Below, one piece after another: positions 1-64,000 of a stretch of DNA of 64,000 nt (position 1 is the first letter of the stretch; the number at the start of each line of letters is the position of its first letter). The notes under the pieces are model-generated. The model was not told the DNA's origin, searched no databases, and saw only the letters and a program-made list of their open reading frames with translations. Made by a program: the position numbers and the translations under genes. Source of the DNA: Elusimicrobiota bacterium (GTDB lineage: Bacteria; Elusimicrobiota; Elusimicrobia; 2-02-FULL-39-32); contig JACPBF010000007.1 of assembly GCA_016180425.1 (NCBI GenBank), forward strand, positions 1 through 64,000, read 5' to 3'.

Positions 1-611
1 GCTGCTGATGAGATCACCATCAATGACTTGTGGAGGGAAATAAGGAATGGATTTTGCCTGAGCCTTAGCTTGTTCAATGACTCTGCTTTTTGGTTGAGGT
101 AATTTCCAGTAGAATATCTCTCCTCCAACCCCTCCACCAAAAAGAGTGGTTCCATCTTTGGACCATGTGAAGTCATACACAGTTTGAGTAATGCCAGTCA
201 GACGAGTTCCCTGCGTATTCACTATATTTCCTTCTTTGTAATTCCAGTAGAATATCTCTCCATCAAGCCCTCTACTAAAAAGAGTAGTCCCATCGAAGGA
301 CCAGGTGAAGTCATACACAGCTTGAGTAATGCCAGTCAGACGAGTTCCCCGCTTATTCACTATATTTCCTTTTTCGTACTTCCAGTAGAATATCTCTCCT
401 TCATCCCCTCTACTAAAAAGAGTAGTCCCATCGAATGACCAGGTGAAGTCATACACATCTTTAGTAATGCCAGTCAGACGAGTTCCCTGATTATTCACTA
501 TATTTCCTTTTTCGTACTTCCAGTAGAATATCTCTCCTCCCTCCCCTCTACTAAAAAGAGTAGTCCCATCGAAGGACCAGGTGAAGCCATGCACAGTTTG
601 AGTAGCGCCAG
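1..611 (-). pseudogene. Downstream part of the interrupted beta-propeller gene (out of frame, runs off window)
   Basis: The minus strand stays open from about position 611 to the window edge, in a different frame from the upstream gene. It encodes four more copies of the same 46-residue repeat (core FTWSxDGTTLF followed by GEIFYWKY), then a non-repeat stretch beginning LPQPKSRVIEQ that leaves the window. There is no start codon context of its own, so I read it as the severed C-terminal part of the gene that stops at 612. Whether the break is real or an assembly error in the repeats cannot be decided from one sequence. The true 3' end lies outside the window. Confidence 0.8.
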
Positions 612-1259
612 TCAATAGAATATCTCTCCATCAGTCCCTCTACTAAAAAGAGTAGTCCCATCGAAGGACCAGGTGAAGTCATTCACATCTTTAGCAGGGC
701 CAGTCAGAGGAGTTCCTTTCTTATTCACTATATTTCCTTCTTCGTACTTCCAATAGAATATCTCTCCATCAGTCCCTCCTATAAAAAGAGTAGTCCCATC
801 GCTGGACCATGTGAAGCCCTTCACACTTTGAGTAGCGCCAGTCAGAGGAGTTCCCTGCTTATTTACGATCTTTCCATCTTCGTACTTCCAGTAGAATATC
901 TCTCCACCATCCCCTCTACTAAAAAGAGTAGTCCCATCCTTGGACCAGGTGAAGTCCAACACAGCTTTAGTAGTGCCAGTCAAAGGAGTTCCCTGATTAT
1001 TCACGATCTTTCCATCTTCGTACTTCCAGTAGAATATCTCTCCTTTATCCCCTCCTATAAAAAGAGTAGTCCCATCCTTGGACCAGGTGAAGCCCCACAC
1101 AGGTTGAGTAGTGCCAGTCAGACGAGTTCCTTTCTTATTCACTATTTTTCCATCTTCGTACTTCCAGTAGAATATCTCTCCACCATCCCCTCTACTAAAA
1201 AGAGTAGTCCCATCCCTAGACCATGTGAAGCCAAACACATATTGAGTAGGTCCTAGAAG
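100..1259 (-). repeat. 138-bp tandem coding repeat, nine units (beta-propeller)
   Basis: Nine consecutive units of 46 codons can be counted in the direction of the gene, each of the form LTGxTxxVxxFTW, SxDGTTLF, GEIFYWKY, then GxIVNxxGT. Unit 5 is only 92 bp because 46 bp are missing, which causes the frameshift; the last unit lacks its end. High nucleotide identity between units suggests recent expansion or homogenisation. The pattern resembles WD40/PQQ-like propeller blades, but I cannot assign the exact family. The same repeats produce long spurious frames on the plus strand. Confidence 0.9.
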
Positions 1260-3518
1260 CTGTTCTCCAATTTCCCAATCCCTCTCTACCCACTCTTTTT
1301 TGGTGAGTTCCTGTATCTCTTTCTCTACAAACTCCCTTCCTCCCTCCCAGTCACCTATTCTGTACTCTGCGCGGATGATCTCCCCTAACTCTTCATCTGG
1401 ATATTTCTGAATCGCCTCTATAATTCTCTCTAACACTCTCAAGGACATCTTTCTCCATACCTTGCCACTGGTGTTAATCCTCTCTTGCATCTCCACTAAC
1501 TCTATAATGAACTCTTCTGGCACTTTTCCATTGCTTGTTCTTTTTAAGAATTCTACTCTCTTTTCTTTAGATAATTCTTTTACCTCTAAGATCGCGCCAA
1601 ACCGATCTTCAAAGTCTTCTCCTAACTCATATCCGCCATAAGGTTCTTTTGCCTCAACCTCTAAGATCGCGCCAAACCGATCTTCAAAGTCTTCTCCTAA
1701 CTCATATCCGCCATAAGGTTCTTTTGCCTCATTCATGGTACCTATGATTTGAAACCCTTCCCCTCTTTTTACTCTTTGCCCATCTGGCAACTCGATCTCT
1801 TTACTTTGCATCAAATCATTTAATATGGCTCTAGCTCCGGGTCTAGTTTTAGTGACTTCATCAATGATAATGATTTTTCCTTCTTTATAGGCTTTTACAA
1901 TCTGGCTATATTCCCAGATAGTTAAACTTTTTTCTAATCCTCTCCAAGCCACTAGATCTTGTCCTTCTATCTCTTCACTCAGAGACATCACTATCGGCTC
2001 TTCTCCCATTAACTCTCCATAGACTAGAGCTAACCAATCTTTTCCTACCCCTGCTTCCCCTACTAATAAAACATGCTCGCGTAAAGCGCGTGCCCTTAAC
2101 ACCTCTTTGATGATGTCTAAACCTTCATCTGTCCATTTTTGGATAGCATTGTATTCACTTGGGTTTTTAGGAGCTTCACTCAGTTTAAACTCCACATCTC
2201 CATCCATAACGATCCAGTAGTTCTGTCCCTTTTTTCTAAAATATTCTACTCTTCCTCTAATTCCTAGCTGACTCATTCTTCTCTCTTCCATAGATTTTGA
2301 AATTTGAGCAGAGGGCAGTCTCCCTAAAATTTCATCCTTAGCCTCTTCTCCATAGATATGAGCTATCGCTTCTAATGTAGATTCTTTCTCGGTTTCAGCC
2401 ATAGATAAAATAAAAGATTTGGTTCTTTCGATCGCGCTTTTTTCAGGAGCCATGGGATTGTTCCAGTGGTAAAGTTCATGGTCTAACCCAACCATTGCCA
2501 ACTCATTATAGTCCAATGCGCTTGAATCCAGATACAGAATCCCTTTATTTAAATCCATAGAGCCAAGAGGTCCATATCCTTCTGCTATCACAATGCGAAA
2601 ATCACGGCTTTGAGGGTAATTCTTTAGAACTTCCTGTAAAACACTATTTAAATTTCTTTCTTTTTCAGAACTTAGCTCCTCTCCCCACTCATGGTCTTCT
2701 GAAACTCTAGTGATAGTCCATTGCGCTTTGCCGATTCCAAAACCTAGAACTTTTTCCTTTTCTTTTCTAATGTTCCAACTCCCAATGTATCGAACCGTTA
2801 CGCCAAACTCATTTCGTTTCTGTAGAACATGAGTCATTTCACTGCGGCTCTTAAGATAAGATTGTGCGGTTATGTTTGTTTTTATCCAAGAGCGCATCTG
2901 CCAGAAAGAATATTTGGTTAAACCACAGGTGAGAATTTGGCTAAAGGTTCGCACCTGTTTTTTCCAATTTGGATGAAGTTTAAACCCTGATTCCCCTAGA
3001 ACAATAGGGATGGAAACGCTAATCAGTAACAAGAGAATTTTTAAAGAGAAAGAGTCTAAAGTAAGATGAGAGTCCGCAAGGTAAGAGAATGTGAGGTATG
3101 CAACTATAGAAATGGATTCGTATAACACTTGGCTGATCTCTAGGGAATGCGTAATTTTAATAGAGCTGAATTTAAACAAGGTTTGTTTGGTAAGGGTTAG
3201 AATCTGTTGGAAACTCTGTTGTGTGATTTCATATTTTTTTTGTAAAAGGTTGCGTAGAAGCAAGGCTTCTTTTTCTTCTTTGTTTCCCCTGAACGCATTA
3301 ATCGTATCGCGAAACTTGGCTTTTTCAAGGGGGGAGGCTTCTTCCATGCTCTGGAGTCTGGCTCTTAAATGATAAGAAGAACTATTTTGTAAGGATTCAA
3401 ATTTTTTTCCTTGCGCATAAGCAGGGGCAAGCGCTGAAAATAAAAAGAGCCCTGCCAGAACAAGGCAGCTCTTTTGTTTCATAGTTGAACTTTCTATTTT
3501 ATTCCAGAAATGAATCAT
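612..3518 (-). CDS. Signal-bearing multidomain protein: HELYH metalloprotease-like, MoxR/AAA_5 ATPase, beta-propeller (frameshifted)
   Basis: I chose the ATG at 3518, giving 968 residues, because the resulting N-terminus MIHFW...AYAQG matches that of the giant gene at 55789; the frame is open further upstream to 3692, but that would place the start above the predicted promoter. Order of parts: signal peptide (1-37), one or two hydrophobic segments (about 131-176), a zinc-protease-like HELYH (347-351), an AAA+ module with Walker A GEAGVGKD (487-494), Walker B IIIIDE and sensor GTMNE, then tandem propeller repeats from about 754. The AAA+ part looks like the MoxR/dynein-related AAA_5 group. Oddities: Asp replaces the usual Ser/Thr after the Walker A lysine, 25 residues are exactly duplicated after sensor 1, and the frame ends within repeat 5 because of a 46-bp deletion. 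Substrate unknown. An AAA+ ATPase needs cytoplasmic ATP, so topology behind an export signal is unclear. Confidence 0.75.
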   Translation of the reverse strand: MIHFWNKIESSTMKQKSCLVLAGLFLFSALAPAYAQGKKFESLQNSSSYHLRARLQSMEEASPLEKAKFRDTINAFRGNKEEKEALLLRNLLQKKYEITQQSFQQILTLTKQTLFKFSSIKITHSLEISQVLYESISIVAYLTFSYLADSHLTLDSFSLKILLLLISVSIPIVLGESGFKLHPNWKKQVRTFSQILTCGLTKYSFWQMRSWIKTNITAQSYLKSRSEMTHVLQKRNEFGVTVRYIGSWNIRKEKEKVLGFGIGKAQWTITRVSEDHEWGEELSSEKERNLNSVLQEVLKNYPQSRDFRIVIAEGYGPLGSMDLNKGILYLDSSALDYNELAMVGLDHELYHWNNPMAPEKSAIERTKSFILSMAETEKESTLEAIAHIYGEEAKDEILGRLPSAQISKSMEERRMSQLGIRGRVEYFRKKGQNYWIVMDGDVEFKLSEAPKNPSEYNAIQKWTDEGLDIIKEVLRARALREHVLLVGEAGVGKDWLALVYGELMGEEPIVMSLSEEIEGQDLVAWRGLEKSLTIWEYSQIVKAYKEGKIIIIDEVTKTRPGARAILNDLMQSKEIELPDGQRVKRGEGFQIIGTMNEAKEPYGGYELGEDFEDRFGAILEVEAKEPYGGYELGEDFEDRFGAILEVKELSKEKRVEFLKRTSNGKVPEEFIIELVEMQERINTSGKVWRKMSLRVLERIIEAIQKYPDEELGEIIRAEYRIGDWEGGREFVEKEIQELTKKEWVERDWEIGEQLLGPTQYVFGFTWSRDGTTLFSRGDGGEIFYWKYEDGKIVNKKGTRLTGTTQPVWGFTWSKDGTTLFIGGDKGEIFYWKYEDGKIVNNQGTPLTGTTKAVLDFTWSKDGTTLFSRGDGGEIFYWKYEDGKIVNKQGTPLTGATQSVKGFTWSSDGTTLFIGGTDGEIFYWKYEEGNIVNKKGTPLTGPAKDVNDFTWSFDGTTLFSRGTDGEIFY
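1582..1731 (-). repeat. Exact 75-bp tandem duplication inside the AAA+ domain
   Basis: Bases 1582-1656 and 1657-1731 are identical. In the protein the 25-residue block EAKEPYGGYELGEDF... ending in GAILEV occurs twice back to back, just after the sensor-1 motif GTMNE. The length is a multiple of three, so the frame is kept. Related ATPases have only one copy here, so the second would be an insertion next to the DRF (arginine-finger-like) region. Confidence 0.95.
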
Positions 3519-3544
3519 CATATTTTTGTTATAAACGCATGTTT

Positions 3545-3556
3545 GGTACACGTACC
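3545..3556. promoter_or_regulatory. Inverted repeat GGTAC-AC-GTACC at the predicted transcription start
   Basis: A perfect dyad of 5 bp arms with a 2-bp spacer sits directly downstream of the -10-like box of the minus-strand gene. Further CGTAC-type sequences occur at 3620-3625 and as the palindrome GTACGCGTAC at 3644-3653. The cluster could be an operator, but no protein can be named. Confidence 0.3.
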
Positions 3557-3614
3557 TAAAGTATGGAAGGAGAACCCACAACTTTTCTTCAACGATTTGT
3601 AACAATTTTGTGAC
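3557..3614 (-). promoter_or_regulatory. Promoter with two 11-bp direct repeats, same design as the giant gene's
   Basis: Read on the minus strand: GTCACAAAATT (3614-3604), GTTACAAATCG (3603-3593), TTGAAGA (3592-3586), 21 bp, then ATACTTTA (3564-3557), whose CATACT is a plausible -10. Two direct repeats of 11 bp, one helical turn apart, are typical of sites for OmpR/PhoB-type regulators. The ATG chosen for the gene is 38 nt beyond the ATACTTTA box. The same sequence elements in the same order lie at 55682-55738. The transcription start is inferred. Confidence 0.65.
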
Positions 3615-3724
3615 TTTTTGCGTACCCCTCTGGGCACGCAGCAGTACGCGTACGGAAGCTATAGCTAAAATCAGTTGGATGAAAGGAGCCAACTTGAGAC
3701 AAAACCTGCAAGTCTGTTAGTGAG

Positions 3725-3789
3725 GGACTGGATTAAAGGGAGTAATCTTTTTAGTCTAAGCAGTCCGACAAATTCCGCAATAGGCGGAA
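3725..3789 (+). other. Nested hairpins, possible structured RNA
   Basis: GGACTG (3725-3730) pairs with CAGTCC (3761-3766); inside it GATTA (3731-3735) pairs with TAATC (3743-3747). A further hairpin follows at once, TTCCGC (3773-3778) with GCGGAA (3784-3789) around the loop AATAG. Three perfect stems in 65 bases is more than expected in AT-rich spacer DNA. I could not match it to a known riboswitch; the next plus-strand gene, mgtE, starts about 390 bases further on. Confidence 0.3.
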
Positions 3790-3843
3790 GACACGAAAGA
3801 GCGGGTCGTAATCAGAGTAATGCAAAGAAAAAGGATGAAGCGC

Positions 3844-3939
3844 CTAAGAAATAATCGCAGAAATAGCGGCTGCCATTCCCAAATTTGAAAACATCATTCC
3901 AGCAGTCATGGCAAGAGAAGAAAGTGTAACACGTTTCAC
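3844..3939 (-). CDS. Possible tiny ORF (31 aa, GTG start), signal-peptide-like
   Basis: The frame reads VKRVTLSSLAMTAGMMFSNL and continues GMAAAISAIIS before TAG. Two basic residues, a hydrophobic core and a small-residue end look like an export signal without a mature protein. There is no recognisable ribosome binding site, and an alternative ATG lies ten codons in. It may be a secreted micro-peptide, the stump of a decayed gene, or chance. Confidence 0.18.
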   Translation of the reverse strand: MKRVTLSSLAMTAGMMFSNLGMAAAISAIIS

Positions 3940-4038
3940 GGGAGGTTAAAAAAGCAAGGGAAGCTCAGAAAGAGTTGGAAGCGAACTTGTGATTCCCAAA
4001 GAGTCTTTTTTCAACTTCTTTGTGCGGAATTCCTTTTA

Positions 4039-4066
4039 TTGGGTTATTTGTAAGTGAGGATATAAA
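4039..4066 (+). promoter_or_regulatory. Candidate promoter for mgtE
   Basis: TTGGGT (4039-4044), 16-bp spacer, TATAAA (4061-4066). This would give a leader of roughly 105 nt before the mgtE ATG. The -35 match is moderate. Confidence 0.35.
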
Positions 4067-4180
4067 TATGCTAAAAATGTGTGATTCAAATTAAAAAAAG
4101 ATATATTTTAGTTCAAGATGAAACATTACATCAGGAAAAACGAAATAAAAATATAGAACTATCGGACAAAAATAAAATTT

Positions 4181-5581
4181 ATGCCAGAACCGCATCCAAT
4201 AGAAATTTTTATTCCAGAAATAAGGATGCTCATCCAAAACAAAAAGTTTGATGAGCTTAGAAACCTGCTTTCTGAAATTAACCCCATAGATATCGCGGAC
4301 GGGCTTTCCCGTTTCCCTCAGGAACACCAGCTTTTAATTTTTAAATTGTTAGGGTTTGGCCGTTCTATTGAAGTTTTTGAGGAATTAGATATGTCTGAAC
4401 AGCAATATCTGATTCAGCATTTGGAAGATCAAACCATTGCTCCGCTATTAGAAGGTATTCCTACAGATGTTGCAGCCAAACTCTTTAAAAAACTTCCAGA
4501 AAGATTTGTGAAGAAAATGTCCACACTGATGAAAAAGGAAAAAATAGAAGTGGTTCAAAACGTACTAGAGTATCCTCCTACGAGCGCAGGGGCTCTTATG
4601 CAAACAGAGTATATTGTTTTAACAGTAGATATGACTGCTCGCTCTAGCATTGAACGGCTGCAGGCCAGCCTGCGCGTGCGTAAGAATATGCTTATTCATA
4701 CGCTTTATGTGATAGGCAGCAATGGAAAATTATTAGGGGGAATTACAGTTAATACTTTAATTGCAGCTCCGCCGGATATTAAGGTTAGAGACATCATGTC
4801 TCCTGTCAGCTTGCTTAAAATTTCAGCTAAAATGGATAAGGAAGAGGCTGCAAAGGTTTTTTCTCGTTATAAACTTATTTCCGCGCCTGTGGTGGATGAA
4901 GAAAATCGTTTGGTGGGGATTTTAACTGTGGATGATATGGTGGAAGTTATTCAAAATGCGGACACAGAAGATATTCAGCGTTTAGGAGGCGTGGAGGTTT
5001 TAGATGAGCCTTATTTTAAGGTTCCATTTTTTAAGATGATCCAAAAACGAGGAACATGGTTAAGCGTTCTTTTTATTGGAGAAATGTTGACCGCTACTGC
5101 TATTGGTTTTTTTGAAAAAGAGATTGCAAAAGCAGTTGTTTTGGTTCTTTTTATTCCTTTGATTATCAGTAGTGGCGGGAATTCAGGCTCCCAAGCAGCT
5201 ACCTTAGTGGTAAGAGCCATGGCATTGAAAGAAATTTCATTTGGGGATTGGTGGAAGGTTTTAAGAAGGGAGTTCGCTTCCGGACTTGCTTTGGGCTCTA
5301 TTTTAGGAGTTTTTGGTTTTTTAAGGATATTTTTATGGTCTCAATTTACAAATATCTATGGCCCGCATTACTTTCTTGTGGCCTTAACTGTGAGCATTGC
5401 TTTGCTATTTGTGGTTTTATGGGGAACACTTTCCGGATCGCTGCTGCCAATTATGTTACGCAGGTTAAGATTAGACCCTGCGGTAGCTTCAGCGCCTTTT
5501 GTCGCTACTTTGGTGGATGTAACTGGTTTAATTATCTATTTTACAGTTGGTCTTTTTCTGCTTCAAGGCACTTTACTTTAA
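4181..5581 (+). CDS. mgtE: Magnesium transporter MgtE
   Basis: The 466-residue product has the full MgtE layout. An N-terminal helical domain (about 1-130) is followed by the SAGALMQTEY entry to a pair of CBS domains (about 140-260), which in this family sense cytoplasmic Mg2+ and close the pore. A connecting helix with RLGGVE leads to five membrane segments (about 285-465). The pore signature GGNSGSQAATL and the C-terminal RLDPAVASAPF...DVTG segment, holding the conserved Asp of the ion site, are present. It is an inner-membrane Mg2+ channel/transporter acting as a dimer. The gene stands alone after a long spacer and is followed 30 bp later by argD. No clear Shine-Dalgarno sequence precedes the ATG. 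Confidence 0.95.
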   Translation: MPEPHPIEIFIPEIRMLIQNKKFDELRNLLSEINPIDIADGLSRFPQEHQLLIFKLLGFGRSIEVFEELDMSEQQYLIQHLEDQTIAPLLEGIPTDVAAKLFKKLPERFVKKMSTLMKKEKIEVVQNVLEYPPTSAGALMQTEYIVLTVDMTARSSIERLQASLRVRKNMLIHTLYVIGSNGKLLGGITVNTLIAAPPDIKVRDIMSPVSLLKISAKMDKEEAAKVFSRYKLISAPVVDEENRLVGILTVDDMVEVIQNADTEDIQRLGGVEVLDEPYFKVPFFKMIQKRGTWLSVLFIGEMLTATAIGFFEKEIAKAVVLVLFIPLIISSGGNSGSQAATLVVRAMALKEISFGDWWKVLRREFASGLALGSILGVFGFLRIFLWSQFTNIYGPHYFLVALTVSIALLFVVLWGTLSGSLLPIMLRRLRLDPAVASAPFVATLVDVTGLIIYFTVGLFLLQGTLL

Positions 5582-5611
5582 GTTTATTAAGAAAAATTTT
5601 ACAATAGCTTC

Positions 5612-6790
5612 ATGGATTATTTTAAGGAAGAAGAAAATTCTATTTTTCAAACCTATCGCAGGCAACCGCTCTTGTTAGTTAAAGGCAAGGGCTCTTATGT
5701 TTGGGATCACAAAGGAAAAAAATATCTTGATTTTTTTTCCGGTTTGGGGGTCAATAATTTAGGACATTGTTTCCCAAGCGTGGTTCATGCTATCTCTGCA
5801 CAAGCCAAAACACTCATGCATACCTCTAATTTGTACTATACGCTCCCGCAAATTGAATGCGCCAAAGAATTAGTCAAAAGGACTTTTTCAGGCAAGGTTT
5901 TTTTCTCTAACTCCGGGGCAGAAGCAAATGAATGCGCCATAAAACTAGCGAGGAGATGGGGTCAAAAGAATGGAGATCGCAGATTTGAAATCATTACTTT
6001 TCAGAATTCGTTTCATGGCAGAACCATGGCTACCCTTTCTTTGACAGGCCAAGAAAAATTTCAAAAAGGGTTTGATCCTCTTTTAGAAAAAGTTGTCTAT
6101 GCAAAATTTAATGATCCAGACTCTGTGCAAAAAATGGTTACTAAGGATACCTGCGCCATTTTTGTGGAACCAGTTCAGGGAGAAGGAGGGGTGAACCCTG
6201 CTGCAAAAAGTTTTCTAGAGTTTTTAAGAAAAGTTTGTAATGATCATGATCTGCTTTTAGTCTTTGATGAGGTGCAGTGCGGAATGGGAAGATCTGGACA
6301 TCTCTTTTTTTATCAATATTTTGGCATAGAACCTGATATTTTAACCATGGCAAAAGCTTTAGGCGGTGGTCTGCCCATTGGATGCACTTTAGCAAAAGAA
6401 GAGATTGCTTTACTGTTGAACAAGGGAGATCATGCTTCAACCTTTGGAGGTAACCCTGTAGTTTGCAGCGCAGCAATCCAGGTTTTGAGAGAGTTAAACC
6501 AGAAACGGCTAGACTCTGTAAAAGAAAAAAGCAAAATTTTAATTGAAGGTTTGGAAAAATTAAAAAAACAATTTCCTGCTTTAATTGCAGAGGTCAGAGG
6601 GATGGGTCTCATGCTAGCTTTAGAGTTAAAGATTGAGGGGGATCAGTTAGTGGAACGCGCAAGAGAGAAAGGTCTTTTAATTAATTGTACCCAAGGAAAA
6701 GTTTTAAGATTTTTACCGCCTCTAATTATTACTCCGGTTGAGATTAAAAGCGCGCTCATAAAGTTAGAAAAATGCTTCAAGAATTATTAA
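5612..6790 (+). CDS. argD: Acetylornithine aminotransferase (class III, PLP)
   Basis: This 392-residue enzyme of the ArgD/ornithine aminotransferase family uses pyridoxal phosphate to convert N-acetylglutamate semialdehyde and glutamate to N-acetylornithine and 2-oxoglutarate. Visible motifs: SNSGAEANE (99-107, cofactor phosphate site), FHGRTMATLS, FDEVQCGMGR (cofactor Asp219), and the Schiff-base lysine in MAKALGGG (Lys248). Length fits ArgD. No other arginine-synthesis gene is close. The next gene is proA, so an ornithine aminotransferase or succinylornithine role cannot be excluded, since these enzymes differ little in sequence. Confidence 0.85.
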   Translation: MDYFKEEENSIFQTYRRQPLLLVKGKGSYVWDHKGKKYLDFFSGLGVNNLGHCFPSVVHAISAQAKTLMHTSNLYYTLPQIECAKELVKRTFSGKVFFSNSGAEANECAIKLARRWGQKNGDRRFEIITFQNSFHGRTMATLSLTGQEKFQKGFDPLLEKVVYAKFNDPDSVQKMVTKDTCAIFVEPVQGEGGVNPAAKSFLEFLRKVCNDHDLLLVFDEVQCGMGRSGHLFFYQYFGIEPDILTMAKALGGGLPIGCTLAKEEIALLLNKGDHASTFGGNPVVCSAAIQVLRELNQKRLDSVKEKSKILIEGLEKLKKQFPALIAEVRGMGLMLALELKIEGDQLVERAREKGLLINCTQGKVLRFLPPLIITPVEIKSALIKLEKCFKNY

Positions 6791-6847
6791 ACCTTAAATA
6801 TTGGCTATGTGAATGTCAAGTCAATACGGGTTGAATGAGGTTTTAGC

Positions 6848-8098
6848 GTGTCTTTAGATTTATTAACAGCAGCGCAAAAGTCTAAGCAAGCTTCTAGGGC
6901 CATGGCTCTTCTTCCGGATAAAATCAAGAAATCCGCTTTAAAAAAAGCTGCGGCCCATCTTTTAGAAAATGAAGATCAAATTTTAAAAGCAAATCAAAAA
7001 GATATTGAACTTGCAAAAAAAAATAAGCTTTCCAATGCATTGATAGATCGCCTATTGCTAAATTCTAAGAGGATTAAAGATTTAGCTAAGAGCGTAGAAG
7101 AGATAGCTGAGCTTCCGGATCCTAATGGGGAAGTGATTAGAGACTGGAAGAATTCTAAAGGGTTAAGAATCCAAAAAAAGAGAGCGCCTTTGGGAGTTAT
7201 TGCGATTATTTTTGAATCTAGACCTAACGTTACAGCAGAAGCCGCTGCTCTATGTTTAAAAGCAGGCAATAGCGTGATCTTGCGCGGAGGAAGCGAGGCG
7301 TTTAATTCTAATACTGCGATATCCAAAATTTTTAATGAAGCAGTAGTTCAAGGAGGCATACCTCCCCATGCTGTTACCATGATTTTAGACCCCAATCGGA
7401 AAAATATTTACGCGCTTTCTAAAATGGACCAGTGGATTGATCTTCTGATTGCCCGGGGCTCTGAACAGATGGTTCGAGAAATTAGAGAGCAGGCCACTGT
7501 TCCTGTGCTTGGACATGGAAAAGGGGTTTGCCATGTTTATATAGATTCTGTATGTGATCAGAAAATGGCTGAAAACATTGCCTTGAACTCTAAAGTTCAA
7601 AGGCCTGGAGTTTGCAATGCCATGGAGACTTTGCTCATTCATCAGACTCAAGCCAAAGAACTTTTGCCTTCTCTTGCAAAAAAATATTTAGATGCGGGCG
7701 TGCTTCTTAAAGGGGATGAAATCAGCCGAAAAATAGTTCCTCAAATTCAAAAGGCGAGCGAAGAGGATTGGAAAACAGAATATCTGGATCTTATTTTATC
7801 TATAAAAGTCGTCAATTCCTTGGAGGATGCAATCATTCATATTAATAGTTACGGTTCAGGCCATACAGAAGCGATTGTCACAAAATCCAAAGAAAACGCT
7901 AAGAAATTTTTGCAAGAGGTGGATGCGGCGGCGGTTTTTCATAATAGTTCTACCCGCATGCATGACGGAGGTGTTTTTGGTTTAGGATCTGAAATTGGAA
8001 TCTCCACGCAAAAACTGCACGCGCGCGGCACCATGGGAGTGAGAGAGTTAACAACAACTAAATATGTGGTTTACGGAAAAGGCCAGATCCGCGGATGA
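6848..8098 (+). CDS. proA: Gamma-glutamyl phosphate reductase (proline synthesis)
   Basis: ProA reduces gamma-glutamyl phosphate to glutamate semialdehyde with NADPH in the cytoplasm, the second step to proline. The 416-residue protein has the ALDH-like fold signatures SRPNVTAEAA and ILRGGSEAFNSN, and the catalytic cysteine in RPGVCNAME (Cys255). The C-terminal SSTRMHDGG and LHARGTMGVRELTT segments are typical. The start is GTG at 6848, with GAGG about 12 nt upstream. The stop overlaps the nadD start by 4 bp (ATGA), so the two are co-translated. The proB kinase gene, which often precedes proA, is not in the window. Confidence 0.95.
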   Translation: MSLDLLTAAQKSKQASRAMALLPDKIKKSALKKAAAHLLENEDQILKANQKDIELAKKNKLSNALIDRLLLNSKRIKDLAKSVEEIAELPDPNGEVIRDWKNSKGLRIQKKRAPLGVIAIIFESRPNVTAEAAALCLKAGNSVILRGGSEAFNSNTAISKIFNEAVVQGGIPPHAVTMILDPNRKNIYALSKMDQWIDLLIARGSEQMVREIREQATVPVLGHGKGVCHVYIDSVCDQKMAENIALNSKVQRPGVCNAMETLLIHQTQAKELLPSLAKKYLDAGVLLKGDEISRKIVPQIQKASEEDWKTEYLDLILSIKVVNSLEDAIIHINSYGSGHTEAIVTKSKENAKKFLQEVDAAAVFHNSSTRMHDGGVFGLGSEIGISTQKLHARGTMGVRELTTTKYVVYGKGQIRG

Positions 8099-8679
8099 GG
8101 ATTGGTATTTTTGGCGGTTCCTTTGATCCTATTCACAAAGGACACCTTGCTTTAGCGAAAAGCTCGATTAAAGAAATAAAGTTAGACAAACTTTTTTTTG
8201 TTCCTGCGAAAATTTCTCCTTTTAAGCAAAACAAATCCATCAGCTCTCCTCTTAACCGTCTTAAAATGGCGCGTTTGGCGGTTAAGAAAATTCCAAAATG
8301 CAAAGTTTCATCTTTTGAGCTAAAGACCCCAGGGCTTTCTTATACTTTTCTTACTCTTAAAGTTTTTAAGAAAATTTTTCCTAAAGAGGATCTCTTTTTT
8401 TTGATGGGGAGCGATATCCTAGCTGGTTTTAAAAAATGGCATCAGTGGAGAGAGATTTTAAAGATTTGTAGTTTAGTTGTGGGGCAAAGGAACGGGGAAA
8501 AAAATTCAATAGAACTTCCCATAGGATTTGAGGGAAGAGTTCTTACCCTTAAAGCAAAAATGCCAAAAATTTCTTCAACAGAAATTCGCTCTGCTTTTAA
8601 AACAAGCAAAAATATTTTTAAAGTTTGCCCCAAAGAAGTGGCTCATTATATTCGCAAGAATCATCTTTATGATCAATAA
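8095..8679 (+). CDS. nadD: Nicotinate-nucleotide adenylyltransferase
   Basis: NadD transfers AMP from ATP to nicotinate mononucleotide, giving deamido-NAD+ for NAD synthesis. The nucleotidyltransferase signature GGSFDPIHKGH is at residues 7-17, and the second phosphate-binding motif ISSTEIRSAF is near the C-terminus. The middle FFLMGSDILAGFKKWHQW is characteristic of NadD. At 194 residues it is of normal size. It overlaps proA by 4 bp, and yqeK follows after 66 bp; proA-nadD-yqeK is a common bacterial neighbourhood. Confidence 0.95.
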   Translation: MRIGIFGGSFDPIHKGHLALAKSSIKEIKLDKLFFVPAKISPFKQNKSISSPLNRLKMARLAVKKIPKCKVSSFELKTPGLSYTFLTLKVFKKIFPKEDLFFLMGSDILAGFKKWHQWREILKICSLVVGQRNGEKNSIELPIGFEGRVLTLKAKMPKISSTEIRSAFKTSKNIFKVCPKEVAHYIRKNHLYDQ

Positions 8680-8745
8680 TTTATAGAAAATGGGTTCAAG
8701 GCAGCGCGCCATTGGCTTAGTGCGGAGGTTCTGTAAGAAATTAGA

Positions 8746-9327
8746 ATGGAACAAGTCTTAACAATTAAGGTTATTAATTATTTAAGAAAAAATTTAACAA
8801 AACAAAGATTCAATCATGTTTTAGGCATGGCGGAATTTGCAAGAAAATTAGCTTTGCATCATGGGCTGGATGGGGAGGCAGCAAAACTCGCCGGGCTTTT
8901 GCATGATTTGGCTCGTAATTGGAATGAAAAAAAATTGATTCAATATTCAAAAACTCGCTTTTTAAGAATCCCGCATAAAAAATTCATCATGGAGTTTCAG
9001 CCGATTTTACTGCATAGTTTTGTAGGGGCAGATCTTGCCAAGAAGATTTTTCATGTAAAGGATAAAAAGATTTTATCTGCTATTGCCAAACATTCATTTG
9101 GAGCGGTTCAGATGTCTGCTTTTGATAAATTGATTTATGTTGCAGACTTAGCTGCTCCGGATAGAACTTTTAGAGGAGTAGAGTATTTAAGAAGAATTGC
9201 TTATCAGAATTTGGATCGAGCTTTTATTGAAGGAATAAGAAAGAAAATTAGTCATCTTTTAGAGGTAAATGAAAAAATTTATCCTGAGGCTGTAAGGGTC
9301 TGGAATTTTTGGGTAAAACAGGCTTAA
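8746..9327 (+). CDS. yqeK: HD-domain hydrolase YqeK family
   Basis: The 193-residue protein has the metal-binding HD pattern: RFNHVLGMAEFA (His24), AGLLHDLAR (His53-Asp54), a central HSFVGA, and KHSFGAVQMSAFDKLIYVADLAAPDR. These match YqeK proteins, which in other bacteria hydrolyse diadenosine tetraphosphate symmetrically to two ADP. It lies directly after nadD, as is usual for this family. Its end overlaps the start of the next frame by 19 bp. Confidence 0.88.
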   Translation: MEQVLTIKVINYLRKNLTKQRFNHVLGMAEFARKLALHHGLDGEAAKLAGLLHDLARNWNEKKLIQYSKTRFLRIPHKKFIMEFQPILLHSFVGADLAKKIFHVKDKKILSAIAKHSFGAVQMSAFDKLIYVADLAAPDRTFRGVEYLRRIAYQNLDRAFIEGIRKKISHLLEVNEKIYPEAVRVWNFWVKQA

Positions 9328-10382
9328 AGCTTTTTCCAAGCCTTTTTGGCTTATTGCTTATACTAGCCATCGCGGGTAGTTTATGGATATCCTCTGAAAG
9401 TGTTTTATCTCAAAACCTGCAAAAAGAGGAGCCTGTTTTTGGGCTTTTAATTGGCGCAGAGGAATTAACGCAACCCTCACAACTTAAGCTCATAGCGCTG
9501 GCGCGCTATGACCCAAAAACAAGGGATTTAGATCTTCTTTCAATTCCTATCAATACCAAGCTTGGAATCCCAGGACAGTCCAATAAGAAGATAAATGAAA
9601 TTTTTAGTTTAGCCTATAAGCAAAGTAACTTTAATCAAGAATTTTCTTCCAGAGAATTGATCAGGGTTGTGGAATGGCTTCTTTTTTCCAAATCAAAGAC
9701 ATTTCATCCCAAGATAAGTTTTTTCCTTAAGATGGATTATAAAAATTTAGGGAAATTAGTAAACTCTTTAGGGGGAAGCAGAGGTTGGCAAGAAGAGTTT
9801 AGGGAAGAGCTGTTTTTAGATAAAGAAAAAAAATCTTTTTTTTTAGAAGGACTTTTCAGGTTTAAGGATGGAAACTACAGAGTGAACAGTAATTTAAATA
9901 AGTTAGAAAAATTTTTATTATTTTTTGAAATGAAAGATTTAAGCCAAAAAGAGATTCGTTTTTTTCGTTTACCCGGAACTTTAAAAGAAGATGCTTGGGT
10001 TCCTTTGACGGAAGAAATCCAGACCACAGTTCAGCTTTTATTCACTAGAGATCAAAAGAATCAGCTTCAGGGATTTAAGCAAAATTTTCTTTCTAAAAAT
10101 TCTACAATTAAATTGGGAGTTTGGAACGCTTCTAATAGAAAAAATAAAGCTTGGGAAGCAGCGCAAATTTTAAGAAAAGAGGGTTTTGATGTGATGCAGT
10201 GGGGAAATTATAGTTCTTTTCAAAAGCGAAGTTGGGTTCAGGATTATAAAGGGGACCCTTCTAAAGCCCGGGAACTTAAAAAGTTGCTCTTTTTTCCGGA
10301 ACTAGAAATTTTAACCCAAGTTCAAAGGGATTCATTAGTGGATATGGATTTAATTTTAGGAGAAGATTATGATTCGGATTAA
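9309..10382 (+). CDS. LytR-CpsA-Psr-like envelope protein with LytR_C tail, catalytic Arg not conserved
   Basis: The 357-residue protein starts with TTG inside yqeK and has a membrane anchor at about residues 9-27. The next region resembles an LCP domain (LIALARYDPKTRDLDLLSIP, then IPGQSNKKINE). LCP enzymes transfer polyprenyl-linked glycopolymers to peptidoglycan and carry the signature SIPRDT here; this protein reads SIPINT, so the phosphate-binding Arg and the Asp are both changed. The C-terminus (about 262-355; KLGVWNASNR, DYKGDPSKARELKKLL, DMDLILGEDY) fits the LytR_C domain. It may be a non-catalytic or diverged LCP protein facing the periplasm. The neighbourhood nadD-yqeK-LCP supports the assignment. 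Confidence 0.75.
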   Translation: MGKTGLKLFPSLFGLLLILAIAGSLWISSESVLSQNLQKEEPVFGLLIGAEELTQPSQLKLIALARYDPKTRDLDLLSIPINTKLGIPGQSNKKINEIFSLAYKQSNFNQEFSSRELIRVVEWLLFSKSKTFHPKISFFLKMDYKNLGKLVNSLGGSRGWQEEFREELFLDKEKKSFFLEGLFRFKDGNYRVNSNLNKLEKFLLFFEMKDLSQKEIRFFRLPGTLKEDAWVPLTEEIQTTVQLLFTRDQKNQLQGFKQNFLSKNSTIKLGVWNASNRKNKAWEAAQILRKEGFDVMQWGNYSSFQKRSWVQDYKGDPSKARELKKLLFFPELEILTQVQRDSLVDMDLILGEDYDSD

Positions 10383-10472
10383 TTTTTTGGATTGTTTTTA
10401 GAAGGCAGATGTGGATTGTAGGTTCGAAGATTTAGCAGGTGAGGACAATATGAAAATAGGAGAACTTTAATT

Positions 10473-12335
10473 ATGTGTGGAATTGTTGGGTATGTGGGCA
10501 ATGGCTCTGCAAGCGCAATACTTCTGAATGGGCTGAAAAGACTGGAATACAGGGGTTATGATTCTAGCGGATTGGCAGTGCTGGCGGATGGAAAGCTGGA
10601 GTTAAGAAGAAGTGTGGGAAAAATTTCTAATCTTAGCCTTAATATAAAAAATCGTCCTTTAAAGGGGCATATCGGGGTAGGACATACCCGTTGGGCTACC
10701 CACGGAATTCCTTCAGAAGAAAATGCTCATCCGCATACGGATTGTTCTAAAAGAATCGTTGTAGTGCATAATGGAATCATTGAAAATTATTCTTCTTTAA
10801 AGGCTGTTCTTATAAAAAAAGCTCATCAATTTGTTTCTCAAACCGATACAGAGATCATTGCTCATTTGATAGAAGATAGTTGGAAACTAAAACAAAAGAG
10901 TTCAAATGGAAAAAAGTCTGAGGAAGATTTTTTACATGCAGTGAGGCATGCTCTTCTTCAATGCGAGGGCGCGTATGCTTTGGGGATTCTTTGCATGGAT
11001 TTTCCAGAGCTTTTGGTGGCAGCCAGGAAAGATTGTCCCTTAGTTTTGGGGTTAGGTAAAAAAGAAAATTTCATCGCTTCTGATATTCCCGCATTGCTGG
11101 GGCTTTCCAAAAAGGTGATTTTTTTAGACCAAGAAGAAGTTGCTGTGATCAAAAAAGATAGCATTGAATGTTTTAATTTACAAGGGAAAAAAGTTGAAAA
11201 AAAATCTGTGAAAGTAAAATTAGATCCTGTGCAGGCGGAAAAAGCGAATTTCAAACATTTTATGTTAAAGGAAATTATGGAGCAGCCGCGCACCATTCAA
11301 GATACATTAAGAGGAAGGGTTTTTCCGGAAAAGAATCAGTTGCAATTAGAGTTGAATCTTTCCGCTTCTTTTATCAAGGGGTTGAAAAGGATTACTTTAG
11401 TGGCTTGCGGAACATCTTATCATGCTGCTTTAGTTGGTCGTTTTTGGCTAGAGTCTTTGGCCAAGGTGCCTTGTCAGGTTGAGATCGCCTCTGAATATCG
11501 CTATCGGGATCATTTTTTTTCTTCTCAAGAATTGGTGATTTTCATATCTCAATCCGGAGAAACTGCTGATACTTTAGCAGCCTTGAGGCTCACCCATCGT
11601 TTTCCTGTAAAAACTCTTGCGATTTGCAATGTGCTTGGTTCTTCTTTAACTCAGGAAGCAGACACTACTTTTTACACGCGATGCGGTCCTGAAATTGGGG
11701 TGGCTTCCACAAAAGCTTTTACAGGCCAGTTAATCGCTTTACTGCTTTTGGCAATTCATCTAGGAATTATTAAAGAACATTTAAATTTAAAAATAATTCA
11801 TCAAATTCTTAAAGATTTACTTAATTTACCGCATTGGGTGAGAGAGGCTTTAACTCTTTCTAAACAGATAGAAAAAATTTCTAAAAGATTTTTGTCAAAA
11901 AATCATTTTTTGTTTTTAGGCCGGCACACTAATTACCCCATTGCCTTAGAAGGAGCCTTAAAATTAAAAGAAATTTCCTATATTCACGCGGAAGGTTATC
12001 CTGCAGGGGAAATGAAGCATGGCCCCATTGCTCTTATTGATAAAGAGATGCCTTTGGTGGCTTTAGTCACAGATTCTTTAGTGTATGAAAAAATCTGTTC
12101 TAATATTGAAGAAGCTAAAGCCCGGGGCGGGACAGTGATAGCGATCGCTTCCAAAGGGGATAAGAGGATTCAAGAAAAAGTGGATGAGGTGCTCTATGTG
12201 GAAAGAGTTCCGGAAATTTTTTCAAGCATTGTGAACGTTATTCCATTGCAGCTTTTTGCCTATCACATGGCGGATTTAAGGGCTTGCGATGTGGACCAGC
12301 CAAGGAATTTAGCCAAAAGCGTCACTGTAGAATAA
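10473..12335 (+). CDS. glmS: Glutamine--fructose-6-phosphate aminotransferase (isomerizing)
   Basis: GlmS makes glucosamine-6-phosphate from fructose-6-phosphate and glutamine, the entry step to UDP-GlcNAc. The N-terminal glutaminase domain begins MCGIVGYVG, so Cys2 becomes the nucleophile after removal of Met, and has GHTRWATHG and NGIIENY. Two SIS sugar-isomerase domains follow (about 290-610), with CGTSYHAAL, SQSGETADT and ASTKAFTGQ. The C-terminal DVDQPRNLAKSVTVE closes the active site. At 620 residues it is of normal length. A clear AGGAG (10458-10462) lies 10 nt before the ATG. No ribozyme was recognised in the 90-bp leader. glmM lies a few genes on, linking the two steps. Confidence 0.97.
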   Translation: MCGIVGYVGNGSASAILLNGLKRLEYRGYDSSGLAVLADGKLELRRSVGKISNLSLNIKNRPLKGHIGVGHTRWATHGIPSEENAHPHTDCSKRIVVVHNGIIENYSSLKAVLIKKAHQFVSQTDTEIIAHLIEDSWKLKQKSSNGKKSEEDFLHAVRHALLQCEGAYALGILCMDFPELLVAARKDCPLVLGLGKKENFIASDIPALLGLSKKVIFLDQEEVAVIKKDSIECFNLQGKKVEKKSVKVKLDPVQAEKANFKHFMLKEIMEQPRTIQDTLRGRVFPEKNQLQLELNLSASFIKGLKRITLVACGTSYHAALVGRFWLESLAKVPCQVEIASEYRYRDHFFSSQELVIFISQSGETADTLAALRLTHRFPVKTLAICNVLGSSLTQEADTTFYTRCGPEIGVASTKAFTGQLIALLLLAIHLGIIKEHLNLKIIHQILKDLLNLPHWVREALTLSKQIEKISKRFLSKNHFLFLGRHTNYPIALEGALKLKEISYIHAEGYPAGEMKHGPIALIDKEMPLVALVTDSLVYEKICSNIEEAKARGGTVIAIASKGDKRIQEKVDEVLYVERVPEIFSSIVNVIPLQLFAYHMADLRACDVDQPRNLAKSVTVE

Positions 12336-12345
12336 TTTTATTTAG

Positions 12346-13389
12346 ATGGATCTCTATCAGCATTTTAGGGAGCAAAAACTTCTTTCTCAAATCCCTTCTG
12401 GCAAAATTGTAGTTGCTGTCTCTGGGGGGGCGGATTCAAGCGCGCTCTTGCATTTGCTCTATCGCTCCAGATCTTTTAAAAAATGGGACGTCCTAGCGGC
12501 TCATATCCAGCACAATCTGCGCGGGAAGGAATCGCTTAGGGATCAGATTTTTGTAGAGCGTTTTTGTAAGAGATTTGAGCTTCCTCTTATTGTGAGAACC
12601 ATTCAGGTTCGAACATTCGCTTTGCAAAATAGAAAGAAAGGTTTAGAAAAGCGTTTGGGTGTTGAAGAGGCTAGCCGGATCTTGCGTTATGAGGCATTGG
12701 CAAAAATTGTTTGGGAAAACAAAGCGCGCGCGCTTTTTACAGCGCATACCGCTAATGATCAAGCAGAAACTTTTTTGCTTAATTTACTGCGCGGCTCTGG
12801 AATTACGGGATTGAGCGGAATTTTACCTTTGAGAAGCCTTGCGGAAATTACAGGGAATCAAATAAGAGATTCTGAAATTCTTTTGGCGCGCCCTTTACTT
12901 TTTGCCAGCCGTGAAGAGATTTTATCCTATTTAAAGCAGCAGCAACTTAAATTTTGCAATGACCGAACTAATCAGGATTTAAAGTTCAGACGGAACTGGG
13001 TTCGCCGCAAGGCGATTCCTCTTTTACAAAAAGTTCAGCCTAAAATTCTAGAAAAAATATCTGATTTTACCTCTATTTTTCAAAGGGAAGAGGAATGGAA
13101 AAATTTACAGTTAGAAAAGATGGAAAAGAGGCTGTTTCCTGAAATTAAGTATGATTTAACCCAAAGAAATAGGGTTTTAGTTCAGGCGAGAAAAAATCTT
13201 GATTTAGCTTGTTTTTTTAGATATGATAAAATCTTTATATATGGGTTACTGCATCGTTGGTTTCCGCAAGCTTCATGTCGAACCATTGATCAGGCTGTTA
13301 CTTTCCTTGAAAAAGAGAAATTGAAAGGTAAAAGAAAATTTTATCCAATTTCAAATCTATTTTTTCAAAATAAACCGGAAAGAATTTAA
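12346..13389 (+). CDS. tilS: tRNA(Ile)-lysidine synthase
   Basis: TilS converts C34 of the CAU-anticodon isoleucine tRNA to lysidine using ATP and lysine, so that it reads AUA. The N-terminal ATP-pyrophosphatase domain carries the PP-loop SGGADS (26-31), followed by HIQHNLRG and TAHTANDQAETFLLNLLRGSG, strong TilS markers. The protein has 347 residues, shorter than enzymes with the full C-terminal domains. It lies 10 bp after glmS and 56 bp before ftsH; tilS-ftsH is a widespread pair, usually with hpt between, which is absent here. Confidence 0.93.
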   Translation: MDLYQHFREQKLLSQIPSGKIVVAVSGGADSSALLHLLYRSRSFKKWDVLAAHIQHNLRGKESLRDQIFVERFCKRFELPLIVRTIQVRTFALQNRKKGLEKRLGVEEASRILRYEALAKIVWENKARALFTAHTANDQAETFLLNLLRGSGITGLSGILPLRSLAEITGNQIRDSEILLARPLLFASREEILSYLKQQQLKFCNDRTNQDLKFRRNWVRRKAIPLLQKVQPKILEKISDFTSIFQREEEWKNLQLEKMEKRLFPEIKYDLTQRNRVLVQARKNLDLACFFRYDKIFIYGLLHRWFPQASCRTIDQAVTFLEKEKLKGKRKFYPISNLFFQNKPERI

Positions 13390-13445
13390 TTGAACCTAAA
13401 GCTGCATTTTTTAACGCACTATTTGGGTTGAAGGGTTTTTTATAA

Positions 13446-15368
13446 ATGAAAGATAAAATTGCAAAACAAGTTTTAGTATGGATGCTGGTATTTATCTCCT
13501 TGTTGCTTTTGGTGCGTTCATTTGGCACTTTACATTTAGAGCAGGAGATTGATTACTCTGCTTTTAAAAGGAATTTACGGGAAGGAAAAATTTCAGAAGT
13601 CAGCGTTCGCCTGGACTTAATTCGCGGGAAAATAAAAGGAGCAGATGGAAAAGAGGTTAGTTTTAAAACTATCCCTTTGCCTGATCCCAAACTTGTAGAA
13701 GATTTAGAAACTTATAAAGTCCAAAAATATAATGGGGAAACAGACCGCAGCTGGTGGCCAATGATTGTGCAGAATCTGGTTTATGTGCTTATTTTTTGGT
13801 TTGTATTTTGGGTCCTTCTTATTCGTCCCATGCAGGGAGGAGGCAAACAAGCGCTTTCTTTTGGCAGATCTAAAGCCAAATTACAATCAGCTAAAAAAGT
13901 AAAAGTTACTTTTTCTGATGTGGCTGGGTGTGATGAAGTAAAGGAAGAATTAAAAGAGATTATTGAATTTCTTAAAGAACCGGCAAAGTTTCAAAAGCTA
14001 GGCGGTAAAATACCTAAAGGCGTTTTACTTTATGGGGCGCCTGGCACAGGAAAAACATTATTAGCTAAAGCTGTGGCTGGAGAGGCGAATGTTCCTTTCT
14101 TTTCTTCCAGCGGTTCAGAATTCGTAGAGATGTTTGTAGGCGTGGGGGCAAGCAGAGTTAGAGACCTGTTTGAGCAAGGACGTAAAAACGCGCCTTGCCT
14201 TCTTTTTGTGGATGAGATTGACGCTGTAGGCAGACACCGTTTTGCTGGTTTTGGCGGGGGACATGATGAGCGGGAACAGACCTTAAATCAACTTTTAGTA
14301 GAAATGGATGGTTTTGACACAAAGGAAGGTGTGATTATGATTGCAGCCACTAACCGTCCAGATGTTTTAGATCCCGCTTTGCTCCGTCCAGGCAGGTTTG
14401 ACCGTCAAGTGATTATCACTATCCCAGACTTAAAAGGAAGAAAAGAAATTTTAGAAGTTCATGCAAAGTCTGTGAAAATAGGTGAAAACGTTGACCTTTC
14501 TATTATTGCGCGCCGCACACCAGGATTTGTGGGAGCGGATCTGGCAAATTTAGTGAATGAAGCTGCGCTCTTAGCTGCCAGGAAGAACAAAAGTTTTGTA
14601 GAGATGAAAGATTTGGAAGAAGCGATTGAACGGGTGATTGCCGGCCCTGAACGAAAATCCAGAATGATCTCAGAAAAAGAAAAGAAAGTTGTGGCCTATC
14701 ATGAATCTGGACATGCTTTAGTCGCAAGACTTATCCCCGGCACAGACCCTTTGCATAAAATTAGCATTATTCCCAGGGGGCCAGCTTTAGGGTATACTTT
14801 ACAATTGCCTACAGAAGATCGCTATTTAATAAGTAAAGAAGAGTTGCTAAATCGGATTACTGTTCTTCTTGGCGGAAGAACCGCGGAAGAGCTAGTTTTT
14901 AAAGAGATCACTTCCGGCGCCCAAGACGATTTTGCTAAAGCTACAGCCATGGTGCAAAAGATGGTGACTGAATTTGGCATGAGTGAAAGTTTAGGGCCAA
15001 TCGCTTTTAGGAAAAAAGAAAGCGAGATTTTTTTAGGCAGAGATATTATGGCGCAGCAAAAGGAATATTCGGAGAAAACAGCGGAATTAATAGATTCTGA
15101 AGTAAAACGCATTATTACTGAAAGCGCGAACAAGGCTAAAATTTTGCTTCAAACCAATTTTGATAAATTAAAAGTTCTAGCTGACAAGCTGATGGAAAAA
15201 GAGATTTTGGACATTGATGAAATTAACCTTGCCTTAGGTTATCCTCCAGAGATTAAGGAAACGCCCAAAACCGTTCCTCCTCCTGTCTCTGGATTGGCTG
15301 ACAAAGAGAAATCCACCGCTATCGGACTTCCTCCGACAGCTCAAATATTGCCTCAACCAGCTACTTAA
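13446..15368 (+). CDS. ftsH: ATP-dependent zinc metalloprotease FtsH
   Basis: This membrane-anchored AAA+ protease degrades misfolded and regulatory membrane proteins. The 640-residue protein has two membrane segments (about 8-25 and 105-126) around a periplasmic loop. The AAA+ domain follows with Walker A GAPGTGKT (197-204), Walker B LLFVDEID (252-259), the pore motif near FVG and the second region of homology RPGRFDR. The M41 protease domain has the zinc site HESGH (419-423), usually HEAGH in this family. The C-terminal tail is rich in Pro and Thr. It follows tilS. Confidence 0.97.
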
Positions 15369-15412
15369 AATTCAAACCTTGTACCCCAGGACTGACATTG
15401 GATTCATGAAAG

Positions 15413-16243
15413 ATGATAAGAGCGCCATTAAAACAATGCAAGATCATGGGGGTATTAAATGTTACTCCAGATTCTTTTTTTGACCGCGGTCTTTATTTGG
15501 ATTTGGATAAAGCCATTCAGCAGGGAGAGCATTTGATTGAAGAGGGAGCTGAACTTATTGATATTGGAGGGGAATCGTCCCGTCCTGGCTCAAAATCAGT
15601 TGCCTTGGATGTAGAATTAAAGAGAGTAGTTCCAGTCTTAAAAAAATTAATTAAAAGATTTCCTAAAATTCAATATTCTATTGATACTCAAAAAAGTGAG
15701 GTTGCTTATTCTGCTTTAAGCGAGGGGGCAACGATCATTAATGATATATCCAGCTTGCAGAATGATTCTAAAATGATTGCTGTAGTTAAAAAATTTAATC
15801 CTATTCTTATCTTGATGCACATGCAAGGATCGCCTCTTAATATGCAGAAATTTCCTTTTTACAAAAATGCGGTAAAGGAAATAAAAGATTTTTTAAAAGA
15901 AAGAATTAAATGGGCCATGCAAAATGGAGTTCCAAAAACTAATCTTTGGATTGATCCGGGCATTGGCTTTGGCAAAAATTTAAAACATAACTTAGATATT
16001 TTAAAAAATTTAAAAGATTTTTTATCTTTAAAATGCCCTTTGGTTCTGGGTTGTTCTAGAAAATCATTTATTGGTTTTATTTTGGGAGGGAAAGAGTCCC
16101 CTTATCCTCCAGAGGAAAGATTAGAGGGAAGTTTAGCTGCCGCAGCTTGGGGTTATTTAGAAGGAGCCTCTATCTTAAGAGTGCATGATGTTTTAGAAAC
16201 TAAAAGAACCATTAGGGTTTTGCAGGCGATTCAAGCTAAATAG
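15413..16243 (+). CDS. folP: Dihydropteroate synthase
   Basis: FolP condenses p-aminobenzoate with dihydropterin pyrophosphate to make dihydropteroate in folate synthesis. The 276-residue TIM-barrel protein has both family signatures near the N-terminus, MGVLNVTPDSFFDRG and DIGGESSRPGS, plus SIDTQKSEVA, the pterin-site INDISSL, LMHMQG, and the phosphate-binding GCSRKSFIG. The ftsH-folP-glmM order is common in bacteria. The ATG at 15413 is chosen; an earlier ATG at 15406 is out of frame. Confidence 0.96.
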   Translation: MIRAPLKQCKIMGVLNVTPDSFFDRGLYLDLDKAIQQGEHLIEEGAELIDIGGESSRPGSKSVALDVELKRVVPVLKKLIKRFPKIQYSIDTQKSEVAYSALSEGATIINDISSLQNDSKMIAVVKKFNPILILMHMQGSPLNMQKFPFYKNAVKEIKDFLKERIKWAMQNGVPKTNLWIDPGIGFGKNLKHNLDILKNLKDFLSLKCPLVLGCSRKSFIGFILGGKESPYPPEERLEGSLAAAAWGYLEGASILRVHDVLETKRTIRVLQAIQAK

Positions 16244-16288
16244 TTTCTGCGCTGAAAGTCATTTCAAAATACGGGTTCAACTAAAGGC

Positions 16289-17674
16289 ATGTTTATGAAA
16301 TTAGAAAAAAAAGAGATCTTTGGCACGGATGGAATTCGGGCTGTAGCTGGAGAATCTCCATTGACAGAAGAAGAGTTAAAAAATATTGGGTTTGCCGCAG
16401 GTTCTTTTTTGCAAAAAAAATTTAAAGAGACCATGCATGCTTCTAACGCTAAGATCATTATTGCCAGAGATACAAGAGATTCTGGTCCATGGATTGAAAA
16501 AGCATTAGCGGAAGGACTATCCAAGAGCGGCTGTCAGGTTCTTTCTTGCGGGGTTTTGCCCACCTCTTCCGTATCTGTGCTTTTAAAGAGAAATCGTTTT
16601 TTGGCAGGCGCAGTTATCTCTGCTTCGCATAACCCGCCGGACTTTAATGGAGTAAAATTTTTCACAGCCCAGGGTGAAAAAATTCCAGAGAGCTGGGAGA
16701 GAGAGATTGAACAAAATTTAGAGATTTTAGCTGGCTGTGCTCCCTCTCTTTTTAAACAGACAAAAGTTGAAATTTTTGAAAGAGCTAAAGAGCAATATGT
16801 CGAGTCTCTTAAAAAATCTCTGCCTCAAAATTTTTCTTTAAAGGGTGTGAAGTGGGTGATTGATTGCGCCAATGGCGCTGTCAGCAATCTTGCTCCAGAA
16901 GTTTTTAACTTTTTTGGCGCAGAGCTGATTGCGATACATCATTCCCCTGATGGAAAGAATATTAATTTAAAATCAGGAGCCCTTTATTTAGAATCATTAA
17001 GAGAGACTGTATTAAGAGAAAAAGCAGACGGCGGCTGCGCTTTTGATGGGGATGCGGATCGTGTGCTTTTTGTGGATGAAGAAGCTGCAGTTGTAGATGG
17101 AGATGTGCTTTTGGGTTTATCCGCTCAGATTTTAAAAGAAAAAGGGCTTCTTAAAAATAATTGCGTGGTGACCACTGTAATGGCAAACCTGATTTTTTTT
17201 CAAAAAATGAAAGAATTGGATATTCAAGTCTTGACAGCTCCTGTAGGAGACCGTTCTGTGTCGGAAATGCTTGAATCTTCTGGAGCGGTCTTAGGAGGAG
17301 AGCAGTCTGGCCATATTATTTTTAAAGAGTTTTTACCAACGGGAGATGGGATGTTTACCGCATTAAAGGTTTTAAGCATGTTAAAGGAGAAGAAACAGAA
17401 ATTGTCTGCCTTTACTAAGGCTTATCCTAAAGCTCCGCAAATTTTGTTAAATTTAAAGGTAAAAGAGAAAAGACCCATTGAAAATTTGCCAGATTTTCAA
17501 GCAGCGGTTGTGCGCGCGGAAAAGTTTTTAGGAGCGAATGGAAGAATACTTATACGTTATTCAGGAACAGAGCCAATTTTAAGAATTATGATTGAGGGAA
17601 GTTCTAAATCTCAAATTGAAAAAATTGGCAATGATCTTTTAGAGTTTGCTAAAAAGGGTTTGCCTCATGAGTAG
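16289..17674 (+). CDS. glmM: Phosphoglucosamine mutase
   Basis: GlmM interconverts glucosamine-6-phosphate and glucosamine-1-phosphate on the way to UDP-GlcNAc. The 461-residue alpha-D-phosphohexomutase has FGTDGIR near the N-terminus, the phosphoserine loop SASHNPP (Ser113), the Mg-binding DGDADR, the sugar loop GGEQSGHI and the C-terminal phosphate loop RYSGTEP. The serine loop and the gene position next to folP favour GlmM over ManB/PgmM. A start two codons later (16295) is equally possible. Its end overlaps pdxJ. Confidence 0.95.
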   Translation: MFMKLEKKEIFGTDGIRAVAGESPLTEEELKNIGFAAGSFLQKKFKETMHASNAKIIIARDTRDSGPWIEKALAEGLSKSGCQVLSCGVLPTSSVSVLLKRNRFLAGAVISASHNPPDFNGVKFFTAQGEKIPESWEREIEQNLEILAGCAPSLFKQTKVEIFERAKEQYVESLKKSLPQNFSLKGVKWVIDCANGAVSNLAPEVFNFFGAELIAIHHSPDGKNINLKSGALYLESLRETVLREKADGGCAFDGDADRVLFVDEEAAVVDGDVLLGLSAQILKEKGLLKNNCVVTTVMANLIFFQKMKELDIQVLTAPVGDRSVSEMLESSGAVLGGEQSGHIIFKEFLPTGDGMFTALKVLSMLKEKKQKLSAFTKAYPKAPQILLNLKVKEKRPIENLPDFQAAVVRAEKFLGANGRILIRYSGTEPILRIMIEGSSKSQIEKIGNDLLEFAKKGLPHE

Positions 17675-18446
17675 GACTCTCATGCAAAATGGTTCAGTAC
17701 AAACTGGCTCCTTTAAGGAGAGCCTTACTTCTGTAAAATTAGGCGTAAATATTGACCATATCGCTCAAGTGCGCCAGGCGCGCAAAGGCATGGTTCCAGA
17801 CCCAATTCTTGCGGCTCAAATTGCAGAAAAGGGAGGCGCAGACGCAATTACCGTGCATTTGCGGGAAGATCGTCGGCATATCCAGGATAAGGATGTTCAA
17901 TTTTTAAGAAAAATTATTAAAACCAAGCTTAATTTAGAAATGGCTTGCGCAGAGGAAATGATTTCCTTTGCCTGCAAATTAAAACCTGAAGATGTCTGTC
18001 TTGTTCCTGAAAAAAGAGAGGAATTAACCACTGAGGGAGGATTAGATATTGTCTCTCATAAGGAAAAAATTGAAAAAGCGATTTTGAGGTTGAAAAAAGC
18101 AGGAATCTCTGTTAGTCTCTTTATAGACCCTGAGGTAGAACAGATAGAAAGCGCTAAAGAGATAGGGGCGGATTGTGTTGAATTGCATACAGGTCTCTAT
18201 GCAAATGCTAAAAATAATTTGCGAGAAAAGATTGAATATCGTAAATTAGTACAAGCTGGAGCTTTTGCAAGAGAGTGTGGGCTTATTTTAAATGCAGGCC
18301 ATGGCTTAGATTATGAGAATGTGACTCAAGTCGCAAAAATTTTTCAAATGCATGAGTTAAATATTGGATTTTCAATTGTAGCGCGAGCGATTTTTATAGG
18401 AATGGAACAAGCAGTAAAAGAGATGAAAGCGTTAATAGCTGGGTAA
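17667..18446 (+). CDS. pdxJ: Pyridoxine 5'-phosphate synthase
   Basis: PdxJ joins 3-amino-2-oxopropyl phosphate and deoxyxylulose-5-phosphate to form pyridoxine phosphate (vitamin B6). The TIM-barrel protein shows LGVNIDHIAQVRQAR, DAITVHLREDRRHI, CLVPEKREELTTEGG, SLFIDP and NAGHGLDY, all PdxJ hallmarks. I start it at the ATG that overlaps the glmM stop (17667), giving 259 residues with about 22 extra N-terminal residues before the conserved core. An upstream in-frame start at 17646 would lie deeper inside glmM. PLP made here serves enzymes such as ArgD. Confidence 0.93.
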   Translation: MSRTLMQNGSVQTGSFKESLTSVKLGVNIDHIAQVRQARKGMVPDPILAAQIAEKGGADAITVHLREDRRHIQDKDVQFLRKIIKTKLNLEMACAEEMISFACKLKPEDVCLVPEKREELTTEGGLDIVSHKEKIEKAILRLKKAGISVSLFIDPEVEQIESAKEIGADCVELHTGLYANAKNNLREKIEYRKLVQAGAFARECGLILNAGHGLDYENVTQVAKIFQMHELNIGFSIVARAIFIGMEQAVKEMKALIAG

Positions 18447-18461
18447 AAGGGGGAAGGTGCC

Positions 18462-19541
18462 ATGGAATTTATAGATATTTTACGGGCCGCAGCAGACAAA
18501 GGCGCTTCTGACATCCATATTCTTGTTGGCAAACCCCCAATGATCCGACTTTTAGGAGAGGTATATCCTCTTAAAGATTTTCCTTTGATTGATGCGGAAG
18601 AATCTAAAAGGCTGATCTATTCCATTCTTTATGATGACCAGAAGCAAAAATTTGAAGAAACTTTTGAGTTAGACTGTTCTTTTGAAATTAAAGGTCTTTC
18701 CCGTTTTCGCGTGAATGTGTTAAGGCAGAAAAATGGGATAGAAGCGGTTTTAAGATTAATTTCTTCTAAAATTCCCAGTCCAGAATCTTTAAGGCTGCCT
18801 AGAGCTATTACAGACCTTGCAGATTTGCCAAGAGGATTAGTCTTGGTGACTGGCCCCACTGGTTCTGGAAAATCCACTACTCTAGCTTGTTTAATTGATA
18901 TTATTAATGAAAAATATTCTGACCATATATTAACCATTGAAGATCCTATAGAATTTGTGTATGAGCCAAAGACTTCTATTATTCGTCAAAGAGAAATAGG
19001 CCAATCTACAAAATCTTTTCAAGCAGCGTTAAGAAGCGCGTTAAGACAAGATCCAGATGTGATTTTAGTGGGAGAAATGAGGGATTTAGAAACCATTTCT
19101 CTTGCCATAACAGCCGCAGAGACTGGCCACCTTTGTTTTGGCACTTTGCACACTACAGATGCGGCGCAGACTGTGGATAGAATCATTGATGTTTTTCCTA
19201 CAGCCCAGCAGCAGCAGGTCAGGGTTCAGCTATCCTCTGTTTTAAAAGCAGTGGTTTGCCAAACTTTGATCCCTAGGCAGGATGTAGAGGGACGGGTTGC
19301 GGCCAGAGAAATTATGATTGTAACCCCAGCAATTTCTAATTTAATTCGAGAAGGTAAAACCCACATGATTCCAAACGCTATTGAAACCGGAGCAAAATTT
19401 GGCATGATTAGTTTAGATAAGGCTTTAATTGAACTTGTAAAATCAGGAATGGTTTCTATTGAAGAAGCCTGCGCAAAAGCAAATAGCCCGGAAACAGTGC
19501 GCGCTGGAAAAAGCACCATGGGCGTTGTCTCTTCTTTTTAA
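18462..19541 (+). CDS. pilT: Twitching motility ATPase PilT
   Basis: PilT is the hexameric cytoplasmic ATPase that powers retraction of type IV pili. The 359-residue protein has the N-terminal PAS-like domain starting with GASDIH, Walker A GPTGSGKST (131-139), the Asp box ILTIEDPIEF, Walker B DPDVILVGEMRD and the His box ETGHLCFGTLHTTDA. The C-terminal AISNLIREGKT corresponds to the AIRNLIRE motif of true PilT. GGAAGG... precedes the ATG closely. It is followed 5 bp later by a second, PilU-like paralogue. No pilin or assembly genes lie in the window. Confidence 0.93.
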   Translation: MEFIDILRAAADKGASDIHILVGKPPMIRLLGEVYPLKDFPLIDAEESKRLIYSILYDDQKQKFEETFELDCSFEIKGLSRFRVNVLRQKNGIEAVLRLISSKIPSPESLRLPRAITDLADLPRGLVLVTGPTGSGKSTTLACLIDIINEKYSDHILTIEDPIEFVYEPKTSIIRQREIGQSTKSFQAALRSALRQDPDVILVGEMRDLETISLAITAAETGHLCFGTLHTTDAAQTVDRIIDVFPTAQQQQVRVQLSSVLKAVVCQTLIPRQDVEGRVAAREIMIVTPAISNLIREGKTHMIPNAIETGAKFGMISLDKALIELVKSGMVSIEEACAKANSPETVRAGKSTMGVVSSF

Positions 19542-19546
19542 AACCA

Positions 19547-20662
19547 ATGGCTTTAGAAATCTATCTTAAAAAAATTGTGGAGGCAGGAGCATCTGACCTT
19601 CACCTAAAAGTAGGCAGACCTCCTTTAATGAGAAGCAGAGGGGATTTGATCCCAATCAATGGGATGGAACCTGTAACTCAAAGTACAATGAAAAAGGAGA
19701 TTTTTTCTATTATAACGCCGGCTCAACAGGAAAAGTTAGAAAAAGAAAAGGAATTGGATTTTTCTTTTCAAATTGAAGGGTTGGCGCGGTTTAGAGGGAA
19801 TGTTTTTTATCAGCGCGGACTTTTATCTAGCGTATTTAGAATGATTCCTACTAAAATTCCTAGTGTGGAGTATCTAAATTTACCGCCTGTTTTGCTAGAA
19901 CTGGTTGCAAGGCCACAAGGCTTATTTTTAGTGACAGGCCCTACAGGCAGCGGGAAAACAACCACTTTAGCGTCTTTAGTGCAGTTTGTCAATGAGAATT
20001 TTCCAAAACATATTATTACGATTGAAGACCCAATAGAATTTGCCTATCAAGATTCAAAATCCTCTATTGATCAAAGGGAAGTGGGTTCAGATACTCTTAG
20101 TTTTGATCAAGCTTTACGCAGGGCTTTAAGACAAGATCCAGATGTGATCTTAATGGGGGAGTTGCGGGATAAAGAGTCCATTTCCACTGCAATTACAGCT
20201 GCGGAAACCGGCCATTTAGTTTTGGGCACTTTGCACACCAATGACGCTAAACAATCTATCAGTAGAATTTTGGATAGTTTTACTGGAGACGCTCAAACAC
20301 AGATAAGAATTCAGCTGGCAGCAACTCTTGTTTGCGTGGTTTCTCAGCGCTTAATAAAAAAGATGGATGGCAAAGGAAGAATTGCGGCTGTAGAAATTAT
20401 GATCAATACTCCCAGCATTAGAAAAGCGATTGAAGAAAATAAGATAGGACAAATTACAAAATTTATGGAAGAATCCGCTTCCTTTTACAAAATGCAAACC
20501 TTTAATCAAGCTCTTTTTAATTTAGTTAAGAATAAGCACATCTCTTCAGAAGAAGCCTTTGCTATTTCAGAAAATCCAAATGACTTAAAAATACAGTTTC
20601 AAACCCAAGGTATTTCTTTTAGTTCTAGCGGGAAAGACCTTCCTCCTGGTTTGGCTGGATAG
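19547..20662 (+). CDS. pilU: PilT/PilU-family ATPase, PilU-like paralogue
   Basis: The 371-residue protein is homologous to its upstream neighbour along the whole length, with GASDLHLKVG, Walker A GPTGSGKTT (131-139), Walker B DPDVILMGELRD and ETGHLVLGTLHTNDA. Where PilT has AIRNLIRE, it reads SIRKAIEENK followed by KFMEES and MQTFNQAL, which is closer to PilU, a retraction ATPase that in other bacteria works with PilT. The symbol is assigned on this motif and the tandem order, so PilU is an inference. A short Ser/Gly/Pro-rich tail ends the protein. Confidence 0.85.
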   Translation: MALEIYLKKIVEAGASDLHLKVGRPPLMRSRGDLIPINGMEPVTQSTMKKEIFSIITPAQQEKLEKEKELDFSFQIEGLARFRGNVFYQRGLLSSVFRMIPTKIPSVEYLNLPPVLLELVARPQGLFLVTGPTGSGKTTTLASLVQFVNENFPKHIITIEDPIEFAYQDSKSSIDQREVGSDTLSFDQALRRALRQDPDVILMGELRDKESISTAITAAETGHLVLGTLHTNDAKQSISRILDSFTGDAQTQIRIQLAATLVCVVSQRLIKKMDGKGRIAAVEIMINTPSIRKAIEENKIGQITKFMEESASFYKMQTFNQALFNLVKNKHISSEEAFAISENPNDLKIQFQTQGISFSSSGKDLPPGLAG

Positions 20663-20674
20663 CTGTCCATCTTT

Positions 20675-21064
20675 TTGAGTTTTAATCCAACCCAATTTAA
20701 AAAATTCGCAATTCTTGCCGCAGAGCAGGCAGACTCTAAAAAAGCGCTGGATATTCTTTTGCTTGATTTAAGCAAAGTTCAAAGCGCTATTTCCGACTAT
20801 TCTTTGGTTTTAAGCGCGAATTCTCAAACCCATCTTAATGCCTTAAGCGAGGCGATTGAGGAGCGTATGGAAGACAATGGTTTAAGAGCAGTGCATAAAG
20901 ACGGCGCGCATGGAGGTCATTGGCTGGTTTTAGATTATGGCGGATTTGTAGTTCATATTTTTCATGAAGCAGTAAGGAAATTTTATTCTTTAGAAAGGTT
21001 ATGGGAAAATGCAAAGAAAGTTTCTTGGAATTCAAAATCAAAGAAAAAATTAAGACTCAAATAA
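20675..21064 (+). CDS. rsfS: Ribosomal silencing factor RsfS
   Basis: RsfS binds uL14 on the large ribosomal subunit and blocks subunit joining under poor nutrition. The 129-residue protein shows the family pattern: AAEQADSKKALDILLLDLS near the N-terminus, then SDYSLVLSANSQTHLNALSE and the C-terminal HGGHWLVLDYGGFVVHIFH. A lysine-rich tail follows. The start is TTG at 20675, 12 bp after pilU. rsfS often accompanies nadD and the LCP gene, but here is separated from them by about 10 kb. Confidence 0.9.
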   Translation: MSFNPTQFKKFAILAAEQADSKKALDILLLDLSKVQSAISDYSLVLSANSQTHLNALSEAIEERMEDNGLRAVHKDGAHGGHWLVLDYGGFVVHIFHEAVRKFYSLERLWENAKKVSWNSKSKKKLRLK

Positions 21065-21080
21065 GTGATAATCGTATAAC

Positions 21081-21086
21081 TATAAT
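21081..21086 (+). promoter_or_regulatory. Possible -10 box upstream of argS
   Basis: A perfect TATAAT lies 62 bp before the argS ATG in the rsfS-argS gap. No good -35 sequence is found at 16-18 bp upstream, so this is weak. Confidence 0.25.
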
Positions 21087-21148
21087 ACTTGGATTTAACT
21101 AAAGCTAAATGAGAAAAATATCCCCATGATTAGATTTTATAAAACTTT

Positions 21149-22777
21149 ATGATAAAACAGGTAATCAAAAAGAAAATATTGGAATTGATAACTAAAGAAT
21201 ATTCTCAAATTCCTTCCTTAGAATTTATAGTGGATGAACCTGCGTCTGAAATTGAGGCTGATCTTTGCTCAAACGCGGCTTTTCCTTTGGGCAAGTTACT
21301 GAATTCCTCTCCCTTTGCAATCGCTAAGCTTTTCTCTGAAAAAATTTCAGACAGCTCAATTTTTAAAAAAATAGAAGTTTCTAAAAATGGTTTTTTAAAT
21401 TTTATTTTAGAGGAGAGTTTTTTAAGAAAGATTATTTGGGAAATTTCTCAAGGGAATGGCGATTATTTGGGGGAAACTCTTAAAAAAAGTTCAGAACGCA
21501 TTCTTTTAGAATTTGTTTCAGCTAATCCTACAGGCCCTCTGCATATTGGACACGGGCGGGGAGCGGCTCTAGGGGATTCTTTGTATAGAATTTACCGCCA
21601 ATGCGGTTTTAATGTGGAAAGGGAATATTATGTGAATGATGTGGGCTTTCAAATGCAAACCCTGGCGCGTTCCGTGGAAGCGCGTACTTTACAGTTGCAA
21701 GGGAATAAAGAAGTTCAATTGCCTGAAAATGGTTATCAAGGAGACTATATTAAAGATATTGCAAAAGCAATGTTAGAGCTTAAAAAAAATGATTTTAATA
21801 CCTACCCAAAAGAATTTCTTTTAGAGACGATTCATAAAGATTTAGCGGACTTTGGGGTATCTTTTGAACATTGGATGAGGGAATCTAGTTTACATTTAAG
21901 CGGCAAGTTAGACTCTGTGCTTGAATTTTTAGATTCAAAAAAAAGTTTAGAGATAAAAAATGGCGCGCTCTGGTTTGTGGGAGACGCAAACAGTAAAGAA
22001 GAATTAGATAAAGAAAGAGTAATAAAAAAATCAGATGGAAAATTTACCTATTTTGCTTCTGACATCGCCTATCATAAAGATAAATGGGATAGAGGTTATA
22101 CCCATTGCATTGACATTTGGGGGCATGATCATCACGGGTATGTTCCCAGGATGGTTTCTGCGGTGGGGGCGCTTGGATTTCCAAAGAATTTTTTAAAGAT
22201 TCAGCTTTACCAGCTTGTTTCTTTAAAAAGAGGCGGAAAAAAAGTTGCCATGTCCACTCGCTCCGGAGAATTCGTTCCTTTGAAAGAGGTAGTGGACGAG
22301 GTGGGGAGGGACGCAGCCAGATTTTTCTTTGCCTTGCGCAGCCCCACTTCTCACTTAGAGTTTGACATTGATCTTGCCAAAAAAAAGAGCAATGAAAATC
22401 CTGTTTATTACGCGCAATATGTTCATGCTAGAATTTGTTCTATTTTTTCTGAAGCAAAAAAAAGGGGAATTAATTTAGAGATTTCTTTTAAAGATTTAGA
22501 GGGTAAGTTAGTGGAAAAAGAGGAGAGGGAATTAATGAAAAAAATATCTTTTTTTAAAGATATTTTAGAATCTTCTTTACAGGTTTCATCCCCTCATTTG
22601 TTAGCAAATTATCTGATTGATACTGCCACTAAATTCCATAGGTTTTATGATCAGCGCAGAGTCTTAGATGTCGAGCCATCTTTGATGCGGGCTCGTCTCA
22701 TTTTGCTGTTAGCCACAAAACGAATTTTTGAAACAGGATTAAACCTTTTAGGCGTGTCTGCCCCAGAAACGATGTAA
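21149..22777 (+). CDS. argS: Arginyl-tRNA synthetase
   Basis: ArgRS charges tRNA-Arg. The 542-residue class I enzyme has the N-terminal Add1 domain (about 1-100), the Rossmann core with SANPTGPLHIGHGRGAA (HIGH at 132-135), the YVNDVGFQMQTL segment, DIWGHDHHGYVPRM, the KMSKS equivalent KVAMSTRSG, and the DALR anticodon-binding domain at the end (YDQRRVLD...RARLILLLATKRI). A discrete intergenic region with a TATAAT sequence separates it from rsfS. The tRNA-Ala gene behind it is on the other strand. Confidence 0.96.
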   Translation: MIKQVIKKKILELITKEYSQIPSLEFIVDEPASEIEADLCSNAAFPLGKLLNSSPFAIAKLFSEKISDSSIFKKIEVSKNGFLNFILEESFLRKIIWEISQGNGDYLGETLKKSSERILLEFVSANPTGPLHIGHGRGAALGDSLYRIYRQCGFNVEREYYVNDVGFQMQTLARSVEARTLQLQGNKEVQLPENGYQGDYIKDIAKAMLELKKNDFNTYPKEFLLETIHKDLADFGVSFEHWMRESSLHLSGKLDSVLEFLDSKKSLEIKNGALWFVGDANSKEELDKERVIKKSDGKFTYFASDIAYHKDKWDRGYTHCIDIWGHDHHGYVPRMVSAVGALGFPKNFLKIQLYQLVSLKRGGKKVAMSTRSGEFVPLKEVVDEVGRDAARFFFALRSPTSHLEFDIDLAKKKSNENPVYYAQYVHARICSIFSEAKKRGINLEISFKDLEGKLVEKEERELMKKISFFKDILESSLQVSSPHLLANYLIDTATKFHRFYDQRRVLDVEPSLMRARLILLLATKRIFETGLNLLGVSAPETM

Positions 22778-22873
22778 GAAGGAAAGTTGGCGTCTCTCTA
22801 CTATGAGGCTAGAACCTATTTTATCTCAAAATCCTAAAAACTTAAGAGCGAAACGCCAAACCGCGGTGCTGCT

Positions 22874-22949
22874 TGGTGGAGCTGAGGGGGATCGAACCCC
22901 TGACCTCCTGCATGCCATGCAGGCGCTCTCCCAGCTGAGCTACAGCCCC
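22874..22949 (-). tRNA. tRNA-Ala (anticodon GGC)
   Basis: On the minus strand all arms fold: acceptor GGGGCTG with CAGCTCC, D stem GCTC/GAGC, anticodon stem CCTGC/GCAGG around ATGGCAT, T stem AGGGG/CCCCT around TTCGATC. The G3-U70 wobble pair, the main alanine identity element, is present, and CCA is encoded. Length is 76 nt. It lies downstream of a near-consensus promoter. Confidence 0.97.
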
Positions 22950-22960
22950 GAAACGCCTTA

Positions 22961-22989
22961 ATTATATCTTTCCTTATTTCATCTGGCAA
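22961..22989 (-). promoter_or_regulatory. Promoter of tRNA-Ala
   Basis: Minus-strand TTGCCA (22989-22984), 17-bp spacer, TATAAT (22966-22961). The predicted transcript starts only a few bases before the mature 5' end of the tRNA. Confidence 0.65.
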
Positions 22990-23016
22990 ATCTAAAGGTT
23001 AAGATTCCAGATACTA

Positions 23017-23313
23017 TTAGGGAAATAGCTTTCTCATGGATTCATTCCCTTGAAGATAATCATCAAAGGTGATTGGCGCTGGAATTCCCAAAGAAGCCAA
23101 TAATTCAAAGACTTCGCTTAAGTTCATCCCCAACTTTCTGGCTAATGTTCCTATAGATGCCTTCCCTTGTTTATAGCTTAAAAGCATTTTGTATTTGATT
23201 CCATCCATGATCAGCTCTCTTGCCTCAGAAGATTTTTCTTTTTCTTCTTCTGTTGCGATGGATTGGATTAGCTTAACTTCTTTTTCCGATAATCTTACAC
23301 TCATTACAGGCAT
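23017..23313 (-). CDS. UPF0175-like antitoxin with ribbon-helix-helix N-terminus
   Basis: The 98-residue protein has an N-terminal strand and helices resembling ribbon-helix-helix DNA-binding (MSVRLSEKEVKLIQSIA). The following segment, YKQGKASIGTLARKLGMNLS and then EVFELLASLGIP, is typical of UPF0175, a family paired with PIN-domain toxins. It should neutralise the neighbouring PIN protein and repress the shared promoter. It starts 7 bp after the toxin stop, so it is the second gene, the reverse of the usual antitoxin-first order. Specific function is inferred from family and context. Confidence 0.78.
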   Translation of the reverse strand: MPVMSVRLSEKEVKLIQSIATEEEKEKSSEARELIMDGIKYKMLLSYKQGKASIGTLARKLGMNLSEVFELLASLGIPAPITFDDYLQGNESMRKLFP

Positions 23314-23320
23314 AACAAGT

Positions 23321-23827
23321 TCACCTTCCTTTTAGAATTCTTGAACGCGCATCTTCCATAATCTGCGCATGATAACGCCCTAATTTTTCTAAAGATTCTA
23401 ATTTCGCCAGCGCAGATTGACGGTTGATAGTTCCTTGATGATAAAACTCAGTTAAAACATGAATGGCTGTTATAAAATGGACTCCCAGGATTTTAGAAGC
23501 TCGAATGCCGGGACCATCATCAATTCCCAGAACCCATCCCCCTTCTTTTGCTAGGAATAAAGCCGCAGCTTCTCCTACATCAATTCGAAATTGTTCTTTA
23601 ATCATTTTTATACTGCTTGCGGATACATCTTGCGAAATATTAATCCTTTCATCCTTTAACATGCGGTCAATTAGCTGGGCATCATAGCTTCTAGGTTTTG
23701 CAAGAGCTTCTTCTCTAACCTCCCAGGGGATAATAAGTTTCATTTTTTCAGCCGCAATTTGCAAAAGATCTAGTTTTGCCAAAAGAATAAGAGTCGAGGC
23801 GTCAAAAACAACAGTATGTAGTTTCAT
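23321..23827 (-). CDS. PIN-domain toxin (DUF3368-like)
   Basis: The 168-residue protein starts with a PIN strand carrying the first acidic residue (VVFDASTLILLAKLDLL, Asp9) and continues with EVREEAL, DVGEAAALFLA and GIDDGPGIRASKILGV, matching the order of acidic residues in PIN ribonucleases of the DUF3368 type. Such proteins are Mg-dependent RNases, usually toxins of VapBC-like modules. It is first in an operon with the UPF0175-like antitoxin and has its own strong promoter. The RNA target is unknown. Confidence 0.82.
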   Translation of the reverse strand: MKLHTVVFDASTLILLAKLDLLQIAAEKMKLIIPWEVREEALAKPRSYDAQLIDRMLKDERINISQDVSASSIKMIKEQFRIDVGEAAALFLAKEGGWVLGIDDGPGIRASKILGVHFITAIHVLTEFYHQGTINRQSALAKLESLEKLGRYHAQIMEDARSRILKGR

Positions 23828-23831
23828 CTAC

Positions 23832-23865
23832 TACTTAAGTATACATGATAATTTTTAATTGTCAA
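23832..23865 (-). promoter_or_regulatory. Toxin-antitoxin promoter with palindromic operator candidate
   Basis: Minus-strand TTGACA (23865-23860), 16-bp spacer, TATACT (23843-23838). The perfect palindrome TACTTAAGTA (23832-23841) overlaps the -10 box and is well placed for autorepression by the ribbon-helix-helix partner. The transcript would begin within a few bases of the toxin ATG at 23827. Confidence 0.65.
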
Positions 23866-23878
23866 GGTAACGGTTGGT

Positions 23879-23907
23879 TTGTCAAAGTGAAGCCAATTTG
23901 GTATATT
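23879..23907 (+). promoter_or_regulatory. Promoter of aspS (near-leaderless)
   Basis: TTGTCA (23879-23884), 17-bp spacer, TATATT (23902-23907). Transcription would begin about 5 nt before the aspS ATG at 23919, so the mRNA would have almost no leader and no room for a Shine-Dalgarno sequence. This also argues against an upstream in-frame start at 23874. Confidence 0.55.
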
Positions 23908-23918
23908 TTTTATTTCCT

Positions 23919-25691
23919 ATGAAAATAACACATTATTGCGGTGAACTTCGTCGGAAAGACGAAAATCTGGATGTGGCGCTTTGCGGCTGGATTCATTCCT
24001 CAAGGGATCATGGCGGTCTATTATTTTTGGATTTAAGGGATCGGGAAGGCGTGGTTCAGATTGTGGTTTCTCCTGAAAAAAAAGAGGTATTTAAGATAGC
24101 TCAAAGTTTAGGCTCAGAATTTGTGATTGAGGTTCAAGGACAAGTGCGTCTCAGGCCAAAAGGAACTGAAAATCCTAATCTTTCCACAGGGGAGATTGAG
24201 ATTGACGCTAAAGAGATAAAAATTTTAAATACTTCTCTTGTTTTACCCTTTGAAATTTCTGAGTTTAATCAAGCTTCTGAAGAAATCCGCCTGCAATACC
24301 GTTATTTGGATTTAAGACGGCCGTCTTTACAAAGGAATTTAATTTTAAGGCACCGCATTGTTCAAGCTGTGCGTTCGTTTTTGGATAAACAGGGTTTTTT
24401 AGAGATAGAAACCCCTTTTTTAACTAAATCCACCCCAGAGGGGGCAAGAGACTTTTTGGTTCCTTCCAGATTAAATCCAGGACATTTTTACGCTTTGCCT
24501 CAATCCCCGCAGCTTTTTAAACAGATCTTAATGGTGGGGGGAATGGATAAATATTATCAGATTGTTCGTTGTTTTAGGGATGAGGATTTGCGTTCAGACC
24601 GTCAGCCGGAATTTACACAGATAGATTTAGAGATGTCCTTTGTAGAAGAAGAGGATGTCATGGGGGTAACAGAAAAAATTATCTTTGAAGCGTTTAAAGT
24701 TCTAACTGGCAAAGAAACAGATTTAGAATTCCCTCGCATTTCTTACGAAGAAGCGCTAAACCGGTTTGGCAGCGATAAGCCTGATCTTCGATATGAGATG
24801 GAATTAAAAGATGTGACTGATGATCTTAAAGATTCTTCTTTTCAAATTTTTTCTAATGCTGTAAAAGAAAACGGAGTGATCAAAGCTCTTTGTTTTAAAG
24901 GGGGAGCAAAACTTTCCAGGTCAGAAATTGACCATTTAACTGAATTTGTTAAAAGATTCGGCGCAAAAGGTTTGGCTTGGATTAAATTCACTGATGCTGG
25001 TCCTGAATCCAGCATTGTTAAGTTTTTTTCTAAAGAGGAACTTGCCCAAGTCCAGCTTAAACTAGGAGCGCTGAGAGGAGACATTCTATTTTTTGGAGCA
25101 GGCCCATGGAAAAGCGTTGTAACGATTCTGGGATCATTAAGAGTTGAGTTAGCTAAACGATATGATTTAATCCCTAAATCTGGAACTGCTATTTATAAAT
25201 TTTTGTGGGTCATCCATTTTCCCCTATTGGAATGGGATGATCAAGAGAAAAGATGGAGCGCCATGCATCATCCTTTTACTTCTCCAGAGATAGAAAATGA
25301 CGATTTTTTGGAATCTGCGCCAGAGAAAATCAGAGCCCGAGCCTATGACATTGTTTTAAATGGAACTGAGTTAGGAGGAGGTTCTATTCGTATTCATCGG
25401 AAACAGATTCAGCAACGGGTTTTTAAAACTTTGGGGATTAACGAAGAGTCAGCCAAAGAAAAGTTTGGTTTTCTTTTAACAGCTTTAGAATATGGGGCGC
25501 CGCCGCATGGAGGGATTGCCTTAGGCTTAGATCGCATGGTGGCGATTTTTTCAGGAGAAGATTCTATTCGAGATACGATTGCGTTTCCTAAAACGCAAAA
25601 GGGAATTTGCATGCTTGCGGGCTCTCCCTCAGAAGTGACAGAGCTTCAATTAAAAGAACTTTCTTTAACTGTTAAGAAGATAAAATCTTAA
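23919..25691 (+). CDS. aspS: Aspartyl-tRNA synthetase
   Basis: This 590-residue class II synthetase loads tRNA-Asp. It begins with the OB-fold anticodon domain (ALCGWIHSSRDHGGLLFLDLRDREG), then motif 1 around FLEIETPFLTKSTPEGARDF, motif 2 CFRDEDLRSDRQPEFTQID, the bacterial GAD insertion (about 290-410) and motif 3 GIALGLDRMVA. The start is set at the ATG at 23919, which begins MKITHYCGEL, the usual N-terminus. Because gatC-gatA are also encoded here, it could be the non-discriminating form that also makes Asp-tRNA-Asn; the sequence alone does not settle this. Confidence 0.96.
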   Translation: MKITHYCGELRRKDENLDVALCGWIHSSRDHGGLLFLDLRDREGVVQIVVSPEKKEVFKIAQSLGSEFVIEVQGQVRLRPKGTENPNLSTGEIEIDAKEIKILNTSLVLPFEISEFNQASEEIRLQYRYLDLRRPSLQRNLILRHRIVQAVRSFLDKQGFLEIETPFLTKSTPEGARDFLVPSRLNPGHFYALPQSPQLFKQILMVGGMDKYYQIVRCFRDEDLRSDRQPEFTQIDLEMSFVEEEDVMGVTEKIIFEAFKVLTGKETDLEFPRISYEEALNRFGSDKPDLRYEMELKDVTDDLKDSSFQIFSNAVKENGVIKALCFKGGAKLSRSEIDHLTEFVKRFGAKGLAWIKFTDAGPESSIVKFFSKEELAQVQLKLGALRGDILFFGAGPWKSVVTILGSLRVELAKRYDLIPKSGTAIYKFLWVIHFPLLEWDDQEKRWSAMHHPFTSPEIENDDFLESAPEKIRARAYDIVLNGTELGGGSIRIHRKQIQQRVFKTLGINEESAKEKFGFLLTALEYGAPPHGGIALGLDRMVAIFSGEDSIRDTIAFPKTQKGICMLAGSPSEVTELQLKELSLTVKKIKS

Positions 25692-25770
25692 AATATAATT
25701 TTTAAGAAATTGAATAAGATAAGAAAAATTTAAAAGTATTTAATCAAAAATATAGATAGAAAGGATAAAG

Positions 25771-26847
25771 ATGAAAAATTCATATCGAATTGCTGTTATA
25801 CCCGGTGATGGAATTGGGCCGGAAGTGCTAAAAGAAGGTTTAAAAGTATTAACCAAAGTTAAACCTCAATTAAGCGCTGAATTTAGTTTTGTCGAATATG
25901 ATTTAGGAGCAAAGAACTATTTAAAAACAAAAGAAGCTATGCCCGAATCTGTTTTTAAAGAGATTCAAAATTCTGATGCGCTTTATTTAGGCGCGGTGGG
26001 CGATCCAAAAGTCTCTCCTGGAATATTGGAAAGAGAGATATTGCTTAAACTTCGTTTTGAGCTGGATTTATATATTAATTTGCGTCCATGCGCGCTCTTT
26101 GACGGTGTTTTTAGTCCCCTTAAAAATAAGAAGCCGCAGGATATTAATTTTATGGTGGTTAGAGAGAATACAGAGAGTCTCTATACTGGTTTAGGCGGTA
26201 TTTTTAAACAAGGGACTCCTCAGGAAATAGCGATTCAAGAAGATATTAATACTCGCTCCGGAGTGGAACGCTGTATCCGGTATGCGTTTGATCTTTGTCA
26301 AAAGAGAAAAAAGGAAAATAAACTTACTTTAGTGGATAAAGCGAATGTTCTTACCTTTGCGCATAGCCTTTGGAGGCGAACTTTTGAAGAAGTGGGTCAG
26401 GAATATCCTGCCATTAAAAAAAACGCGATTTATGTGGATGCCGCAGCCATGGATTTTGTTAGGCGTCCAGAAAGTTTTGATACGATTGTCACAAATAATA
26501 TTTTTGGAGATATTTTAACTGATTTAGGCGCTATTATTTCTGGAGGTTTGGGTTTAGCTGCCAGCGCAAATATTAATGCATCTAAAAAAAATCAGGGATG
26601 TTCTGGTCTCTTTGAGCCTATTCATGGCTCTGCCCCGGATATTGCCGGCAAGGGTTTGGCAAACCCTCTGGCTGCTATCCTGGCAGGGAAAATGATGTTA
26701 GAGTTCTTTGCGGAAAATAAGGCTGCTAAAATTATAGAAGAGGCTGTTTCCAAGGCGATCCAATCTAAACGCATCTTTAAACCAGAAAGTTCTGAAACTC
26801 AAATCTCCACTTCAGCTATTGGAGATTTGGTTTGTGAATTTTTATAA
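25771..26847 (+). CDS. leuB: 3-isopropylmalate dehydrogenase family protein
   Basis: The 358-residue enzyme belongs to the NAD-dependent beta-decarboxylating dehydrogenases. It has VIPGDGIGPEV, the substrate loop with LRFELDLYINLRP, VVRENTESLYTG, the metal-site Asp residues in NNIFGDILTDLGA, and the NAD-binding FEPIHGSAPDIAGK. The pattern fits LeuB (leucine synthesis) best. Related enzymes act on isocitrate, homoisocitrate or tartrate, and no other leu genes are nearby, so the substrate is not certain. A good ribosome site AAAGGA precedes the ATG; thpR follows after 6 bp. Confidence 0.8.
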   Translation: MKNSYRIAVIPGDGIGPEVLKEGLKVLTKVKPQLSAEFSFVEYDLGAKNYLKTKEAMPESVFKEIQNSDALYLGAVGDPKVSPGILEREILLKLRFELDLYINLRPCALFDGVFSPLKNKKPQDINFMVVRENTESLYTGLGGIFKQGTPQEIAIQEDINTRSGVERCIRYAFDLCQKRKKENKLTLVDKANVLTFAHSLWRRTFEEVGQEYPAIKKNAIYVDAAAMDFVRRPESFDTIVTNNIFGDILTDLGAIISGGLGLAASANINASKKNQGCSGLFEPIHGSAPDIAGKGLANPLAAILAGKMMLEFFAENKAAKIIEEAVSKAIQSKRIFKPESSETQISTSAIGDLVCEFL

Positions 26848-26853
26848 GAGGGG

Positions 26854-27435
26854 ATGCGGCTTTTTATTGCAGTTGACTGTCCTCAAGAGCTAAAAAGTTC
26901 TTTATCTCAATTTTTAAAAAATTCTTTTCAAACGATTCCTCAAAAAGGGATGAAATGGGTTCGCGCAGAACATTTTCATCTTACCTTAAGATTTTTGGGA
27001 GAAGTAGAAGAAAGTCGTGTTCAACTGCTTGAAGACACGCTGACAGACTCATTAGGTGGAGTTCAATCTTTTTCTTCTAAATTTACAACTTTTGGTTTTT
27101 TCCCAAGCTCTAAAAGAGCCAGGATTTTCTGGATAGGCTTGGATGATTCTAAAGAAAAGCTAGCAAATCTTGCTAAAAAAATAGAAGAGGGTCTTATTGT
27201 AAATAACTTTGGCAAGAGCGACAAAGAATTTTCCGCTCATTTAACTCTAGCCCGTTTTTCTTTGACTCCTCTGCCCATAGTTCTTCAACAAATAGAAAAA
27301 ATAAAATCTCCTTCTTTCGCAGAATTAAAAATTAGCCAAGTCCTTTTAATGCAAAGTGTTTTACAGCCAGAAGGTCCACACTATGTTGTGTTAAAGCAAT
27401 TTTTATTAGTTCATGCTGATGAAGCGTTTTCATAG
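26854..27435 (+). CDS. thpR: RNA 2',3'-cyclic phosphodiesterase
   Basis: The 193-residue 2H-phosphoesterase carries the two catalytic HxT motifs, FHLTLRFLGE and AHLTLARF, and begins MRLFIAVDCP, as ThpR/LigT proteins do. These enzymes open 2',3'-cyclic phosphates on RNA ends. It sits 6 bp after leuB and 36 bp before ruvX, so probably in one transcript. Confidence 0.9.
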   Translation: MRLFIAVDCPQELKSSLSQFLKNSFQTIPQKGMKWVRAEHFHLTLRFLGEVEESRVQLLEDTLTDSLGGVQSFSSKFTTFGFFPSSKRARIFWIGLDDSKEKLANLAKKIEEGLIVNNFGKSDKEFSAHLTLARFSLTPLPIVLQQIEKIKSPSFAELKISQVLLMQSVLQPEGPHYVVLKQFLLVHADEAFS

Positions 27436-27471
27436 CAACAGCAATGATTTTATTGGCATGCGCTACCTAGC

Positions 27472-27900
27472 ATGAAAGCAAAAAGAATTCTAGCTATTGA
27501 TTACGGATCAAAAAGAATTGGTCTAGCTTTGTCCGACCCTTTAGGGATGATCGCTTATCCTTTACCATTTTTACCTAATCGCGGGGAATCCAAACTTATT
27601 CTGGAATTAAAGAAAATTGTCATTGAAAAGTCTGTGGAACTTATTCTTTTTGGGCTTCCCAGGAGTTTGGATGATTCTATAGGAGCGCAAGCAAGGGAGT
27701 ACATAAAATGTTCGGAGAAGATCCAAAAAGCGCTTGCAATAGAAATCAAACTTGTGGATGAACGTTTTAGCAGCAGGGAAAGCGAGGCTTTTTTAATAGA
27801 AGAATTGGATATTTCCCGTGAGAAAAGAAAAAAGATGCGGGACTCTCTAAGCGCCTGTCTTCTTTTAAAATCTTATCTCGCAGCGCAAGAGAAATTTTGA
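27472..27900 (+). CDS. ruvX: YqgF/RuvX-family putative Holliday junction resolvase
   Basis: The 142-residue RNase H-fold protein has ILAIDYGSKRIGLALSDP at the start, a central FGLPRSLDDSIG, LVDERFSSRESEAFL and a C-terminal KKMRDSLSACLLLKSYL, the full YqgF pattern with its acidic residues. The family acts in pre-16S rRNA maturation and has been proposed to resolve Holliday junctions. Its position ahead of mltG is a widespread bacterial pairing. Confidence 0.93.
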   Translation: MKAKRILAIDYGSKRIGLALSDPLGMIAYPLPFLPNRGESKLILELKKIVIEKSVELILFGLPRSLDDSIGAQAREYIKCSEKIQKALAIEIKLVDERFSSRESEAFLIEELDISREKRKKMRDSLSACLLLKSYLAAQEKF

Positions 27901-27997
27901 CTTCAAAAATTTTATCTCTTTACTATTATCTGAAAATTTATGCTTTTATAACTTAACAACTTGCCCAATGCTAGCATCAATCTGATATTTGAAATGT

Positions 27998-28969
27998 ATG
28001 AAGAAATTTAAAATCTTATTGTTTTTAGTTTTTTTTATAGGGCTGAGCGCCTTATTTTTTATTTTTAGATTCAAAAGCCATGCTCCTAAAACCATTTTAG
28101 TTAAAATTCCTGAAGGCGTTTCTTCAAAAGAAATCGCCAGTATCCTTTATCAGAAAGAAGTTATCAGGTTTCCAAAATTGTTTTTGGTTCTGGTTAAGTT
28201 ACAGGGCAATTCAGCGCATCTTAAAAAAGGCAACTATTCACTCAATCAAAACAGTTATTTGGGAACCTTTAAAAAATTGGAAAAAGGATTGAGTGAGAAA
28301 ATCAAAGTCACGATTCCAGAAGGCTGGACCTCTTTTCAAATAGCGCAAAGACTTAAAAGCTTGGAGGTTTTACAAAATGAGAGATTTTTTCTTGAAAGCG
28401 TGAAGAGAGAGGATTTAGAAGGGATGTTGTTCCCGGAAACCTATTTTTTTGATTCCATGTCTAAACCAGAAGAGGTACTTCATGCTATGGTATTAGAGTT
28501 TAATAAAAATTATAGGGATGAATTTAGGATCCAAGCTAGAAAATTACAGATGAAAGATAAGGAGGTCATAACCCTTGCTTCTATTGTTGAGCGGGAAGCT
28601 CAAAGATTTGAAGAAATGCCAACTATTTCATCTGTTTATCATAATCGTTTAAAGAAAAAAATATTATTGCAGGCAGATCCCACAGTGCAGTATGCCTTAA
28701 GCGGTGGAAAATATTGGCAGGAAAAATTAATCTATAAAGATTTGAAAATCGAATCCCCTTACAATACTTACCGTCATCAGGGCTTGCCGCCAGGTCCCAT
28801 TTGTAACCCCGGCAGACAAGCGATTCAGGCAGCTCTTTATCCAGCCCAAACAAACTACCTTTATTTTGCGGCAGACGGACTTGGAAGCCACAATTTTTTT
28901 ACAAACTATAAAGAGCACCTTCAAAAGCAATTAAGCGATTCAAAAATTAATAGAAAAAATAAAAAATAG
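27998..28969 (+). CDS. mltG: Endolytic murein transglycosylase MltG
   Basis: MltG cleaves nascent glycan strands at the cytoplasmic membrane and so sets peptidoglycan chain length. The 323-residue protein has an N-terminal membrane anchor (about 4-22), a LysM-like part (VKIPEGVSSKEIASIL and VTIPEGWTSFQIAQRL), and the catalytic YceG domain with GMLFPETYFF, LASIVEREAQ (catalytic Glu), DPTVQYALSG, SPYNTYRHQGLPPGPI and the end AADGLGSHNFFTNYKEH. I use the ATG at 27998; a TTG three codons earlier is possible. Confidence 0.95.
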   Translation: MKKFKILLFLVFFIGLSALFFIFRFKSHAPKTILVKIPEGVSSKEIASILYQKEVIRFPKLFLVLVKLQGNSAHLKKGNYSLNQNSYLGTFKKLEKGLSEKIKVTIPEGWTSFQIAQRLKSLEVLQNERFFLESVKREDLEGMLFPETYFFDSMSKPEEVLHAMVLEFNKNYRDEFRIQARKLQMKDKEVITLASIVEREAQRFEEMPTISSVYHNRLKKKILLQADPTVQYALSGGKYWQEKLIYKDLKIESPYNTYRHQGLPPGPICNPGRQAIQAALYPAQTNYLYFAADGLGSHNFFTNYKEHLQKQLSDSKINRKNKK

Positions 28970-29078
28970 AACTTTCTACGTAGAACAGATTAAAGAGTTC
29001 ATTTCTCATAAGCATGAGCCGATTGAGATTATTTTTTTGGTGGAATAGTGAGGGGGCGTTATATTGTAAAATAATGGG

Positions 29079-31157
29079 GTGAAACCAGTTAAGAAAAATT
29101 TAGAAGAGAACCCTCATCTCGCGCCTTCTGCTTTTAAGTTAGCTGGTATCCTCAATCTACTTCCTCTTTATTCTTTAGCCCTTACTCTTTTTTTAGTTCC
29201 TCTTTGTCCTGATGAAAAATTAAATCGAATTAAACTGATTGTGCTTGGGGTTGGCCTTATTGTTTCTTGCGTCCTTTGGGCATTGAAGAAAATTTTTGAA
29301 GAAAATTTAACTATTTATAAAACCCCGTTAGATGTTCCTCTCCTTCTTTATTTTATTACAGCTCTTTTTTATTTTAAATCCTCTCAAAATCCATCCGTGG
29401 CTGCCAATGAATTCCAAAGAATGTTTTTTTCCATTGGAGCTTTTTTTATAACTCTCCAAATCTGTTCAGAAAAAGAGTCTTTTCAAAAAATAAAGTTTTT
29501 GCTTTTAAGCTGGTTTGGTGGATTATTTTTAGTGGCGGTCTATGGAATTTTGCAAAGATCAGGAGGAATAGGTTCTTTAATGGTCCCGCAAACAGACAGG
29601 GTCTTTGCTACTTTTGGCAATCCAATCTTTTTTGCTGGATTTCTGATTTTAACACTCCCTATTTTAATGGCTTTTTGCTTGATGACTAAACCTATATTTT
29701 TAAGGATCCTGCTTGTCGCAGTTTTTTTCCTTGGAGTTCTATCGCTTTTTTACACCAAAACCAGAGCGGCATTTTTATCATTTTTTATCTCCAATCTTCT
29801 TTTTTATCTTTTTTTGGAAAGGATGCAAGGTTGGCAATGGACAAGAAAAAGTTGGGGCTGGAAAAAAAGCATTCTAATATTTTTTCTTATTTTAGGAGCT
29901 TTTCACTTAATTTTAAATTCAGTTTCATCTAATTACCAAACCATTTTTAAAAAAATAGAGAGCAGTGTACGTTTATCCAGAGCTTTGGACGCGGATCAAA
30001 CTCATACCCTTCTTTGGAAAGATGTGCTTAAAATGTGGCGGGCAAATAAATGGCTGGGAACAGGTTATGGCACCTTTCATGTAGAATTTTCTCGCTATGC
30101 CTCAGAGGATCTAAAAAGAATGTGGCCTCAGCAGCAAAAGCTAATTAATGATGCGCATAATGAATATTTGCAGATTCTGGCAGAAACCGGGCTTATAGGC
30201 TTTACTGTTTTTTTATTTCTGTTCATTATTTTTTATTGGAAAAGCTTTAAATTTTTAAGATCCAGCTTTGAAACAGCAAATCCAGATAAAGAAAGAGCTG
30301 TGCTTTATTTAGGGTTTTTTATAGGGATTTCAGCGCTTTTAATTCAGAATTTTTTTTCTGTAGATATGAGGTTTGTAATTTCTGCCGCTTATATTTTTTT
30401 GACCATGGGTTTAGCCTGCGCATCTTTCTCTAAACCATTTGTTTTTTCTTGGGGGTTAGGAATAAAAAAGAAAATTTTTAAGTTTTTATGGATCAGCATG
30501 ATACTTTTGGTTACAGGCGTGGCTGGTTTTATTCCTAAATCGCATTCCTTTTTTTTGCTTGGCATTTATGAGTTAAGTCCTAGCGAAAATAGGAGTTGGT
30601 CTTGGAAAAAAACTCCGGCAAAGGGGCCAGGACTATTGCCTTTGCTTTTGCGGCCCTATCTTTCTCAAAAACAACTTTCCCAAACCCCAGATTTTTTCGA
30701 TCAAAAAACTCTTAATTCAGTCCAGACCATTCAGGATTTAGAAAGTTTAATACGAGAGGCTCCAGAGGTCTGGCAATATTGGGAGAAGTTAGGCTATTTT
30801 TATGCCAAAGAGATTCAGAGAAAAGATCCTAGCGGCAAGAAACTGATTGATTCATTGATGGTCAATAAAGCGATTAGCGCTTATTTAAAAGCGTATGAGC
30901 TTAACCCAAAAGCTGAAGGCCCTCCTAACAATTTAGGAAACATCTATTTTACTATTCACCATCGTCAAGAAGCGATAGAATGGTGGAAAAAAGCGATTGT
31001 AACCAATCCAGATAAAACTGATCCCCGCTTAAATCTAGGCATTGCTTATTATTATGAGGGGAAGATCAAAGAATCCGTAGAACAGCTGGAAGAGGTTTTA
31101 AAAAGAGAGCCAAAAAATGAAAGAGCCATTGTTTTATTAAAACAGATGGTGGAGTAG
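29079..31157 (+). CDS. O-antigen ligase/polymerase-type membrane protein with C-terminal TPRs
   Basis: The 692-residue protein starts with GTG at 29079. About a dozen hydrophobic segments span residues 25-490, with a large loop containing RVFATFGNPIFFAGFL and the Wzy_C-type segment GTGYGTFHVEF...DAHNEYLQILAETGLIGF, as found in O-antigen ligases (WaaL) and related polymerases. The C-terminal 130 residues contain TPR motifs (NNLGNIYFTIHHRQEAIEWW, LNLGIAYYYEGKIKESVEQL). It probably joins or polymerises lipid-linked glycans at the outer face of the inner membrane; the glycan is unknown. Confidence 0.82.
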   Translation: MKPVKKNLEENPHLAPSAFKLAGILNLLPLYSLALTLFLVPLCPDEKLNRIKLIVLGVGLIVSCVLWALKKIFEENLTIYKTPLDVPLLLYFITALFYFKSSQNPSVAANEFQRMFFSIGAFFITLQICSEKESFQKIKFLLLSWFGGLFLVAVYGILQRSGGIGSLMVPQTDRVFATFGNPIFFAGFLILTLPILMAFCLMTKPIFLRILLVAVFFLGVLSLFYTKTRAAFLSFFISNLLFYLFLERMQGWQWTRKSWGWKKSILIFFLILGAFHLILNSVSSNYQTIFKKIESSVRLSRALDADQTHTLLWKDVLKMWRANKWLGTGYGTFHVEFSRYASEDLKRMWPQQQKLINDAHNEYLQILAETGLIGFTVFLFLFIIFYWKSFKFLRSSFETANPDKERAVLYLGFFIGISALLIQNFFSVDMRFVISAAYIFLTMGLACASFSKPFVFSWGLGIKKKIFKFLWISMILLVTGVAGFIPKSHSFFLLGIYELSPSENRSWSWKKTPAKGPGLLPLLLRPYLSQKQLSQTPDFFDQKTLNSVQTIQDLESLIREAPEVWQYWEKLGYFYAKEIQRKDPSGKKLIDSLMVNKAISAYLKAYELNPKAEGPPNNLGNIYFTIHHRQEAIEWWKKAIVTNPDKTDPRLNLGIAYYYEGKIKESVEQLEEVLKREPKNERAIVLLKQMVE

Positions 31158-31252
31158 TAGTCAGAGATATTTTGTCCTTGTTTTCCGCTAATCTCGTGTT
31201 AGTGAAAAATCCTGATGTTTTTGTTTTTTAGGCGTATTTTTAAGAAAACTTC

Positions 31253-31282
31253 TTGACCATTAGGCTAAATTATAACTATGAT
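31253..31282 (+). promoter_or_regulatory. Candidate promoter of the histidine kinase gene
   Basis: TTGACC (31253-31258), 18-bp spacer, TATGAT (31277-31282), in a 203-bp gap after the ligase gene. The leader would be about 70 nt. Confidence 0.45.
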
Positions 31283-31360
31283 ATAAAAGAGCAGGATTCA
31301 ATAACAATTAAACTCGAAATTTCTATTTTTTAGCTGAAATTTGGGTTAAAGCGAGGCAGG

Positions 31361-32428
31361 ATGCTTACTTTTGACGAAATTGCTGAACTTAAAGTTAAGA
31401 TGCAGGCTATTATTTTTTCCATTCAGGATGGGGTTGTAATGACTGATTTTGAAGGGCATGTCTTAGTTTTAAACGACCATGCGAAAAAAATTTTAAATAT
31501 TGAAAAAAATTATCCTTATGAAAAAAAATTCATAGATTATATTGAAAATGAATGGGTCAAAAGCCAAATGGAAATGCTTTTAAAATCCCAGGAGGCTTTT
31601 AAGCGAGAAGAGCTGATCATCTATAGCGGAGCAAAAGAAAGTTATTATCAGATTACAAAGAATCTTGTAACCACAGCTCAAGGCGTAGTTTTAGGACAAG
31701 TTGTTGTTTTAAGAGATATAACTCCGGAAAAAGAGTTTGAAAAATTAAAAGATGATTTTGTCCACTCCATCACGCACGACCTTAAAAGTCCGATCACTTC
31801 CATACAAGGATTTATAAAGCTTTTTTTGGAGGATGAACTAGGCGTTTTAACACAAGAACAAAAACGGTATTTAGAGATCATGGCTCATTCCACTAATGAT
31901 CTTTTAAAAATGATTAATGATATTTTGGACATGGCTAAATTGGAAGCTGGCAAAATGCCTATTGCCAAAAGCCATTGGGACGCGGTAAAAGCAGTTTCTA
32001 AACTTGTGGAAAACCTTCAGCCCGTGGCGCAGCATTGTAAGGTAAAACTTTTTTTAACCCTTGTTCCTAGTCCAGGAAAAAAATTGGAAAAACTCGCTTT
32101 GTTTGTAGATGGGGCTTTGATTGAAAGAGCAATTCAAAACCTTTTGGATAATGCTTTAAAATTTACCCCTGGCGGAGGAGAAATAGAGATAAAGGTTGAA
32201 GATTTCTCTGAAAAAGCGCAAATTTCAGTCAGAGATACAGGCCGCGGCATTCCAGAAGAGGCTTTAGAAAAGATCTTTCAAAAATTTCATCAGGGTTCTG
32301 GATCTAAAAGCGGCAGTGGTTTAGGCTTAACCATTGCAAAACATATTATAGAAGCCCATTCTGGCCAGCTCACTGTAAATTCGCAAGTTAGTAAAGGATC
32401 TTTATTCCAATTTTCACTCCTCAAATAA
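31361..32428 (+). CDS. Soluble PAS-domain sensor histidine kinase
   Basis: The 355-residue kinase has no membrane segment. An N-terminal PAS domain (about 12-120; SIQDGVVMTDFEGHVLVLND) is followed by the dimerisation/phosphoacceptor helix with HSITHDLKSPITSI (His139), and an ATPase domain with N box NLLDNALKFTP, G1 box DTGRGIP, F box FQKFHQG and G2 box GSGLGLTIAKHI. The order resembles the cytoplasmic part of PhoR-type kinases. No response regulator is adjacent, so it is an orphan here. It presumably senses an internal signal and passes phosphate to a regulator coded elsewhere. Confidence 0.92.
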   Translation: MLTFDEIAELKVKMQAIIFSIQDGVVMTDFEGHVLVLNDHAKKILNIEKNYPYEKKFIDYIENEWVKSQMEMLLKSQEAFKREELIIYSGAKESYYQITKNLVTTAQGVVLGQVVVLRDITPEKEFEKLKDDFVHSITHDLKSPITSIQGFIKLFLEDELGVLTQEQKRYLEIMAHSTNDLLKMINDILDMAKLEAGKMPIAKSHWDAVKAVSKLVENLQPVAQHCKVKLFLTLVPSPGKKLEKLALFVDGALIERAIQNLLDNALKFTPGGGEIEIKVEDFSEKAQISVRDTGRGIPEEALEKIFQKFHQGSGSKSGSGLGLTIAKHIIEAHSGQLTVNSQVSKGSLFQFSLLK

Positions 32429-32447
32429 TTTTTTTAACCTTCTAAAA

Positions 32448-34640
32448 ATGGATTCCTCGCTAACCCAGCCTTTGATTCAAGCCAAACTTGACCTTTCTCT
32501 TTTAAACGAATCACAAAGAGAGGCGGTTACCTATGGCCAGGGACCTTTATTGATTTTTGCAGGAGCTGGCTCAGGAAAGACCAGAGTCATTACCTATAGG
32601 ATTGCCTATTTGTTAGAGTCTCAAGTTCGTCCATGGAATATTTTAGCAGTCACTTTTACCAACAAGGCTGCGGCGGAAATGAGATCTAGGGTATTTCAAT
32701 TAACCGGGACTTCTGGCGCTTCTGTATGGATTTCCACTTATCACTCTTTTTGCGCGCAATTTTTAAGAAAGGAAGGTTCTTTATTTGGCTTGGATAGAAA
32801 TTTTTCAATTTATGATGAAGACGATCAAAAAAAAGTGATTAAAGAATGTTTAAAAGAGCTTAAAATGGATGAAAAAAAAATGAATCCAGGGATGCTGGTA
32901 AATAAAATTTCAAGAGAAAAAGACCGTTTAATGGATGCGGAATCTTTTGCAATTTCCGCGGCGCTATCTAAAGATCCCAACAAGGAGTTATTTAGTTCCA
33001 TTTATTCGTTGTATCAGAATAAGTTAGATAAAGCCCTGTCTTTAGATTTTGGAGATCTTATTCTAAAAACTGTGGAACTTTTGCAAAATTATCCGCAGTT
33101 AAAAGAGAAAATTCAGGAACGTTTTATTTATCTTATGGTAGATGAATATCAGGATACCAATCACGCTCAAGCTGTGCTTACTAAGACAATTGCCGCTCAA
33201 CATAAAAATATTTGCGTGGTAGGGGATGATGATCAGGCAATCTATTCATGGCGGGGAGCAGAGGTAAAAAATATCCTTGAATTTGAAAAAGATTATGGAG
33301 AGGTAAAAATTATTAAATTAGAACAGAATTACCGCAGCGCTCAGCCCATATTGGACGCTGCCTGGAATTTGGTTCAAAATAACGAGATGCGCAGAGAAAA
33401 AAAATTGTGGACCAGCCGGACTTCTAGCTTTCCAGTGCATGTGGAATACATGCAAAATGAATTATGTGAAGCAGAATGGGTGGTTTTAAAGATTAAAGAA
33501 CTTAAAAGTAAAAACAGATTTTTATATTCAAATTTTGCTGTGTTTTACCGTACCAACGCGCAATCCAGAGTTTTAGAAGATGCTTTTAGAAATGAGGATG
33601 TTCCTTACCGCTTGGTGGGGAATGTGCGTTTTTATGAACGAGCAGAAGTAAAAGATCTTTTAGCTTACTTAAGAGTGCTGGTCAACCCTAAGGACGATGT
33701 CAGCTTCAAGCGCATACTTAATATTCCGCCGCGAGGCATTGGAAAAACGACCTTGCAAACCATTGAAACTGCCGCAAATCTTAAGATGATCTCTTTGTTT
33801 GAAGTCTGTTCCCAACAGGAGTTCTTAAAGGTTTGCTCACCCAAGCTTAAAGAGAACATATCGCAGTTTTTAAAATTAATCAATGGCTTGAGACTAGACT
33901 CCCAGAACCTCACTGTCTCTAAAATTTTGAAAAAAATATTAGCGGAAACAAAAATAGTTACAATTTTAGAGGAAGAAGCGGAAAATGATTTTGAATCTGC
34001 GGCGCGATTAGATAACGTGCAGGAATTGATGAATGCAGTAGAAGAATTTGAGGAAAAATCTGAAAGTAAAGACGTAGCCAGTTACCTAGAAACTGTTTCT
34101 TTAATTACAGATTTAGATTTAGGGGAAACTAAAAAAGAGTGCGTTACTTTAATGACCGTGCATATTGCCAAAGGGCTTGAGTTTCCAGTGGTTTTTCTTA
34201 CCGGGTTAGAGGAAGGTCTTTTCCCTTTAGGAGACCTTCAGTTTAGTCAAGAGGATTTGGAAGAAGAAAGACGTCTTGCTTATGTGGGCATGACCCGCGC
34301 CAAAGACCATCTTTTTTTAACAACTGCCGCTAGCCGTAAACTTTTTGGCCAAACTCGCTGGAATTTGCCTTCCAGATTTATAGAGGAAGCAGGTTTAGTT
34401 TCTAAACAATCTTTTAGTTCTCCTAGAGCAGATGTCTATAATCGCTTGGATTCTAACTGGGAAAAGGATTCTTCTGAATTAAAATTTCAAAAAGGAGATC
34501 GGGTCCTTCACTCTGAATTTGGCCATGGGGTGATTCTTAATAGAAGCGGTTCTGGGGAAGATTTAAAGGTGGTGGTTCAGTTTGACTCTGGACAATGGAA
34601 GAAACTTTTAGTGAAATATGCTTGTTTAACCCGTAGCTAA
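32448..34640 (+). CDS. pcrA: ATP-dependent DNA helicase PcrA/UvrD
   Basis: This 730-residue superfamily 1A helicase unwinds DNA 3' to 5' in repair and replication restart. It has the Q motif LNESQREAV, Walker A GAGSGKT (39-45), motif Ia LAVTFTNKAA, motif II VDEYQDTN, motif III GDDDQAIYSWRGA, motif IV EQNYRS, motif V TVHIAKGLEFPVVFLTG and motif VI RLAYVGMTRAKD. The C-terminal 50 residues (FQKGDRVLHSEFGHGVI) form the Tudor-like RNA polymerase-binding tail typical of PcrA. It lies 19 bp after the kinase gene. Confidence 0.95.
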   Translation: MDSSLTQPLIQAKLDLSLLNESQREAVTYGQGPLLIFAGAGSGKTRVITYRIAYLLESQVRPWNILAVTFTNKAAAEMRSRVFQLTGTSGASVWISTYHSFCAQFLRKEGSLFGLDRNFSIYDEDDQKKVIKECLKELKMDEKKMNPGMLVNKISREKDRLMDAESFAISAALSKDPNKELFSSIYSLYQNKLDKALSLDFGDLILKTVELLQNYPQLKEKIQERFIYLMVDEYQDTNHAQAVLTKTIAAQHKNICVVGDDDQAIYSWRGAEVKNILEFEKDYGEVKIIKLEQNYRSAQPILDAAWNLVQNNEMRREKKLWTSRTSSFPVHVEYMQNELCEAEWVVLKIKELKSKNRFLYSNFAVFYRTNAQSRVLEDAFRNEDVPYRLVGNVRFYERAEVKDLLAYLRVLVNPKDDVSFKRILNIPPRGIGKTTLQTIETAANLKMISLFEVCSQQEFLKVCSPKLKENISQFLKLINGLRLDSQNLTVSKILKKILAETKIVTILEEEAENDFESAARLDNVQELMNAVEEFEEKSESKDVASYLETVSLITDLDLGETKKECVTLMTVHIAKGLEFPVVFLTGLEEGLFPLGDLQFSQEDLEEERRLAYVGMTRAKDHLFLTTAASRKLFGQTRWNLPSRFIEEAGLVSKQSFSSPRADVYNRLDSNWEKDSSELKFQKGDRVLHSEFGHGVILNRSGSGEDLKVVVQFDSGQWKKLLVKYACLTRS

Positions 34641-34690
34641 AAAAAGTTTTTGTTGGATTATAGGGGACTATAAGGAAAAGGGAAAATAAT

Positions 34691-34978
34691 ATGGCTATTA
34701 GCATGAAAGATGTTGAAAAAGTAGCGCGTTTAGCGCGGCTGGCTCTTACAGAAGAGGAAAAAGAAAATTTTAGAGCGCAACTAAGCCATATTCTGGATTA
34801 TATGGAGAAATTGAAAAAGGTGGATACCAGCTCTTTAGAAGCTACGGCGCATCCTTTTATAACAAAAACAGGCTGGAGGGAGGATCAGGTTTTTCCTTGG
34901 GGAGAAGCTGAAAAGATTTTGAAAAATTCTCCGGAAAAAGAGGAAACATTTTTTAAAGTTAAAAAGGTGATAGAGTAA
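34691..34978 (+). CDS. gatC: Asp/Glu-tRNA amidotransferase subunit C
   Basis: GatC is the small subunit that stabilises GatA on GatB in the enzyme converting Asp-tRNA-Asn or Glu-tRNA-Gln to the amide form. The 95-residue protein shows [30 protein letters not shown] and [12 protein letters not shown], the family pattern. It is followed 10 bp later by gatA. gatB is not in the window. Confidence 0.95.
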
Positions 34979-34988
34979 AAATAAATGT

Positions 34989-36455
34989 ATGGAACTTAAT
35001 TTTTTTTCAGCGTCAGAGATTGTTAAAAATATAAAGGAAAAGAAAATTTCTTGCGTAGAAGTGACGCGCTCTTTTTTAGAGAGATCTAAGAAAATAAATC
35101 CTCTAGTTCAATCTTTTCTTTTTTTGAATGAGGAAAAAGCTTTAGAGCAGGCTGGAAACCTGGATAAGAAAATAGTAAAAAATGGTTCTTTGGGAAAATT
35201 GGCAGGGGTCCCGATTGCGATTAAAGATAATATTTGCGTTCAAGACCTTCAGGTAACCTGCTCCTCTAAAATTTTGCAGAATTTTATTTCTCCGTATGAT
35301 GCCACAGTCATAAAGAAATTACTAAAGGAAGATGCGATCATACTAGGCAAAACCAATCTGGATGAGTTCGCCATGGGCTCTTCCACGGAAAATTCCGCTT
35401 TTATAACTACTAAAAATCCATGGGATTTAAATAGAGTCCCAGGTGGTTCTAGCGGCGGATCTGCAAGCGCTGTATCCAGCCGCATGGCGCCAATTGCTTT
35501 AGGTTCAGATACCGGCGGGTCTATTCGCCAGCCAGCAAGTTTTTGCGGCGTGATTGGTTTAAAGCCAACCTATGGAAGAGTTTCTAGGTTTGGATTAGTT
35601 GCTTTTGCTTCTTCCTTAGACCAAATCGGTCCATTTGCTGTTACGGCTGAAGATTGCGCTCTGCTTTTGCAAGTTATATCTGGTTATGACAGTTTAGATT
35701 CTACTTCTTCGGAGATCGCAGTCCCAGCGTATGTCAATCAAATTAAACAACCTTTGAGTCGTTTAAGGATTGGAATTCCAAAAGAATATTTTGTGGATGG
35801 GTTGGATCAAGAAGTAAGGGAAAAAGTTATTCAGGCTGTGAAAGTTTTTGAAAGCATTGGGATAAAAGTAGAAGAGGTTTCTTTGCCTCACACAGAATAT
35901 GCTATAAGCGTTTATTATATTTTAGCTCCATCTGAAGCCAGCGCAAATCTTGCGCGCTATGATGGGGTTCGGTACGGCCATCGCTCAAAAAGAGCCGCAT
36001 CTCTTTTAGAGATGTATGAAAATTCAAGGGATGAAGGTTTTGGCCCAGAAGTAAAAAGAAGAATCATGTTGGGTACTTACGCGCTTTCTTCTGGTTATTA
36101 TGATGCCTATTACGCAAAAGCTCAAAAGGTGAGAACATTAATTCGTCAGGACTTTGAAAAAGTTTTTGAAAAAGTAGATGTACTCATTACCCCCACCTCG
36201 CCTACCCCGCCATTTTGTTTTGGGGAGAAAGTTTCTGATCCGCTGCAAATGTATTTGTCTGATATTTTTACGATCTCTTGCAATTTAGCCGGGCTTCCAG
36301 GGATTTCGATCCCATGCGGTTTTTCTAATAAGGGGCTTCCCATTGGGTTCCAAATTTTAGGAAAACCTTATGATGAAACCACTCTTTTACAAATGGCATA
36401 TCAGTATCAAATGAACACCAACTGGCATGAAGAGATTCCTGATCCAGCAGAATAA
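34989..36455 (+). CDS. gatA: Asp/Glu-tRNA amidotransferase subunit A
   Basis: GatA is the glutaminase subunit that frees ammonia for transamidation. The 488-residue amidase-signature protein has the catalytic lysine in [10 protein letters not shown], the Ser-cisSer pair in [12 protein letters not shown], and [16 protein letters not shown] with the nucleophilic serine. Downstream [20 protein letters not shown] and TPTSPTPPF are also typical. gatC precedes it directly. The usual third gene, gatB, is replaced by a FIST-domain gene, so gatB must lie elsewhere. Confidence 0.96.
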
Positions 36456-36469
36456 GTGAGGAATCCTTA

Positions 36470-37672
36470 ATGCGTTGGTTCTCTACGCTCTCACAAAACC
36501 AAAATACGGAAAATAATCTGCGTGAATCTTTAGATCAGATTAAAAGCGCATGGGGAAATGAAGCGATAGACTTATTAACTCTTTTTATTTCTCCCAGTTT
36601 TGAGAAAGATTATAAAAAAATTCAGATTTTTATTTTAGAACATTTGAACCCAAGGGTTCTTATTGGCTGTTCAGCGGCCGGCATTATTGGCGGCGGGAAT
36701 GAGATTGAAACCAAGCCTGCCATTAGTATTTCAGTAGCGCGCATGAACGATGTTTCTTTAAGAGCTTTTAAGATTGAGGATACGGATCTTCCTGATTTAG
36801 ATTCCAGCCCAAAAAGTTGGGAAAAATGTATAGGAGTAGAACGTTCGGTTGAACCTCATTTCTTGATCTTGGCTGATCCTTTTTCTATTCGGATAGAAAA
36901 TCTTGTCTCAGGGTTAGATTATGCGTACCCTCATTCTGTTAAAGTGGGCGGGTTGGCAAGCGGGGCAGAAGCTCCATGTAAAAATGGACTTTTTTTAGAT
37001 CACCAGCTTTACAGAGATGGAGCGGTAGGAATCGCATTTTCCGGTAACATTGAGCTGGATACTCTGGTGGCTCAGGGCTGCAGGCCCATAGGCAAACCAT
37101 TTCAAATTACAGCTTGCGAACAAAATTTACTTTTAGGAATAGATGGGAAACCGCCTTTAGAAGTTCTGGAAGAAATTTTTAGCACTTTGACTACAAGAGA
37201 TCAAGATTTGATTCAGCATTCTTTATTTTTAGGCATTGCCGCCACAATCACGGTTAAGACAAATTTAGGGCCAGGTGATTTTTTAATCCGCAATATTCTT
37301 GCAGCTGACTCGAAACATGGATCCTTAGCGATTGGCAATCTTTTAAGAATAGGGCAGACAGTTCAATTCCATTTAAGGGATGCGCAAACTTCGCATGAAG
37401 ATTTAGAAGAGGTTCTATCTAAATATTCCAGCCGCAAAGGGCCTTTTTCTGAAGAAAGAGTTTCATCCATGGGAGCGCTCCTTTTTTCCTGCGTGGGACG
37501 AGGATCCTATCTTTATAAAGCGCCTAACCATGACACTAACCTTTTCCACAAAATTGTTGGACACCTTCCTTTAGCAGGATTTTTTTGTAACGGGGAAATT
37601 GGGCCTGTGGGCGGAACTACCTACATCCATGGCTATACCAGCTGTTTTGGACTTTTTAGCTCCAAAAAGTAG
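36470..37672 (+). CDS. FIST-domain sensory protein (FIST_N and FIST_C)
   Basis: The 400-residue protein starts 14 bp after gatA. The N-terminal part (about 10-200) contains LIGCSAAGIIGGGNEIE and PHSVKVGGLASGAE, the C-terminal part (about 220-400) GDFLIRNILAADSKHGSLAI and GALLFSCVGRGSYLY plus LAGFFCNGEIGPVGG, fitting FIST_N and FIST_C. FIST proteins are thought to bind small ligands such as amino acids and to act in signalling. No signal peptide or membrane segment is seen, so it is probably cytoplasmic. The ligand is unknown, and the link to gatCA is positional only. Confidence 0.88.
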   Translation: MRWFSTLSQNQNTENNLRESLDQIKSAWGNEAIDLLTLFISPSFEKDYKKIQIFILEHLNPRVLIGCSAAGIIGGGNEIETKPAISISVARMNDVSLRAFKIEDTDLPDLDSSPKSWEKCIGVERSVEPHFLILADPFSIRIENLVSGLDYAYPHSVKVGGLASGAEAPCKNGLFLDHQLYRDGAVGIAFSGNIELDTLVAQGCRPIGKPFQITACEQNLLLGIDGKPPLEVLEEIFSTLTTRDQDLIQHSLFLGIAATITVKTNLGPGDFLIRNILAADSKHGSLAIGNLLRIGQTVQFHLRDAQTSHEDLEEVLSKYSSRKGPFSEERVSSMGALLFSCVGRGSYLYKAPNHDTNLFHKIVGHLPLAGFFCNGEIGPVGGTTYIHGYTSCFGLFSSKK

Positions 37673-37681
37673 CTGGATTTT

Positions 37682-38233
37682 TCATCTTGATCGGCTATAT
37701 TTTCCCATTAAACTACTTTCAGCCAAGACATGACCTTTCATAGCTTTCAGCAGATCTTCTTTTGTAGCTCCATGTTGAAGTGTGAGCATTTGATCTAGGG
37801 CATAGAGCTTAAAATAGTAACGATGGATTCCACTTGGAGGGCAGGGCCCGCCATAACCAATTTTTTTAAAATCAGTTATTCCCTGTTTTGTGCCATCTTT
37901 TAATTCTTGTTCTTTTGGAAAATCCTCTTTTAAAGCACGAGTTGCTGAAGGAATATTATAGATGACCCAATGCACCCATGTTCCCATAGGAGCGTCTGGA
38001 TCATCGCTAATTAAAGCAAAACTTTTAGTCCCATTTGGCGGTTCATTCCAAGCTAGCGGCGGTGAAATATCTTCCTCATCACAGGTATATCTAGAAGGGA
38101 TCATTGAGCCTTCCTTAAAAGCAGATGATTTAATTTCTAAAGTCATTTTTTTATCTCCTTTATTTTTAACTGCCTGCAAGATGGAACAAAAATAAACACT
38201 AACCAGAAAAGCTGCGATTATTTTTTTTATCAT
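37682..38233 (-). CDS. YbhB/YbcL (PEBP) family protein, exported
   Basis: The 183-residue protein has an N-terminal signal sequence (about 1-21), then the phosphatidylethanolamine-binding-protein fold: IPSRYTCDEEDISPPLAW, SDDPDAPMGTWVHWVIYNIP, GYGGPCPPSGIHRYYFKLYA. These DPDAP and GIHRY motifs line the ligand pocket in the family. The biochemical role of bacterial members is unclear. It converges on the FIST gene, with only 9 bp between the stops. Confidence 0.9.
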   Translation of the reverse strand: MIKKIIAAFLVSVYFCSILQAVKNKGDKKMTLEIKSSAFKEGSMIPSRYTCDEEDISPPLAWNEPPNGTKSFALISDDPDAPMGTWVHWVIYNIPSATRALKEDFPKEQELKDGTKQGITDFKKIGYGGPCPPSGIHRYYFKLYALDQMLTLQHGATKEDLLKAMKGHVLAESSLMGKYSRSR

Positions 38234-38387
38234 ATTTTCATTTTAGTAATTTGTTTGGGAGATTAACAATTCTAGTGCAGTGCAGCTTTAAAAAATTGAG
38301 AATTTTTCGCACTGCCCCACAAAGAGCGCGTTGTGGATGAACTACACTGATATAAATTATTTGGTAAAATAAATGTTATTTTCTAAT

Positions 38388-38462
38388 GCCGGGGTAGCTC
38401 AGCCTGGTTAGAGCAATCGCTTCATAAGCGAGAGGTCGAGAGTTCAACTCTCTCCCCCGGCA
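38388..38462 (+). tRNA. tRNA with CAT anticodon (elongator Met, or Ile2)
   Basis: All arms fold: acceptor GCCGGGG/CCCCGGC, D stem GCTC/GAGC, anticodon loop TTCATAA, T stem GAGAG/CTCTC around TTCAACT. G1-C72 is paired, which excludes the initiator type. CCA is not encoded. The outermost anticodon-stem pair is an A-G mismatch. A CAT anticodon may be read as methionine or, after lysidine modification by TilS (encoded in this window), as isoleucine; I cannot tell which. Confidence 0.93.
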
Positions 38463-38481
38463 GTTTAAATATCCTTCTAGT

Positions 38482-40125
38482 TTAAAGCTCTGCCAAAGAA
38501 AAATTTTGATTGAGCTGAGTCACTTTTTTTGAAGATTTAACTATTGGTAATTCTGAGTAAAAAATATTATTGGAAAAAGTAGGATAAAGAATAAATTGCC
38601 TGGCTGAACTTTTGTAGCCTAAAATGATTGGCAATTCCTTGTTTAAATAATTTTCTATTTTCGTTTTCCTTTGGATAAATTCAGGCAGTTCATTTCCAAT
38701 ATATTCCATTCTTCTTTGGGCATAATATTCATAAATTGGGTTGGGCTGTTTGTTTCCTTGCAGCCAAATAAACTGTTCCGGAACAAATATGATGTCTCCA
38801 TAGTTTGTATGTTTTTTTAGCTCTTTGCTCAATTCTATCGTTTCAATCAGCGTACTTTGAGGACTTTTAATGGTCCAACATCGAATCGGACGGATCCAGT
38901 TAGGGTATTCTCCTAAATAAGTAATTGTGTGAGAAATTGATTTAATATTTATTATTAACAATCCAACTACAAAAGCAATTTTAAATGTCATTCTTCTTTC
39001 ACGCCTTATCAGGTTTAACCCTTCTAATATTGTAAAAGCCAGAATAATTGAAATGAATGGATAAATTTGACGCACCATGGTTTGAGCAAAGTTCCAAGCA
39101 GCCTGCATTCCAAGGTGCCACCAAACAAGTGTTGAGATCAAAAAAACAAAAAGTGTTTTATAGAGCTGCTGAATGTTTTGAAGCGTATTTTTAACTTGAG
39201 TTAAATAGCTGAAGATTAAGACCAGTATGAAAAGTTGTGGCCAGCGCAAACCATAATTCATTTTTAACCAGCCAAGCATGTTGAGTGTAAGTTTAGAGAA
39301 GTCTAACCATAACTTGTTGATAGAAAAGGGTTGAGCAAGACGAGCTGAAGCGATGTTAGATAAATCTTGATAAGCATTTTTTAATCCATGAAGAAGCCAA
39401 GCATTTTGCAGCAGATGCAGAATAAAGCCAGCGAGAGGAGCAAGTAAAAAAATAGAAATTTTTAAAACATTTTGTTTAAAATTTTTGCGCAATAAGAGAT
39501 GATACCCTAAAATAAACAGGGGAATAAATAAGATATAGTCGAATGAGTTAAAAGACTCTAGGAAAAAAAGAATCCATGCAGAGAGAGTCTTTAAGGTTGC
39601 TTTTTTAGGTTCTTGATCTCCTAACACATAAAATAAAAGGCCTCCATAGACAAAAAATTCCGAATAGGTGTAAGGAGAAAGACCATCCATATAATCTAGA
39701 AACCCAACTGAAATTCCTATGAAGAATACGCTTATAAAGGCAAGGGATTGGTTCAAAAGCCGTTTTATCAGAAGATAAAAAAATAAGAGCCAGGCGGTGG
39801 AAAGGAATACACTCATCATTCTATTTTTCCATGGTTCAGGTCCAAAAATTTTAATGACCAGACCATTTAGAATGGCGCTTAGAGGAGGGTAGTGAGTGTA
39901 GTAGCCTAGCTTATTTTCAGTTCCATATCTTTCTCCAAGGTGTCCGGGATGATAGTAAGGTAAAAAATAATGTTTTTTAAAACCCTCTTCGGCAAAGTGC
40001 GTGGCAGCATTTAGATTTTGAGCTTCGCCAGGAGCCCACGCTCCCCATCGGTACTCCTCTTTTACCCTGCTTAGTCCAAAAAGCAAAATAACAAATAAAT
40101 AGAGCGCTAAATACCGATTCCACAT
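38482..40125 (-). CDS. GT-C family membrane glycosyltransferase (PMT/ArnT-like)
   Basis: The 547-residue protein has about ten hydrophobic segments and a short periplasmic C-terminal domain (from about 440). The first loop contains WAPGEAQNLNAATHF and then LGYYTHYPPLSAILNGLV, placed like the acidic catalytic motif and YPPL segment of GT39/ArnT-type enzymes that use polyprenyl-phosphate sugars. The sugar and acceptor are not predictable. It stands between a tRNA gene and a repeat-rich intergenic region. Confidence 0.72.
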   Translation of the reverse strand: MWNRYLALYLFVILLFGLSRVKEEYRWGAWAPGEAQNLNAATHFAEEGFKKHYFLPYYHPGHLGERYGTENKLGYYTHYPPLSAILNGLVIKIFGPEPWKNRMMSVFLSTAWLLFFYLLIKRLLNQSLAFISVFFIGISVGFLDYMDGLSPYTYSEFFVYGGLLFYVLGDQEPKKATLKTLSAWILFFLESFNSFDYILFIPLFILGYHLLLRKNFKQNVLKISIFLLAPLAGFILHLLQNAWLLHGLKNAYQDLSNIASARLAQPFSINKLWLDFSKLTLNMLGWLKMNYGLRWPQLFILVLIFSYLTQVKNTLQNIQQLYKTLFVFLISTLVWWHLGMQAAWNFAQTMVRQIYPFISIILAFTILEGLNLIRRERRMTFKIAFVVGLLIINIKSISHTITYLGEYPNWIRPIRCWTIKSPQSTLIETIELSKELKKHTNYGDIIFVPEQFIWLQGNKQPNPIYEYYAQRRMEYIGNELPEFIQRKTKIENYLNKELPIILGYKSSARQFILYPTFSNNIFYSELPIVKSSKKVTQLNQNFSLAEL

Positions 40126-40166
40126 CTATTTCATTTTACGATATTTTTTTGGTAGGAACCAAACAT

Positions 40167-40289
40167 TTGCAATATTCGGTTTAAAATTTTGATATGATTT
40201 TATCATTCTTAAACCACCATTGGATTAAACCCAACTTTTGCAATCTTGCGTGTCGAATCCAACGTCCTATTGCAAAATACGGGTTAAAA
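40167..40289. repeat. Three copies of a 20-nt intergenic motif (direct, inverted, direct)
   Basis: The motif TTGCAAAATACGGGTTAAAA is at 40270-40289. A variant with 17 of 20 matches (TTGCAATATTCGGTTTAAAA) is at 40167-40186, and an inverted form (TTAAACCCAACTTTTGCAA) at 40225-40243 that can pair with the last copy as a stem-loop. Related sequences lie just upstream of other genes: AATACGGGTTGAA at 6823 and CAAAATACGGGTTCAA at 16265. Function unknown. Confidence 0.6.
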
Positions 40290-40314
40290 GAAGTCATTGT
40301 GATTTTCACACCTA

Positions 40315-41166
40315 ATGATGGCGAGGATATTCCCTATGAAAAAAATCATTCGCATTGGACACAGTCCTGACCCAGACGATGCTTTTATGTTTTATGGCCT
40401 GGCTAAAAAGCGTGTTTCTATTAACGGCTATGAAATTGAACATGTTATTTTAGACATTCAAACCTTAAATGAGAGCGCTTTAAAATCTGAACTGGATATT
40501 ACTGCCATTTCCGCCGCGGTTTATCCTTTTGTGGCGGAAGATTATTGGATTCTTTCCTGCGGAGCGAGCGTGGGTCGTAATTACGGGCCAATCCTTGTAG
40601 CTAAGAAAAATTTTAATCATTCAGATTTAAAGGGTAAAAAAATTGCTGTCCCTGGACTTCAAACCACAGCTTATCTGCTTTTAAAGATATTTTTAAAGGA
40701 TTTTAAACCTGTGCCCATGGATTTTAAAGAGATTATTCCTGCGGTATTAAAAGATGAAGTAGATCTAGGATTAGTGATCCATGAGGGACAACTTAATTTT
40801 TCTTCTTACGGATTAGAAAAATGTTTGGATTTAGGAAATTGCTGGTTTGAAAAATTCAATCTTCCCATTCCTTTAGGTTTGGATGTGGTAAAAAAAGATT
40901 TGGGTTTGGCAATGGCTAAAAAGATTAAAGAGGCTCTTGTTCAAAGCATTCAATATGCAATGGAAAACGAAAGTCAAGCTTTGGAGTACGCTTTGGAGTT
41001 TGGACGAGGGATTTCTAAAGAAAGCGCAAAGAAGTTTGTAGGCATGTATGTGAATGAAGATACTTTAGATTTAGGGAATGACGGTTCTTTGGCTTTAGAA
41101 AAACTTTTTGGTTTAGGTTATGAGTTTGGATTTTTTAAGGAAATGATATTGCCAGAAATCATTTAG
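40315..41166 (+). CDS. mqnD: 1,4-dihydroxy-6-naphthoate synthase (futalosine pathway)
   Basis: MqnD splits cyclic dehypoxanthine futalosine to give 1,4-dihydroxy-6-naphthoate, a menaquinone precursor. The 283-residue protein has the periplasmic-binding-protein-like fold of this family: GHSPDPDDAFMFYGL, ITAISAAVYPFVAEDYWIL, GASVGRNYGPILVA, GLVIHEGQLNF and LPIPLGLDVV. The conserved part begins at Met8 (40336), which may be the true start. It converges on mqnC, which makes its substrate. Confidence 0.92.
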   Translation: MMARIFPMKKIIRIGHSPDPDDAFMFYGLAKKRVSINGYEIEHVILDIQTLNESALKSELDITAISAAVYPFVAEDYWILSCGASVGRNYGPILVAKKNFNHSDLKGKKIAVPGLQTTAYLLLKIFLKDFKPVPMDFKEIIPAVLKDEVDLGLVIHEGQLNFSSYGLEKCLDLGNCWFEKFNLPIPLGLDVVKKDLGLAMAKKIKEALVQSIQYAMENESQALEYALEFGRGISKESAKKFVGMYVNEDTLDLGNDGSLALEKLFGLGYEFGFFKEMILPEII

Positions 41167-41202
41167 ATTATGGTAAAGAAGCGCAAAGAGCGTTACTGGG
41201 GT

Positions 41203-42291
41203 TCAGTATTCTTTTGAGTGAATTTTTAAGATGTTGTAAAGCGTGTCTCTTTGGGCAGGGATAAAGTGAGCTTCTTGAATCAAAGTTATGATTTCTTCCA
41301 GAGTTGTTTTATTAATGTGGTCAGTGGCGCGGTGAACGTTTTCCTCAAAAATAGTTCCTCCAAAATCATCCGCGCCAAAGTGAAGCGCCATCTGGCCTGT
41401 TTTTTTTCCTTCAGAAAACCAGGATGCCTGAATATGAGGAAAGTTATCTAAGTAGATTCTGGAAAAAGCGATGATCCTTAGATAATCGTTAGAAAAAGTT
41501 TTATGGGGTAGCTTGTGTTCAAGGGGAGTATGGTTGGGTTTAAAACTCCAGGGGATAAAAGCTGTAAAGCCGTTTGTTTCATCTTGTAATTGACGAATCT
41601 GTCCTAAATGCTCTACTATGTCTTCTTTAGTTTCAATGTGACCATACATCATAGTGGCTGTAGATTTAATTCCTATTTGATGAGCAGTTTTGTGAACCTC
41701 CAGCCATTTTTCAGGACCCCCTTTTTTAGGGCTGATTCTTTTTCTGACCCTTTCTGTTAAAATCTCCGCTCCTCCACCAGGCAAAGAAAACTGACCCGCT
41801 TCTTTTAATTTTTCTAAAACCTCGCGAACGGGAATTCTTTCCACTTCTGCCATATTTTGAATTTCAGAAGCTGTAAAAAAATGAGGCGTTATTTTTGGAA
41901 ACCGTTTTCGGGTTTCTCGCACAAGCGCGCAATAATATTCTAAAGGTAAATTTGGATTATGCCCTCCCTGCAAAAGCACTGTGGTTGCGCCCTTGAGCTC
42001 CGCATTTTTTATCTTCTCCATCACCTCTTCTAAATTTAAAGTATAGGAATCTTTCGCGCCTGGCTTTCTATAAAAAGCGCAGAAGGAGCAGTCTGTAATG
42101 CATACATTGGTATAGTTGGGGTTTGAATCTATCACAAACGTCACTAAATTTTTTGGATTTTTTTGAAACCTCATTTTTTCTGCTAAGCTCCCAAGTTCAA
42201 GCAAATCTAAATTTTTAAAAATTTCAAGACCTTCTTCAGGAGTCAATCGTTTTTGAGTTTTAATTTTTGATGGTTCGGTTAAGGTATTCAT
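41203..42291 (-). CDS. mqnC: Cyclic dehypoxanthine futalosine synthase (radical SAM)
   Basis: MqnC uses a [4Fe-4S] cluster and S-adenosylmethionine to cyclise dehypoxanthine futalosine. The 362-residue protein has VTFVIDSNPNYTNVCITDC with the cluster cysteines CxxxCxxC at 64, 68 and 71, then QGGHNP, LPGGGAEIL, ATMMYGHIE, QDETNGFTAFIPW and GADDFGGTIFEENVH. The TNVCITDCSFCAFYR form and the ASW segment fit MqnC better than the related MqnE. It lies 5 bp after aroB and converges on mqnD. Confidence 0.93.
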   Translation of the reverse strand: MNTLTEPSKIKTQKRLTPEEGLEIFKNLDLLELGSLAEKMRFQKNPKNLVTFVIDSNPNYTNVCITDCSFCAFYRKPGAKDSYTLNLEEVMEKIKNAELKGATTVLLQGGHNPNLPLEYYCALVRETRKRFPKITPHFFTASEIQNMAEVERIPVREVLEKLKEAGQFSLPGGGAEILTERVRKRISPKKGGPEKWLEVHKTAHQIGIKSTATMMYGHIETKEDIVEHLGQIRQLQDETNGFTAFIPWSFKPNHTPLEHKLPHKTFSNDYLRIIAFSRIYLDNFPHIQASWFSEGKKTGQMALHFGADDFGGTIFEENVHRATDHINKTTLEEIITLIQEAHFIPAQRDTLYNILKIHSKEY

Positions 42292-42296
42292 ATCTT

Positions 42297-43394
42297 TTAA
42301 GGTTGTATGGATTGAATTCCCTGTAAAGCCAAACTAGATGGAATCTTTTTTACCGTAACTTTTCCAATTCGCATGGGTAAAACAAATCTTAAATCTTCAG
42401 AAAGAACTTTTTTGTCTCTAAAAAGCAAGGTTAAAAGGTTTTTTAAAGGCAAAGTTTTTTTTAGGCGAATAGGCAGCCCAGCGCTTTTTAAAATTCGCGT
42501 TAATCTTAAGTTTTCAGATGCGCTCCACATCCGAAGTTTTTCCGCAATAAACCCCGCAGCGCACATGCCAATAGAAATGGCCTCGCCATGTCTGTAGGCG
42601 GAATAACCAGTTTCGGTTTCAATCGCATGGCCTAGTGTGTGACCAAAATTTAAGATTTCCCTCAATCCTTTGGTCTCCTTTTCATCTTGAGAAATCACAT
42701 CTGCTTTGATCTTTGCTGAGAGCTCTACGATAGAGGAGAAATCAAAAGTTAATTGTCCATTTTTGGAAATCCTTTTTTCTAACTGTTCAAATAGTTTAGG
42801 GTCTTTAATAATCCCATATTTAATGACCTCTGCCATTCCATTGATTAGCTCGTTTCTTGGCAGAGTTTTTAAAGTTTTTAAGTCGCTCCAAACAAGAGCT
42901 GGCTGGTAAAAGGCGCCAATGGAATTTTTGGCTTCAGCTAAATCCACTCCTACTTTGCCTCCAATGCTAGAGTCAACCATGGCTAAAAGAGTGGTGGGAA
43001 CATGGATCAGGGTTATTCCTCTTAAATAAGTTGCAGCCACAAAACCAGCAGTGTCTCCTATGACCCCTCCTCCTAATGCAACGATGCAAGAAGTTCGGTC
43101 TAATTTTGCTTCTATACATTTTTTGTAGAGGAACTGAACTGTCTTTAAATTTTTATGCTCTTCTCCTTCTGGGAAAAAAGCGAATGAGCTTTTTATTCTA
43201 GAATGGGTTAAGCTCTTCATTATCAATGAACCATAGAGATTTTTTATTGAAGGGTGTGTGACAATCAGGGCTTTATTTGGGGTTTGGTTCAGATGAAAGA
43301 TGAATTTTTGGATTCCTTTCCCTAAATCTTTTAGGGAACATCCCACACAAATAGGATAAGAATTATTTTTTAAACGTGTGCGAATTAAAATCAT
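42297..43394 (-). CDS. aroB: 3-dehydroquinate synthase
   Basis: AroB converts DAHP to 3-dehydroquinate, using NAD+ and a divalent metal, in the shikimate pathway. The 365-residue protein has FPEGEEHKN, the NAD-binding ALGGGVIGDTAGFVAATY, RGITLIHVPTTLLAMVDSSIGGK, and the metal ligands in AEVIKYGII and NFGHTLGHAIE with RHGEAISIGM. Its start overlaps the aroK stop by 4 bp. The pathway leads to chorismate, used both for aromatic amino acids and by the menaquinone route of the adjacent mqnC. Confidence 0.97.
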   Translation of the reverse strand: MILIRTRLKNNSYPICVGCSLKDLGKGIQKFIFHLNQTPNKALIVTHPSIKNLYGSLIMKSLTHSRIKSSFAFFPEGEEHKNLKTVQFLYKKCIEAKLDRTSCIVALGGGVIGDTAGFVAATYLRGITLIHVPTTLLAMVDSSIGGKVGVDLAEAKNSIGAFYQPALVWSDLKTLKTLPRNELINGMAEVIKYGIIKDPKLFEQLEKRISKNGQLTFDFSSIVELSAKIKADVISQDEKETKGLREILNFGHTLGHAIETETGYSAYRHGEAISIGMCAAGFIAEKLRMWSASENLRLTRILKSAGLPIRLKKTLPLKNLLTLLFRDKKVLSEDLRFVLPMRIGKVTVKKIPSSLALQGIQSIQP

Positions 43395-43906
43395 TTTATA
43401 CTTTTTACAAAATTCACAATCTTTTCTGAGGTCTGTTCTAAACTAAGGGCATCTGTCTCTACAATCCAATCCGCTTTTTGATAAAAGCTTTCTCTTTTAT
43501 TTAAGAGCATTGAGATGGTCTCTAAGCTAGAGGTTTTACCTGTCAGTAACGGCCGTAAAGACAAAGGTTTTTTTTTCACATTTTCCAAAAGTTTTTGAGG
43601 GCTTGCTTTTAGCCAGATGATGGTTCCATTTTTTTTAAGCGCGTCCCAATTTTCTTTAAAACAAGGAGCGCCTCCCCCAGGAGAGATAACCGAATTATTT
43701 TTTTGAGCTAACTCTTTTATTATTTTTGATTCCAGCGCGCGGAATGCCGCTTCGCCCTGTTGAGAGAAAATTTCAGCAATGGTTTTTTTTTGCTCTTTTT
43801 CAATCCATTTATCCACATCATAGAAATCCCAGGCTAAGGTTTGAGCTATTATTTTTCCAATGGTGGTTTTTCCAGAGCCCATCATACCGATAAGAACAAT
43901 ATTCAT
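43391..43906 (-). CDS. aroK: Shikimate kinase
   Basis: AroK phosphorylates shikimate at O3. The 171-residue P-loop kinase has Walker A GMMGSGKTTIG (7-17), DVDKWIEKEQKKTIAEIF (shikimate-binding Asp), FRALESKII, ISPGGGAPC and the adenine-lid RPLL. It is co-translated with aroB through a 4-bp overlap. aroK-aroB adjacency is common. Confidence 0.96.
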   Translation of the reverse strand: MNIVLIGMMGSGKTTIGKIIAQTLAWDFYDVDKWIEKEQKKTIAEIFSQQGEAAFRALESKIIKELAQKNNSVISPGGGAPCFKENWDALKKNGTIIWLKASPQKLLENVKKKPLSLRPLLTGKTSSLETISMLLNKRESFYQKADWIVETDALSLEQTSEKIVNFVKSIK

Positions 43907-43935
43907 TTTTCAAGATTATATATAATTTAACCAGC

Positions 43936-45495
43936 TTATGGATGGAGCCGGACAAATTTTTGTACCCCGCTAAAAATCGAGTCCACTAAGGAAGATCGGA
44001 ATCTTCTTTCTCTTAATTTTTTCTCTTCCTGTAAATTAGTAACAAAAGCATTTTCAACTAAAATAGAGGGCATTCCCACGCCATGCAGCACATGGAAGTT
44101 CGCCTGTTTTACGCCGCGGCTTTTAACTTTTACTCTTTTGCGAACAGCTTTATCAATGAGTTGGCAGAGCAGGGAGGATTCATTGATGAATTCATTTTGC
44201 GCCATGGAAGAAAGGATTTCTTTTAGATGACGATTTTGGTTCGCTTTTTTCCCTTCAAGCTCTATCACTGAGTTCTCAAAATCCGCTAAAGATTCCGCGT
44301 GGGGGTCGGAAGCGTTTTCCGCTAGGAAATAGATTTCAAAGCCGCCTTCAGAACGTTTCATGGAAGCGTTGCAATGAATGGAAATAAAAAGATCCGCTTT
44401 TTTCTGATTGGCAAAAGAAGAACGATCCACTAGTGAGATAAAATCATCATTGGTTCGGGTGAGATAGGTCTCGTACCCTCCTTCGATCCTTAAAAGACGT
44501 TCTAACTCAAGCGCTATGAGAAGATTTATATCTTTTTCTTTTGTTCCATTTTTACCTATGGCTCCGGGGTCCTTGCCGCCATGTCCGGCGTCAATCACGA
44601 TTCTTTTAATTTTAGATGGCGGAGTTATGGGTAAAGGAGGGGGAAAGTTTTCAGGAGATTTTATTGTAGTTTTTTGAGGAATTTCATGCTCCAGCGGCAG
44701 TTCTTTTTGGGATTCAACGCCAGTCATCATATTTTCTGGTTTTAAAGATTCGTCTTCTATGCTTTGATCCTTTTGGGAGCTTTTTACCTCTAAAATAAAT
44801 CTTGTGGGCTCTTCTTCTTTTGTCCAATGGTAGGAGTGGTTGGGATGGGTAAGAATAATTTTTATGTCCGTTCCTTTTTTCGCATGACTCATTTTTAAAC
44901 TTTCAACTAAAGGATCGTTTAGTTCAATAAAATCTTCTTTCCCAATTCTTGATTTTGGAATATGGATCAAGAGCGATCTCCCTTTTTTTGTAATTTGAAA
45001 AGAAAGTTCATTCTTAGATTCAAAAACAATTTTTGTAGAGTCTCCTAGATTAAAAATTCTGGGAGGAAATAAGGTGTTATTGGGTTCCGCTGAGAATATT
45101 TGATGTTCTGGATTCCATTCAAGTTTACAATTTACAAGTTCTGGAAAAGGATTTTGCAGAAAAAATTCTAAATCTATATAAAGATCTCCATTAGAAATTA
45201 GAGGCTCGTGCTCCATTTTTATTTTTTTGTTTCCTAAAAGAACGTAATAGCTGTTCGCGCTAAAAGTTAATTTTTTGTTAGAGAATTGTAAGATCACTTT
45301 TTTGCCTACAGGATAAACTTGAGTTTTTCCTTTAAAAAATTTAGCGATCGCTTTTAAAGAGATAAATTCTTTCTCTTCGATCATTTTGGTTTCAGTTTTG
45401 GAGACCAAATCCCCTTCGTAAATCAGCTGAATTTTAGATGCCCAGAGATTTGAAAATGTGAAAAAAATTAAAAAACAGGTTAAATAAAAGTTCAT
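43936..45495 (-). CDS. N-acetylmuramoyl-L-alanine amidase (Amidase_3) with AMIN domain
   Basis: The 519-residue exported enzyme cuts the bond between muramic acid and the stem peptide during cell separation. Order: signal peptide (1-19), a copper-amine-oxidase-N-like stalk domain (about 35-130), an AMIN-like beta domain (about 140-240), a linker rich in Glu, Lys and Pro, and the zinc amidase domain from about 297 with IDAGHGGKDPGA, EKDINLL, FISIHCNAS and the last catalytic Glu in PSILVENAFVTN. Its start overlaps the rlmN stop by 4 bp. Confidence 0.92.
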   Translation of the reverse strand: MNFYLTCFLIFFTFSNLWASKIQLIYEGDLVSKTETKMIEEKEFISLKAIAKFFKGKTQVYPVGKKVILQFSNKKLTFSANSYYVLLGNKKIKMEHEPLISNGDLYIDLEFFLQNPFPELVNCKLEWNPEHQIFSAEPNNTLFPPRIFNLGDSTKIVFESKNELSFQITKKGRSLLIHIPKSRIGKEDFIELNDPLVESLKMSHAKKGTDIKIILTHPNHSYHWTKEEEPTRFILEVKSSQKDQSIEDESLKPENMMTGVESQKELPLEHEIPQKTTIKSPENFPPPLPITPPSKIKRIVIDAGHGGKDPGAIGKNGTKEKDINLLIALELERLLRIEGGYETYLTRTNDDFISLVDRSSFANQKKADLFISIHCNASMKRSEGGFEIYFLAENASDPHAESLADFENSVIELEGKKANQNRHLKEILSSMAQNEFINESSLLCQLIDKAVRKRVKVKSRGVKQANFHVLHGVGMPSILVENAFVTNLQEEKKLRERRFRSSLVDSIFSGVQKFVRLHP

Positions 45496-46520
45496 TCGAG
45501 TTGACCGCAGGCAGCGCCAATATCCTGTCCTTGGGGTTTGCGGGTATGGACTATTAACCCTTTATTTTTTAAGAATTGATAAAAATTTTCTATATTCTCT
45601 TGGCTGGATGGTTTAAAGGGAAGCGCGGGCACAGGATTGTAGGGAATAAGATTAATTTTAGGTTTTATTTTAAAATGAGCCGCGTTTAAGGCTTTTATTA
45701 ATGCTTTCGCATCTTCTAATGCATCATTAACCCTATTGAGAAGGATATATTCAATGGTTAAATCAGAATCATTTTCTAACTGGTACATCTTACAGGCGTT
45801 TAGTACATCTGAGATAGAAAAATTGGAAGAAACTGGCATTATTTTTTTTCGGATATTTTCATCCGCAGAATGGAGAGAAAGGGCTAAGTTCACATTCAGC
45901 CGTTCTTTGGCTAATTTTTTAATTTGGGGAACAACCCCTGTGGTAGAAAGGGTGATATGAGAGGGATGAATCTTAAATCCTTGCGGGGATTTAAGCCATT
46001 GAATGGTTTTGACCACATTGGAATAGTTTGCCAGAGGTTCACCCATGCCCATAAAAAGAATATTTTTTAAAGATATGTTTTTTGCATCCTCAATTAAGAA
46101 AATTTGATCCAAAATTTCTCCAGAAAATAAATTGCGGTCATAAGGAACAAGTCCGGATGCGCAAAATTGACATTTAAAGGCGCATCCTACTTGAGTGGAA
46201 ATGCAAAGGGTATAATAATTTTTGTGAGGAAGTAGAACCGCAATAAAATTTTTAGAATCAAAAGTTTGAAAGGTAAATTTTATTGTATGATCCAGCCTAG
46301 ATTCTTCTTCTTTTATTATTTTTAAACTTCGTAGAGCATAGTTTTGGTCTAAAAGTTTTCGGAAAGAGGCTGGAAGATTGGTCATTCCTTGGAAAGTGGA
46401 TTGATGCTGGCTAAAAATCCAATGAAAAACCTGCTCCATCCGATACCTTTCTCCAAATTCCCGGTTAGAGAACTCTTTTTCTAATTCATGCGGAGAAAGG
46501 TCTAATAGGTGATTTTTCAA
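45492..46520 (-). CDS. rlmN: Dual-specificity 23S rRNA/tRNA C2-adenosine methyltransferase
   Basis: RlmN is a radical SAM enzyme that methylates A2503 of 23S rRNA and A37 of certain tRNAs. The 342-residue protein has the N-terminal RYRMEQVFHWIF segment, TLCISTQVGCAFKCQFC with cluster cysteines 113, 117 and 120, the FMGMGEPLANY motif, LSTTGVVP, LALSLHSADE and a C-terminal AACGQLE holding the methyl-carrier cysteine. htpX lies 2 bp upstream and the amidase overlaps downstream. Confidence 0.96.
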   Translation of the reverse strand: MKNHLLDLSPHELEKEFSNREFGERYRMEQVFHWIFSQHQSTFQGMTNLPASFRKLLDQNYALRSLKIIKEEESRLDHTIKFTFQTFDSKNFIAVLLPHKNYYTLCISTQVGCAFKCQFCASGLVPYDRNLFSGEILDQIFLIEDAKNISLKNILFMGMGEPLANYSNVVKTIQWLKSPQGFKIHPSHITLSTTGVVPQIKKLAKERLNVNLALSLHSADENIRKKIMPVSSNFSISDVLNACKMYQLENDSDLTIEYILLNRVNDALEDAKALIKALNAAHFKIKPKINLIPYNPVPALPFKPSSQENIENFYQFLKNKGLIVHTRKPQGQDIGAACGQLE

Positions 46521-46522
46521 CC

Positions 46523-47413
46523 TTAATAAACGATTTTTTGATTATTTGGCAATATTCCCGGATTTATTTTAGATGCCAAGGCTTCAAGCCTTTTAACTCT
46601 TTCTGGAATTGGCGGGTGGGTAGAAAAAAGCGTGAGTAGAGATCCTCCAGAAAGAGGGGAGACAATATAAAGGTGCGCTGTTGCCGGGGAAATTTCTTGA
46701 GGATTCCTTTGTACCCCAGATTGCAGTTTTTTAAGAGCGCTGGCTAAAGAAAGAGGCAGTTGGGTTATTTCCGATCCGCCTTCATCTGCCGCATATTCTC
46801 TGGCTCGGGAAATAGCCATTTGAATAATCATGGCCGCTATTGGAGCCAGGATCGCTATAAGCAGCATGACTATACCATTTGAACGATTTTCTCTATCGTC
46901 GCTTCCATGTCCGCCAAACATTCCAAACCACATGAACATGCGGCTTGCCATCATAATAGCTCCGGCAATAGCAGCAGCAATAGTGGAAATAAGAATATCT
47001 CTATTTTTTACGTGAGCTAGTTCATGGCCTAAAACTCCGGTAAGCTCTTTTTCATCTAAAATACTCATGATCCCTGTGGTCACAGCAACAGCCGCATGTT
47101 CAGGGTTACGGCCAGTGGCAAATGCGTTGGGAACAGGGCTTTGCATGAGATAAATTTTAGGCATGGGTAAATTTTGGCTTAGAGTCAGCTTGCGCACAAT
47201 TTTATAGACTTGTGGAAGTTCCTTTTCTTCTACGGGTTTTGCTCCAGACATAAGCAACACAATCTTGTCTGAAAACCAGTAGGAAATAAAATTCATGATC
47301 AGCCCCATGACAAAAAAAGAAACCATGCCTTGATTTCCGCCAATGACCTGACCCACTAACATCATGAGGGCAAGCAGCCCAAACATTAAAAGAAAAGTTT
47401 TAAAATGGTTCAT
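46523..47413 (-). CDS. htpX: Membrane zinc metalloprotease HtpX
   Basis: HtpX is an inner-membrane M48 protease that helps remove damaged membrane proteins. The 296-residue protein has two N-terminal membrane segments, the zinc site HELAHVKNRD (His130, Glu131, His134), two further segments (about 137-200) and the third ligand in SRAREYAADEGGSE, ending with STHPPIPERVKRL. It resembles in pattern the M48-like domain of the giant protein at 55789. A 113-bp gap separates it from fmt. Confidence 0.95.
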   Translation of the reverse strand: MNHFKTFLLMFGLLALMMLVGQVIGGNQGMVSFFVMGLIMNFISYWFSDKIVLLMSGAKPVEEKELPQVYKIVRKLTLSQNLPMPKIYLMQSPVPNAFATGRNPEHAAVAVTTGIMSILDEKELTGVLGHELAHVKNRDILISTIAAAIAGAIMMASRMFMWFGMFGGHGSDDRENRSNGIVMLLIAILAPIAAMIIQMAISRAREYAADEGGSEITQLPLSLASALKKLQSGVQRNPQEISPATAHLYIVSPLSGGSLLTLFSTHPPIPERVKRLEALASKINPGILPNNQKIVY

Positions 47414-47526
47414 ATTCTTAATGCCTCCTAAATTGAAACTTCCAATAAATCTTTTATACTACAGCCCAAATCCTTTTTGGTGAAAACCTCTTTAACTAAA
47501 GACTTACGCGTTAGGTAAGTTTTTGG

Positions 47527-48462
47527 CTATAGAAGTTGTTCCCAAAGTTTTAGTCTGGCTCCCTGTAAAAAAGACCATGCGTCTTGAGTTTTTTTCCCCT
47601 CTTCTTTAAGCTCTAGAATTCTTAAACTTCCGATTCCACATTTTACTATAAAACCCTTACCTCTTTCAAAACCGGTCAGGGCGCCTGGTTGGGCTTCATC
47701 TCCCTCAATTTCTGGGAAAATAGGCTCTGCTTTTAAAATTTTTAAAATTTTTCCATTTGGCAAGTTACAATAAGCTCCATTCTGGATAAGAGCTCGAACC
47801 TGTCTTGAAATTTCTATTGAACTTTTTTCCCAATGAATCTTGTAATTTTCTTTTTTTAAACAGGGGGCTAAAGTAATCGCTCCAGTTTGGATCTTAGTTT
47901 CCGGGTTTCCTTTTTTTAACGCCGCTAAAGCTTCCTCTAGCGCATGAACTCCTAAAGGGATGAGTTTTTTTTCTAGGCTGACAGCGTCCTCATTCTCTTC
48001 AATGGCGATCTTTTTTTGCGCAAGGATAAGACCTGTGTCTAGTGATTCTGCAATCTGAAAGATTGTAACGCCGGAAAACATATCTCCTAAAAGCAAAGCC
48101 CATTGAATAGGAGCAGCTCCTCTTAAATGCGGGAGAAGGGAAAAATGAATGTTAAAGAGTCCTAAAGGAAAAATATTTATGAGTTCTTTTGGAATTATTT
48201 TACCGTAGGCCGCGACCACGCCTATTTCTGCTTTGAGGTTTGCGATTTCAGAAAGAAAAGATGGTTCTTTTAAATTGGCAGGTTGAAAAATAGGCAACTT
48301 TTTTTCTTTGCAAAAAGATTTGACAGGGACTTCTTCAATCTCTTGTCCTCGTCCTTTGGGTTTATCCGGTTGGCTTATACAAGCGACAAGATTCTCGTTT
48401 TTATGCAAAAAATCTAAATAGGGAAGTGCTATTAAAGGAGTGCCAAGGAAGATTATTTTCAC
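47527..48462 (-). CDS. fmt: Methionyl-tRNA formyltransferase
   Basis: Fmt formylates initiator Met-tRNA with 10-formyl-tetrahydrofolate. The 311-residue enzyme shows FLGTPLIALPYLDFL, VVAAYGKIIPKELI, the catalytic NIHFSLLPHLRGAAPIQWA (Asn, His), and DTGLILAQKKIAI, followed by the C-terminal tRNA-binding domain (about 205-311). def lies 75 bp upstream on the same strand, completing the formylation-deformylation pair. Confidence 0.96.
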   Translation of the reverse strand: MKIIFLGTPLIALPYLDFLHKNENLVACISQPDKPKGRGQEIEEVPVKSFCKEKKLPIFQPANLKEPSFLSEIANLKAEIGVVAAYGKIIPKELINIFPLGLFNIHFSLLPHLRGAAPIQWALLLGDMFSGVTIFQIAESLDTGLILAQKKIAIEENEDAVSLEKKLIPLGVHALEEALAALKKGNPETKIQTGAITLAPCLKKENYKIHWEKSSIEISRQVRALIQNGAYCNLPNGKILKILKAEPIFPEIEGDEAQPGALTGFERGKGFIVKCGIGSLRILELKEEGKKTQDAWSFLQGARLKLWEQLL

Positions 48463-48537
48463 CTAAGCGCTCATCCACTTACCTTTAAGATTTTTTGTTT
48501 CTTTATTTTAACTTGTCGGCATAAAAGTTTCATTTTT

Positions 48538-49047
48538 TTACCACAAATGAGATTTTTTGCGTTTTCTAATTTCAGCAAAAATTTTCCATCGTTTAAGAAT
48601 TGGTAAATGGTCAATATAAAACTTTCCATTTAAATGATCAGTCTCATGCTGTAAAGCTCTTGCCAGGAGACCTTCACCTGTGTAAGTCATGGGCAACCCT
48701 TTTTCATTTAAAGCAGTTACTTTTGCAAAGCCATGTCGTTTTATTTTAGAAAGGAATCCTGGGATGGATAAACATCCTTCTTCTTCAAAGAGATATCCTT
48801 TTAATTCAACAATCTTAGGGTTGATCAGAACCAGCGGCATTCTTTTTCCTTGGGGTTGTATGTCAATCACAGCAACTGAAAGTCCTATGCCAATCTGATT
48901 TGCCGCCAGCCCAACCCCAGGCGCATCGTACATGGTTTCAAACATGTCCCGAATCAATTTCCTGATCTCATTGCCGATCACATTCACAGGAGAGCATTTT
49001 TTTCTTAATACAGGATCCCCGTACTTTACAATTTTTCTAATCGCCAT
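48538..49047 (-). CDS. def: Peptide deformylase
   Basis: Def removes the formyl group from new proteins. All three motifs are seen in 169 residues: GVGLAANQIG (44-53), EEGCLSIPG (metal ligand Cys92) and QHETDHLNG (His134, Glu135, His138). The C-terminal part is basic. It lies 3 bp after trmL and ahead of fmt. Confidence 0.97.
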   Translation of the reverse strand: MAIRKIVKYGDPVLRKKCSPVNVIGNEIRKLIRDMFETMYDAPGVGLAANQIGIGLSVAVIDIQPQGKRMPLVLINPKIVELKGYLFEEEGCLSIPGFLSKIKRHGFAKVTALNEKGLPMTYTGEGLLARALQHETDHLNGKFYIDHLPILKRWKIFAEIRKRKKSHLW

Positions 49048-49050
49048 AGA

Positions 49051-49512
49051 TTACTCCTTTACTACCGTTGTTTGACGGATCGCTTCATAAATTGCGATTC
49101 CTACAGATGTGGAAAGGTTCAGCGATCGAATAGGCCCTTGCATTGGGATTTTATAAAAACTGTTTTTATATTTTTCAATAATGCTTTGGGGAAAACCTTT
49201 TGTTTCAGAGCCAAAAATTAAATAGGAATTCGGCGTAAACCTTGCTTCCCAAAACATTTTTGAACCATCTTTTTCAAAAAAGTAATATTCTTTATTTTCT
49301 GGAATATTCCTTTCAAACTCATCCCAATCAGAATAGGTTTTTAAATTTAAGTCCTGCCAATAATCTAACCCGGCTCTTTTTAGATATTTATCTTTTAAAG
49401 AAAAGCCTAAACGCCCAACCAAATGCAGGGCGCTTTTGGTGCCAACGCAAGTGCGTCCAATATTGCCGGTATTCCAAGGAATATCTGGTTCAACTAAAAC
49501 AATATTCATCAT
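49051..49512 (-). CDS. trmL: tRNA (cytidine/uridine-34-2'-O)-methyltransferase
   Basis: TrmL methylates the ribose of the wobble base in some leucine tRNAs. The 153-residue SPOUT-fold protein contains NIVLVEPDIPWNTGNIGRTC, LHLVGRLGFSL, LIFGSETKGFP and PMQGPIRSLNLSTSVGIAIYE, the trefoil-knot signatures of TrmL/YibK. Two ATG codons in tandem (49512 and 49509) could serve as the start. It is 12 bp after rmuC. Confidence 0.94.
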   Translation of the reverse strand: MMNIVLVEPDIPWNTGNIGRTCVGTKSALHLVGRLGFSLKDKYLKRAGLDYWQDLNLKTYSDWDEFERNIPENKEYYFFEKDGSKMFWEARFTPNSYLIFGSETKGFPQSIIEKYKNSFYKIPMQGPIRSLNLSTSVGIAIYEAIRQTTVVKE

Positions 49513-49524
49513 TTATTCTAAACA

Positions 49525-50640
49525 TTATTCCAGTATTTCAATTTTAGGGGGAGCTTCCGGGTTCCCCTGCTGCAAAGAATCTAATTTTAACTCCAACCTA
49601 TTTACCTTTTTTTCCGCGTCTTCAAAACTTTTTTTTGCATGGTTTAAGTGAGTTCCTACCAGCTTAAAATCTTCTAAAAATTTTTGCAGGTCTCTGGCCA
49701 AGCGCCCTAATTCCCCTAATATCTCTTTTGCTTTTTCCTCAATTTTTAGCCCCCGAAACCCAAGGGAGAGCGTCGCCAGATAGGGGTAAAGTGAATTAGG
49801 AGAAACAGGGAAAACATGTTTTTGAGTGGCATACGAATAAAGGTCAAAGGTTTCATTGGGCTGGTCTATGCGGATAATCGTTTCATAATAAATATTTTCC
49901 GCCGGGATATACATTAAGGCAAAAGGCAGGGTTCCCTCGTCAGTTAAAATATATTTTTTTGATATTTCATCAATATGTTTTTTAACGTTTCTCACAAATT
50001 CTTTTCTTAATTCCAGCTGTTCTTTTTCTTCTTTGGTTTCAATCATCCTTCTAAAATTATCCAAAGGAAATTTCGCGTCTATTGGAATTAAACCTTCTTT
50101 AAGCTTAATAATAGCATCCACTGTATTTCCATTTTTAAAAACGTATTGGAACTCATAAAAGTCCTTGCTTGGAAGGATTTCTCTTAAAACGTTTTCCAAA
50201 AGGATCTCTCCCATGCCGCCGCGCAATTTAGGAGGCTTTAGAATTTCTTCTAAGGTTGCGATATTTTTTGTGGCTTCAAAAATCCGTTCCGTGGCTTGGG
50301 AAAGAGAGCCTAGTTGATGAGAAACATCCTGCATAATTTTAGAGGAATTTTCTAATCGGGAATCAAATTGTCCCTGCGCGTTTTGCAAATTTTGTGAAAC
50401 GTGATTCATCCCTTGTTGGAGCTGGCTGATTACCATGCCTAACTGTTGGTTCACAGTTTCATTGGTTTTGCTTAAGTCTTGAGAGATTTGCAGTTTTAAT
50501 GCGTCCATTTGCTGTTGTAAAAGCAGCATGGAAGAATCTTTTTCCAGAGGAATTTTTTTATAAAACTTATAGAAAAGCAAAGAAAAGATTCCTAAAAGAG
50601 TTAAAAATAGAGCAAGAAATAAAAATGTTAGATTTGTCAT
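49525..50640 (-). CDS. rmuC: DNA recombination protein RmuC family
   Basis: The 371-residue protein starts with a membrane segment (about 4-22), then a coiled coil (about 30-125) and the RmuC nuclease-like domain (PPKLRGGMGEILLENVLREI, VDAIIKLKEGLIPIDAKFPLDNF, FALMYIPAENIYYE). RmuC proteins limit DNA inversions and are thought to act on recombination intermediates. I start it at 50640 because that ATG overlaps the stop of the helicase-nuclease gene by 4 bp (ATGA); a longer frame begins eight codons earlier. Confidence 0.92.
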   Translation of the reverse strand: MTNLTFLFLALFLTLLGIFSLLFYKFYKKIPLEKDSSMLLLQQQMDALKLQISQDLSKTNETVNQQLGMVISQLQQGMNHVSQNLQNAQGQFDSRLENSSKIMQDVSHQLGSLSQATERIFEATKNIATLEEILKPPKLRGGMGEILLENVLREILPSKDFYEFQYVFKNGNTVDAIIKLKEGLIPIDAKFPLDNFRRMIETKEEKEQLELRKEFVRNVKKHIDEISKKYILTDEGTLPFALMYIPAENIYYETIIRIDQPNETFDLYSYATQKHVFPVSPNSLYPYLATLSLGFRGLKIEEKAKEILGELGRLARDLQKFLEDFKLVGTHLNHAKKSFEDAEKKVNRLELKLDSLQQGNPEAPPKIEILE

Positions 50641-53606
50641 ATTTTTTTCGCAATGGCCGGACAAATTTTTTCAAAAGCGCACCAATGGCAATGATAGCCA
50701 GGAGCAGGATTAAATCGCTCTTCTTTAATTCCTTGAATCACTTTTTTCGTAGTTTCAAGAACTTTTTCTATTTTTTCTGCTTTAGGGACGGCTGTCCCAA
50801 CAATCTCTCTTTTTACAAAATTAAGAATGGTTTTTGAAGGGAGCTCTCCAAACTGAGCTTTAAAACTAGCAGCATAAAGTAACAGTTGGATGCTTGCATT
50901 CGCTTTTTGGTCTGCCTCTTTTTGATCTTTAACATCCCCTGTTTTATAATCAATAATCGTGATCCCATCCTGATCTTTGTCTATTCGGTCCCAACGCCCG
51001 CGTATCGTATTTTCATCCACTCTCATTTTAAAATCCTGTTCCACAAAAAAAGGGAGTTTTTGAGATTTTTCTTCCTTTTTGTAATAGGATTTTAAAATTT
51101 TAATCCCTTCTTTAAATCTTTTTTCTTCATGTTCGCGGGAAATAAACCCAATGCTTTGCCATGCGCTTTTAAAAAGTTCCAACACTGTTTCAATGCTCAT
51201 TTTTTTTAAATCTCTGCGCGCAAGATGAAACCCTTTTAAAGCCTCATGGATCGCCATGCCAAAGACTGCCGTGTGGTGGATGAGCACGGGAATTTTAAGA
51301 ATTTGTGAAAATTTATATTTTAAAGGACATTTTAAATAATCCTCTATGGAAGTTACGGTTAAAGATGTTTTTAGAGCCATTTTAGATTGTTTTTCTTCTG
51401 GTTTAAAGATTTTATTTTCCTTAATTTCAGAAGAAAATATTTTTAAAGAATCTAAGGGGTTGGTTTTTAAAACTTTTTCATCTATCTGGGGTTTATCCAA
51501 AGCTTCTAATATAAACTGGGAAGGTTTCCATAGTTTTTTTTTGCCCATGTCCCTAGCAGAACAAAGAATAAGTTCTTCTTTTGCGCGGGTCATTCCCACA
51601 TAGGCAAGCCTTCTTTCTTCTTGAATGTGCACATCTCCTTGGGGTAGAATGTCTTTAATCAGGCTCTCTGGAATTTCAATCGCCTCTCCCCGATCATTTA
51701 AAGGAAAATGTCCCTGTTCCAAACCCACTAAAAATACAACAGGGAACTCAAGTCCCTTAGCCGCATGCACGGTTAAGAGGTTGACTGCATTTTCATCCGG
51801 GTCAGCTTGGGAACTTTCAGGATCTTCACCCGCGATCCTTAAAGCTTCCAGATATTCTATAAAGTAGTGGACTCTGTCATATTGCGCAACTTGCGCAAAG
51901 CGTTTGATCAGTTCAAAAAATTTATGGAAATTTTGAGCCTGCTGAAGCGATCTATCGTCTTTGGATTCCGCTAGCTTTTTAAAAATACCGTTCAGTTCAA
52001 AATATTGGTAGAGCACATATCCAGTTGGAATCTTAAAAGAAAGAGCTCTAAATTTTTTGAGTTCCTCCAGAATTTTTTCAATTTTATTTTTTGTTTCCAC
52101 ATTTATTTTTATTAGGCCCTGTTTTTCATAGTCCTCTTTATTTTTAAAAATATCATAGAGGGATTTATGGCTGCGCGTGGAAAGTTGGGTAAGAGCCGCA
52201 AGATCTTCAGATTCAATTTCATAGAGGGAGGAAGAAGCCAAATAGTAGAGGCTGCTGGAATCATCCGGCTGATCTAGAACCCTTAAAAAAGCGAGCGCTA
52301 CTCTAATTTCTTCTTGGTCATAGAGACCAGCGTTTCCAGAAAATCTCCAAGGGATTTCCTCACTTTTTAAGGATTTCATAAAAGGCTCTGCATTGGCATT
52401 GGTGCGCACTAAAATCGCAAAATCTTTTGGTTCATTGTTAAGAGAAGCGATTCTTTTTTTAATTTCCCCTGTGATGAAATCCGTTTCCGCAAAGAGATTT
52501 TCAAAATGAAGAGAGCGAACTTCAAGACCAAAGCCTTGAATGGAGCGCAAGGCTTTGGAGATGTGGTCGCAATACTCCAGGCGATAGGGGTTATTGTGTT
52601 GAATCAGTTTATAGCTTGAATCCAGAATTTCTTGAGTCGAGCGGTAATTATCCTGTAAAACGATCTCTTTAGCTTCTGGAAAGTCTTTGCGAAAGGAAAG
52701 AATATTAGATAGGCATGCGCCTCTAAATTTATAAATCGCCTGATCATCGTCTCCAACCACAGTGATGTTTCTATGGTTTTGGCTTAAGAGTTTAAGCAGA
52801 CTAAATTGCGCGTAGTTGGTGTCCTGAAACTCATCCACTAATATGACTTTAAATTTTCCACACATTTTTTTAAGAATGCTGGGATGCTCTTTTAAAATTT
52901 TTAAAGGAAAAAGCACTTGATCCCCAAAATCTATAAAACCATGCAGCAATTTTAAGTTTTCATAACTTTGGTACGCGTGAGCAACTTCCATCATTTTTTT
53001 AGCATCTTCTTTTTCATCGCTCCCTTTTGCCGACTCAACTTTTTCTTTTGCTATTTTTTCCAATTCTTTGGGGGAAATATCCTCATCTTTGGAGCGGCTA
53101 AATGCGGTAAGAAGGGATTCCACAAAATGGGTTGGGTCAGTTAGGGGACGGTAGTAGTTTAGTTTTAATTCAAATAGATGTTGGCGCATAAAAACAACAG
53201 CTTCCGGAAGAGTTAAAACCCTTAAAGAAGGGGAAAGGCCAATTTCAAAAGCGTATTCTCTTAAAATTTTGTCTCCAAAAGAGTGAAAGGTGGAAATCGA
53301 GACATCATTAAATCCATAGGGGATCAGCTGATCTACCCGTTCTTCCATTTCATTTGCCGCTTTATCCGTAAAGGTAAGCGCAAGGATTTCAGAAGGTTTT
53401 GCTTTTTTAGCTGAAATAAGATACGCGATTTTTTTGGTAATAACAGTGGTTTTGCCAGTGCCGGCTCCAGCCACAATTAAAAGCGGGCCTTCCCCATGTA
53501 AAACCGCTTCTTTCTGAGAAGGATTTAATCCTTCCATTATTTGAGAGACTGGGTCAGTAAGCCTGAAGGTTGTTTGTTCTTGGGTAAGGGTTTTAGAATC
53601 CTTCAT
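50637..53606 (-). CDS. UvrD/Rep-type helicase fused to a PD-(D/E)XK nuclease with Fe-S cysteines
   Basis: The 989-residue protein has a complete SF1A helicase (about 25-700): LNPSQKEAVLHGEGPLLIVAGAG plus Walker A GAGTGKT (47-53), LVDEFQDTN, VGDDDQAIYKFRG, VHAAKGLEFPVVFLVG and RRLAYVGMTRAKEE. The C-terminal part (about 745-989) is a RecB-family nuclease, with GRWDRIDKDQDG followed by TIIDYKTG (catalytic Asp and Lys). A cysteine in SIEDYLKCPLKYKF and three near the end (YHCHWCAFEKICPA) would hold a 4Fe-4S cluster, as in AddB and Cas4. It is likely a double-strand-break resection enzyme resembling AdnA/AdnB. rmuC is co-translated with it. Confidence 0.9.
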   Translation of the reverse strand: MKDSKTLTQEQTTFRLTDPVSQIMEGLNPSQKEAVLHGEGPLLIVAGAGTGKTTVITKKIAYLISAKKAKPSEILALTFTDKAANEMEERVDQLIPYGFNDVSISTFHSFGDKILREYAFEIGLSPSLRVLTLPEAVVFMRQHLFELKLNYYRPLTDPTHFVESLLTAFSRSKDEDISPKELEKIAKEKVESAKGSDEKEDAKKMMEVAHAYQSYENLKLLHGFIDFGDQVLFPLKILKEHPSILKKMCGKFKVILVDEFQDTNYAQFSLLKLLSQNHRNITVVGDDDQAIYKFRGACLSNILSFRKDFPEAKEIVLQDNYRSTQEILDSSYKLIQHNNPYRLEYCDHISKALRSIQGFGLEVRSLHFENLFAETDFITGEIKKRIASLNNEPKDFAILVRTNANAEPFMKSLKSEEIPWRFSGNAGLYDQEEIRVALAFLRVLDQPDDSSSLYYLASSSLYEIESEDLAALTQLSTRSHKSLYDIFKNKEDYEKQGLIKINVETKNKIEKILEELKKFRALSFKIPTGYVLYQYFELNGIFKKLAESKDDRSLQQAQNFHKFFELIKRFAQVAQYDRVHYFIEYLEALRIAGEDPESSQADPDENAVNLLTVHAAKGLEFPVVFLVGLEQGHFPLNDRGEAIEIPESLIKDILPQGDVHIQEERRLAYVGMTRAKEELILCSARDMGKKKLWKPSQFILEALDKPQIDEKVLKTNPLDSLKIFSSEIKENKIFKPEEKQSKMALKTSLTVTSIEDYLKCPLKYKFSQILKIPVLIHHTAVFGMAIHEALKGFHLARRDLKKMSIETVLELFKSAWQSIGFISREHEEKRFKEGIKILKSYYKKEEKSQKLPFFVEQDFKMRVDENTIRGRWDRIDKDQDGITIIDYKTGDVKDQKEADQKANASIQLLLYAASFKAQFGELPSKTILNFVKREIVGTAVPKAEKIEKVLETTKKVIQGIKEERFNPAPGYHCHWCAFEKICPAIAKKI

Positions 53607-53607
53607 T

Positions 53608-55014
53608 TTAGGGCAGGGATTGGATTTTGTTTTTTTTAATTGCAGAAAGCATCTCTGGAATGGTTGTATATTTTTCTCTTTCTTTTCCCTTTTTTTTCCC
53701 TTGTTCTATTTCAGCCAGATCCAAAGTTTTCCAATCTTCATAAGTGACAAAATCGATTTTTCTTTCTTTAAGAAGATCAAGAATTTTTTCTTGTTGGCTT
53801 TGTCTGTTATTACCTTTGTAAATAGAAAAATCTTCTAATAGTTTATGCGCTGTCTCTATGGAATCTGGTTTATTGGTCCCTATGACTCCTGAAGGTCCTC
53901 TTTTAGCCCATCCCACAACATAAAGACCTGGAATGATTTTTTTATTTTCTAACTCCATCACACGTCCTTTTTCATTTGGGATTGCGCCGCTTTTTGGATC
54001 AAAAGGAAGATCAGTCAAGGGAACGCCTTTATATCCCACAGACCGAAAAACTAGATCTATAGGTAAAGTCTCATATTCTCCAGTTCCCTTTGGGCGCAAT
54101 GACCCATCTTTTTCTAAATAGAGTTTATTTTTTTCTAGTTTGATCTCAGTTACTTTTCCATCCTTACCAATTAATTCTACGGGAGAAACTAAAAATTTCA
54201 CAATAATTTTTTTAGGCTGATTTTTAATTGGTTTTTGAGATTGTTCTTGCAAGATTTGAACATTATTTTTAGCTGTAAGACCCCCAGAGCCTTGTTCTAA
54301 AGATTTTTTAGAAAGTTCATCCAAATTAATTTCTTTAGGTTCAATCACAAGATCAGCGCCCTCTAATTCACAAAGTTCTCGTATTTCTGGATTTGTAAAA
54401 GCAGCTTGAGCTGGACCGCGCCTGCCAAGAAGAAAAATTTCCTCCACATTGCTTTTTTTTAAGGCTTCCAGCGCATAGTCCGCTATATCGGATGATTGCA
54501 GATTTTTTGGATTTACAGCCAGGATACGGGTTACATCCATGGCTACATTGCCATTGCCAACCACAGCCACCCGCTTAGCGGAAAGATCAAAATTATAATT
54601 TTTATAATCCGGATGGCCATTGTACCAGCCTACAAAAATAGTCGCTGGATCACTGCCTTTAAGATCCTCGCCCGGGATTCCCATTTTTCTATCTGATTTT
54701 GCGCCTACCGCAAAGATCACAGCCCCATAGATACTCTCTAAATCTTTTAAAAAAAGTTCTTTTCCAAATTCCACATTGCCAAAGAATCGAAACCTGGGAT
54801 GAGCTGAGATTTTTTCATACACTTTGGTCACAGTTTTAATTTTTGCATGGTCTGGAGCCACTCCTCCACGCACTAAACCAAAGGGAGTAGGAAGACGATC
54901 AAATATGTCCACAAAAATAACAGGATTGGTTTGGTTCAAGAGTTCGGCTGCGGCGTAGAAACCAGATGGCCCGCTGCCAATGATAGCAACATGAAGCTCA
55001 AGGGATGAGTTCAT
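53608..55014 (-). CDS. Ferredoxin--NADP+ reductase, adrenodoxin-reductase type
   Basis: The 468-residue flavoprotein transfers electrons between NADPH and ferredoxin. It has the FAD site VAIIGSGPSGFYAA (GSGPSG at 13-18), TPFGLVRGGVAPDH, the NADP site VAVVGNGNVAMDVTRIL, GRRGPAQAAF, and the end GLYVVGWAKRGPSGVIGTNK, the hallmark of the FprA/adrenodoxin reductase group. A C-terminal extension of about 60 residues is seen. One base separates it from the helicase-nuclease gene. Partner ferredoxin unknown; radical SAM enzymes such as MqnC and RlmN would need such a donor. Confidence 0.92.
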   Translation of the reverse strand: MNSSLELHVAIIGSGPSGFYAAAELLNQTNPVIFVDIFDRLPTPFGLVRGGVAPDHAKIKTVTKVYEKISAHPRFRFFGNVEFGKELFLKDLESIYGAVIFAVGAKSDRKMGIPGEDLKGSDPATIFVGWYNGHPDYKNYNFDLSAKRVAVVGNGNVAMDVTRILAVNPKNLQSSDIADYALEALKKSNVEEIFLLGRRGPAQAAFTNPEIRELCELEGADLVIEPKEINLDELSKKSLEQGSGGLTAKNNVQILQEQSQKPIKNQPKKIIVKFLVSPVELIGKDGKVTEIKLEKNKLYLEKDGSLRPKGTGEYETLPIDLVFRSVGYKGVPLTDLPFDPKSGAIPNEKGRVMELENKKIIPGLYVVGWAKRGPSGVIGTNKPDSIETAHKLLEDFSIYKGNNRQSQQEKILDLLKERKIDFVTYEDWKTLDLAEIEQGKKKGKEREKYTTIPEMLSAIKKNKIQSLP

Positions 55015-55028
55015 TGAATTGATTGATT

Positions 55029-55364
55029 TTATTTTTCAAGGATTTTTTTAACTTGTTTTTCTAAAAAAGGGAGCTTACTTTTTACAACGTCTAGAATAAT
55101 TTCAGGATCAATCCCAAAATACTCATGGATTAAAATATCTCTTAATCCAGCTATGCTTTTCCAATCTATTTCAGGATTTTTATTCCTTACTTGATCTGGT
55201 AAATGTTTTACCGCCTCGCCAATAATTTCAAGATTGCGAATGATTGCGTCAAATGTTTTTTCATCTTCTAAAATTCCATCCAAATGTATCCCAGCCGTAT
55301 AGCTATTTATTTTAGAAATACCTTGCAGAATATCCTCTAAGTAAACCTTATAATCCCGGAGCAT
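55029..55364 (-). CDS. hepT: HEPN-domain toxin HepT (DUF86)
   Basis: The 111-residue helical protein has the HEPN RNase motif RDILIHEY (Arg75 to His80, Rx4H, then Tyr82) and the DUF86 pattern with AIIRNLEIIGEAVKHLPD and W68KSIAGLRD. HepT is an RNase-like toxin kept inactive by AMPylation of the tyrosine by MntA. It overlaps mntA by 17 bp and is followed 14 bp later by the ferredoxin reductase gene, so this toxin pair may be transcribed with housekeeping genes. Confidence 0.92.
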   Translation of the reverse strand: MLRDYKVYLEDILQGISKINSYTAGIHLDGILEDEKTFDAIIRNLEIIGEAVKHLPDQVRNKNPEIDWKSIAGLRDILIHEYFGIDPEIILDVVKSKLPFLEKQVKKILEK

Positions 55365-55644
55365 ATGTTACTTCTTTCAAGATAGTTTCTCTTAGTCTTG
55401 GTTTAATTGTATTGGGAATAATAAGATCAACCTTGCATTTAAATATTTCTTCCAAATAAAATTTTAGCCCCATATAGTTATCAAATGATTTAGTATTAAA
55501 CTCAACAATGAAATCAATATCGCTTGTTTCAATATTTTCACCTCTTGCATAGGAGCCAAAAAGCCCAAGCCGGCGAACCCCATATTCTTGAATACTACTT
55601 CGATGTTTTTGGATTGACTTAATTATCTCTTCTTTATTTAACAT
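55348..55644 (-). CDS. mntA: Minimal nucleotidyltransferase antitoxin MntA
   Basis: The 98-residue protein has the polymerase-beta nucleotidyltransferase signature LFGSYARGENIETSDIDF (Gly30-Ser31, Asp42, Asp44) and a third strand with VDLII. MntA proteins add AMP to HepT and so block its RNase activity. Order mntA-hepT is the usual one. A TATAAT (minus strand, 55672-55667) 23 bp upstream could be its -10 box. Confidence 0.92.
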   Translation of the reverse strand: MLNKEEIIKSIQKHRSSIQEYGVRRLGLFGSYARGENIETSDIDFIVEFNTKSFDNYMGLKFYLEEIFKCKVDLIIPNTIKPRLRETILKEVTYAPGL

Positions 55645-55681
55645 AAAATTCTAAAATTCTAAAAACATTATACACCAATTT

Positions 55682-55738
55682 GTTACAAAAATGTTACAAA
55701 AAGTTGAAGATTAATTTGATTCTATCTTCTATACTTTA
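55682..55738 (+). promoter_or_regulatory. Promoter with two 11-bp direct repeats ahead of the giant gene
   Basis: GTTACAAAAAT (55682-55692) and GTTACAAAAAG (55693-55703) are followed directly by TTGAAGA (55704-55710), 20 bp, and ATACTTTA (55731-55738), with TATACT (55730-55735) as -10. The giant gene's ATG is 50 nt beyond. The design is the same as at 3557-3614 on the other strand. Tandem 11-bp repeats suit a PhoB/OmpR-type dimer. They could also act on the divergent mntA promoter. Confidence 0.65.
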
Positions 55739-55788
55739 AGCATATGTTTTACTTAAGAAAAGGTTTAGGCTTACTTTAAGAAACTACC

Positions 55789-58700
55789 ATGATTCATTTT
55801 TGGATTGCAAAGAATCATCGCAGGCTGCTGCAATGTACCGCAGGGTTAGTTCTGGGCAGTTTTTTATTTACAACCATTTCCGCTCCTTTTGCTGAAGGCA
55901 GTTTGTGGAAAGAGCGTAAATCTTACCTGCAAATGGCTCAAGCGCCAATAAATCCACAACCTCTCCCTCTTCTGAATCTTTCTCAAGTTTTAACACAAAA
56001 ATTTTCTGCAAAATATAATATCCCAACCGCATCGTCTCACCTTTCAGATATAGCCTTCTCCTTGAGTTCTCTCCCAGGAACCATCCGCAAGATTTCTGTT
56101 CCTCAAAAAGGAAAGCAGGGTCCTATTGTGCTGCATATCCAGGATGTGCACCTCAATCAAGAGGCTCAAGGCAACATTGGAAAAACAATCCAAGGTTTAG
56201 TTAATGCGGATAAAATCAGCTTAGTGGCATTGGAAGGCGCATTTGAGAAAATAGATTTAAGCAGATTTAGAAGGTCTCCCTATCCAGAGGCAATCCAGAA
56301 GGTTGCTGATTATCTTTTGAGGGAGAACAAAATATCAGGAGCACTTCATACAGCGTTTACTTCCAGAAAAGAGATTCCACCCATGGTTGGAATTGACGAT
56401 GAGAATCATTACCATGCAAATGTGAACGCGTACAAAAAATCTTATGAATTAGCATCGAGCAACTTAAAAAATCTCTTAGCGATACAGTCTGAATTGGAAA
56501 ATGAGAAAGGGAAAGTTTTCAATGCTGATTTAAAAGTTTTTGATCAAAAAGCGCAAAGCTTTCATGCGGGAAAAATAAAACTGGCTGAATATTTAGATTT
56601 TTTGGTTGAAGAGAGCCTTTGTGAAGATCAAAATGATCGAAGAATGAACTCACAAAATGAGATTGTCCCAAAACACAAGTGTCAAGATAAGACTGTTCAA
56701 AATTTTATCAAATGCGCAAAGATTGAATCCTCGCTTGATTTTAAGAAGGTAGAAAAAGAGCGTTCTCAACTTATTCAAGCATTAGTCCGAAATTTAAATG
56801 AATCTCAAATAGAAGAACTAACTCAACAAAGTTTAGCTTATCGCTTAGGGAATATAGGGTATGCTGACTATTATGGTTTTATTCAAAATCTTTGCAAATC
56901 AAATAAAATCGTCTTAATCCAATATCCAGCAATGGATCAATATATTCAATATACACTACTTGCTGATTCCATTAATTCAGAGGAACTTTTTAAGAAAATT
57001 AAAGAAATTGAAGAAGAGGGATATGAGCATTTGGCAAAAACAGCTCTTGAAAAAGAGTTGATTTTCAAATCTAAACAATCCTACCTCACGAGAAAATTGC
57101 TTGAGTTTACCTTAACCCCAGAGGAATGGAAAGAATACGAAAAATTAAGAGGACATTTTTTCAACCTTTCAAGAAAAGAGCAAACTTTTTCAGAATCCAG
57201 CAATCACTCTTTATTAGATTTAAACTCTTTTGAAGATTTTTATAGAGAAGCTAAAATCCGGGATCAAGCCATGGCAGGGAATCTGTTAAGAGAGATTGAA
57301 CTTCATGATTTGGGGTTTTCTACAGTTTACTCGTCTGCCAAAACAACAAATAAAGAATTTAGAGAAATGCAAAGCAGGAAACAGAAATCCAAAGTTGTTT
57401 TGTTGGTAACAGGAGGTTTTCATTCTGAAGGTATAGAGAATCGGCTTATTCAAGAAGGGATGACTGTGATTAACTTTGCTCCAAAAATGACTAAAGTGGA
57501 GTTGGAAAACGGAGCAGCTCATTTAACTGTGTTTACCCAAGAAAAAACACCGCTTGAGAAACTTTTTAAAGGAGAGAAGCTGACCCTGCCTCCTAAAACG
57601 TTTCCTAAACAACTTTTGCCTATTGCAGCCGCGCTTGTCATAGGGTTTTTAGCGATCTGGTCTCCTCAAATGACGTCTCCAGCCCAAGCAAACACAGCGA
57701 ATCGAATTCTCTTAGGTCAGGAGGTTGCAGAGGAAACAAAGGTAGAAAAAGTTAAATGGCTTGAACCCAGAACATCTCAACTCTTCTTGCAAAAGCCCAA
57801 TGGAACTGTGAAGGTAACTGTTAATAGTGATGAGAAGAAAGATATTACTGTAAAAGAAGAAACCTTTAAAAGTTTTGGTTCTGAACTAAATCAATGGTAT
57901 GAGGGACTTCTCCAAAAAATTTTAAGGCCGTATAAAAAAATAGTTTACAAAAGATTGTCTCAAAAAGTTTTAACGCCATATAGGAAAGGCGTTATAAAGA
58001 TCAAAAAGATTTATGGGGAGAACAGACCTTTTGGGTCCAAATCAGATCCAGACTCAATGCCATTATCAGGATTTATTCCTCCGCTTGCAACCACTCGCCG
58101 AGATGATGAGAGCGCTGAAGATAGCGATGGTAAAGTCAATATCAATACTGCATCCAGAGAGCAATTGATCGCATTATTTGGAAAAATTATTCACCCAAAA
58201 CGGGAAGGAAAAAGGTTAGAGGCGATTGTAAATCGTTTATTGGAAAGAAGGCCTTTTAGTTCGCTAGATCATTTAAGCAGCGTGCCCGGAATAGGTTCTG
58301 GTTCAACTTTTAGAGAGATTAAAGCGCAATTAGCTGATCAGATTTCTTTTGGCGCTATTGAGCAGAATAATGTTGCTTTGCCAGATGAAAATAGAACTGG
58401 AACAGGCATAGTAGAATTTTTGGAGTTTCGAGATAAAACGATTGAACTTCTTGAGACATTTTGTTTATCATTTTCAGCATCCTTACCTTTAGGGACACGA
58501 TCTACTGTGGAAGATTGGGTCATTCATATCAGAAACGCTTCTAGCGCTCAAGAATTGCTCAAGGCTTTAGAAGCATTATCCCTTGTTCCTACAGAAGATG
58601 AACAATTAATATTAGATGGCGTAAGAAATTTCTTCCTTCAAAAATATGGTGTTGAAAAATTCCCAATTATTTTGGTTCAACCATTGGCTGTTCAATCTAT

Positions 58701-61700
58701 GGGTGATGTTATACCAGGACTATATTCGCAAAATAGCGAGGAAGGGGTCATTGAATATTGGAAGGTTTTATTCACGAATATCATCTTTTCCGGTTTTTAT
58801 GGCGCGCCAGGGATGACTGGCACTTTTCTAGATCATATGCAAAAAAAGCCTTTTATTGTGTTCACTAGACAGGCATCTCCAGAACTCCTGCTTTATTACT
58901 TAACCCATGAAGCGCACCACGTTCGACAACCTCGAAGCGTCCCTAGAGTTAAAATTTCTGAGGGAGAAAAAAAATTAGAGATTCCTTCAATTTTACATCG
59001 TTTTCTTTTTGAGGCTTATGCTGAGTTCTCTGCTCTAGGCGATCTTCCTGCAATCTCTGCTCAGCTGCCATTAAATTTAGATTGTTCCAGATTTTATGAA
59101 CCTAATTTTAAAGGTGGATCTCCTTATTATGCGGGATTATTATTTATTGAAAGTATTATAAAGCAAAAATCAATTCCAATCAATTTTGAAGCGATTGAAC
59201 AAGTTGCGCTGAGAGATGATTTTACTCTAATGATAAAACAGCTTGGCAAAGCTAGATGGGAACTATTCTCAAATATCGCTAAGAATCTAACTGTGAATCC
59301 TAGATTTCTTGAAATGAGGGAGTATGATCTTTTGGTAGTAATGAATAGCCTGGTGGCATTAACCCTATCTTTAGATCAGTATCGCGTTGCAGTAAACCGT
59401 CTGCGGGCCATGCCCTATGTTCTTGCCGCGCTTAATCCTAATGAGGAGATAAAAAATGTTATTAGGAACGCTGTTTCTCGGACCGGATTTCAGATATCAG
59501 AAGTTCAAATAGGTGAAATGCTTCTTGAAATTTATGGATTTGTGAATAGCAAGAATATGGATTTTGCTCTGGCAGATGAGGTGATTGAGCGCGGAGTGAA
59601 TCTCGCCAATGCAAAGAATATTGTGGGACGATATCTATCAGACTGCGCAATGAGCATGGTTCGTGGAGGATGGCTGCAAAAGTTTCGTAAGTCAGGAGCG
59701 CAGCCTGGAGCCTTAGGACTATGGAAAATGTTAGGGATGAATATGGATTTAACGGTAATTGGCGTTATTGAAGGATTCATTATCGTTTATGCTATGACAC
59801 TATTCATGCCATATACCTCACCAGAATTTACATATAAATTTATCTCCCTGATAGCTCAAGGCACTCTTTTTGCCATCTTAACAGTCTATAGCATCACATT
59901 TTTGCTTCATCTATTCTCAGGTGTACAACAGCCCTCTGGCAAAATTCTTCGTTGGTCGTTTTTCAAAGGTTCAGATGCAAGATTCGAGAAAGTCTCCTTT
60001 AGAGAAGCTTTCCATGCTGGTTTAGAGGCCACTAATAACGCTACATTTAAATCCGCTTTTCAGATTTTCCCTTTACTTTGGATTTCTGTATTTCTCCCTT
60101 CTCCATGGTCATACCTTGTCACGGTCATAGCAACTATTTTTGGCGCACTGCCTCATTTTTTTATCAATGAACGGATTAAACAGGCGTATGGCACATTTAA
60201 TTTGGATGTATTGACCGAGACCTACGATTCTCCCAATAGAATAGAAGATGGGGATTCTCATGGTTCAACTGGTTCAACGGCTGATATTCAAAACGAGATT
60301 CAACACTATCCTTTAGATGGAGCACAAGGTCCTGTTCTTTCTGACACAACGCGGGAAGAAGATCATAGGTATGTTTATGATCCTGTCATGAAAAAGGTGA
60401 TTTTGAATCAGCTGGAAACAGAGCTGGCTTTTCCGCATAAGAGCGAGTTTGTTCACACTCGCAATGAAATCACTGAAATTTTTCAAAAGTTGCTAGAGAG
60501 CGCAAGTGAACTTTTGGAGGAAAAGGGAAAAATAGAGCAACTGGCTGGTTTAAGGGAACTGAAGATTTATTTATCCGATACACTTACGCCAAACGCATCC
60601 GCTGTTTTCCAGCATAACTTTATGATTTTGAATATTGGCACACTCAGGCAATTATCTAAAAAAGGGCTTTTATCTAAAGACGCGGTTGCTTTTATTTTAG
60701 CTCATGAACTTTCTCACATGTTGCAATATAGGGACGATGTGGATGAAGGAAAAATAAACAGGGAAAAAGTAAATTTTAGATCCTGGAAAGAAACTATAAA
60801 GGAAAAATTTTATGAACATAAGGAGCGCTATACCAGAGAACAGGATGCGGATATTAGAGCGCTGGAGATCGTTAACAGGGCAGGTTACAACATGAGCGCC
60901 ACAGTTTCTTTCTTTGAGTCAATACAAAAGAATTCTTTTAGTTTTGAACAGATGCTTCATGAACACCCATCACCTCAGACGCGGATAGATTATATAAAAA
61001 AAATATTGAGAGCCTCTAACTGGCGTGAATCCCAAACATTGGAAAAGTTCAGCGACGCTGTTTTAGAGGAAATGAATGCTCCGCAATCCTTGATGCGCAG
61101 ACGTCAGGAGCAATTATCTTTAATTGTCAATCAAAAAGATTTGGAGTTTGCGATTGAAAATGCTCAAACCATTGAAGAGCTGGATTTAATTGTTTCCTGG
61201 TCTTTAAGCAGAGCGCTGGAATTAGAGTCAAAAAAGATAGCCCCATTAGTTCTAAAGCTGCTTCTAAAACGAAAAGATAAGGTTTTAAAAGGATTGTTTC
61301 GTTTTGTTGTGAAAGCATCCCGAATTGATCTTTACACCCATCTTTGGATCCATAAAAATGAGCGATATAAGGATCGCTATGAACCTCAAGGTCTATTTTG
61401 GTTTCTTTTCACTAAAATGAGTTTGATAAAAAAGAAAGTCTCCTATTTTATTTTTACCTATTTAGTTACTGATTCATTGCCTATTTATGAGGCGAATGAT
61501 CGCACCAAAGGGTTTTATAGCAGAGTTCCTCTTTTCATAGATGGTTATGATCGTCTCTTCGATGCTATTAAGGAAGAGCAGATCATACAAGAGAAAATCA
61601 AGCTCAGGAATCAAATTTTGCAAAAGATCAGGGCTAAGGCACTTGAGCTGGAAAATGGCAATGAAAAGAGCATTGAACTCGTAAGACTGGAAGCATTGAG

Positions 61701-64000
61701 AATGAACCCTTTGTTGGTGTCAAATGCCAGTTTTTCAGGGGAAGGATATGATATCCCATTCTCTTATAGACACGAAAGAATTACTAAAGAAAAAATTAGA
61801 AAAATTGAAAAAGGTCTGGAAGAGTCTATCAGTCAGTACTCCTCCCAAGAATTAACTATTTTTTTAAGGCAAATGCTTCCGTTTAGAGGAATGGGTTTTG
61901 AATATATAAGAATTTGGGATAAGGATGAGCGTTCAGATTTTAATGATTATTTAGCTACTGTGAATGAGGCGCGGTGGTCAGTTTATGAGGTTATGGTATC
62001 TTTTATGCTGAAACGTTTAGTTTTAGATTTAAAAAATCCTTCCTCAGGTCAACTTCTTGAACTTTTAGATCTATTGCTGCTTAAAAAAAGAGAATTTTTA
62101 GGGAAACTGACTCCTAAAATTGATCATGTGGCCAGATGGATACTAAAGAGGATCAGAAAAATTTTAGCTCAAACCATTCAAAATCAAAGAGAAGAGCATT
62201 TAAAAGTAAAACAATATTTTGCTGACCATTGGCAACTCTACCCCTTAAGAGAAATAGGAGAATTTTTTTATGAAGAATTATTAATGGACCCGGCTGATCC
62301 TTTGACCCTTAAGCTCCTTCAAAAATCAGAAAACTTAAGGAACAATGTTTTTAGTGTTTTGATCAGGACATTAAAAGGAGCAAATGCAAGGGAACTTTTG
62401 TTTGAGGATGAAGTAATGAATTATCAAATGGAACGAGTTATTCGGTTTTTTAGATTAGATGATGCGCAAATAACTTTGTTGCATGCTGCGGTTGCGCAGA
62501 AAATCGCGGAATCCCGGAGGGAAGACCAAAGCAGGAATAGACTGATTGAAATTCAGGAATCTTTTTCATCGTTGGAACGTTCTGGTATAAATGAAAAACC
62601 ATTGGAATATGATCCGCTTTCCAGACAACTGGCTGAACTTTTGTTTGACCAGGATCAATTGAATGAGGATGGTTTGGCAAATATTTTTGGGTTTGTTACT
62701 GATAATAATAGAGCGACCTCAAATCGTTTAAATCCTAGTGAAATAGAGACCGTAAATCAAAAAGTTAGGGAAGCTCTGGATGAGGCGGGACTATTCATAA
62801 ATGATTTGGCAAGTCTGAATTTTGAAATTAAGAAAATTATTTACTTTTTTTACCTTGGGGGTATTCAGGAAGCAGACTTTTTAATTAAATTTGCCAGAGC
62901 TGCTTACAAACGCCGCTCTATTCATCAGAATGATTTGGAGTTATTGGCGCAGTTTTTAAATAGCCCAAGTTTTTTAGAAAAGCAAAAAAGACGGGGAGTT
63001 CCCAAAACTTTTTCTGCTGAACGGGTTAGGTGGAAAGGATTTGGTAGATTTTTGGGAAGCGAGGAGAATATGTCTCCAGATATGTTTCTGGTTATGAAAC
63101 CTTTTTACAGACCTCAAACATGGGGAGAATATATTGTCTCTTTTAATTTGATGGTTTATCTTCAAAGGACTAAACAAAAAAGATTGGTTCGTTTCCTGAT
63201 TGATTCCTTATTCTTGAAAAAAATCAGTTCTATCTTTTCCATGTTTTTAGGTGAACTGTGGGGCGGAGATGATTCTGATTGGTATTCTGATGGCCCAACC
63301 ACGTCCAAATTTCTAATGAGAATATTTGAAAGCGCTTTCTCCAAAATTATATTTGGCGCGCCAAAATACATTGACAGGAGAGATTTGGCTTTGGACAGTT
63401 CCTGGAAGCGGTTTTTTCTCACTCTTGTTTTTAAATCTAAAATGAATTTTGAAGAGTTGCTTAGCGAGATTAAAACTTACTTTCCAGAAGGAATCTTCAG
63501 AAATTTTCTTTTGTTTTATTTGCTTGCTAAAAGGATCCATGAGTTGGATCCTTCCTTTAAATTAAAAAAGCTTCCTGAACCCAAGGATTTAAAAGAATTT
63601 TTTCTTAAGTCAAGCCAATTTGCAAAAGAAAAAACGCTTATTTTAGAAGCGGTTGAAAAAATAACCCCATTATTAATTAGGGATCATAGAATTGATTTTA
63701 TTAATTTAAAGCTGCTTTCTTATTGGTTTTTAAAAAAAGAGGGTAAAAAGAAATCCGGCTTAGGGGAAAATGAGAGGGGAAGCTTGTATAACTTTTTTAT
63801 TGACTTGGGCGGTTTTTTGGATCTTTTAGTTTGGGGACTTGAAAAATTATATGAACTTTGGAAAAAAAGCGATCTTTATACATTTTTGACTTTTACGGTT
63901 CATTTGATTAATTACGTTTTAATCTTGCCTTTTTATGTTTTAAGCGAAGCAAGACTCCTTCCAAAATTTCTCTATAAATTAGTTGTTTGCATCCTTCTTA
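55789..64000 (+). CDS. Giant exported multidomain protein with two HExxH zinc-protease motifs (incomplete at window end)
   Basis: I read every codon from the ATG at 55789 to the edge and found no stop, so the protein exceeds 2,737 residues. Order: MIHFW signal peptide ending near PFAEG (1-37); a TraB/Tiki/ChaN-like domain (about 105-570) with IQDVH (His121), VALEG (Glu149) and TGGFH (His545); a membrane segment (609-624); a helix-hairpin-helix unit with VNINTASREQL and SVPGIG (783-845); a first zinc motif HEAHH (1040-1044) followed by FEAYAEFSAL; four membrane segments (about 1322-1462); an M48-like protease with AHELSHM (1639-1643), REQDAD (third ligand Glu1684) and EHPSPQTR (1725-1732). Residues 1745-2737 are helical and match nothing I recognise, with hydrophobic segments at the edge. 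It may be a membrane-bound protease complex in a single chain. Function is unknown; domain calls rest on motifs only. Confidence 0.85.
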   Translation, partial: MIHFWIAKNHRRLLQCTAGLVLGSFLFTTISAPFAEGSLWKERKSYLQMAQAPINPQPLPLLNLSQVLTQKFSAKYNIPTASSHLSDIAFSLSSLPGTIRKISVPQKGKQGPIVLHIQDVHLNQEAQGNIGKTIQGLVNADKISLVALEGAFEKIDLSRFRRSPYPEAIQKVADYLLRENKISGALHTAFTSRKEIPPMVGIDDENHYHANVNAYKKSYELASSNLKNLLAIQSELENEKGKVFNADLKVFDQKAQSFHAGKIKLAEYLDFLVEESLCEDQNDRRMNSQNEIVPKHKCQDKTVQNFIKCAKIESSLDFKKVEKERSQLIQALVRNLNESQIEELTQQSLAYRLGNIGYADYYGFIQNLCKSNKIVLIQYPAMDQYIQYTLLADSINSEELFKKIKEIEEEGYEHLAKTALEKELIFKSKQSYLTRKLLEFTLTPEEWKEYEKLRGHFFNLSRKEQTFSESSNHSLLDLNSFEDFYREAKIRDQAMAGNLLREIELHDLGFSTVYSSAKTTNKEFREMQSRKQKSKVVLLVTGGFHSEGIENRLIQEGMTVINFAPKMTKVELENGAAHLTVFTQEKTPLEKLFKGEKLTLPPKTFPKQLLPIAAALVIGFLAIWSPQMTSPAQANTANRILLGQEVAEETKVEKVKWLEPRTSQLFLQKPNGTVKVTVNSDEKKDITVKEETFKSFGSELNQWYEGLLQKILRPYKKIVYKRLSQKVLTPYRKGVIKIKKIYGENRPFGSKSDPDSMPLSGFIPPLATTRRDDESAEDSDGKVNINTASREQLIALFGKIIHPKREGKRLEAIVNRLLERRPFSSLDHLSSVPGIGSGSTFREIKAQLADQISFGAIEQNNVALPDENRTGTGIVEFLEFRDKTIELLETFCLSFSASLPLGTRSTVEDWVIHIRNASSAQELLKALEALSLVPTEDEQLILDGVRNFFLQKYGVEKFPIILVQPLAVQSMGDVIPGLYSQNSEEGVIEYWKVLFTNIIFSGFYGAPGMTGTFLDHMQKKPFIVFTRQASPELLLYYLTHEAHHVRQPRSVPRVKISEGEKKLEIPSILHRFLFEAYAEFSALGDLPAISAQLPLNLDCSRFYEPNFKGGSPYYAGLLFIESIIKQKSIPINFEAIEQVALRDDFTLMIKQLGKARWELFSNIAKNLTVNPRFLEMREYDLLVVMNSLVALTLSLDQYRVAVNRLRAMPYVLAALNPNEEIKNVIRNAVSRTGFQISEVQIGEMLLEIYGFVNSKNMDFALADEVIERGVNLANAKNIVGRYLSDCAMSMVRGGWLQKFRKSGAQPGALGLWKMLGMNMDLTVIGVIEGFIIVYAMTLFMPYTSPEFTYKFISLIAQGTLFAILTVYSITFLLHLFSGVQQPSGKILRWSFFKGSDARFEKVSFREAFHAGLEATNNATFKSAFQIFPLLWISVFLPSPWSYLVTVIATIFGALPHFFINERIKQAYGTFNLDVLTETYDSPNRIEDGDSHGSTGSTADIQNEIQHYPLDGAQGPVLSDTTREEDHRYVYDPVMKKVILNQLETELAFPHKSEFVHTRNEITEIFQKLLESASELLEEKGKIEQLAGLRELKIYLSDTLTPNASAVFQHNFMILNIGTLRQLSKKGLLSKDAVAFILAHELSHMLQYRDDVDEGKINREKVNFRSWKETIKEKFYEHKERYTREQDADIRALEIVNRAGYNMSATVSFFESIQKNSFSFEQMLHEHPSPQTRIDYIKKILRASNWRESQTLEKFSDAVLEEMNAPQSLMRRRQEQLSLIVNQKDLEFAIENAQTIEELDLIVSWSLSRALELESKKIAPLVLKLLLKRKDKVLKGLFRFVVKASRIDLYTHLWIHKNERYKDRYEPQGLFWFLFTKMSLIKKKVSYFIFTYLVTDSLPIYEANDRTKGFYSRVPLFIDGYDRLFDAIKEEQIIQEKIKLRNQILQKIRAKALELENGNEKSIELVRLEALRMNPLLVSNASFSGEGYDIPFSYRHERITKEKIRKIEKGLEESISQYSSQELTIFLRQMLPFRGMGFEYIRIWDKDERSDFNDYLATVNEARWSVYEVMVSFMLKRLVLDLKNPSSGQLLELLDLLLLKKREFLGKLTPKIDHVARWILKRIRKILAQTIQNQREEHLKVKQYFADHWQLYPLREIGEFFYEELLMDPADPLTLKLLQKSENLRNNVFSVLIRTLKGANARELLFEDEVMNYQMERVIRFFRLDDAQITLLHAAVAQKIAESRREDQSRNRLIEIQESFSSLERSGINEKPLEYDPLSRQLAELLFDQDQLNEDGLANIFGFVTDNNRATSNRLNPSEIETVNQKVREALDEAGLFINDLASLNFEIKKIIYFFYLGGIQEADFLIKFARAAYKRRSIHQNDLELLAQFLNSPSFLEKQKRRGVPKTFSAERVRWKGFGRFLGSEENMSPDMFLVMKPFYRPQTWGEYIVSFNLMVYLQRTKQKRLVRFLIDSLFLKKISSIFSMFLGELWGGDDSDWYSDGPTTSKFLMRIFESAFSKIIFGAPKYIDRRDLALDSSWKRFFLTLVFKSKMNFEELLSEIKTYFPEGIFRNFLLFYLLAKRIHELDPSFKLKKLPEPKDLKEFFLKSSQFAKEKTLILEAVEKITPLLIRDHRIDFINLKLLSYWFLKKEGKKKSGLGENERGSLYNFFIDLGGFLDLLVWGLEKLYELWKKSDLYTFLTFTVHLINYVLILPFYVLSEARLLPKFLYKLVVCILL

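What the first reader, a model, noticed from the sequence alone, without database searches (positions are those of the whole stretch)
55682..55738. Identical promoter architecture and MIHFW signal shared by two distant giant or multidomain genes
The giant gene (plus strand) and the left-edge gene (minus strand, 3518) have the same series: two 11-bp direct repeats GTYACAAAWWT/GTTACAAAWMG, TTGAAGA, 20 or 21 bp, ATACTTTA. Their N-termini also align without gaps over 37 residues (both MIHFW at 1-5, GxFLF at 23-27, A at 35, G at 37). Shared upstream DNA plus shared signal peptide suggests a dispersed, co-regulated family of exported proteins, perhaps spread by duplication of the 5' module.
Basis: seen in the sequence. 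Interest (0 to 1): 0.85.

Follow-up and report, generated by a model that had tools for sequence, protein, structure and literature searches.

The report
Regulon of tagged giant exported proteins
About thirty genes scattered over this uncultured Elusimicrobiota genome, most of them encoding giant proteins of up to about 11,000 amino acids, share one start tag (an export signal), and most share one DNA control site, while nearly all the complete giants share one end tag, so this bacterium appears to produce its giant proteins as a single regulated set, probably switched by one sensor-regulator pair.

Summary
The complete pattern occurs only at the two window sites, but its core, two 11-bp direct repeats plus GTTKAAGA, recurs: 55 promoter-model matches in this 2.6 Mb Elusimicrobiota genome. 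A profile of the MIHFW-type N-terminus finds 31 modules on ORFs up to 10,906 aa. Of 30 examined, 26 carry the operator upstream, against 1 of 81 control genes (p = 5e-20); the -10 box lies 48 or 49 bp from the operator start in 25 of 26. Relatives chosen by protein alone show the same link; another family uses a diverged 11-bp-phased operator on 18 of 18 modules. Complete giants end in [QSN][AQ]: 46 of 51 against 1 of 68 controls.

The likely regulator is a 232-aa OmpR/PhoB-type response regulator whose start adjoins the operator in four genomes of three genera. Best reading: a two-component regulon of exported giants with constant ends and variable cores. Export, regulator binding and function are untested.

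The parts
55682..55710 (+). operator: 11-bp direct repeats GTTACAAAAAT/GTTACAAAAAG plus third half-site GTTGAAGA
   Evidence: family-wide PWM; conserved in L066
55730..55735 (+). -10 box TATACT, 48 bp after the operator start
   Evidence: offset 48 or 49 in 25 of 26 regulon promoters
55789..55935 (+). N-terminal signal module (n-region +3, ~15-aa hydrophobic core, A-x-G at 35-37 where paralogues have A-x-A, W-x-E-R)
55939..57768 (+). conserved N-terminal block (IQDxH ... VTGGFHSxGI), distantly ChaN/Tiki-like
   Evidence: Pfam PF04187 in 2 of 10 members, best 8.5e-07
55789..64000 (+). giant gene, cut by the window end; 4751 aa in all, stop just after contig position 70041; M48, ABC1-kinase, APH and NAGPA matches; C-terminus ARIVASSA
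60832..61002 (+). M48-type metallopeptidase match in the giant
   Evidence: PF01435, 1.7e-07
3586..3614 (-). operator of the left-edge gene, GTCACAAAATTGTTACAAATCGTTGAAGA
3560..3565 (-). -10 box CATACT, 49 bp after the operator start
3378..3518 (-). N-terminal signal module of the left-edge gene
612..3518 (-). left-edge gene: module, AAA_5 ATPase, WD40 repeats; frame broken near 612, contig ends at 1
1674..2075 (-). AAA_5 (dynein-related) ATPase domain
   Evidence: 2e-21
615..1244 (-). WD40-type repeats

Best explanation
The two genes belong to a two-component regulon. A response regulator of the OmpR/PhoB type (G000:C3:35680-36378) binds 11-bp-phased half-sites (GTTACAAAAAT-GTTACAAAAAG-TTKAAGA) that take the place of a good -35 box at a fixed distance from the -10 box, and so activates about 50 promoters together, its own locus included. 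About 30 of the targets encode preproteins with one dedicated Sec/signal-peptidase-I type signal module, mostly giant proteins with a constant N-terminal block, a variable enzyme-bearing core and a constant C-terminus ending in [QSN][AQ]. They are exported, and most likely act at or beyond the cell surface, perhaps in a partner or prey cell, because several cores are ATP-dependent machines. Shown: operator-module association, promoter geometry, C-terminal signature, conservation in relatives, operator next to the regulator gene. Inferred: regulator-operator binding, activation rather than repression, export, site of action.
For: 26 of 30 module genes have the operator (leave-one-out score at least 26) against 1 of 81 control genes, and that one is the neighbouring regulon gene at C4:70051. 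The 18 modules not used to build the profile: 15 of 18, p = 6e-14; relatives selected by protein alone: 18 of 26, p = 2e-13. -10 offset 48/49 in 25 of 26. A second family (G168) has TTACAAnnnnnTTACAAnnnnTTAAG on 18 of 18 modules with 0-2 mismatches, a level never reached in 1800 shuffles. The operator adjoins the regulator's start codon in G000, G005, G004 and G003, with a degenerate copy in G001, while 9 other OmpR-type regulators lack it. G004 has no module but keeps the operator at this regulator and at other signalling genes. Signal-peptide features: positive n-region, ~15-residue core, small-x-small site in 17 of 20. C-tag 46 of 51 against 1 of 68.
Against: No transcript, binding or secretion data. 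Three module genes of 30 lack a nearby operator or an obvious operon operator (L036, L039, L054), though L036 and L039 sit in a tandem row of giants. The close regulator homologue in G007 has no operator upstream, the G001 copy is degenerate, and the best homologues in the other families have none at their own start. ATP-dependent and metabolic domains are odd for secreted proteins, and the region after the A-x-A site is positively charged, which is unusual for a Sec substrate. One complete giant of the regulon (L130) has no recognisable module.
Confidence: 0.72

Rival explanations
1. The same regulon is controlled by another factor (a different OmpR-type regulator or an unrelated activator), and the operator next to the C3 regulator merely serves its divergent neighbour.
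For: The operator at the regulator points away from it, towards the divergent gene; the G003 site at a different OmpR-type regulator (L115) shows that others are targets too; G007 breaks the pattern.
Against: The divergent neighbour changes (giant gene in G000, CheY-like gene in G004) while the regulator and operator stay together over three genera. Only three OmpR/PhoB-type regulators exist in the genome, and another one is the evident PhoB beside PhoR and PstS.
Confidence: 0.22
2. The shared 5' block is simply inherited or copied: paralogous duplication or recombination of promoter plus signal, without present co-regulation.
For: Most giants are paralogues over 600-800 N-terminal residues; one sub-group has near-identical extended promoters.
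Against: Operator positions are nearly invariant while coding sequences have fallen to 25-45% identity; non-homologous genes carry the same operator; the G168 family keeps the architecture with a different sequence; sequence upstream of the operator differs between window and L066.
Confidence: 0.08
3. The regulon is the phosphate-starvation (Pho) regulon, since the box resembles a Pho box.
For: 11-bp TGTYACA-type direct repeats recall E. coli Pho boxes (my own knowledge; tandem PhoB binding to direct repeats, PMC3348028).
Against: The genome's PhoB-PhoR-porin-PstS locus shows no operator at PhoB and no match among those listed; its only listed box is the 3-mismatch GTCATATAATTGTTACATA at C43:9468. 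The targets are giants and surface proteins.
Confidence: 0.1
4. The N-terminal module is a membrane anchor or a cytoplasmic targeting helix, so the giants stay inside the cell.
For: Charged WxERRKAxEE follows the hydrophobic stretch; cores include SecA, DnaJ, isocitrate lyase, malate synthase and PGK-like domains.
Against: Conserved small-x-small site at 35-37 in most modules; other regulon members look like surface or exported proteins.
Confidence: 0.25

Closest known systems
OmpR/PhoB-type two-component regulons (e.g. Pho regulon, PMC4415409; PhoB on direct repeats over the -35 region, PMC3348028)
   Same: direct repeats with 11-bp period upstream of a -10 at fixed distance; candidate winged-helix response regulator with its own site
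   Different: sequence GTTACAAA; targets are giant and surface proteins, not the pst locus; binding not tested
YSIRK/GXXS signal peptides of staphylococcal surface proteins (PMC5962339, PMC11841062)
   Same: a subset of exported proteins marked by a conserved motif in the signal peptide
   Different: different motif (MIxFW ... SAPFAxA-WxERR), other phylum, giant proteins, linked to one operator and a C-terminal tag
Giant or huge proteins of Elusimicrobiota and Omnitrophota (PMC11573180, PMC12057145)
   Same: same phylum reported as rich in proteins above 5000 aa
   Different: the passages I read (term look-ups) mention no shared signal module, operator, regulator or C-terminal signature
Polymorphic toxin systems (PMC3482391)
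   Same: constant trafficking N-terminus with variable, shuffled domains
   Different: constant C-terminus as well; cores are metabolic enzymes, SecA, kinases; immunity genes were not looked for
ChaN/Tiki superfamily (PF04187)
   Same: two of ten N-blocks match, best 8.5e-07; invariant IQDxH and a GGFH element
   Different: eight of ten members below detection; fold not modelled

Membership tests
OmpR/PhoB-type regulon | direct-repeat half-sites about one helical turn apart | tested here: met
   11-bp repeats in 26 of 26 regulon promoters; also in G168
OmpR/PhoB-type regulon | activator sites replacing -35 at fixed distance from -10 | tested here: met
   -10 at 48 or 49 bp in 25 of 26; activation itself not tested
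OmpR/PhoB-type regulon | receiver plus Trans_reg_C regulator linked to the operator | tested here: met
   exceptions G007 and degenerate G001
OmpR/PhoB-type regulon | regulator binds the operator | not testable with these tools
   needs gel shift or DAP-seq
Pho regulon | pst/pho genes carry the same box | tested here: inconclusive
   no operator at PhoB; only a 3-mismatch box at C43:9468; the list was cut short
Sec/SPI signal peptides | positive n-region, hydrophobic core, small-x-small cleavage site | tested here: met
   17 of 20 modules by simple rules; no SignalP available
YSIRK/GXXS signal peptides | YSIRK/GXXS motif | tested here: not met
   alignment A1 has no such motif; NCBIfam gives no signal family
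Polymorphic toxin systems | variable C-terminal toxin domain with adjacent immunity gene | tested here: not met
   the C-terminus is a conserved part; immunity genes not examined
ChaN/Tiki superfamily | Pfam PF04187 match over the N-block | tested here: inconclusive
   2 of 10 members, best 8.5e-07; no credible PDB relative

The most novel reading that the evidence does not exclude
The N-terminal module and the C-terminal [QSN][AQ] signature are the two recognition ends of a dedicated, undescribed export or delivery pathway for giant proteins, whose cores (SecA-like motor, kinases, AAA+, glyoxylate-cycle enzymes) work inside another cell, all switched by one two-component system.
Probability: 0.2. 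Interest if true: 0.92.

Novelty: new variant of a known kind. Interest (0 to 1): 0.74.

Why it matters
Giant genes in Elusimicrobiota and Omnitrophota are known but unexplained; most look like one-off oddities. Here most of those found in one genome are recognisable as one set with a common switch, a common export signal and a common end. This gives an operational definition of the set (operator, module, C-tag), a candidate regulator to test, and short portable sequences (a 29-bp operator, a 48-aa tag, a C-terminal dipeptide) that can be assayed in laboratory hosts although the organism is uncultured. It also raises a sharp question: why signal-bearing proteins should contain intact-looking SecA-type ATPase motifs and an isocitrate-lyase active-site motif.

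Tried and rejected
The f1 operator model found nothing in the other families, which would have suggested a family-restricted operator; reading the upstream regions themselves showed a diverged sister operator. TTGAAGA as a plain -35 was rejected: the spacing to the -10 is too long and GTTKAAGA is in phase with the repeats. The Pho regulon was considered and disfavoured. NCBIfam has no family for the module. PDB profile search of the N-block gave nothing credible. Structure prediction was not used: its stated rule covers window proteins and loci from other tools than those that gave the paralogues, leaving an alignment of two sequences. A Pfam call on one giant failed for a wrong frame. No paper on such a regulon was found; bioRxiv is not held, and the groundwater Elusimicrobia paper (PMC7785019) is not held.

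Full report
Observation. The two sites and the N-terminal alignment exist exactly as described. The 29-bp operator has 2 matches in the window with 0.00 expected in shuffles. The full pattern occurs nowhere else in the 2.6 Mb genome, but the repeat pair GTYACAAAWWTGTTACAAA does: 17 exact and 80 at up to 3 mismatches, against 23 for the reversed control.

A genome-wide family. Reading downstream of the sites showed ORF after ORF opening with variants of one ~48-residue module: MIxFWxxKxNRxxLQxTAxxVxxSFLFTxxSAPFAxAxxWxERRKAxE (A1). A profile of 12 of them finds 31 modules at E < 1e-3 in the genome, on open frames of up to 10,906, 6934, 5918, 5489, 5255, 5065 and 4754 aa, the last being the window's giant. 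Only three genes start MIHFW, so that word is one variant.

Operator-module association. Of 30 modules examined, 26 have the operator upstream; in shuffled upstream regions the best score was 14.1, against at least 25 here. With leave-one-out matrices it is 26 of 30 against 1 of 81 control genes, p = 4.6e-20; the one control is the gene after the operator at C4:70051, itself a regulon member. Some circularity exists, because 11 of the 12 profile seeds came through the operator; the 18 non-seed modules give 15 of 18, p = 6e-14. Of the four exceptions, L048 has an operator 1.6 kb upstream in its operon, and L036 and L039 lie in a row of three giants on contig C33. L054 remains unexplained.

Promoter geometry. 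In 26 promoters the -10 hexamer begins 48 or 49 bp after the operator start in 25 cases and 50 in one. GTTKAAGA is the third, diverged half-site, in phase with the repeats. No good -35 stands 17 bp before the -10. This is the layout of promoters activated by OmpR/PhoB-type regulators (PhoB binds direct repeats and covers the -35 region, PMC3348028), so activation is inferred.

Other targets. A 58-position model finds 55 sites in the genome at E up to 0.1. Non-module targets include variant-signal giants (C10:5791, C21:24748), exported or surface genes, a PorV-like gene cluster, a CheY-like regulator and a LacI-type regulator.

Conservation. The genome is Elusimicrobiota: the giant's first 660 residues are 86% identical to Elusimicrobia bacterium RIFCSPLOWO2_02_FULL_39_32, where the promoter is kept while the sequence upstream differs. 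Modules occur in 8 of 9 genomes of the same family and in 17 of 341 genomes of the phylum, 14 of 100 genera. In family f1 relatives, selected by protein alone, 18 of 26 modules have the operator, two others an operator ahead of an upstream operon gene. In family f7 the f1 model finds nothing, but 18 of 18 modules of G168 carry TTACAAnnnnnTTACAAnnnnTTAAG with 0-2 mismatches; 1800 shuffles never reached 2.

Regulator. The genome has three OmpR/PhoB-type regulators. One is the evident PhoB, with PhoR, a porin and PstS. Another, C3:35680-36378, stands divergently next to a 5000-aa module gene, and the triple operator lies 9-75 bp before its start codon. Its orthologues in G005 (99%), G004 (62%) and G003 (62%) have the operator at the same place; G001 (61%) has a degenerate one, G007 (57%) none, G008's is cut by the contig end; nine other OmpR-type regulators have none. 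G004 has no detected module but keeps the site. In G168 the best homologue lies on the same strand 0.9 kb before a module giant. Counting only intact, clearly scoring upstream regions, 4 of 5 against 0 of 9 gives p = 0.005; with G001 counted as a failure it is 4 of 6.

Giants. Thirteen of 17 own-genome giants compared share a 600-800 aa N-terminal block at 25-45% identity, with invariant IQDxH and a GGFHSxGI-like element; two of ten members match Pfam ChaN/Tiki. Cores differ: ABC1 kinase, APH, M48 and NAGPA in the window's giant; AAA_5 plus WD40 in the left-edge gene; SecA motor and DnaJ in L147; FBPase, malate synthase and isocitrate lyase in L143, enoyl-CoA hydratase, proline dehydrogenase, PGK-like and HAD in L150; patatin in L152. 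SecA motifs (GEGKS, AGRGTDILLG, RGRAGRQG) and the ICL motif KKCGHMAGKVL look intact, whereas the PGK domain looks degenerate, both judged by eye.

C-terminal signature. Forty-six of 51 complete giants end in [QSN][AQ], against 1 of 68 control ORFs, p = 5e-26. It holds in families f1, f7 and f8 and over C-terminal sequences that fall into several phmmer clusters, so the carboxyl end itself seems constrained. The short WKKF/YWKKI sub-family (362-1002 aa) lacks it. Its role is unknown; a recognition tag for export or processing is one possibility. The 51 include related pairs, so the p-value overstates independence.

Mechanism. Most likely: a signal activates the two-component system, the response regulator occupies the phased half-sites and recruits polymerase to the -10, and the set of giants is made and exported through the module signal. 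Export is inferred from n-region, core and A-x-A site (17 of 20 modules). The positive charge after the cleavage site and the ATP-dependent cores are hard to reconcile with a free extracellular life, so delivery into another cell, or retention inside, are both open.

Limits. The genome is a draft of 43 contigs; giants may carry assembly errors (L144 and L149 lack the C-tag and may be shifted). No transcript, binding or secretion data exist here.

Noticed in passing
G000 giants; e.g. L147, L148, L143 ends; L293-L301 in G168/G169: Short C-terminal signature [QSN][AQ]-COOH shared by 46 of 51 complete giants (control 1 of 68); role unknown.
   Followed up: partly
window 612-616 (minus strand): The left-edge gene's WD40 repeats continue in another frame below 612, so the gene is frameshifted or misassembled, then cut by the contig end.
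   Followed up: partly
window ~1575-1721 (minus strand): Tandem duplication of about 25 residues (EAKEPYGGYELGEDFEDRFGAILEV twice) within the AAA part of the left-edge protein.
   Followed up: no
window 3676-3816 (+): Group II intron D1-D4-4 match (64 bits) just upstream of the left-edge operator; probably a remnant.
   Followed up: no
window 55029-55643 (minus strand): Upstream neighbour of the giant looks like a HEPN/MNT nucleotidyltransferase pair, read by eye only.
   Followed up: no
L126, L128, L132 (own genome): Non-module regulon proteins end in SGxY...R-type C-terminal domains recalling T9SS/FlgD-like sorting domains, and a PorV-like gene is in the regulon (L127).
   Followed up: no
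L143 (6930 aa) and L150 (4131 aa): Whole central-metabolism enzyme domains (isocitrate lyase with KKCGHMAGK, malate synthase, FBPase; proline dehydrogenase, enoyl-CoA hydratase, PGK-like) embedded in signal-bearing giants.
   Followed up: partly
G000 contig C33: Three giants in a row on one strand (9975-aa frame, 6930 aa, a third cut by the contig end), the second and third without an operator of their own.
   Followed up: partly
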